From the NCBI RefSeq assembly GCF_000378965.1, contig NZ_KB900538.1:7203-39603 (forward strand): DNA of 32,401 nucleotides, read 5' to 3'. Below, piece after piece: positions 1 through 32,401 of the stretch; position 1 is the stretch's first letter; every line of letters begins with the position of its first letter. Below the pieces are notes generated by a model, which saw only the letters and a list, made by a program, of their open reading frames with translations, did not search any database and was not told where the DNA came from. Made by a program: the position numbers and the translations under genes. This DNA is from Thioalkalivibrio thiocyanodenitrificans ARhD 1 (GTDB taxonomy: Bacteria > Pseudomonadota > Gammaproteobacteria > Ectothiorhodospirales > Ectothiorhodospiraceae).

Positions 1-613
1 GCGGCTGGCCCCCCCCGCCGATGAACACGCCCCAGGCCAGCGCCTTGACGGGCTCCTCGAAAAGCGGCGCCCCCCACAGGGCGGCGCCGATCAGCGAGAG
101 GTTCAGGAACACCGGCGTGAAGGCGGGCACAGCGAAGCGCCCGACACTGTTCAGGATCCCGCCCGCCATGGCGGTCAGCGAGATGAACAGCAGGTAGGGG
201 AAGGTCACGCGCAGCATGTCGGCGGCCAGCACCTGGCGGCCGTTCTCCTCGCCCACGAAACCCGGCGCGAAGACCATGATCAGCAGCGGCGCGGCCAGCA
301 TGCCGACGGCCGTGACAATGAAGAGCGTCAGCGTGAGCGCGCCGGCGGTATGGTCCAGCAGGTCCGTCAGGGCCTCGCGCCCGCGCTGCTCCCTGTATTC
401 GGCAAATACCGGCACGAAGGCCTGGGAAAAGGCCCCTTCCGCGAACAGCCGGCGCAGAAAGTTGGGGATGCGGAAGGCAACGAAGAAGGCGTCGGTCGAC
501 CCGGTCGCCCCGAAACTTATGGCCAGCACCATGTCCCGCAGAAAGCCGAACAGGCGCGAGATGAGCGTCATGCCGCCGACCACGGCGGTGGATTGCAGAA
601 GCCGGCTCTTCAA
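1..613 (-). CDS. murJ: MurJ lipid II flippase, N-terminal part (runs off window)
   Basis: The minus-strand frame is open from the window edge to a TTG at 613 and encodes about 204 residues of the MviN/MurJ family, the inner-membrane flippase that moves lipid II across the membrane for peptidoglycan synthesis. Seen: the conserved N-terminal signature with GGMTLISRLFGFLRD, then STDAFFVAFRIPNFLRR, then LFAEGAFSQAFVPVFAEYR, followed by hydrophobic membrane segments (for example around RVTFPYLLFISLTAMAGGIL). The start is uncertain. TTG 611-613 fits the family length before the first helix, but there is no clear Shine-Dalgarno and the frame stays open upstream into a repeat-like intergenic tract. 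A run of eight C at 9-17 lies in a glycine-coding stretch and would be error-prone, but the frame used here aligns with the family. murJ next to rpsT is common in gammaproteobacteria. Confidence 0.93.
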   Translation of the reverse strand, partial: MKSRLLQSTAVVGGMTLISRLFGFLRDMVLAISFGATGSTDAFFVAFRIPNFLRRLFAEGAFSQAFVPVFAEYREQRGREALTDLLDHTAGALTLTLFIVTAVGMLAAPLLIMVFAPGFVGEENGRQVLAADMLRVTFPYLLFISLTAMAGGILNSVGRFAVPAFTPVFLNLSLIGAALWGAPLFEEPVKALAWGVFIGGGGQP

Positions 614-760
614 GGCAGTGGCACGTGGCTGGTTACGAGTGGCAAGGAAGACCCTGACTTTACTGGCTTTTACGTGCCGGTGGCCACCTCTTTGAAGGGT
701 GAGGGGTAAGGGGTGAGGGGTGAGGGGTTCGCGCCTATCCCCTCTCCCCTATCGCCTTGC
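612..760. repeat. Intergenic repeat tract with G-rich direct repeats
   Basis: This gap holds an AAGGCAGTGGCA block and a GAGTGGCAAG block (612-648). Both blocks recur, inverted and direct respectively, at the proB/rpsT junction (1889-1991). After them comes a purine-rich run made of imperfect GGGGTGAGG/GGGGTAAGG units at about 698-728, followed by its approximate complement (CCCCTCTCCCCT). No coding potential is seen. It is probably a lineage-specific intergenic repeat. Confidence 0.5.
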
Positions 761-762
761 GC

Positions 763-1296
763 TCATTCGATTTTCAGATACGCAAAGCCTTCCTCGTTCT
801 GAAGCTGCGCAATGCGCACCACGCCGGAGGGGACCAGGTCCACGGCGTCGTAGAGCTCCTCATTAGCCAGCTGGATCGCGGCCCGGGTGATGTCGCACAG
901 CTCCAGTCTTACGCCGTGCATGTTCACCAGGCTCACCAGCCGCCCGCGCAGGTTGTCGCGTTCCTCGGCCAGAGCCTCGTCTTCGGCAAACGGAGTGCCT
1001 TCCAGGGGGTTGTCGGTGATGAAACGGATGCCGTGCGAGACGAACACGATGCGCACGTCATAGTCGATGAAGTTGTTCTGGTAATGGGTCACCATGTTGT
1101 TGATGCTGGTGAGCATGGCGCTGAATCGGCGTGGATCGGCATAGTCCGCGTGATAGACCACCTTCGCCTCGGCGTCCGCGCGAGCCTGGGGCATGGAGAA
1201 TCCCATGGCCAGCGCCAGTGCGATGAAAGCCGTCAATGCCAGCCAGGGCGCGCGGTGGCGAGCCTGCGTGCAGCGGGATACTCGGGATATGTTCAT
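763..1296 (-). CDS. Exported DsrE-family protein
   Basis: 177 residues. The start ATG (1294-1296) is preceded by AGGAG with 7-nt spacing. Residues 1 to about 41 form a signal peptide: basic N-terminus, hydrophobic core, and a SMPQARA-type cleavage site. The mature part resembles the DsrE/DsrF fold: VVYHADYADPRRFSAMLTSI, then a central YDVRIVFVSHGIRF strand-loop, then a C-terminal VPSGVVRIAQLQNEEGFAYLKIE. Proteins of this type (periplasmic DsrE-like) are frequent in sulfur-oxidising bacteria, but their role is unsettled. Only one cysteine (in LELCDI) lies in the mature part, so a DsrE-type sulfur-relay function is not guaranteed. A TACAAT-like -10 lies upstream on the minus strand near 1376. 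It stands alone between murJ and rpsT. Confidence 0.85.
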   Translation of the reverse strand: MNISRVSRCTQARHRAPWLALTAFIALALAMGFSMPQARADAEAKVVYHADYADPRRFSAMLTSINNMVTHYQNNFIDYDVRIVFVSHGIRFITDNPLEGTPFAEDEALAEERDNLRGRLVSLVNMHGVRLELCDITRAAIQLANEELYDAVDLVPSGVVRIAQLQNEEGFAYLKIE

Positions 1297-1475
1297 GGCG
1301 AATCTCCTGGGCGGTTTTCAGACGTCCGGGTCGAGGGAATCCTCATGGACATCGTGTGGGTTTGTTCTGCTATTGTATGGCCACCTAAATTCTCAGACCC
1401 GGGGGGGGATTGCAGGGTTCCTTCCCCGAGGCGTTAAGCGGGCGGTCCGTCGGCGCCGGCAGGCCCATACCGGCA

Positions 1476-1504
1476 TTGACAGGAACGTGCCGATCAGGCA
1501 AGAT
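1476..1504 (+). promoter_or_regulatory. Candidate rpsT promoter
   Basis: A perfect TTGACA (1476-1481) is followed after 17 nt by CAAGAT (1499-1504), about 50 nt upstream of the rpsT start. The spacing is ideal for a housekeeping sigma factor. The -10 box is only moderate. Confidence 0.5.
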
Positions 1505-1553
1505 CCTCGCCCTTTAGCGTTCGTTGCATCCAGGATTTTTCAGGAGCATTACC

Positions 1554-1814
1554 TTGGCAAACATTGCATCCGCCCGCAAGCGCGCCCGCCAGGCAGAGAA
1601 GAACCGCCAGCACAACGTGGCGCTGCGCTCCCGTTTCCGCACCTCCGTGAAGAAGGTGCTCAAGGCCGTGCAGACCGGCGACAAGGAGGCCGCCCAGGCC
1701 GCCCTGAAGGACGCCGTCCCCGTGATCGACGGCACCGCCACCAAGGGCCTGATCCACCCTAACAAGGCCGCCCGCCACAAGAGCCGGCTGAATGCGCGCG
1801 TCAAGGCGCTTTAA
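1554..1814 (+). CDS. rpsT: 30S ribosomal protein S20 (UUG start)
   Basis: 86 residues beginning [16 protein letters not shown], the standard S20 N-terminus, and ending LNARVKAL. S20 binds 16S rRNA early in 30S assembly. The start is TTG at 1554, chosen because AGGAG at 1542-1546 sits 7 nt upstream and because the protein then begins exactly as the family does. The only in-frame alternative is another TTG at 1524, which adds ten non-conserved residues. Use of UUG is known for rpsT in enterics, where it contributes to autoregulation, so the same control may operate here. The gene is monocistronic and followed at once by a strong hairpin. Confidence 0.97.
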
Positions 1815-1881
1815 GCCCTTTTCTGCAGGCAACAAAAAAGCCCGGTCAAGCCGGGCTTTTTTGTTGCCTGCAGAAAAGGGC
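1815..1881. terminator. 31-bp perfect inverted-repeat bidirectional terminator
   Basis: It begins at the base after the rpsT stop. Arms 1815-1845 and 1851-1881 are perfectly complementary around a 5-nt loop. The inner stem is AGCCCGG/CCGGGCT, flanked by A6 and T6 runs, so it can terminate rpsT on the plus strand and proB on the minus strand. Confidence 0.9.
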
Positions 1882-1888
1882 AGTAGCG

Positions 1889-1989
1889 AGTGGCAAGGGA
1901 AAACACCCTACTTTCCGGCCCTCCCCCGCTTGCGGGGGAGGGCCGGAAAGGAAGTCCTCGCCACTTGAGACTTGAGACTTGCCACTGCC

Positions 1990-1991
<2 letters not shown>
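1889..1991. repeat. Second hairpin and nested repeat between rpsT and proB
   Basis: The core hairpin is 1911-1929 paired with 1932-1950 (19 bp, 2-nt loop, GC-rich). It is enclosed by an outer inverted pair (AGTGGCAAG near 1889 and CTTGCCACT near 1979). An ACTTGAG triplication lies at 1963-1981. The outer pair shares sequence with the murJ upstream tract at 612-648. Confidence 0.6.
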
Positions 1992-4132
<2,141 letters not shown>

Positions 4133-4134
4133 CT

Positions 4135-4195
4135 AGAGACAAGGTACAGGAGCCAAGATACAAGAGGGGGGGTTACTTGTCTCTTGTCTCTGTGC
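4135..4195. repeat. Simple intergenic repeat (GAGACAAG / TTGTCTC units)
   Basis: The tract reads as repeated AGAGACAAG, GATACAAGAG and CTTGTCTCTTGTCTC words. The left and right halves are roughly complementary. The same vocabulary (CTTGTATCCTG, CTTGTATCTTG) recurs before the tRNA at about 6119-6151, and ACTTGAG words occur at 1963-1981. Confidence 0.5.
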
Positions 4196-4199
4196 AATG

Positions 4200-4223
4200 A
4201 AAAAGCCCCGACAGGTCGGGGCT
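4200..4223 (-). terminator. Rho-independent terminator after rpmA
   Basis: A 9-bp stem (4204-4212 with 4215-4223, AGCCCCGAC/GTCGGGGCT) with a 2-nt loop. On the minus strand it is followed by a T run (complement of 4200-4204). It lies about 30 nt past the rpmA stop. Confidence 0.8.
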
Positions 4224-4253
4224 TCACGTGAGTTCCTTAAGGGCTGCCTGACC

Positions 4254-4511
4254 TCAGGCCTGCACCACACTCACGTATTTCCTGTTCTTGGGACCCTTGG
4301 TCTCGAAGACCACGGTACCGTCGGTCGTGGCAAACAGGGTATGGTCCTTGCCGCAGCCCACGTTGGGGCCGGGGTGGAAGCGCGTGCCGCGCTGACGCAC
4401 CAGGATGTTGCCGGCCAGCACGCTCTGACCGCCGAAGCGCTTCACGCCCAGTCGTTTGGATTCCGAGTCGCGGCCGTTACGGGTGCTGCCGCCTGCCTTT
4501 TTGTGTGCCAT
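4254..4511 (-). CDS. rpmA: 50S ribosomal protein L27
   Basis: 85 residues: [20 protein letters not shown], then [20 protein letters not shown], and a C-terminus ending KYVSVVQA. L27 reaches the peptidyl-transferase centre with its N-terminal tail. The tail begins directly with AHKKAGGS, the form that needs no proteolytic processing. GAGG lies upstream at good spacing. The stop-to-start gap from rplU is 20 nt, so the two are co-transcribed. A hairpin terminator follows. Confidence 0.98.
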
Positions 4512-4531
4512 TTCCTGTTACCTCGTCGACT

Positions 4532-4843
4532 TCAGGCGGAGATACCGGTGATCTCCACCTCGGTGTAATCCTGACGGTGTCCCATCTGCTTGCGGTGGTG
4601 CTTGCGGCGGCGGAACTTGATGATGCTGATCTTCTCGCCGCGGCCATGGGTCTTGACCGTGGCGGTCACCTTGCCGCCCTCGACCCGGGGGGTGCCCACC
4701 TTCACGTCGTCGCCGCTGCCGACCAGCAGGACGTCGTCGAATTCCACGGTGGCGCCCGCTTCCGCCTCGAGCTTCTCGATGCGAAGCACGTCGCCCTGGG
4801 CGACCCGATACTGTTTGCCACCGGTTGCAATGACCGCGTACAT
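4532..4843 (-). CDS. rplU: 50S ribosomal protein L21
   Basis: 103 residues starting [20 protein letters not shown] and ending in the EITGISA region. It contains the [16 protein letters not shown] basic stretch that binds 23S rRNA. The start at 4843 is chosen because the family starts exactly here and GGGAG lies 10 nt upstream. The frame extends 25 codons further upstream without homologous residues. First gene of the rplU-rpmA(-obgE-proB) cluster, divergent from ispB as in many gammaproteobacteria. Confidence 0.98.
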
Positions 4844-5097
4844 CTTGATGTGTCTCCCGAAAAGGGTCTGGCCAATCCAAAGGAGCGGAATGATACCGGG
4901 CGCCCGGGCACAGGTCAAACCCCGCGGAGCCGGGCACCCCGGCGTCCGGAACGCCGCCTCTCACTGCAGCGTCAGGCAGGTCGCCGCTGCCACGAGGGCG
5001 TGCCCCGCGGCGGCGCATCCGGGGCACTGCCCCCGGCTCGACAAGCATGACACGGTGCACTAGCATGCGCAGTTCCCAGCCGCCCCCGTGCCGCCCC

Positions 5098-6066
5098 ATG
5101 GATCTCGACCAGATACGCGAGCTCGTCGCCGATGACATGAATGCGGTCAATGACCGCATCCGGGAGCGTTTGCAGTCCTCCGTGGTGCTCATCAACCAGC
5201 TCGGCGGGTACATCATCAACAGCGGCGGCAAACGGCTGCGCCCGCTGCTGGTGCTGCTCTCGGCCCGGGCCTGCGGCAGCACGGACCTCCGCCACGTGGA
5301 CCTGGCGGCCATCATCGAGTTCATCCATACCGCCACGCTGCTGCACGATGACGTGGTGGACGCCTCCGAACTGCGCCGGGGCCGCGAGACCGCCAACGCC
5401 CTGTTCGGCAACGAGGCCAGTGTCCTGGTCGGCGATTTCCTCTACTCCCGCGCCTTCGAGATGATGGTGGAGATCGGCTCCATGCGGATCATGGAGATCC
5501 TCGCCCGCACCACCAACACCATCGCCGAGGGCGAGGTGCTGCAGCTGCTCAACTGCCACGACGCGGACACCACCGAGGACCGCTACATGGAGGTGATCCG
5601 CTCCAAGACCGCGAAGCTGTTCGAGGCGGCCGCGCGCATCGGCTCGGTGCTGGGCGGACAGCCGGACCCGGTGGAACGCACCATGGCCGATTACGGCATG
5701 CACCTGGGCACCGCCTTCCAGCTCATCGATGACGTGCTCGACTACGGCGCCTCCTCCCAGGAGATGGGCAAGAACATGGGCGATGACCTGGCCGAGGGCA
5801 AACCCACCCTCCCCCTGATCCACGCCATGCGGGTGGGCGACCCGGACCAGGCGGGACTGGTGCGCGAGGCCATCGAAAAGGGGGGCCGGAACTACGCGGA
5901 ACGGGTGCTCGCGATCATTCATGCCACCGGCTCCCTGGAGTACACGCGCTCCGTGGCCGCCTCCGAGGCCTCCCGGGCCGAGGCATGCCTCTCGGTGCTG
6001 CCCGAAACGCCGGAACGGGCGGCCCTGGAGGCGCTGGCGCGGTTCTCGGTCGACCGCGGCTTCTAG
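5098..6066 (+). CDS. ispB: Octaprenyl (long-chain polyprenyl) diphosphate synthase
   Basis: 322 residues. The enzyme condenses isopentenyl diphosphate units to make the ubiquinone side chain. Seen: GGKRLRP near residue 45, the first aspartate motif DDVVD (LLHDDVVDASELRRG), and the second DDVLD (FQLIDDVLDYGASSQEMGKN) followed by GDDLAEGKPTLPLIHA. The start at 5098 gives MDLDQIRELVADDMN, which matches the family start. Upstream in-frame ATGs at 5047 and 5065 would add unconserved residues, and none has a strong ribosome site. Chain length cannot be read from sequence alone; octaprenyl is inferred from the rplU-adjacent context. Confidence 0.95.
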   Translation: MDLDQIRELVADDMNAVNDRIRERLQSSVVLINQLGGYIINSGGKRLRPLLVLLSARACGSTDLRHVDLAAIIEFIHTATLLHDDVVDASELRRGRETANALFGNEASVLVGDFLYSRAFEMMVEIGSMRIMEILARTTNTIAEGEVLQLLNCHDADTTEDRYMEVIRSKTAKLFEAAARIGSVLGGQPDPVERTMADYGMHLGTAFQLIDDVLDYGASSQEMGKNMGDDLAEGKPTLPLIHAMRVGDPDQAGLVREAIEKGGRNYAERVLAIIHATGSLEYTRSVAASEASRAEACLSVLPETPERAALEALARFSVDRGF

Positions 6067-6120
6067 CCCGGATCCTGCACCAGGGCCGCCACCGACCGGG
6101 GCCCGGCGCTCTCATTTCTC

Positions 6121-6150
6121 TTGTATCCTGCCGCCCGGATCTTGTATCTT
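6121..6150 (+). promoter_or_regulatory. Possible tRNA-Pro promoter within a repeat tract
   Basis: TTGTAT (6121-6126) and TATCTT (6145-6150) are separated by 18 nt and end 11 nt before the tRNA. They lie inside a CTTGTATC(C/T)TG duplicated tract, so the match may be coincidental. Confidence 0.3.
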
Positions 6151-6161
6151 GCGCAATTCTT

Positions 6162-6238
6162 CGGAGTGTAGCTCAGCCTGGTAGAGCACTGCCTTCGGGA
6201 GGCAGGGGTCGAAGGTTCGAATCCTTTCACTCCGACCA
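6162..6238 (+). tRNA. tRNA-Pro (anticodon CGG)
   Basis: A 77-nt cloverleaf. Acceptor CGGAGTG pairs with CACTCCG, followed by encoded ACCA (A73 plus CCA) ending at 6238. The D arm has GCTC/GAGC. The anticodon stem is CTGCC/GGCAG around TTCGGGA, giving anticodon CGG. The T arm has GAAGG TTCGAAT CCTTT. It decodes CCG. Its 3' half is the likely attachment site used by the integrase that begins 158 nt downstream. Confidence 0.97.
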
Positions 6239-6260
6239 ATTAAATTTCCGAGATCAATCA

Positions 6261-6291
6261 AGGGCTTAGCGTGATCGCTGAGCCCTTTTTT
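6261..6291 (+). terminator. Terminator after tRNA-Pro
   Basis: Stem AGGGCT..AGCG with CGCT..AGCCCT around TGAT, followed by T6. It lies 22 nt past the tRNA end. Confidence 0.8.
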
Positions 6292-6396
6292 GTTGCCCAT
6301 TCCGGACGCTATCCGGCCAATTGGGACAATTTGGGGACAGTGAAAATCGATTTATCGCTATACGCCTCGCCGCCAACGACGACGACGAGGTAATTC

Positions 6397-7413
6397 ATGG
6401 CAACGATCACGAAACGGGGGAAGTACTACCAGGTAAGAATCCGCCGGAAGGGCTTTCCGAGCCTGTCCGCCAGCTTTGACAGCGCCAAGGAGGCCCGCGC
6501 CTGGACGCGCAAACAGGAAGGGGACATGGATAGGGGCATGTTCCAAGACCCGACGGCTCGCAGCATCACGCTGGCCGAGGTCCTTGAGGGCTACCGAAAG
6601 GATGTCGCCCCGATGAAAAAGGGCTGCGAGTCGGAGTTCTCGCGCATCCGGGTACTTCTCAGCGACCGCATCTCGCAATTCTCCCTTGCAAACCTGACTT
6701 CCAAGGAGGTGAGGCGGTTCATCGAGCGTCGCTTGGAGACCGTGTGTGGCAGTACCGTAAACCGTGATCTGGCCCTCTTGAGCCGCGCTCTGCGCTACGC
6801 TCGTGCCGACTGCGGCATCCCCATGCCGGATAACCCCTTGTTTGGTGTGACGCGGCCCCGGAACAACCCTCACCGAGATCGTCGCTTGCGACCCGGCGAG
6901 GAACAACGCCTGATCGCCGCTATCACCGCCGATCAGGAGCGGGACGCCCAGGGGCGTTACGTCACGGGCACACGTAATCCGTGGATCCTGCCCCTGGTCC
7001 TGTTGGCCATCGAAACTGCGATGCGGCGGTCGGAACTCCTTGCCATCCAGTGGCAGCACGTAGACCTTGAGCGACGCGTCATCCGCCTCATCACCAGCAA
7101 GAATGGCCGTGGGAGGGCGATCCCTTTGTCAACCAAAGCTGTTGCGATTCTCCGTGACCTGCCTCGTAGTGAGGACGGGTGCGTTTTTCCGCTCACCGCG
7201 AACGCGATCAAGTGCGCCTGGCGGCGGGTCACCCGGGTTGCCGGCTTGGAAGACCTGCGGTTCCACGACCTTCGTCACGAAGCGACCAGTCGTTACTTCG
7301 AAAAGAGGTTGCAGATCATGGAAGTGGCATCCATCACGGGCCATCGGGATCTGAGCATGCTGATGCGATATACGCACCTGAGCCCAAACGATCTTGCCCA
7401 CAAGCTTGGGTAG
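6397..7413 (+). CDS. Tyrosine-type site-specific integrase
   Basis: 338 residues. Start ATG at 6397 with GAGG 6 nt upstream. The N-terminus MATITKRGKYYQVRIRRKGF is an Arm-binding type domain. A core-binding (SAM-like) region spans about residues 60-165. The catalytic domain shows box I MRRSELLAIQWQHVDLE (Arg), then box II HDLRHEATSRYFEKR (His-x-x-Arg), GHRDLSMLMRYTH (third His and nucleophile Tyr). All catalytic residues are present, so it appears intact. It lies directly downstream of tRNA-Pro, the standard position for an integrase that inserts its element into the tRNA 3' end. The opposite attachment site is not seen in this window. Confidence 0.95.
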   Translation: MATITKRGKYYQVRIRRKGFPSLSASFDSAKEARAWTRKQEGDMDRGMFQDPTARSITLAEVLEGYRKDVAPMKKGCESEFSRIRVLLSDRISQFSLANLTSKEVRRFIERRLETVCGSTVNRDLALLSRALRYARADCGIPMPDNPLFGVTRPRNNPHRDRRLRPGEEQRLIAAITADQERDAQGRYVTGTRNPWILPLVLLAIETAMRRSELLAIQWQHVDLERRVIRLITSKNGRGRAIPLSTKAVAILRDLPRSEDGCVFPLTANAIKCAWRRVTRVAGLEDLRFHDLRHEATSRYFEKRLQIMEVASITGHRDLSMLMRYTHLSPNDLAHKLG

Positions 7414-7489
7414 GAACACCAGCCAAGCGCCGGGCGGGATCCGGTCCTTTCATGCATCCTGAAGGCCTCCCGCTCGACGCTTGTGCGTG

Positions 7490-7517
7490 GCGTATTACGT
7501 ATTACGTATTACGTAAT
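7490..7517. repeat. Tandem CGTATTA repeat
   Basis: Three head-to-tail copies of the 7-bp unit CGTATTA, ending in the palindrome TTACGTAA, lie between the convergent ends of the integrase and kfrA-like genes. The function is unknown. It could be an iteron-like or protein-binding repeat. Confidence 0.5.
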
Positions 7518-7524
7518 CTACGCC

Positions 7525-8151
7525 TCACGCGTTGGCCTTCTTGGGTCGCCCGCGCTTTGTTGCAGGGCGGACCTTGGTTGCAGCTGCCGGGGTTGTCGCT
7601 TCGCGGGCCGAGGACAGTGCCTCCACGACCCGGGCGAGATCGCATAGACGCCCTTCCAGTCTGCCGACCACGTCCTCAAACCGGTTTGCAAGTTCTGCCT
7701 TCTCAGCCGCGAGGGTGCTTGCTTTCTGGATGGCATGGTCGCGTTCCTTCCCGAGCGCATCGTTCTCGGCGAGGAGCCGGGCTACCTCGGCATTCAGGTG
7801 GTCGTGAGTCTCGCACATCTCAGTGAGGTCCCTCTGGAGCTCCTCAGACGCTAGCTGGGTGGCTTTCCGGATCTCATCTATACCCGAGCCGGCAATCTGC
7901 TGTGACGTTTCCCAGAGATCGTTCAGACAGCGCCGGAACGCGTTCTCCAACGTCTCTGGCACCTTCTGAGCCATCTCCCTCTCGGATCTATTCTCCGATC
8001 TCCAACTGTTGAGATGTCTCTGGATGGTGCTGAGGGAACCCGTGTCGCCAAGCTCTCGGCGCACTGCGCCGATGGTGATGTCTTCGCCGCGCTCAAATAG
8101 TGACTCGACGGCCGTCTTCACGTCGTCGTACCCAATGCCGTTTCTTGCCAT
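7525..8151 (-). CDS. KfrA-like DNA-binding protein
   Basis: 208 residues. Start ATG 8149-8151 (MARNGIGYDDVKTAVESLFE) with GGGGGA upstream. Residues 5-55 match the KfrA N-terminal helix-turn-helix type: VKTAVESLFERGEDITIGAV, then RRELGDTGSLSTIQRHLNSW. Residues about 60-185 are a long charged coiled coil (LASEELQRDLTEMCETHDHL..., AEKAELANRFEDVVGRLEGR). The C-terminus ends TKRGRPKKANA, which contains an AT-hook-like GRP core. KfrA proteins are plasmid-encoded autorepressors that help plasmid stability. Here the gene is on an integrated island downstream of a Replic_Relax-like gene. A palindrome at 8182-8199 is a candidate operator. Confidence 0.8.
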   Translation of the reverse strand: MARNGIGYDDVKTAVESLFERGEDITIGAVRRELGDTGSLSTIQRHLNSWRSENRSEREMAQKVPETLENAFRRCLNDLWETSQQIAGSGIDEIRKATQLASEELQRDLTEMCETHDHLNAEVARLLAENDALGKERDHAIQKASTLAAEKAELANRFEDVVGRLEGRLCDLARVVEALSSAREATTPAAATKVRPATKRGRPKKANA

Positions 8152-8181
8152 AAATCCCCCACACGCTTGGTTGATGAGAAG

Positions 8182-8199
8182 ACCGACCAGGTGGTCGGT
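8182..8199 (-). promoter_or_regulatory. Palindromic candidate operator of the KfrA-like gene
   Basis: ACCGACCA and TGGTCGGT are perfect 8-bp inverted arms with a 2-nt GG spacer, centred about 40 nt upstream of the kfrA-like start. KfrA-type proteins are known to repress their own promoter through inverted repeats, so autoregulation is the natural inference. No experimental support is available here. Confidence 0.5.
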
Positions 8200-8347
8200 G
8201 CGGTGGGTGTAGGTACCGGGGCCCGCACGCCTGTGAGAGTTTCTGGCTGTGGCAGGATAAACGGTTGCCGGAACCCGATGGACGGCGAATATAGCGGCCT
8301 TATGCACATGGCTGGGATAGGTTCCTTGAGCGCGGAGAATCGCCCCG

Positions 8348-9259
8348 TTAATCGTAGCCAAGTAACAGATCCCGCCACACTGGGTAGTCTTCGACGATCA
8401 GTCCTGGTGTCATGGTAAGGACGGAAACGTATACGTGTGTCCGAATCAAGTGTCGCTGCTGATCTGTGAGTTGAAGGCTGTCAAACTCTTTCATCATGAC
8501 GGTGGCAATGCGATCTGTAAGCCGTGCATCTGTAGTGACGAGCTCGATGCTCATCAGCTTGAGATTGTGGGCGTAGATTGGGTTCAGGGGTCCGTGTACA
8601 AGGAGGTGCATCAGCTTTCGCATGTCGCTGTGGCGGCGTCGGCTGTGCTCTGCTTCGATCCAGGTGAAACCCGTCGTGCGCACCTGAATGCTGTCGGCGA
8701 TCTTGCCGCACCAAAGACCGACCGGACACCTCCTCGTATACAGTTCATGTTCGGAGTAGACGTCAGGCCCGTATACATTTCGAACCGTGATTGAATGCCA
8801 GTTACACAGAGCACGATGTATCCACCTGCCCATGCGCAGGTCTTTTCCGCTGCGTGCATTGATACCATGCTCCCCAAGGCGCGCGGCCCCGGCGCTGCTA
8901 AGGGCGTACCCAGGGACCCCATTGGGGAGCGTAAAGACAAGCACCTGGGAGAGCCGCTTAAGGCGATGCAGAGTCCGCCGCGCCATTTGCGCCTGTTGAG
9001 TTCCGCCCGGCCACACCCATTCACCGAGCTGCCTGGATGTGAGCCAACCGAACTTGTGCAGTGCGTGCAGTATGTTGACTTCGTTCTCACATGCGATCAC
9101 CTGACCAGACTTCATATCAGGTGTGTGCTGTGATGCGTGGGTAGATGTTCCCAGGGGTGCCAGAAGTGATGCGTCAGCGGGTGGCGATGCGAGTGTGTCG
9201 GCGTTGCTGTTTGGCTCCTCGTGGCGAACGAGGTTGGTGCGAAATAGCTTGTCGAGCAT
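8348..9259 (-). CDS. Replication-relaxation-like (Replic_Relax/MobC type) protein
   Basis: 303 residues. The start at 9259 (MLDKLFRTNLVRHEE) is chosen because AGGAGG lies 6 nt upstream. Domains: a low-complexity N-terminus (1-55); a winged-helix region (58-135: NEVNILHALHKFGWLTSRQL, LHRLKRLSQVLVF, GYALSSAGAARLGEHG); then an alpha/beta C-terminal region with a nuclease-like D189...WIEAEHSRR (200-207) pattern. This layout resembles the Replic_Relax family found on plasmids and ICEs, whose members act near origins of replication or transfer. Family assignment is from pattern only. It is upstream of and co-oriented with the KfrA-like gene (196-nt gap). A palindrome-rich block lies just upstream of it. 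Confidence 0.55.
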   Translation of the reverse strand: MLDKLFRTNLVRHEEPNSNADTLASPPADASLLAPLGTSTHASQHTPDMKSGQVIACENEVNILHALHKFGWLTSRQLGEWVWPGGTQQAQMARRTLHRLKRLSQVLVFTLPNGVPGYALSSAGAARLGEHGINARSGKDLRMGRWIHRALCNWHSITVRNVYGPDVYSEHELYTRRCPVGLWCGKIADSIQVRTTGFTWIEAEHSRRRHSDMRKLMHLLVHGPLNPIYAHNLKLMSIELVTTDARLTDRIATVMMKEFDSLQLTDQQRHLIRTHVYVSVLTMTPGLIVEDYPVWRDLLLGYD

Positions 9260-9414
9260 GGAATGCCTCCTGTTGCGGTTAGGAGGTCTAGCGAAAATTG
9301 GAATTGGCTTGCATGATGGCGAGCTCAGCAACGTCCCATGCACCGCACGATCTACCGTATGCGAGGGGTGTATATGAGGGGGAGGTGTCGGGGTCGTCTA
9401 CGGTGAATGAAGGC

Positions 9415-9960
9415 TTATGAGCCGCCTGCGGCGGCACCGACACCGGCCGCTTTCCGCTTGGCTGGACGCCAAGCCCGCGGCCTGCCTGGGCTGAACGCCC
9501 AGTCTGTCGGTCGTCTATAGGCCCGCCCCTCCGGTCTGCGCTATCGCCTGCGGCGACAGCTTCGCCCTGCGGGAAACCCCTGAACCTCGTGTCGCCATCA
9601 GCGCACACTGCATGCCTGCGGCACTTGTGTTTGCTGGGCGAACACATCCGCCCCCAGACGCGCTGACGCGCGTCCGGGGCCCCCTAGCGGATGTTCACGG
9701 ATTCAGGGGTTTCCCGCAGGGCTCCGGCTGGACGCCGCAGCCGCGGGGCGGGCGGGGCTACGCCCCCCACAAGCCTGCCGCACTGGGGTGCGGCCGCGGG
9801 CTGGACGCCCGCTCAGGCTTGCGGCTCCCCCCGCCTTCCGGCGGTTCGGCTAGGGGCCGAACGCGCCTCCAGGGGGCTTGCGCTGAACGCGCATCGCCCC
9901 CGCTCGATGTCCTATCGAGCGGCTCCCCCGGCGCGAATCATTACCGATATGCCGCCTGAG
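9415..9960. other. GC-rich palindrome-dense non-coding block (possible origin/oriT or structured RNA)
   Basis: No frame here looks like protein. The block contains many short hairpins in series, such as CTTGG-CTGGACG-CCAAG, TGGG-CTGAACG-CCCA, GGGCTGGACGCCC, GACGCGC-TGAC-GCGCGTC, GGGGCTACGCCCC, CGCCTTCCGGCG and TTCGGCTAGGGGCCGAA. The loops CTGGACG/CTGAACG recur. A 21-bp perfect inverted repeat (9564-9584 with 9702-9722) encloses a 117-nt segment, itself bounded by near-inverted GAACACATCCGC / GCGGATGTTCAC. It lies upstream of the Replic_Relax-like/KfrA-like pair. Confidence 0.6.
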
Positions 9961-10330
9961 GCTTTGGCCGGAGTAGCAGCTATGGTTGTGGGCTGGTACG
10001 CCCTGCTGCGTAGGGTAGTCATGCGTTGATTGCGCCTCCAAATGAAGCAGATTAGGGTCCGCTCAATGCCATCCCCCTGTGTGTCCCCGGTCGCTTCACG
10101 CGCCATCGGGTGGTCGTCTTTTCTTCTGAGGACACTTGCCCCGGTCCTCATGCTGACGGAGGCAACAGCCGGCGGACGATAGGCTTGAACGGTGCGGGAT
10201 GGGTAGCATAAACCGCGGGGAGACGAGGCCGATGTGTCGTGTTTGCCTCGTCCGTATCAAGCCATTAAAGTTGGGTCGAAAAGACGGCCAAGGAGTGTGG
10301 TCATCTATGGTGCTGCCCATCACATCCTTA
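9961..10330. other. Non-coding stretch, nothing recognised
   Basis: No convincing gene, RNA or mobile element was seen. The short open frames here lack ribosome sites and protein-like composition. Confidence 0.5.
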
Positions 10331-10454
10331 TCAGTGTGTATCGAGCAGGCCTCGCGCGGCGAGCCCGCCCCGGTTGAGCGCATGGGTGTATATCCGGCGC
10401 GTAGTCACGTCGCTGTGGCCTGGGAGTTCCTGCACCGTGTGGATCGACCTACCC
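10331..10454 (-). pseudogene. C-terminal remnant of a second tyrosine integrase
   Basis: On the minus strand the frame ending at TGA (complement of 10331-10333) reads [20 protein letters not shown] then [18 protein letters not shown]. This is the C-terminal signature of XerC/IntI-like recombinases (TVQELLGHSDVxTTxIYTHVLNRGG), including box III histidine and the nucleophilic tyrosine. The frame is closed by a stop about 43 codons upstream and no box I or II is found, so only the tail survives. It is unrelated in sequence to the intact integrase at 6397 and marks an older integration or recombination event. Confidence 0.8.
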
Positions 10455-10554
10455 CGGGTGGGGTTCTACCCCGTCGCTCCAGCCGCCTTCAAGCTGCGGT
10501 GCGGCTTTCCTCGGCTGCGCTTGGCGCTAGCACGAACTGGGAGCTAGTGCCTTG

Positions 10555-11532
10555 ATGACAGAGAATCCTTGGGATCGCGTTGAACAGCACCCGGATGACG
10601 AAAGCGCGGGCACCCCCTGGTTCTTCGCGGAGACGTACCTTGAGTTTCATCGGGGCCTTGAAGCACTGCTGCAAGAACTTGAGAAACACCGACAGGCTGT
10701 GGAGAAACTCGGGTTAACTGCGTCCCCCTTCGAAGAAGAGGTAGACCATCTGCGCAGTATGGTGGACTGGGGCACGGAAAGGCTTGATGCGACGACTGAC
10801 TCGCGTCATGGAACTATTGCCGTAACGGGCGTGAGTTATGGGTCTCTGAGGTACCTCAAGGCCGGAGTTCTGTATCGTGCTTTTGACGTAGCGAAGCAGA
10901 GGTCAGTCCTCCTAGCTAAAAACAGGGTCGTTCCGAGGAGTGTCCTTCGAAGCTTTGACACGCGGATCGAACAGCTTCGAGGTATGGCCGAGATGGGCAA
11001 ACTCAGTGGACTGAAGCCAGCCGATGTCCTGTTTGAACTGACTGAAGCGCAGGTACCCGCAGGCGATCTGCCGCCACCTCCAAGACTCTTGCAAGCACTA
11101 CCGCCATCAACGGTTGTGTCGGAGGTCGTAGTAGTCGACGAAGTGCTGAGGAAGCGTTGTCTTCCTTTGCTTCGCGCAATCGACGAAGTAGGAGGAAATG
11201 ACCAGTATGACTCCGTTATTCGAGAGATGAGCGTGGTCTTGGAGGACAGGGTGCGTGAGATGTCAAGGCACGCGGGCAACGCCTCCGGAGCCGAGCTTCT
11301 GGGAATCACAATGGCTCGTGATCCAGTGCTGATTCGATTCAGCCCGGAAAAACACGTCCAAGAAGCGGCGCACTTGTTCTTCCGAGGGTATTCAGGCCTA
11401 GTGCGAAACGATGTCATGCATCGCGTCGTCGAGAGCTACACCAGAGAGCGAATGGTGCAACTCCTCGGGACGGTGGACTACCTGCTGTACCTCTTGTCCC
11501 AGGCCGAGGTGTCACCCTTAGGAGCGCCATAA
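10555..11532 (+). CDS. TIGR02391/Ymh-like protein, defence-associated type
   Basis: 325 residues; ATG 10555 with GGGAG about 10 nt upstream. The C-terminal third (about 240-316) resembles the TIGR02391 (hypothetical Ymh) family: SGAELLGITMARDPVLIRFS, then VQEAAHLFFRGYSGLVRNDVMHR, with the RN..H signature, then helices MVQLLGTVDYLLYLLSQAE. The first ~80 residues are helical (YLEFHRGLEALLQELEKHRQAVEKLG), and the middle (about 85-200) is unassigned. The family is of unknown biochemical function and is often carried in mobile islands near restriction or abortive-infection genes. The RNxxH signature is reminiscent of HEPN-type RNases, but that link is only an idea. It appears intact and monocistronic. 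Confidence 0.6.
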   Translation: MTENPWDRVEQHPDDESAGTPWFFAETYLEFHRGLEALLQELEKHRQAVEKLGLTASPFEEEVDHLRSMVDWGTERLDATTDSRHGTIAVTGVSYGSLRYLKAGVLYRAFDVAKQRSVLLAKNRVVPRSVLRSFDTRIEQLRGMAEMGKLSGLKPADVLFELTEAQVPAGDLPPPPRLLQALPPSTVVSEVVVVDEVLRKRCLPLLRAIDEVGGNDQYDSVIREMSVVLEDRVREMSRHAGNASGAELLGITMARDPVLIRFSPEKHVQEAAHLFFRGYSGLVRNDVMHRVVESYTRERMVQLLGTVDYLLYLLSQAEVSPLGAP

Positions 11533-11572
11533 AGGTGCCCGCCGAAAAGTCGATCGACACGGATGTCCTATC

Positions 11573-11589
11573 GGCGGGCTTCGCCCGCC
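11573..11589 (+). terminator. Hairpin after the TIGR02391-like gene
   Basis: GGCGGGC / GCCCGCC stem of 7 bp with a TTC loop, 40 nt past the stop. There is no T run, so terminator function is uncertain. Confidence 0.35.
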
Positions 11590-11640
11590 TACTGCTCACC
11601 GCCCGTGTCCGACGTTGGCCGATAGAAGGGGATAATGACT

Positions 11641-11919
11641 ATGAGCGCAAGATTAACGATGCAGACGGCAACGTACAGCTTCATTAGGAGCAAAGATATT
11701 TCCGGGTTCCTGAGTAGGAACCGTGCCAGCACCGATGCCCGGCAGGCACTTGAACAATGGCGCGCGGCGCGTCCCGGGCGTGGGTATGAAGTCATGTTAA
11801 GTGAAGATGAACTGTTACTTGCAAGGCTATCCTGGGAGGATAGCGATGAAGACGCCGGGCCGGATCTTGATGGTCAATGCGGGCAAGTTGGCGTTGAAAG
11901 GAGTTTCGAAGGTGCCTGA
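11641..11919 (+). CDS. Small hypothetical protein
   Basis: About 92 residues from ATG 11641 (a second ATG at 11635 is possible). AAGGGG lies 7-10 nt upstream. The middle is protein-like (RSKDISGFLSRNRASTDARQ, then ALEQWRAARPGRGYEVMLSE), helical and charged, with no recognised domain. A competing frame with its own ribosome site starts inside it at 11848, so one of the two is probably not real. Confidence 0.35.
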   Translation: MSARLTMQTATYSFIRSKDISGFLSRNRASTDARQALEQWRAARPGRGYEVMLSEDELLLARLSWEDSDEDAGPDLDGQCGQVGVERSFEGA

Positions 11920-12052
11920 CCATTTTCGTGGATCAGATGCGAAAGCCGCCCAACAATGCGCTCCAATCGGCATCCCTTCTGCCTCTTCGCGGCTCCAGGA
12001 CCACGGCGGAGCGCGGACATTGTACATATATGATACTGAGATGATGAAATGA
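11848..12052 (+). CDS. Possible small leader ORF coupled to the DUF2971 gene
   Basis: 67 residues. ATG 11848 has GGAGGA 5-6 nt upstream, located inside a hairpin (GCTATCCT/AGGATAGC, 11825-11843). Its stop overlaps the DUF2971 start as ATGA (12049-12052), the layout of translational coupling. The sequence is not clearly protein-like in its second half and has no recognised domain. It could be a leader peptide or chance. Confidence 0.3.
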
Positions 12053-12465
12053 GATTTATAGTTAAAGTCGGCAGCGATAGCCCCGCCGAGGAACCTTCGA
12101 TTCCTGAAGAGGATCTACCTTTATTACTATATCATTACTGTACCATGGAGTCGTTTTTAGCAATTATTCAAAGCAAACGAATTAGGCTATCGAACTCTTT
12201 TATACTAAACGACTCTAGAGAAAATACATGGATAAACAATTATATTAACCAAGCAATATCAGACTTCAAAACTAACGAAACTGAAAAGTTCGTAGACGGA
12301 TTTATTGAATTGTATAATGGCTATAAATTCACGCCATACGTGTCATGCTTTTCCAAAGATGGTGATTCTTTGAGCCAGTGGAGAGCTTATTCGAATGATG
12401 CAACTGGAGTTGCGATTGGCTTTAAGCCTAAGTCGACGTCCCCCCATGTTGAGTAGCGCTGGCAT

Positions 12466-13314
12466 TTAGAGTCCGGTTGCCACGGTAGCCGATGCCACGG
12501 CCAGTTTTCTTGCATAAGCAGCGGGCGTGAGCCCGCCCAGTCCTTTCTTCGGGCGCTCCTCGTTGTACTCGCGCCGCCAGCCCTCGATGATCTGCTGCGC
12601 ATGAGCCAGGCTTACAAACCAGTGTTCGTTCAAACATTCATCCCGCAAGCGCCCATTGAACGATTCGATGTACGCGTTCTGGTTCGGCTTTCCAGGCTCA
12701 ATCAGCCGCAACGCCACCCCTTGGGTATGCGCCCACGTCAGCATGGCTCGGCCGCAAAACTCCTTCCCATTGTCCGTACGCATCACCTGCGGCAGATCGC
12801 GCGTCAGAGCCACCCGATCGAGAATCCGCGTCAGCAACTGGCCCCCGATAGCCCGCTCCGCAACCACTGCCACCGACTCATGGGTGGCGTCATCCACAAT
12901 CGTCAGACACTTGATCACCCGACCATCGGCACTGCGGTCGAACACGAAGTCCATGGACCAGACCTGGTTCGCAGCCCTGGGACGCACCAGCGGCTGGCGC
13001 TCTCCCGCCGCCACCTTCTTGCGCTTGCGCCGGCGAAGCTGGAGCCGTGCCTCGCCATAGAGACGCTCGACACGCTTGTGGTTGACCACCAAACCCTCCT
13101 GGCGCAGCTTCAGATAGATCATCCCCGCCCCGTAACGCCGGTGGCGATGCGCAAGCGACACGATCCTCTGGCGCAGCTCCACATTGCGGTCCGGGGCCGC
13201 TCGGTAGCGCATACTGCTCGCGCTCATGGCCACGCAGCGAAGCGCATGGCGCTCCGTGAGGCCCCGAGCACACATCCAGCGCACCACCTCCCGCCGCGAC
13301 GGTGCGCCTACCAC
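12466..13314 (-). CDS. IS407-type transposase OrfB (DDE domain), copy 1
   Basis: 282 residues counted from the GTG at 13314. It contains an HTH_21-like N-terminus ([20 protein letters not shown]) and an rve-type DDE integrase core: [20 protein letters not shown] (first D), [15 protein letters not shown] (second D), [20 protein letters not shown] (catalytic E), then [19 protein letters not shown]. It is normally expressed as an OrfAB fusion by -1 frameshifting at the A6G run at the end of orfA. All catalytic residues are present. Confidence 0.95.
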
Positions 13315-13571
13315 TTTTTTCGCAGCACCTCACGGGTCACCTCCTGCTCCAGGAGTGCCTCCGCCAACAGCTTCTTGAGCCGCGCATTCTCCTGCTCCAG
13401 CGCCTTCAGCCGCCTGGCCTCAGAGACATCCAGCCCCCCGAACTTGCTGCGCCAGAGGTAGAAACTCGCCTCCGAGAACCCGTGCCGCCGGCACAGCTCC
13501 TTGACCGCCAGACCCGCCTCCGCCTCACGCAGAAACCCAATGATCTGCTCCTCCGAAAACCGCTTCTTCAT
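13308..13571 (-). CDS. IS407-type transposase OrfA, copy 1
   Basis: 87 residues from ATG 13571 ([20 protein letters not shown]), chosen over an upstream ATG because AGGAGG lies 6 nt before it. It has an HTH_Tnp_1-type helix-turn-helix ([20 protein letters not shown]) and a leucine-zipper-like tail ([20 protein letters not shown]). It ends LRKKW, where A AAA AAG is a canonical slippery heptamer leading into orfB. Confidence 0.95.
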
Positions 13572-14249
13572 GCCCAACCTCCTTCCGATCAGGGGATTGG
13601 ACTCCAAATCTGCGTGCTACTCAAATACGGGAGGACGTCGAAGTCATTTAATATAAAGTTTCGGCCTCCATTTCCCAATATAAATTTGGACCAAACTCTT
13701 GGATTCGTCCCGGTAATATATGGCCATGAATCTCAAGAAGAATTAACTAAAAATGTGTTCCCTGAAACATATAAGAGATATAAAGCTGGTAAAATGGATA
13801 AAGAAAATGCTCTTATAAGTTGTGTATATAATTTTAAGAAATTCGCTCCAATTTTCAAGAATCCAGCTTTTCAAGAAGAGTCTGAGTGGAGAATTATTCA
13901 TACTCCTTTGGTGTTAGGCGACGCTGATGGAAACCTGGAACTACAGTCAGCGTGCTCGGAGATCGGTTACAGAGTAACTAATAATAAGATAATTACACAT
14001 TTCGAACTTCCTCTTGCCTCTTCGCAACAATACCCAATAGGAGAAATCGTGCTTGGCCCCAAGAATATTTGTGAAGAGTCTTTAATCGAGTTGCTATTGA
14101 ATGATAATGGATTTAAGAATATAGCCATCTTAAGATCAAGGGCGTCCTACAGATAAATATACAACCAGTCGTTTCACGCGGACTCATGGAAGCTCGGGGG
14201 CGGCCTGTACGTTAGCTGCGCATGAAGATCACCGGAAAACAGAGACACT

Positions 14250-14277
14250 CATGATCCGGTTGGCAATCCGGATCATG
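14250..14277. other. Palindrome after the DUF2971 gene
   Basis: CATGATCCGG and CCGGATCATG form a perfect 10-bp inverted repeat with an 8-nt loop. No T run follows. It is immediately left of a solo IS end and could be a terminator or an IS scar. Confidence 0.4.
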
Positions 14278-14284
14278 GGGTAGT

Positions 14285-14333
14285 CCTCCCGTGTTGAGTG
14301 GCAGTGGCATTTTGAGTTGGGCTTTCCGGTTGC
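14285..14333. mobile_element. Solo end of an IS407-type element (remnant)
   Basis: CCTCCCGTGTTGAGTGGC, then TGGCATTTTGAG and TTTCCGGTTGC, follow the same order as the orfB-side end of the two complete copies (CCCCCCATGTTGAGTAGC, TGGCATTTAGAG, TCCGGTTGCC), with diverged bases. No transposase accompanies it. Confidence 0.6.
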
Positions 14334-14341
14334 AGTGCTAC

Positions 14342-14387
14342 GTGGAACGGTGAAGACCCTGTAGGTCTTCACTATACGACGTTCCAC
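14342..14387 (-). terminator. Nested hairpin at the end of the type IIL gene
   Basis: The inner stem GTGAAGACC / GGTCTTCAC (9 bp, 5-nt loop) lies directly past the stop codon. The outer GTGGAACG / CGTTCCAC arms include the last codons of the gene. There is no strong T run, so it may terminate weakly. Confidence 0.45.
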
Positions 14388-17300
14388 AGCCCTTCCTGTT
14401 GCTTCGCTTGGCCGAGGACTGCCAGCGCCTCTAGAACCTGTTCCACCGCTTTAGTGGGCTTGCGTTTGAAGTGATTGGCGAGGGCGTCGAGAGTTTGCGG
14501 GCCATTGCCGAGCAGGGCGCGGATGGTTTGTACCTGTTCGGGCATGGTTTTGGGCCAGGTTTGTTTGCCGCTGCTGGGGGCGGTGGGTTGGCTGACTTGC
14601 TCTTCAATGTCGAGCCTGGCGCTTTGCGGGCTGGGGGTGGCCTGGGTCTTGGGGGCCTGGTATTCGTGGCGGAGCCAGCGGATGTGGCCTTGAGCTTCTT
14701 CGGCGGCGCGCTGGGCGTTTAGCTCGACGAGGCGGATGAGGAGGGTTTCCTCGGCTTCAGCCTGCTCGGCGGGTTTGTTGGGCAGCGGGGTGGTGGCGCC
14801 GGGTTTGCCGACCAATTGGTCGGCAAGATCGCTCCAGCTGTAGGCGTCGAACACAGCTTGGTCGAGGTCGTCGTGCAGTTCGCGCAGCAGGGAGACGACG
14901 CCCTGTTGGTGGATGGTCTTTTCTTTGGCGCTCAGGGGTTCCTCTGCACGGATCTTTTCCAGTACGTTGTAGATTCCGGTGAGGGTGAGATCAGGGTGGT
15001 CGACCTGTACCTGTTTGCGGTGGGTGTCGATCTTTTCGGCCAGGTCGCCGATGGCGTTGGCCCGGGATTCGGTGAGTTCCGGGAAGGGGAAGGTTTCGAA
15101 GCAGCGTGTTTTGTTGTAGCGGGCATCATTACCCATTCCCAGACGTCCACCAGTTGCCAGAGCCCATGCCACATGGATTCGAGTGGAGAGAACACCGTGT
15201 ACAGCGGCATCATCACTAGCGATATTAACCAGCATGTTGTCTGGAAGTATGTCGGCATCGAGGAACTGGAAGACTCGATGTCTGGTGGTTTCCACCGTGG
15301 CAATATACTTGTTAAGGCCACGTGACATCTGACGCCACTCCCTGCGAGCTTCACCAAATATCCACCAGTTGTCACGATATGTTGAACGTTTGTTCTGGTC
15401 TCGCTCAGGCTTTACCCGCTCAAGTACCCACTGGTATACGGCAGGAAACTGGGCTTTTACTCCATCGAGAGTGTGACCGAACAGGTCAATGACCATCACA
15501 CCACGTGGGCTCTGAGTGAGATCTCGCCCATTGCGATATGCTCGGATTACGCTTGATAGCTCTGCTTGTTTTCCCAGTCCGAGCTGCGTGGCCTCTTCCG
15601 GGCTAACGATGAAGCCGGAACCATGCAGTTTTACGCCGGGGGAGCTGATCTCGCTGTTCGACAATAAGGCGCCAGCCCCCGCCACATTCGCCCCCACCGA
15701 CAAATCCGCAAACAATTTGCCACGGCGCTTGCCCAGCTGCACCGAGCGGGCATCTTCGTCGTCGCTGCTTTCGCTGGTGACGTGGCGCAGTACCCCGGGC
15801 TGATCACCCGCTGAGCCAACGGTCATGGCAATACGCACGGCGGCGCCGTCGTTAGCCTCTACCCAGGGGTGGTCAGGGATAGCGAAGAGCAGTGACAGGG
15901 GCTTCTTGCTGTCGTTCAGATGGGGTTCGAGTATGCGGCGGTTGAAGGTTTGGCGCAGGCTGTTGGTAGTGATGAAGCCAAAGCGTTGGGCCTGGCCGTG
16001 GCGGACCTTGTGAGCGGCGATGTTCCACCAGTACATGACGAAGTCGGCGGAGTCAGGGACTTCGCCGGAATAGACATTGCGCACGGCATCGACGTAGCCG
16101 TCGCCGAGGGCGCGGCGCATGGTGGCGGCGCCGATGAATGGCGGATTCCCAACGATGTATTCCGCCTCAGGCCATTCGGCCTTGCTAGGATTGTGGTAGC
16201 GGTAGACGGGAATGCGCTGGGCCTCATCCGGGATCAATTCGCTGGTGATGGGGCTGGGTTTGTAGCTGATGCCGTCCCAGAGGGTGACAGGGTTGCCGTT
16301 GTCATCGAGCATCTCTTCGCGGCCGTCGTACTCTATGAGGGCGTCGCGGTTCTCGATGTTCTTGAAGTCGCGCAGGATGGGGTCGGGCAGTTCCAGTCCG
16401 CCATGGATGCGGAAGTGCCATTGCAGGTAGCCGATCCAGAGGACGATCTCGGCGATGGCGGCGGCGCGGGGGTTGAGTTCGAGGCCGAGAAATTGATGTG
16501 GATCGACGGTGAGGCCGCCGGCTTCCATGGCCATCTGTCCGCCGCTCAGATCGCTGATGAGATTCTGCACCTCGCCTTCGAGGCGTTTCATGTGTTCCAG
16601 GGCAACGTAGAGGAAGTTGCCGCTGCCGCAGGCGGGGTCGAGCACGCGGGTATGGCAGAGTTGGTGGTGGAAATCGCGCAGCTCTTTGAGGGCCTTGTCG
16701 GGCTTGTTTTGTTGCAGGTGCGCGGCGGCGGCGACCTGGACGTTGTTCCACTGTTCGCGCAGAGGGTCGATGAGGGTGGGCATGACCAGCCGTTCGACGT
16801 AAGCGCGCGGGGTGTAGTGGGCGCCGAGTTTGTGGCGTTCGCGCGGGTCGAGGGCGCGTTCAAGCAGGGTACCGAAGATGGCGGGCTCGACCTGGCTCCA
16901 GTCGTGCTTGGCGGCGTTGATGAGGAGCTGGATCTGTTCGGCATTGAGTGGGATGGGATTGATGTTTAGGAACAGGCCGCCGTTGAAGCATTGGATCTGA
17001 CTGTTGAGCAGGCCGCTGTAGCCGCCGGTGTTCATGGTTTCCCAGAGGGATTTGATCGCGTCGGGGAAGTGTTGCGGGGTCTCCTTGAGCCGTTCGAGCA
17101 TGGCGGTGAACCGGCCCTTGGCGATGAGATCCACGTCTTCGCTGAACATGGTAAACAGGCAGCGCTTGAGAAAGTGGGCAACACGCTCGACCTGGTAGCC
17201 GTTCTGTTCCAGGGAGCGGGCTAGATCGGCCAGAGTGCGGCTGAGGTCGCGGGTGACGCGGGCGGCGTGTTTGCTGGGGTCGAGTCGATCAGGGTCGAGC

Positions 17301-17857
17301 CAGAGCAGGCGCAGGCGTTGCTGGATGGCGGGCTTGCGCAGATCGTGTAGGTGGATGCGGTGGTGCCCCGGATCGGGATAGGGTACGTAACTGCCCCCGG
17401 AGCGGGAGAACTCGGCGTAGAGTTCGAGAGAGCGGCCCACATCGGTGACGACGATAAACGGCGGGCGGCCTTCCTTGTTTGGCAGGGCGCGGACGTACCG
17501 ATCCGCCTGGCTGTGGGCGGCCAGCATGGCTTTGTCCCAGCCCTTGCTGGCCATGTCCTTGTTGGTCTTCTTGGCCTCCAGTACGAAGCAGCCGCGCTTG
17601 TAGAGATCGATAAAGCCGGAGCTGCGACTGCCATCGGCGTGGCGCAGGTCTACCTTGTGTTCAAAGACGTAAGTGCCTTTGTCGGTGCTGGCACTGGAGG
17701 GATCTGGCTGGGGCAGGTCGAGCAGGGCGCACAGCTCGGTGAGAAAGAGCTGAAATGTGGCCCTCTCCCCTCCGGTATTAGCCTCCCAGCGGGCAATGAA
17801 GTCGTTGAGGGTGTCCTCAGTGATGGCCGGATGTTCGGGGGTCCCTGCGAGGGCCAT
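14372..17857 (-). CDS. MmeI-like type IIL/IIG restriction-methyltransferase
   Basis: 1161 residues. The start at 17857 (MALAGTPEHPAITEDTLNDF) is chosen because AGGA lies 9 nt upstream; an upstream in-frame start at 17980 would add 41 unlike residues. One polypeptide cleaves and methylates DNA. Seen: an N-terminal PD-ExK nuclease as D84-x9-E94-A-K96 (FIDLYKRGCFVLEAKK), the MmeI spacing; a helical spacer (about 190-330); methyltransferase motif X (LGAHYTPRAYVERLV, ~345-358), motif I DPACGSGNF (407-415), motif IV NPPF (571-574, N6-adenine type); a target-recognition region (about 640-950, with NKTRCFETFPFP). A C-terminal tail (about 1060-1161) contains a wHTH-like segment (IRALLGNGPQTLDALANHFK). 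MmeI itself is about 920 residues, so this is a long form. Frame and motifs are intact; recognition site unknown. It stands alone with no separate specificity subunit. Confidence 0.88.
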   Translation of the reverse strand: MALAGTPEHPAITEDTLNDFIARWEANTGGERATFQLFLTELCALLDLPQPDPSSASTDKGTYVFEHKVDLRHADGSRSSGFIDLYKRGCFVLEAKKTNKDMASKGWDKAMLAAHSQADRYVRALPNKEGRPPFIVVTDVGRSLELYAEFSRSGGSYVPYPDPGHHRIHLHDLRKPAIQQRLRLLWLDPDRLDPSKHAARVTRDLSRTLADLARSLEQNGYQVERVAHFLKRCLFTMFSEDVDLIAKGRFTAMLERLKETPQHFPDAIKSLWETMNTGGYSGLLNSQIQCFNGGLFLNINPIPLNAEQIQLLINAAKHDWSQVEPAIFGTLLERALDPRERHKLGAHYTPRAYVERLVMPTLIDPLREQWNNVQVAAAAHLQQNKPDKALKELRDFHHQLCHTRVLDPACGSGNFLYVALEHMKRLEGEVQNLISDLSGGQMAMEAGGLTVDPHQFLGLELNPRAAAIAEIVLWIGYLQWHFRIHGGLELPDPILRDFKNIENRDALIEYDGREEMLDDNGNPVTLWDGISYKPSPITSELIPDEAQRIPVYRYHNPSKAEWPEAEYIVGNPPFIGAATMRRALGDGYVDAVRNVYSGEVPDSADFVMYWWNIAAHKVRHGQAQRFGFITTNSLRQTFNRRILEPHLNDSKKPLSLLFAIPDHPWVEANDGAAVRIAMTVGSAGDQPGVLRHVTSESSDDEDARSVQLGKRRGKLFADLSVGANVAGAGALLSNSEISSPGVKLHGSGFIVSPEEATQLGLGKQAELSSVIRAYRNGRDLTQSPRGVMVIDLFGHTLDGVKAQFPAVYQWVLERVKPERDQNKRSTYRDNWWIFGEARREWRQMSRGLNKYIATVETTRHRVFQFLDADILPDNMLVNIASDDAAVHGVLSTRIHVAWALATGGRLGMGNDARYNKTRCFETFPFPELTESRANAIGDLAEKIDTHRKQVQVDHPDLTLTGIYNVLEKIRAEEPLSAKEKTIHQQGVVSLLRELHDDLDQAVFDAYSWSDLADQLVGKPGATTPLPNKPAEQAEAEETLLIRLVELNAQRAAEEAQGHIRWLRHEYQAPKTQATPSPQSARLDIEEQVSQPTAPSSGKQTWPKTMPEQVQTIRALLGNGPQTLDALANHFKRKPTKAVEQVLEALAVLGQAKQQEGLWNVV

Positions 17858-18273
17858 TCGGGTTTCCTGTCTGTCGTTCTTGGGCGATTGTAGCAGGATT
17901 GTGTGTGACGTTCGCCAGCGGGTCCGGCCAAGGCATCTCATTGATATGGTAGAGATAAGTCTAAGTTTTGCGCCTTGCATTCAACCGTGATGTGCAACAC
18001 CTGGCACATGGGGGTTAATGTCATCCCTCGATCTCCCTTGTAACGAGGTCTAACCACAGTAATTGATTGATATTGAGTTAGATGGGTACTCCTTGGCGTG
18101 CAAAGTGCCGTTAACAAAGGTGTTGGCCTTGAACCACCCCGGGTATCGCGGAGGCTCCATTCTCTCAAGAGTTGGAGCCTCCCCGATACCCGGGGTGGTT
18201 CAGAGAGGTGATCAACAATCCTGGGGCGATAGGGTTCGATGCATCTGTGGGACAATCCGAGTCAGAGCGACGT
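17858..18273. other. Intergenic region upstream of the type IIL gene
   Basis: About 415 nt without a gene. It holds the divergent promoter space of the type IIL gene and a 73-bp IS-derived palindrome (separate entry). Otherwise nothing was recognised. Confidence 0.5.
18130..18202. repeat. 73-bp palindromic miniature derivative of the IS3-group end
   Basis: Two 29-nt arms starting TGAACCACCCCGGGTATCG are inverted around a 15-nt loop, with one mismatch. Read on the minus strand, the first ~50 bases match the orfA-side end of the IS3-group element (26710 inward, and 32281 onward) except for CCACCC versus CCGCCC and one G/C change. The arm then repeats in inverted form. There is no transposase and no visible target duplication. 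It is a MITE-like or hairpin relic of that element. Confidence 0.75.
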
Positions 18274-18336
18274 CCTCCCGTATTTGAGTAGCACGCAGAT
18301 TTGGAGTCCAATCCCCTGATCGGAAGGAGGTTGGGC

Positions 18337-18600
18337 ATGAAGAAGCGGTTTTCGGAGGAGCAGATCATTGGGTTTCTGCGTGAGGCGGAGGCGGGTCTGG
18401 CGGTCAAGGAGCTGTGCCGGCGGCACGGGTTCTCGGAGGCGAGTTTCTACCTCTGGCGCAGCAAGTTCGGGGGGCTGGATGTCTCTGAGGCCAGGCGGCT
18501 GAAGGCGCTGGAGCAGGAGAATGCGCGGCTCAAGAAGCTGTTGGCGGAGGCACTCCTGGAGCAGGAGGTGACCCGTGAGGTGCTGCGAAAAAAGTGGTAG
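18337..18600 (+). CDS. IS407-type transposase OrfA, copy 2
   Basis: 87 residues, identical to copy 1 OrfA. ATG 18337 follows AGGAGG. It carries the helix-turn-helix and zipper-like tail, and ends at the A AAA AAG slippery site (about 18588-18594). Confidence 0.95.
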
Positions 18601-19442
18601 GCGCACCGTCGCGGCGGGAGGTGGTGCGCTGGATGTGTGCTCGGGGCCTCACGGAGCGCCATGCGCTTCGCTGCGTGGCCATGAGCGCGAGCAGTATGCG
18701 CTACCGAGCGGCCCCGGACCGCAATGTGGAGCTGCGCCAGAGGATCGTGTCGCTTGCGCATCGCCACCGGCGTTACGGGGCGGGGATGATCTATCTGAAG
18801 CTGCGCCAGGAGGGTTTGGTGGTCAACCACAAGCGTGTCGAGCGTCTCTATGGCGAGGCACGGCTCCAGCTTCGCCGGCGCAAGCGCAAGAAGGTGGCGG
18901 CGGGAGAGCGCCAGCCGCTGGTGCGTCCCAGGGCTGCGAACCAGGTCTGGTCCATGGACTTCGTGTTCGACCGCAGTGCCGATGGTCGGGTGATCAAGTG
19001 TCTGACGATTGTGGATGACGCCACCCATGAGTCGGTGGCAGTGGTTGCGGAGCGGGCTATCGGGGGCCAGTTGCTGACGCGGATTCTCGATCGGGTGGCT
19101 CTGACGCGCGATCTGCCGCAGGTGATGCGTACGGACAATGGGAAGGAGTTTTGCGGCCGAGCCATGCTGACGTGGGCGCATACCCAAGGGGTGGCGTTGC
19201 GGCTGATTGAGCCTGGAAAGCCGAACCAGAACGCGTACATCGAATCGTTCAATGGGCGCTTGCGGGATGAATGTTTGAACGAACACTGGTTTGTAAGCCT
19301 GGCTCATGCGCAGCAGATCATCGAGGGCTGGCGGCGCGAGTACAACGAGGAGCGCCCGAAGAAAGGACTGGGCGGGCTCACGCCCGCTGCTTATGCAAGA
19401 AAACTGGCCGTGGCATCGGCTACCGTGGCAACCGGACTCTAA
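18594..19442 (+). CDS. IS407-type transposase OrfB, copy 2
   Basis: 282 residues counted from GTG 18594, identical in sequence to copy 1 OrfB, with the complete DDE triad (D of WSMDFVFD, D of RTDNGKEF, E of IESFNGRL). It overlaps orfA by 7 nt in the -1 frame. Intact and probably active. Confidence 0.95.
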
Positions 19443-19558
19443 ATGCCAGCGCTACTCAACATGGGGGGACGTCGAGAGAGCAATAACGACTAATAATATC
19501 GACAATTGCTCTCTTACGCCGTTCGCATTGCGGTTGAAAGGTACTTTGGGAGGAACTG

Positions 19559-19765
19559 ATGGGCAAAATGGGGTTGGGGCTTAGCATAATAGCTGTAGCA
19601 TTGGCGATTGGGTCCGTATTGGGGTTTGGATCGTTGTACTTGACTGAACCGGGGTCAATATTTAGGCCGTTTGCCGCTATCACATCCGGAGTTATCATGC
19701 TTTTAGGGCTAGGCGTAGGGCTTTATATAGCTGCATCACCGGAATCATTCGGAAGCCGGAAGTGA
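19559..19765 (+). CDS. Small two-helix membrane protein
   Basis: 68 residues; ATG 19559 with GGAGGA directly upstream. Two hydrophobic segments: GLSIIAVALAIGSVLGFGSL (about 6-25) and AAITSGVIMLLGLGVGLYIA (about 39-58), with a short C-terminal tail. No recognised family. The gene is followed after 17 nt by a signal-peptide protein with its own ribosome site, so the two probably form an operon. Its upstream region was separated from whatever preceded it by IS copy 2. Confidence 0.65.
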   Translation: MGKMGLGLSIIAVALAIGSVLGFGSLYLTEPGSIFRPFAAITSGVIMLLGLGVGLYIAASPESFGSRK

Positions 19766-19782
19766 TAGAGAGGAGAGCATAG

Positions 19783-20199
19783 ATGTATAGGAGTTGGGTA
19801 TTTGTAATGGCGACTTGGTTCTTGGTGCCTGGAGCATTATACGCTTCGGATTACGTTGCGACTGTTCAATATACCGATACTTCGTCAAATGTCTCATTTA
19901 TTGTGTTTCAAAAAGCGGATCGCGATCTGTCGTTTTGTCAAGATTTAAATCGGAACTTTGTCAGGGGCCTTCGGACAAACTGTGCAGATTGTGTTGTGGA
20001 ACACCAGGGTTGTAATCGTGGCCTTCCAGGTGGATATAGGGATATTTTCAATAATGTCCCTCACGCGTTCCCATATATAGCAGCGCCTCACATGCGCATA
20101 GTGGTATTTGGCTCACCGGAAGCGGTAGCAATCTGTCGACAACGAGCAGAGATATTGCGAAAGGGGATGAATCAGGACGCCCAATGCATCTCTGATTAG
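19783..20199 (+). CDS. Secreted cysteine-rich hypothetical protein
   Basis: 138 residues; ATG 19783 with GGAGAG upstream. Signal peptide of about 21 residues (MYRSWVFVMATWFLVPGALYA). The mature part has six cysteines (FCQ, NCADC, GCN, ICR, QCI), enough for three disulfides, fitting a periplasmic or extracellular location. No domain was recognised. It lies in operon with the two-helix membrane protein upstream and ends near the convergent antitoxin-like gene. Confidence 0.65.
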   Translation: MYRSWVFVMATWFLVPGALYASDYVATVQYTDTSSNVSFIVFQKADRDLSFCQDLNRNFVRGLRTNCADCVVEHQGCNRGLPGGYRDIFNNVPHAFPYIAAPHMRIVVFGSPEAVAICRQRAEILRKGMNQDAQCISD

Positions 20200-20281
20200 T
20201 TCGTGACGGCCACGTATTCCCCACAAGGCCATTCAGCCGACGCTCTCACCCCGCGAGGCCTCTCCGGCCGCCGGTCGGGTC

Positions 20282-20677
20282 TCAGACGCGAGCGCGCTGT
20301 GCGTCTACACAAGCTACCAACTGGGCGAGATCCGCCACGCGGCCGATCAGATTGATGGGTGCCTCGTGCAGATCCGCGTTGAGGTTTCGCATCCACGCTT
20401 GGAGCGCGTGCTCGTCTCCAGCCATGAGGGCATCGAGGCCGCGGTAAAGCCGAACTAGCAGCACCGCCAGCTCCCAGGACTTGTGCTTAGGGTTGAGGTG
20501 ATACTGACCTGCATACATGCGGCTCAAGGTCGCCAGGCTTAACCCGATCGTCGCCGAGAGCTGGGCACGCTTGAGGCCAAGCAGATCCGCAGACCGGATG
20601 ACCGCCTTCGTCAGGGCCTGCGCGCGCGCTTCGGTCGAATATCCGCTGTCCTCTGAGATTGTGCTACGCATGGCCAT
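20282..20677 (-). CDS. MbcA/ParS/Xre-type antitoxin, orphan
   Basis: 131 residues. N-terminal half is Xre-like HTH (ALTKAVIRSADLLGLKRAQL, SATIGLSLATLSRMYAGQYH). C-terminal half resembles the toxin-binding MbcA/ParS/Xre domain (KSWELAVLLVRLYRGLDALM, AWMRNLNADLHEAPINLIGR, then VADLAQLVACVDAQR). In the usual type II module this antitoxin is followed by a RES-domain toxin that degrades NAD+. Here the ~80 nt after the stop run into the end of the convergent secreted-protein gene and no RES motif is found, so the toxin is missing. The start could also be the second ATG (third codon, 20671). It may act as a solitary regulator. Confidence 0.8.
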   Translation of the reverse strand: MAMRSTISEDSGYSTEARAQALTKAVIRSADLLGLKRAQLSATIGLSLATLSRMYAGQYHLNPKHKSWELAVLLVRLYRGLDALMAGDEHALQAWMRNLNADLHEAPINLIGRVADLAQLVACVDAQRARV

Positions 20678-21310
20678 AATCCCCCGCTAAGCCTATTCTA
20701 TTCGCCTGGCGACTAGCGATCTACCGGAGATCCCGGTGCCGCCCTAATCAGGCCGGGATGTCGGAAAATCACTAAACTAGCTCATTGAGACCGGTGACGA
20801 GTCTAGTCTCAGTCCAAATGCAGGCAGACGAGCCTGCCGCAACTGGTCGCCACTTGGGCGCTAACGCGGGAGACCGACTCAACCGTGCGGCGCATGGCCG
20901 CGAAGATCGACAGATCGTGGGCGTGGATGCTCTACGGCAGGCCCGTGGGGACGGTGGATCCATCGTTTGGTACCCGGCCGTATCACGAAAGGCTGAATCG
21001 CCTTATGCTACGGGGCAGGGCCAAGGTCAGGATCAATGGAGGTTCTAAGTCTTGGTGCATAATATCGAGAAGCTGGCGCATTACGGAGAGATGAAGTGGT
21101 AGTGCGTGCAGGAGGCTGGTCGGATCAGGTGGTCAACGGGTCTTTAGGAAGGAGCCGGATGCACATGACAGCCCCTGGCGTGCCATCCGAGTGGAGGACC
21201 GCGTCCCGAACGGAGTTTCCGTTTCACTCATGGTGAATCCGAAAGTAAACCGGCCGATGCTTCTCAATCCAGAAATTCGACAGTCTCGTTATGCGTAAAA
21301 GGGGGGCAAC
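20678..21310. other. Long intergenic region without recognised gene
   Basis: It contains a hairpin near 20731-20760 (ATCCCGG/CCGGGAT). Short open frames at about 20785-21094 overlap on both strands and lack ribosome sites and recognisable residues. It may be a degraded gene, but nothing can be assigned. Confidence 0.4.
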
Positions 21311-21577
21311 ATGGGGTTAATCTTTAAGGTTCCGGGGTTTATTGTCGGCTCCGTGGCAGGGCTATGGGGATTCTTTATATCTCTCGGCATAGTCGTCGAT
21401 CAATTGGGATTCATAGGTGGTGCTATTGCATTTCTCCTTGCCCCGGTGACTTTGGCTTTTGCCCCATGGTATGAGGCGATAGCCAATTCCAATTGGTTCC
21501 CCGTTTTGCTTGTGTATGGTGGCGGCATAGGTGCAATGATACTCATAGCGATAGGGTCCGCGATAGACGGTGACTAG
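21311..21577 (+). CDS. Small membrane protein
   Basis: 88 residues; ATG 21311 after a GGGGGG ribosome site. About three hydrophobic segments: FIVGSVAGLWGFFISLGIVV, FIGGAIAFLLAPVTLAFAPW, VLLVYGGGIGAMILIAIGSA. No family recognised. The next gene starts 3 nt after the stop, indicating coupling. It resembles the 19559 gene in size and style (glycine-rich helices), though not clearly homologous. Confidence 0.6.
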   Translation: MGLIFKVPGFIVGSVAGLWGFFISLGIVVDQLGFIGGAIAFLLAPVTLAFAPWYEAIANSNWFPVLLVYGGGIGAMILIAIGSAIDGD

Positions 21578-21580
21578 ACT

Positions 21581-21994
21581 TTGAGAACAGCATTAGCGGT
21601 CATAGTTGCAGGTGTATTTATGCTGATAGGGTGGATTGTGCTGGCCGCATTGCTTTATGGCGTAATGTATGTGGCCTCACACGCCAGGGAAGGCATTGGC
21701 CTGATCCACCTCCTAAATATTATACTTATGTGGATTCTCGGGCCTGGGTTCGGTGGATTTTTGGCCACTTATATAACGCCCAGGGTTTTCAAGACAGTTG
21801 ATGCCACAACGATAGCTACAAGCTTTATCTCTGTTGTTGTAACGCTTGCCGTCGTAATCAGTCTACTATCCCTGACGCTCACGCCACATAATGGCGGCGG
21901 GTTGGGCGAGTTTGCCCTGTTTGCTGTTCAGGTCGCTGCAATTGTTATCGGTGCCATAATAGGTAAAAGTGTCTATATCCAAAGCAGCGCATGA
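21581..21994 (+). CDS. Polytopic membrane protein, coupled to the gene at 21311
   Basis: 137 residues from TTG 21581. About four transmembrane segments: ALAVIVAGVFMLIGWIVLAA; LIHLLNIILMWILGPGFGGF; IATSFISVVVTLAVVISLLS; and LFAVQVAAIVIGAIIG. The TTG start is inferred from its position 3 nt after the upstream stop. An internal ATG (VFMLIGW) would cut into the first helix. Unknown function. Confidence 0.55.
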   Translation: MRTALAVIVAGVFMLIGWIVLAALLYGVMYVASHAREGIGLIHLLNIILMWILGPGFGGFLATYITPRVFKTVDATTIATSFISVVVTLAVVISLLSLTLTPHNGGGLGEFALFAVQVAAIVIGAIIGKSVYIQSSA

Positions 21995-22007
21995 GATGGT
22001 GCTCCCG

Positions 22008-22373
22008 CCGACCGCTCAACCACTGGGCGGTTTTGCATCGGCTGAGCTTGGTCGTTACCCATTGGTGGAGAGGTTTGTGTGTTCGGGCAACCACTTGTAA
22101 GAACCCATGGTCTTAAATGGGGTAGCACCACTGAACCCACGCATCAGGCGAAATCGGGGCAAGACCCGTAGATCGATTCAGGGGGGTCGACACACTCGTC
22201 GTCAGTGACCCTGCACACTCGACGATCAATCGGGATTCCCTCCAGTCAGGAAGCACCCGAGTAAGTGAGCTCTTAGGGCCGCAGCCCCGAATGGGGCTCT
22301 GCTTCTCCTGTTCGGGTTATACTCCGATCGCGCGGTCACCAATCTAACTGGCGACTGTGAATCGACGCGGGGA
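22008..22373. other. Intergenic region with hairpins
   Basis: It starts with an ACCGC...GCGGTTTT hairpin (about 22018-22037) that may terminate the membrane-protein pair. A second hairpin AGCCCC/GGGGCT lies at about 22290-22310. Nothing else was recognised. Confidence 0.4.
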
Positions 22374-22740
22374 TCAGCGCCGTTCCTTGGCCATGGCCGC
22401 TATAACCCTATCTTCGAACTCCCCCCAGACTTCACCAGCACGAGCACCAGTCGTGGCGCCCCAGAACATGCCACATTTCCTGAACCACTCGAGCGAACTG
22501 TCATTTAGGGCCTCTAGGCAATACGCACTATATGCATCAGCTTCCGCTTCACTCCTGATCTGACCGTCCTTGATGGCGGCAAAGCCGGCGATAAGCAATA
22601 CGTTTTCTAGCCCTCGGTCGTTGTTCATCAATGACATGTCGGCGTACACCCGAACCTTCGCCTCGATGAGGCCTAGCTTGAAGGCACAAAACATACCTTT
22701 GACCGCGATCGAGTCCGATATTGTGTCAACGGCAACTGAA
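22374..22740 (-). pseudogene. Hypothetical protein, 5' end cut by the IS21 element
   Basis: The minus-strand frame runs into the IS21 end with about 122 native residues (SVAVDTISDSIAVKGMFCAF, AKVRVYADMSLMNNDRGLEN, then DAYSAYCLEALNDSSLEWFR, EFEDRVIAAMAKERR). It looks like a real soluble protein but no family was recognised. The only start available in the present sequence is a GTG inside the IS end, so the original 5' end was probably removed or displaced. No matching continuation could be proven on the other side at about 24681-24760. Confidence 0.5.
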
Positions 22741-22790
22741 AACTGACCCACTTTAACGGTATTTCTGCAAAGTAAAATTGACCCACCCGG

Positions 22791-24682
<1,892 letters not shown>

Positions 24683-24769
24683 TCATGCTGGTGACAGCGT
24701 GATTGGGCGGACTGCAAGAGAACCACTCAACCATCTAAATCTGCGGATGTTTCCTGGCCCCTGTTGTCT

Positions 24770-24840
24770 CTTCCGCCTGGCACAGGCGGAAGGGCGTTCA
24801 AGCGCATTCCCGGCATAGAGAATTTTTTTCATTCTCTGTG
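24770..24840. other. Two hairpins upstream of the XRE-like regulator
   Basis: TTCCGCCTG-GCA-CAGGCGGAA (about 24769-24789) and an AGAGAAT/ATTCTCT hairpin around a T run (about 24818-24838). They may be terminators or operators for the regulator that starts at 24920. Confidence 0.4.
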
Positions 24841-25431
24841 CAAATCTGCCAGTGAGATTAGCTATACGAGTCGAGGGCAACCTCATCTAATGTGTAGAAA
24901 CTCTCAAAGGAGATCAAAAATGAAGCATTACGACGTGACTCCGCACACGTGCAATGACCCGTGGCAAGACATTGTTCGAAGGGAGAAGTTGATTACCCAG
25001 AGTGTACGGGAGAAGGTCCGCCGTGAGAATCTTCCCTTAGTTAGCTGGCTGTTTGAGGAAGCAGCACGACAAGGGCTCGATACACCCGGGCTGGCGAGTC
25101 TGCTGAAGGTCACGCTTGGCTATCTTGAGCAGCTGAAGCGCGGGGTTCGTAGCACAAGAGCAATCTCGTATGAGTTCTCGACATCGTGTGCAAGATTTCT
25201 CAATGTGCCTCGTGTCGCTGTACTGCTTGCGGCCGATCAACTGAGTATGGAGGACTATTATGCCTCTACAGATTCGCTTGCGCGGGACGTCGATCGCGCT
25301 CTAGATGTAGTTAGGCGAGACCCCGAATGGTCTGTGTGGCTCCCACGAAACATCCACGCGGCAGACTATGAGGTGAAGCAGTTGGTTGTTATTGAACCGC
25401 CCCGGGAATTGCGGAGGCTGGTTGGTTTAAG

Positions 25432-26283
25432 TCAAGCCGCCATTACGGCCTGACTGGCGAGTTGCCGATAGTAGTTTGCCTCAGCTTCCACCGGCGGAAT
25501 ATACCCCAAGGGCTCCATCAACCTCTGATGATTGAACCAGGACACCCATTCCAGCGTCGCCAGCTCCACCGACTCCCTGGACCTCCAGGGGCCGCGGCGA
25601 TGGATCAGTTCCGCCTTGTACAGGCCGTTGATGGTCTCGGCCAAGGCATTGTCGTAGCTGTCGCCACGGCTGCCGACCGACGGCTCGATACCGGCTTCGG
25701 AAAGTCGCTCCGTGTAGCGAATGCTGACGTATTGCGACCCGCGGTCGGAGTGATGGATCAGGGCATCGTTATGCTCGGGCTGCCGAGCGTAGAGCGCCTG
25801 CTCCAGGGCATCGAGCACGAAGTCCGTGGTCATGGTGCAGCTGACGCGCCATCCCACGATGCGCCGTGCGAAGACGTCGACAACGAAGGCCACGTACAGC
25901 CATCCCTGCCAGGTCGAAACGTAGGTGAAGTCCGACACCCAGAGCTGGTTGGGGCGCTCGGCCTGGAACTGCCGATTAACCCGATCCAACGGACATGGCG
26001 CCGATCGGTCCGCCACGGTGGTGCGAACCGTCTTGCCACGGCGTGCCCCCTGCAAGCCCAGGCGGCGCATGAGCCGCTCCACGCTACAGCGCGCCACGGA
26101 AACACCTTCGCGGTTGAGTTGCTTCCAGACCTTGTCGGCGCCGTAGACCTGGAGGTTGGCCTCCCAGACACGCTCAATGTGTGGAACCAGCCGCTCATCG
26201 CGCTTGGCCCGGGCACTGCGCAGATCCGGATTGCGCCGCCGGGCCGCATGGCGCCGGTAGGCCGATGGGGCAACCTGCAACAC
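25432..26283 (-). CDS. IS3-group transposase OrfB
   Basis: 283 residues from the TTG used here; the frame is open upstream to the orfA overlap (reading [20 protein letters not shown]), as expected for an OrfAB fusion made by -1 frameshifting. rve-type DDE core: NQLWVSDFTYVSTWQGWLYV (first Asp), ALIHHSDRGSQYVSIRYTER (second Asp), DNALAETINGLYKAELIHRR (catalytic Glu), then VSWFNHQRLMEPLGYIPPVE. All catalytic residues present. Confidence 0.95.
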   Translation of the reverse strand: MLQVAPSAYRRHAARRRNPDLRSARAKRDERLVPHIERVWEANLQVYGADKVWKQLNREGVSVARCSVERLMRRLGLQGARRGKTVRTTVADRSAPCPLDRVNRQFQAERPNQLWVSDFTYVSTWQGWLYVAFVVDVFARRIVGWRVSCTMTTDFVLDALEQALYARQPEHNDALIHHSDRGSQYVSIRYTERLSEAGIEPSVGSRGDSYDNALAETINGLYKAELIHRRGPWRSRESVELATLEWVSWFNHQRLMEPLGYIPPVEAEANYYRQLASQAVMAA

Positions 26284-26336
26284 TTTGCAGATCGGCTCGA
26301 CCCCATAGGCGTCCCGGTGCTGATCGATGTAGGCGT

Positions 26337-26660
26337 TTACGACTTCAGTTTGCGGTCGAGCTCCGCCTGCGCGAAAAAAGCGCTGGCGGTACGCAGGATC
26401 TCATTGGCGCGCCGTAACTCCTTGTTCTCGCGCTCCAGGTCCTTGATGCGCTGCGTCTCGGCCGTGGTCATGCCTGGCCGCGCACCCGCATCAATCTCCG
26501 CTCGCCTGACCCACTCCAGCAGCGTCTGTGGCACGCAGCCGATCTTTGGGGCTATCGACTCCACAACCGCCCACAGCGACGGGTACTCCCCACGGTGCTC
26601 CTGGACCATCCGCACCGCCCGCTCACGGACCTCAGGTGAAAACTTGTTTGACTTGTTCAT
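26337..26660 (-). CDS. IS3-group transposase OrfA
   Basis: 107 residues beginning [20 protein letters not shown], an HTH_Tnp_1 type protein ([20 protein letters not shown]) with a coiled-coil tail ([20 protein letters not shown]). The start lies beside the hairpin of the IS end. Confidence 0.95.
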
Positions 26661-26815
26661 GGCTCCATTCTCTCAAGAGTTGGAGCCTCCGCGATACCCG
26701 GGGCGGTTCATATTGCTTACGAAGAGGCGACGAGTAAGTCATTGTTATCCGCTCGTGTAGATGTGACGCAGGTGTCTGACAGACTGGACGAATTCACCTT
26801 CTGAGCTGTCAATTC

Positions 26816-26840
26816 AGTGGCCGGGGTTTCCCCGGCCACT
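26816..26840 (+). terminator. Terminator of the XRE-like regulator gene
   Basis: AGTGGCCGGGG / CCCCGGCCACT, an 11-bp perfect stem with a TTT loop, followed by TCTTT. It lies 11 nt after the restored stop at 26804. Confidence 0.8.
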
Positions 26841-26879
26841 TCTTTGTGGTCCTTTCCCTAGTGCCCCCGGGGGGCAGGC

Positions 26880-27090
26880 CCCTGTGGACGGAACCGTGTG
26901 GCCCGCCTGATGCGGATCAACGCCTCAATGGAAGGCTTCTTCGGGCTGCTGAAACGCGAACGGGTCAATCGCCGAATCTATCAGACCCGCGCCGAGGCCA
27001 GGGCCGACGTGTTCGACTACATTGAGCGCTTCCACAACCTGCGCCGCAGGCGGCCTCTTGAGGCGGCTAAGCAGAAGCAATTACTCTTAA
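26880..27090 (+). pseudogene. Internally deleted IS3-family OrfB remnant
   Basis: The frame reads GRNRVARLMR (a motif from the N-terminal part of IS3 OrfB proteins) joined directly to INASMEGFFGLLKRERVNRR, RIYQTRAEARADVFDYIERF and HNLRRRRPLEAAKQKQLLLT (the extreme C-terminal part including the catalytic Glu). Several hundred bases between them, with both catalytic aspartates, are missing. Not functional. Confidence 0.8.
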
Positions 27091-27129
27091 CTCATCCGTC
27101 CGTCTCAACGATCAGCCGGGGTTCTCTCA

Positions 27130-28176
27130 ATGCAAAAGCTGTTTCTGGCGACCCTCACGCTCAGTGGAATCCTCTTCTCCCTGTCCGTGAACGCATGGCC
27201 CAAGATCACGCTTGGGGAAGACAGTTCAGTCTGTCGTGAAGTCGGAGAGGTTGCCCTTGCCACCCATCGTTCAACGTCCTCCATCAGAGACGAGTACGCT
27301 GCTATGCAGTTATTCACCCGGGACATCATTCTTGGTCCCACAGAGGTTGATTTGACGGGCGGTGATGCCTTGCAGGCCGATCCCGATGTTATCGACAAGA
27401 TTCGGAATCGCTACTCTTATCGGGGCAACACCTACTGGCAGAAGAGCCCCCATGGCAACTATCGCTTCGTTCTGCATGAAACGCCGGTGGGATGGCGTGG
27501 TGATATCTTCAACCTGTTCGCGTGGCCCGCAGACCTCTCGATCGAGGCCTTCTGGGACCATTTCGAGCAGCATCGTAATGTTAGCGACGTGGATACCGCG
27601 TTCATCAGCGGGGCGTGGCGATCTCCCCTTGTCCTTTCGGCGGATGATGATGATCAGTGGTGGGTTTTCTATGTCGGCCCTCCCAAACACTATTCTGGTA
27701 CTTGGACTGTGTTCTCATTCTCTTCTAACGGCGCGGAACTGGTTTGCCAAATCGAGTTCGGGCCCGATGTTGACGATACTTTTCTTCTCTTACCGGAGCC
27801 CGTAAGGGCTTTGGCGGAACTCCTCGTTATGACGCTGGGCTATGATACAAGATGGGGTAACGTTGCCCCCATTCATCGTATCAAACGGGCCACGCAGACT
27901 GCTTGGGCAGAGGCGGTTCTCCGGCCTTGGGTGAGAAGGGAGCCGTACAACACGACGGCACAGGTAGATCGCGGCTTAAAGGCGTGGGCGGACATGGACG
28001 ACTGGAACAGAGGTCTTTACGAGCAGATCAAGGCACAGTATCCGGTAGCCGAGAGTGCTCTTGCCTTACTCTATGAAGAGCAGTTCAACCATTCCAGGGA
28101 GGAAGCCAGGGCCTTAGCAAGGGAGGTTCTGGACAACATATATCGAATGCATTATGTGTTTCCGCGTAGTCCGTGA
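27130..28176 (+). CDS. Secreted hypothetical protein
   Basis: 348 residues. Signal peptide MQKLFLATLTLSGILFSLSV with probable cleavage after VNA (about residue 22). The mature part is soluble, rich in Trp/Asp (DDDDQWWVFYVGPPKHYSG, WADMDDWNRGLYEQIKAQYP), with helical C-terminus (EARALAREVLDNIYRMHYVF). No recognised family. Ribosome site is weak. It follows a decayed IS and precedes another small exported protein (28242) by 65 nt, so the two may be transcribed together. The frame is clean, suggesting selection despite the IS-rich surroundings. Confidence 0.65.
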   Translation: MQKLFLATLTLSGILFSLSVNAWPKITLGEDSSVCREVGEVALATHRSTSSIRDEYAAMQLFTRDIILGPTEVDLTGGDALQADPDVIDKIRNRYSYRGNTYWQKSPHGNYRFVLHETPVGWRGDIFNLFAWPADLSIEAFWDHFEQHRNVSDVDTAFISGAWRSPLVLSADDDDQWWVFYVGPPKHYSGTWTVFSFSSNGAELVCQIEFGPDVDDTFLLLPEPVRALAELLVMTLGYDTRWGNVAPIHRIKRATQTAWAEAVLRPWVRREPYNTTAQVDRGLKAWADMDDWNRGLYEQIKAQYPVAESALALLYEEQFNHSREEARALAREVLDNIYRMHYVFPRSP

Positions 28177-28241
28177 CAGGTCGTGTAGAGCCAGCGGATA
28201 CCTGTCGGAAGTTCTTTTATGTGGCGGAATCGGGGAGAGCA

Positions 28242-28589
28242 ATGGTCAAACGCCGGTTGATTATTGGGGCAATGCTGTTGCTGCTCGCGGCGATTGCACA
28301 CGGCACGGAATACACGGTCTCGGATGGGTACTTCGTGACGTCCGAGGGGCGAGTTCCCGAGAGGTGTTTTGGCCAGCTTATGACCGAGCTTAACGGTGAT
28401 GACACAGTGGCTGCGGTGTTTTTGAGCCAGTCCTCCGTTCGAGGCTGTGTGAGGACCAACCTCCCGTATCCCGGGGGCGACGACGACGCGGAGGTTTCGT
28501 ACTCGATCGTGGAAAGTCGGGGTGATGGCAGATACAAGATTGAGGATCTGTCAAACCGTCGACGGCAGCATGGGGTCTTACTTCGATAA
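28242..28589 (+). CDS. Small exported protein, possibly frameshifted at the C-terminus
   Basis: 115 residues from ATG 28242 (GGGGAGAG just upstream). Signal peptide MVKRRLIIGAMLLLLAAIAHG. The mature part has a CFGQLMTELNGDD helix and a RGCVRTNLPYPGGDDDAEVS segment, two cysteines. After ...GRYKIEDL the annotated frame ends in SNRRRQHGVLLR, which looks unnatural. The +1 frame from about 28549 reads CQTVDGSMGSYFDNVLVRFV then NRNIRNEIGDRSIF to a stop at 28653, which looks protein-like. A frameshift near 28540 is likely. Unknown function. Confidence 0.5.
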   Translation: MVKRRLIIGAMLLLLAAIAHGTEYTVSDGYFVTSEGRVPERCFGQLMTELNGDDTVAAVFLSQSSVRGCVRTNLPYPGGDDDAEVSYSIVESRGDGRYKIEDLSNRRRQHGVLLR

Positions 28590-28730
28590 CGTACTTGTGC
28601 GCTTTGTGAACCGAAACATCAGAAACGAGATCGGTGACAGATCTATTTTTTAGTGCGAAACACGATCTGTTCCATTGTCCTATATTGCTATACCTGATTT
28701 TGTTTGAGTTGGGCTTCCGGGAGGTGTGCT

Positions 28731-29030
28731 GTGAAAGGGTTAACCGTGCGAGAGTTATGGCTTATGCAGGAAGCTTGGTTAGCGGCTAAATGGTGGAATA
28801 GATTCGAGAAAATGGAGCAATGGTTATTCCTGCATTCTGAATCTGATCGCCCCTGCCCTGGCGATCGACTAATGCATACAGAAGATGTGCCAGAATATGA
28901 ACTTGTTATGAAGAAAGCCTTGCTTGAAGAACTCAATCGCCGAGAGGAGGAAAGAGTTGAGAATAACAGGCCTAGTCCGAAGAGATACATCTTTTCTGAA
29001 TACCTTAATCCTACTATCGAACGAAACTAA
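28731..29030 (+). CDS. Small hypothetical protein ending at the IS5-type insertion
   Basis: 99 residues from GTG 28731 (MKGLTVRELWLMQEAWLAAK), chosen because GGGAGG lies 6-8 nt upstream. Helical and charged (YELVMKKALLEELNRREEER), with no recognised domain. The stop TAA (29028-29030) takes its last A from the IS5-type element. Before insertion the codon was TAG in a CTAG that also formed the stop of the convergent ATPase gene. The protein is therefore unchanged by the insertion. Confidence 0.6.
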   Translation: MKGLTVRELWLMQEAWLAAKWWNRFEKMEQWLFLHSESDRPCPGDRLMHTEDVPEYELVMKKALLEELNRREEERVENNRPSPKRYIFSEYLNPTIERN

Positions 29031-30209
29031 GGGACGTCCGATTAAGTGATGTCGAGCGATCGGGTGGAGCGTATAAAGGCCGACACATCGTTTCCTCGTC
29101 CAAATTCGGTCTGGATACGCTGTTCTATTGACCGGTTCGAGCCCGATTACCGGCCAATCCCCGGCCACTGGGCGCACTTACCCCGTCTCTCGCAACAACT
29201 GGCGCCTCACCAGGCACAGATTCGACAGCGCAAACAGCATGGTTAGCTGAGCCGTGTTCTTGGCCAGCCCCCGGTAGCGCACCTTGGTATGTCCGAACTA
29301 GCGCTTGATGACCCGAAACGGGTGCTCAGAGGTGGACCCCATCCAATGGGCAGTGACTGGACGATGGTAGGTGCTTGCCCCGGTGACGCTTGTACGGAAA
29401 GCACCACAGCGGACCGCTGGCCGGATCACTCGCCGAGAGGTTGCGCTCGCGGGTCGTATAGCCCTTTTCTCCGTGCACCTCGCACTCCTCGCCGTGCAGC
29501 AACTCATCGGTGATCGAGACATCCGACACCTTCGCCGCTGTGCTTACCACCGTGTGCACCAGCCCGTGGGCCGTGGGCGGTATCCACGCCCACATTAGCC
29601 TTCATGCCGAAGTACCACTGGTTGCCCTTCTTGCTCGAACTCATTTCGGGGTCGCGCTTGCCTTGGGCGTTCTTCGTGGAGGTCGGCGCGGCAATTAGGG
29701 TGACATCGACCATGGTGCCCTTGCGCAGGATCAGGCCGCGCTCGCCCAACAAGCCGTTGATCTCTTCGAACAACGCGCCTGTCAGGCCCTGGCGTTCGAG
29801 CAGATGGCGGAACTTACAAATGGTGGTCTCGTCGGGAATGGCCTCCACAGTGGCGTCGAGGCCCGCAAACTCGCGCAGCAGCGGGATATCGTGCAGCGCT
29901 TCTTCCATGGCCGGGTCCGCGTAGGCGGCGAACCACTGCTGCGTGAAGTGGACGCGCGGCATCGTCTCAAGCGGGATCGGGCGGTGCCCATTGCCGGGCT
30001 TGGGATCGTGAGGCTCAATCAGCGCCACCAGCCGCAACCAAGGCACCAACTGATTCATCTCGGCCAGAAACTGCGCCTTGCGAGTCTTATTTCGGGTGTT
30101 TCACAAAGCCCGAATCGTTCAAGCCCCACTGTTTCATCGTTCGCCCTGTTGCTCCGCTATCGTGGTTCGACGATTATCCCATGCCATGGGGGCTTAATCA
30201 GAGGTTCCT
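29030..30209 (-). mobile_element. Decayed IS5-type insertion sequence
   Basis: 1180 bp. Left end AGGGACGTCCGATTAAG and inverted right end AGGAACCTCTGATTAAG match at 14 of 17 positions. Flanked by TA (29028-29029 and 30210-30211), consistent with a TA duplication in a CTAG target. Contains one broken transposase gene. Confidence 0.75.
29178..30138 (-). pseudogene. IS5-family transposase, multiple frameshifts and a stop
   Basis: From ATG 30138 (MKQWGLNDSGFVKHP) a frameshift near 30090 leads into TRKAQFLAEMNQLVPWLRLV, ALIEPHDPKPGNGHRPIPLE, DPAMEEALHDIPLLREFAGL, then RKGTMVDVTLIAAPTSTKNA and KGNQWYFGMKANVGVDTAHG. Another frameshift near 29590 leads to LVHTVVSTAAKVSDVSITDE, a further shift to EHPFRVIKR, an in-frame TAG (29298-29300), and the tail FGHTKVRYRGLAKNTAQLTM, LFALSNLCLVRRQLL ending at 29178. 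The order matches IS5-group transposases. Inactive. Confidence 0.85.
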
Positions 30210-32280
30210 TAGTGCTGGATGTGTAGGGCCGGCCAGAAAGCGGGATTAAATGTATAAGTAATGGCGTTTAGGTTCTTTTGGATTCGAGTCTTTAGAATTT
30301 CCATGTTGTAACCGACGTCGTAAATGTATTGTGGGTCGTTGTCAGCGTAGCGAATTCCCAAGAATCCGTAGTACAGGAGAAACTCTATTACGTGTCCAAT
30401 CTCCTCTCTGCTCAGTCCATTGACGTCGAGGAGAATTCGAAGATCATCACTCGAAAACTCAGAAGCTTCGCCAAGAAATTGATACATAAGACGGGCCGCC
30501 TTCGGCTCAATGTCAGTGAGCTCCTGGTCTGCGTCTATCAACAAATCATTCGAATACGCGATTAATCCTTTCTTGATGTCTTCCGCCTGAATTTTGTCAT
30601 GCTGCAAATTGACGGCGAAGCCTCGAGATGCTCCGAAGATCTTAAGGAAGTTCCGTGGACGCATTAGTGATCTTTCGATCATGAACTGTGAAGTCTCCTC
30701 GCCATCAATATGTGACACGCAGATCGCATTCCAGACCTCGCCGAATGTCGCGTGCTTCGGGAAGTCGTTCTGCACAAGTCTCATTAACATCATAGTCCGC
30801 AGCGTATCTGGATCTCTCCAATCCAAATCGGCACGAGTTTCCTTCCCGAAATCCGAAGTTTCATCCATCAAAAGCTGGTACACGTCATTACGTATAAAAA
30901 CAATTGCGTGAAAATCCCGCCCTTCCCGATTCATTTGCCGTTGTATTTTTCTCGCCGCATCGATAAGGCAGCGAAGAATCGTAATGTCTCCCGTTGCCGG
31001 CCCATGGCTAGACCATCCTTTATCCAAATTATCGAATAGCAGTAAAACCTCGTCCTTATGGCGGAGATAACGAGACAGGCTTTCGCGAAGCTCTCGAATA
31101 TTGGCGGCGTGAATTAGCCCCGTGATTTCATCGGTCGTTAAAGTAGTTCCGGTTTCCTGCTTATGTCGAGACATAAATTCCTGCACTATCGATGCGGATA
31201 TCGTAAGCAATCGCTCAGAAAAATCGCCTTCGGCCACATGCGCGATTTCCCGGTACAGCTTTGCAAGTTCTTCGTAACCGTCATACAAACGATGGTCGCG
31301 AAGATGGCGCTCTTGATCCTTCTCTAAAACTTTGTGACATATCTCTGCATAAAGAAGGTATTCCCACAGTGCCGTCACAAGGTGCTGTTTTGCACCTGAT
31401 GAAAGAAAGTCAAGCACGTCTTCCTTTAATTTGACCAGCTGATAACCCTCAGGCTTTAGGTCAACGACAATGTTGTTTTTATTGGCGCGCTTCCTGTTGC
31501 GGACCTGCGAGAACAGTGCTGTTTTCCCCGTTCCCTTTCTCCCGACCACCAAATTCACTTCTCCACGCAAGGCGCGGTTGAATTCGTCGGTTTGAAGATA
31601 GTATTCCCCCAGCGTCTGAAACTCGTTCTCAGCCATGGGGTCGCCAACGGTCAAGGTGCTCAGCAAATTACCGATTGGGAGATCAAGATTCTGCGTCTCT
31701 TGAATTCTCTCGAAAACCGACAAAGAAAACTCGTGTATTAAATCCTTCAGGTCTTCCGGACGGCTGTACGATTTGGCGAAATCTCGTACGTCTAGGGGTG
31801 CCAACGGCGCTGCTTGATCCTGTAGCACGAGCGTCGGAAGTTCGAGGCCAAGGCTTAAGCCGGTGACGAAAGCCGCGCGGATGTTGTGAACGGAAGCGTC
31901 TTTTTGGTCGGGCGCTAAAAGTGGTACGACGACGCCATACGACGACGCAACGTGGGAAATCGCCTCGGGTGCCGATAATCGTGCAGCTTCGGCGGGAATA
32001 AAGCTTCGATAGAAAAGCCGCGCCTTCTTTATCCGGGAGATTATGTGGGACATAGCGCCGCCACGCACCGGAGTCTCGAGGACATAGGCCGGAGTGGTTA
32101 CATTTGGCTTCGCTGTTGTATCTATAGGGTGAAGGTCGCGGATGTTGGCAATTAGACGTGCCAGCTCCCGCGCTTGGGAATAGGTTTCGTAACCGAGCGT
32201 ATCGAAGATGCCGATGCGATTAATAAGCTCGTCGTCTGCCTCAAATTCCGACGACTTCGTGAGAAATACTCTGCGCCCGA
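30209..32280 (-). pseudogene. P-loop ATPase (Sll1717-like) with effector-like N-terminus, 5' end cut by IS
   Basis: 689 native residues remain, from the IS edge to TAA at 30209-30211. Counting from the hybrid ATG at 32347, an alpha/beta N-terminal region (~25-215: IGIFDTLGYETYSQARELAR, then SSYGVVVPLLAP, HNIRAAFVTGLSLGLELPTL) looks like the TIR/nucleotide-hydrolase-like sensors seen on defence NTPases. The ATPase follows: Walker A GRKGTGKT (269-276), Walker B VLLLFDNLDKGW (434-445), and a helical C-terminus ending with a winged-helix-like part (LDVNGLSREEIGHVIEFLLY). This matches proteins annotated as P-loop ATPase, Sll1717 family. IS insertion at 32281 removed the true start. An ATG inside the IS end (32332) is in frame, so a fused product is possible. 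Composition is lower in GC than the core. Confidence 0.75.
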
Positions 32281-32401
32281 TGAACCGCCCCGGGTATCGC
32301 GGAGGCTCCAACTCTTGAGAGAATGGAGCCATGAACAAGTCAAACAAGTTTTCACCTGAGGTCCGTGAGCGGGCGGTGCGGATGGTCCAGGAGCACCGTG
32401 G
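32281..32401 (+). mobile_element. IS3-group insertion sequence, second copy (runs off window)
   Basis: Begins TGAACCGCCCCGGGTATCG and continues identically to the orfA-side end of the 25393-26710 copy, in opposite orientation. The left flank ends CGA (32278-32280), expected to be duplicated at the far end outside the window. Confidence 0.95.
32331..32401 (+). CDS. IS3-group transposase OrfA, partial
   Basis: Reads [24 protein letters not shown], identical to OrfA at 26660 downward, cut by the window end. Its ATG shares a CATG with the outward in-frame ATG (32332) that could start the ATPase fusion. Confidence 0.93.
   Translation, partial: MNKSNKFSPEVRERAVRMVQEHR

Follow-up and report, generated by a model that had tools for sequence, protein, structure and literature searches.

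The DNA analysed here, referred to as the window, comprises 32,401 nucleotides of contig NZ_KB900538.1 from Thioalkalivibrio thiocyanodenitrificans ARhD 1. On its left side a tyrosine integrase gene (6397..7413, plus strand) lies beside a tRNA-Pro gene (6162-6238) and converges with two minus-strand genes. These are a Replic_Relax-like gene (8348..9259; ATG at 9257-9259, with the frame open to 9343), whose product is predicted to combine a winged helix with a PD-(D/E)XK-like domain, and, next after it, the gene of a KfrA_N protein (7525..8361). Directly upstream of the 8348-9259 gene, when both are read on the minus strand, stands a hairpin-rich block (9415..9960). Further right a Hypoth_Ymh protein is encoded at 10552-11532, and DUF2971 matches occur in two separate frames (12049-12456 and 13302-14156) that are possibly copies or a broken gene. 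The MmeI-like type IIG restriction-modification gene at 14372-17980, identified by Pfam MmeI domains, is part of the cargo. Insertion sequences abound towards the right side of the window, with an rve transposase (18594-19442), an IS21-type pair (22791-24655) and an IS3-type rve transposase (25432-26382) that carries an ALIL pseudoknot (Rfam RF01497, 108.6 bits). A search that allowed at most 3 mismatches over 20 found no att repeat of tRNA-Pro inside the window. Since window and contig share their right end, the island's far end may be missing.

The description of the block as a dense hairpin array, given in a first-pass annotation, held up against shuffled sequences. Ten perfect stems of at least 6 pairs were counted in 9415-9960, compared with a mean of 2.2 and a maximum of 8 in 200 dinucleotide shuffles, and the folding energy (z -12.3 on the minus strand, -9.3 on the plus strand) was reached by 0 of 100 shuffles on either strand. 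Repeat analysis of the window recovered the perfect 21-bp inverted repeat of that annotation (9564-9584/9702-9722) together with the palindrome reported inside it, a hairpin at 9657-9674. The pattern GGCTGRACGCC is present in four copies in the window, all of them inside the block (expected 0.05), and CTGAACG at 9879-9893 adds a fifth loop of this kind. The repeated CTGGACG/CTGAACG loops are therefore present as annotated, but they are better read on the minus strand, where they form GUCCA and GUUCA pentaloops beside a CCCA tetraloop. The hairpin block is thus confirmed, and chance is a poor account of it.

The block is crossed or overlapped by three frames (112-119 aa), all of which lack a Pfam match. 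When the ORFs of 18 neighbourhoods were compared by BLASTP-type similarity (E<=1e-6), no recurrent protein was found over the block region beyond three close pairs (G780/G657, G413a/G413b and G480/G745), the last of which share 43% identity in an antisense frame. A protein-coding frame was consequently rejected as the identity of the block, in agreement with the earlier reading that it holds no protein-like frame, and homologous islands showed no conserved frame beyond those three pairs. A promoter scan of 9100-10300 found no sigma-70-like promoter, and a terminator scan returned a single terminator-like site, on the plus strand, which is no more than shuffled sequences give. Neither the block nor 20 related loci matched an Rfam 15 family at gathering score; a laxer search gave a single match, at 15.2 bits where the gathering score is 60. 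The 4227 families searched presumably include GOLLD, ROOL and OLE. ARAGORN called a tRNA-Gly at 9745-9836 on the minus strand, in the core of the element, where Rfam finds no tRNA; this call was rejected as probably false, and it could mislead annotation.

On the grounds of folding, shuffling and conservation, we delimit the whole structured element, a putative RNA, to 9415..9960 on the minus strand, read leftward; the alignment with a profile made from the other loci spans about 9427-9900. All parts listed here lie on the minus strand. The element opens with the first GGGGGAGCC motif (9921-9929) and its hairpin CCGCTCGAT/ATCGAGCGG (9900-9922), which together occupy 9900..9932; a similar module was seen by eye in some other loci. 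Element A follows (9872..9901), a hairpin GGGGGC-GAU-GCGC-GUUCA-GCGC-AA-GCCCCC whose counterpart GGGGC-NA-GGC-GUUCA-GCC-GNA-GCCC was recognised by eye in several loci. The core, element B (9754..9832), consists of GGGGGGAGCC, a junction arm with two hairpins and a GGGGCGUAGCCCC hairpin. Its arm is formed by a 5' strand (9814..9822) that pairs with a 3' strand (9769..9777), the closing pair being G-U, and carries the hairpins GCGGGC-GUCCA-GCCCGC (9796..9812) and GCCGCAC-CCCA-GUGCGGC (9777..9794). In relatives the core reads, by eye, GGGGGGAGCC, junction arm with hairpins, then GGGGGGC-GNA-GCCCC.

Helix E (9745..9753 paired with 9521..9529) encloses the central stem; it is formed by GCCCGCCCC/GGGGCGGGC in the window and has a GGCGUCCC/GGGACGCC counterpart in G307. 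Within it lie a CGGCUGCGGCGUCCAGCCG segment forming a hairpin (9725..9743) and the central 21-bp stem, whose 5' strand (9702..9722) carries the recurrent motif GCGGGnAAC and pairs with the 3' strand at 9564..9584 around the hairpin GACGCGC-GUCA-GCGCGUC (9657..9674). Further hairpins are UCGCC-GCA-GGCGA (9544..9556), CUGGGC-GUUCA-GCCCAG (9486..9502), GCUUGGC-GUCCA-GCCAAGC (9456..9474) and GCCGCC-GCA-GGCGGC (9421..9435). The recurrent order as judged by eye, 5' to 3' in the sense direction, is GGGGGAGCC module, GUUCA hairpin, core, enclosing helix, central stem and GUYCA hairpins. In the gap between element and gene, CGCTAGAC (9286..9293, minus strand) belongs to a motif CGCTANAC that precedes the gene in 11/18 loci; 22 copies were counted overall in 336,452 sense-strand bases, 11 of them at this place. 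Its distance to the protein match downstream is 24-43 bases in 7 loci, and 100-219 bases in 4 loci whose proteins are longer. CGCTANAC is a possible -10 box or cut site.

Matches to the neighbouring protein were counted in genome sets that overlap. They were found in 4/96 relatives, 3/47 genomes of the family, 4/369 of the class and 4/398 of the phylum (the own genome being included in each of these four sets), as well as in 2/5 genomes from the order of G307 and 22/399 from the family of G268. The relatives identified by name are Thioalkalivibrio sp. ALJ3, T. halophilus HL17 and a Thiotrichales MAG. We then considered the upstream regions of 32 related genes of Gammaproteobacteria, that of the window among them, over 1000 bases each or, in L012, over 891. 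A central stem that we judged to be of the window's kind, often with GCGGGnAAC, was present in 22 of these 32 regions, which bears out the expectation that the same block would be found beside other Replic_Relax-like genes; the hairpins are kept in related loci. For L052 the stem counted is a helix of score 13.5, the top helix being another repeat. Within 1 kb, hairpins with GTYCA loops numbered 41 in the gene sense and 0 in antisense, and those with CCCA loops 35 and 0; these counts are descriptive, since the loop classes were picked after the first loci had been viewed and near-duplicate loci are included. Such close pairs or groups are L063/L064, L069/L070, L072/L073, L085/L086 and L075-L077, and L087 and L088 are second places of one genome each. 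One antisense GTYCA hairpin appeared, in L072, on extension to 1650 bases.

The ten stemless loci were L075-L077, L078, L079, L082, L083, L084, L087 and L088. The near-identical L075-L077 have neither the stem nor the loop hairpins. L078 was left uncounted because its top helix is unlike the central stem, and in L079, L082, L083, L084, L087 and L088 no stem of the central kind was found within 1.5 kb; L087 has a different helix (score 13). By eye, L078, L079, L082, L083 and L084 share a different conserved noncoding block, in gene sense and roughly 850-1000 bases ahead of the match, composed of CCCGGCCCGATGRCACCAAACG, a related hairpin of GGCGTCCAGCC type, CGCGACTGGGCCGGC and GGCGGTGCGAAACCGCCGCCGTCC, not every part being visible in every locus. 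The Replic_Relax genes that this block accompanies form a sister group, and the block is possibly another subtype of the RNA.

Leave-one-out sequence profiles recovered the element on the sense strand and at the expected place in 12/15 loci at E<0.02, among them the window (E=0.0017) and G802 (E=0.016 over 77 bases). For G011 (0.11) and G094 (0.18) the best hit was at the right place but non-significant, and G480 had none there. G657, G413b and G745 had been dropped from this set, and G015 and L107 served for training only. On its profile score (E=0.0017), the copy in the window counts as a diverged one. A further relative from a phylum-wide draw, G1161, has the core, the arm and GUCCA hairpins in DNA of 57% G+C, and folds with z -7.1 in sense and -5.2 in antisense.

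A DNA pattern of the core, searched over viral contigs, matched one contig, in which a related gene lies directly downstream (E=7.8e-44, from an alignment built from sequences other than that contig). A second pattern matched the same contig and one more; the latter lacks the gene, but its record stops within the element, so that this absence is uninformative. The viral-classed record IMGVR_UViG_641736124_000004 (L107, 14300-14588) ends inside a copy of the element, and the viral call may here have cut an integrative element in two. In the 369 genomes the first core pattern gave three matches, and as each is a locus that had served to write the pattern, they show its specificity only. Searches for DNA similarity of the block, or of the blocks of two relatives, returned no plasmid or phage; among the 96 relatives the block matched itself, and short stretches (25-37 bases) of it matched in 7 further genomes. 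With the first protein alignment no relatives were found in viral contigs, and a later alignment found the core-pattern contig again. Phages yielded no protein relatives, and plasmids yielded four Variovorax records and one from Thauera; in 1.9 kb upstream of the gene in one Variovorax record, no block was seen by eye.

Folding was then compared between strands in 17 loci, G657 and G413b having been dropped for their closeness to G780 and G413a. Measured against dinucleotide shuffles, folding was better on the sense than on the antisense strand in 15/17 loci (Wilcoxon p 0.0004), with a mean z of -7.1 for sense, -5.0 for antisense and -1.6 for 15 control stretches. Folding with DNA parameters gave the same strand bias in 16/17 loci; since the asymmetry is equal with DNA parameters, it shows the strand and cannot separate RNA from single-stranded DNA. 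Over all candidate stems, G-U and A-C mismatches stood at 38 to 34, with longer flanks at 13 to 15, and in another set at 39 to 27, a balance that favours neither RNA nor DNA. The comparison of related loci supports a conserved, strand-specific folded element, which would be either a structured RNA or structured single-stranded DNA.

Compensatory change was found in one helix, the junction arm of the core. In a five-locus alignment of its 7 pairs, 85.7% of the cells were paired, compared with 53.8% after shuffling, and the covariation score was 0.900 compared with 0.293; both values were reached by 0 of 500 shuffles, and the score dropped to at most 0.257 when columns were slid by 1-3. Five pairs had changed on both sides, a number equalled by 40/500 shuffles. 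In 15 loci (G657, G413b, G745, G480 and G011 dropped), where a script chose arm partners on Watson-Crick pairs only, 11 loci kept at least 5/8 Watson-Crick pairs with 11 different arms; 7/8 pairs were kept in 7/15 loci and in 2/3120 random partners. In G268 the script chose an arm of the first module. Below the 5/8 limit were G754, G607, G538 and G802, the arm of G607 sitting in a motif variant that the script missed. The multiple alignment meant for a covariance model was structurally poor.

The mismatches in the 11 arms were 9 G-U, 0 A-C and 6 other. The closing pair is G-U in 7/11 loci, so that seven of the nine G-U mismatches fall at this one position; the loci also share ancestry, and the 9:0 count is not made of independent events. 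A G-U closing pair would be A-C on the opposite strand, which favours the gene-sense strand and leans to RNA. The first-pass annotation had offered an oriT, a single-strand origin, a structured RNA or an array of protein-binding hairpins. What stands of this list is a conserved, strand-specific fold; between RNA and oriT, the G-U pairs of one helix lean to RNA.

The setting of the element was examined in the same 18 neighbourhoods. By BLASTP clustering, a gene of tyrosine-recombinase type is present in 12/18, and in 6 of them it is convergent and less than 2 kb behind the nuclease gene; this assignment is supported by Pfam for the window and G447, and by an HxxR-type motif in 6/13 ORFs. Pfam covered part of the neighbours (20 window ORFs and 30 neighbourhood ORFs) and revealed restriction- or defence-type genes in 8/18 neighbourhoods. 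This cargo varies: MmeI-type enzymes (window, G307), type III (G268), type ISP (G754) and type I (G538) systems, GmrSD with a methylase and ArdC (G780), a helicase with MZB (G607), and a cytosine methylase with an SNF2 helicase and RadC (G802). Upstream of the element, DUF6573 genes occur in G268, G607 and G538 (Pfam) and in G412 (clustering), and KfrA_N homologues at two places in G413. In G480 and G745, Phage_GPA matches adjoin the element (L097 4942-6228, 24.7 bits with a cut-off of 31.4, and L098 53-1855, 110.9 bits), which suggests that some of these elements may use rolling-circle replication. The structured element, most likely a large folded RNA of a new family, is met repeatedly in proteobacterial mobile islands, many of which bear anti-phage genes, and stands there directly before a gene whose product is of DNA-nicking type.

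The earlier assignment of this gene to Replic_Relax was upheld in part. The link of the block to such genes is supported, but the window protein scores 17.7 bits against Pfam Replic_Relax PF13814, below the cut-off of 25.3. In a scan of 10 relatives' proteins (G754, G780 and G714 excluded), three passed (27.9, 27.2 and 26.2 bits), one was below (15.6) and six had no match. AlphaFold models of the window protein, built on 5-sequence alignments (pLDDT 71; residues numbered from base 9253), predict an N-terminal winged helix (residues 49-132) matched by MarR proteins (best Z 11.2, rmsd 2.7, 77 aligned); the winged helix expected of a MOBC relaxase is present in the model. Many restriction-type nucleases, including BspD6I and FokI (Z 7.5, rmsd 3.6, 121 aligned), are among the best matches of the C-terminal part. 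Its top match is AF1548, of unassigned function (Z 8.0), and unrelated mannitol-1-phosphate dehydrogenases also match at Z 6.7 and lower. Foldseek gave no match of the C-terminal model at E<=0.001, and among the structural matches listed for either half of the protein there was no solved relaxase structure. D187, W198, E200 and E202 are invariant in the 5-sequence alignment.

The available part of PMC12857230 describes TraX of pAD1, a MOBC relaxase, as a winged helix joined to a restriction-endonuclease-like catalytic domain. Replic_Relax is given as Rel_PF13814/MobC in the accessible text of PMC5357655, is called a relaxase in that of PMC8492726, and is printed beside MOBT in a table row within the accessible portion of PMC11104534. 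On the basis of its model, we treat the window protein as resembling MOBC relaxases, short of proven membership.

Strand-specific conserved structure, covariation of one helix and recurrent linkage to the gene were thus obtained by computation. As an explanation of them, we consider it reasonably probable that the element is a noncoding RNA of about 500 nt which belongs, with the integrase and the MOBC-relaxase-like nuclease, to the mobility core of a family of integrative elements whose members often carry restriction or defence genes. This RNA would be read leftward, from about 9960 to 9415, and would fold into G-rich modules, the covarying junction arm, a helix-enclosed long central stem and hairpins with GUYCA and CCCA loops. 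We infer that it is produced while the element is active and that its repeated loops are bound by protein, most simply by the adjoining winged-helix nuclease; the resulting RNA-protein complex might aid or time the processing of DNA for transfer or replication; SGI1 likewise depends on sgm-sRNA for its mobilisation. Against this reading stand the lack of a sigma-70-like promoter in 9100-10300, the bare upstream regions of L075-L077 and the non-significant profile recovery of G480, G011 and G094.

The most serious competitor, though on balance an unlikely one, is an oriT or leading region in which structured single-stranded DNA, or double-stranded sites, would be bound and nicked by the MOBC-like relaxase and the island mobilised by helper conjugation. 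Several observations are compatible with it: the gene architecture (winged helix and PD-(D/E)XK) resembles that of MOBC relaxases, and Replic_Relax is listed as Rel_PF13814/MobC in what is accessible of PMC5357655; the atypical relaxase genes named in the available part of PMC9299015 have their oriTs on the upstream side; the strand bias persists with DNA parameters; and the short CGCTANAC motif, between element and gene in 11/18 loci, is a candidate nic site only. However, an ornate, multi-domain structure of about 500 nt exceeds what a nick and a binding site need, the G-U pairs of the arm (closing pair in 7/11 loci; 9 G-U and 0 A-C) run against it, and short direct repeats like those bound by TraX are absent among the repeat families of the window alone. 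Given the elaborate fold with its several domains, the arm G-U pairs and the SGI1 precedent, it is our judgement that RNA is likelier than oriT DNA. A more daring form of the RNA reading, to which we attach little probability, makes the RNA a stable partner of the winged-helix nuclease in a ribonucleoprotein relaxase or initiator, its loops being needed to recognise or process the element's DNA.

It is also rather improbable that the element forms a cis-regulatory leader, serving as 5' untranslated region in the mRNA of the nuclease and acting as an attenuator or switch, with no separate RNA. Its location ahead of the gene and on the same strand would suit this role, as would the loop hairpins (41 to 0) and the distance of about 90-340 bases between the end of the element and the profile match in leave-one-out hits. 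Against this, CGCTANAC, possibly the -10 box of the gene, comes after the element, though it is absent in 7/18 loci, and usual leaders are smaller and less complex. Finally, a neutral gathering of G+C-rich palindromic REP-like repeats in a noncoding gap is rejected as having almost no probability: the block is indeed G+C-rich (0.72) and GGCTGRACGCC occurs 35 times genome-wide compared with 14 for a reversed control pattern, but the block as a whole matches a single locus of its own genome, and its ordered architecture, covariation and leave-one-out recovery contradict chance as the whole explanation.

For large folded bacterial RNAs of unassigned function, doubt about their gene partners makes study difficult. 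Here, a recurrent relaxase-like nuclease partner in small integrative elements makes the role of the proposed RNA directly testable, by mobilisation and binding. If the RNA takes part in DNA transfer, then, with sgm-sRNA of SGI1, RNAs would be components of island mobilisation, which could help to explain the movement of defence islands; if the ribonucleoprotein reading were true, defence islands would carry an RNP-based mobilisation machine.

Among known systems, GOLLD, ROOL and OLE are, like the RNA proposed here, large many-hairpin bacterial noncoding RNAs in the available description of PMC12286853, and GOLLD and ROOL are found in many phage genomes according to the accessible part of PMC7567579. 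The element differs from them in having no Rfam match, other hosts and other gene neighbours. The PLE satellite and phage ICP1, as far as described in the same portion of PMC7567579, produce abundant transcripts predicted to be noncoding, and PLE is an integrative satellite; the likeness is by description alone and the element type is different. TraX of pAD1 and MobC of CloDF13 are likewise encoded by mobile elements, TraX combining a winged helix with a nuclease-like domain, but TraX binds at five direct repeats situated some 70-120 bp away from nic, and the available oriT description in PMC12857230 contains no folded element of 500 nt; for the window protein, with its weak Pfam score, nicking is putative. 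The closest precedent found is sgm-sRNA of SGI1, likened to the element by description and not by sequence. In the available part of PMC9299015 it is encoded between an atypical relaxase gene and oriT, is needed for mobilisation, and is considered by its authors for a role in binding or recruiting proteins. There, the relaxase MpsA is tyrosine-recombinase-like, in contrast to the PD-(D/E)XK-like protein here, and the sgm-sRNA core (about 1,295 to 1,572 of the mob region) is shorter than the element and is described, in that part of the source, with no conserved ornate fold. In the titles and abstract openings listed, mostly open-access, on Replic_Relax, large noncoding RNAs, defence islands with noncoding RNA and RNA with relaxase or oriT, no such element is described. 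Judged on these, large mobile-element RNAs are already known as a kind, and it is the fold and the gene partner of the proposed RNA that are apparently new.
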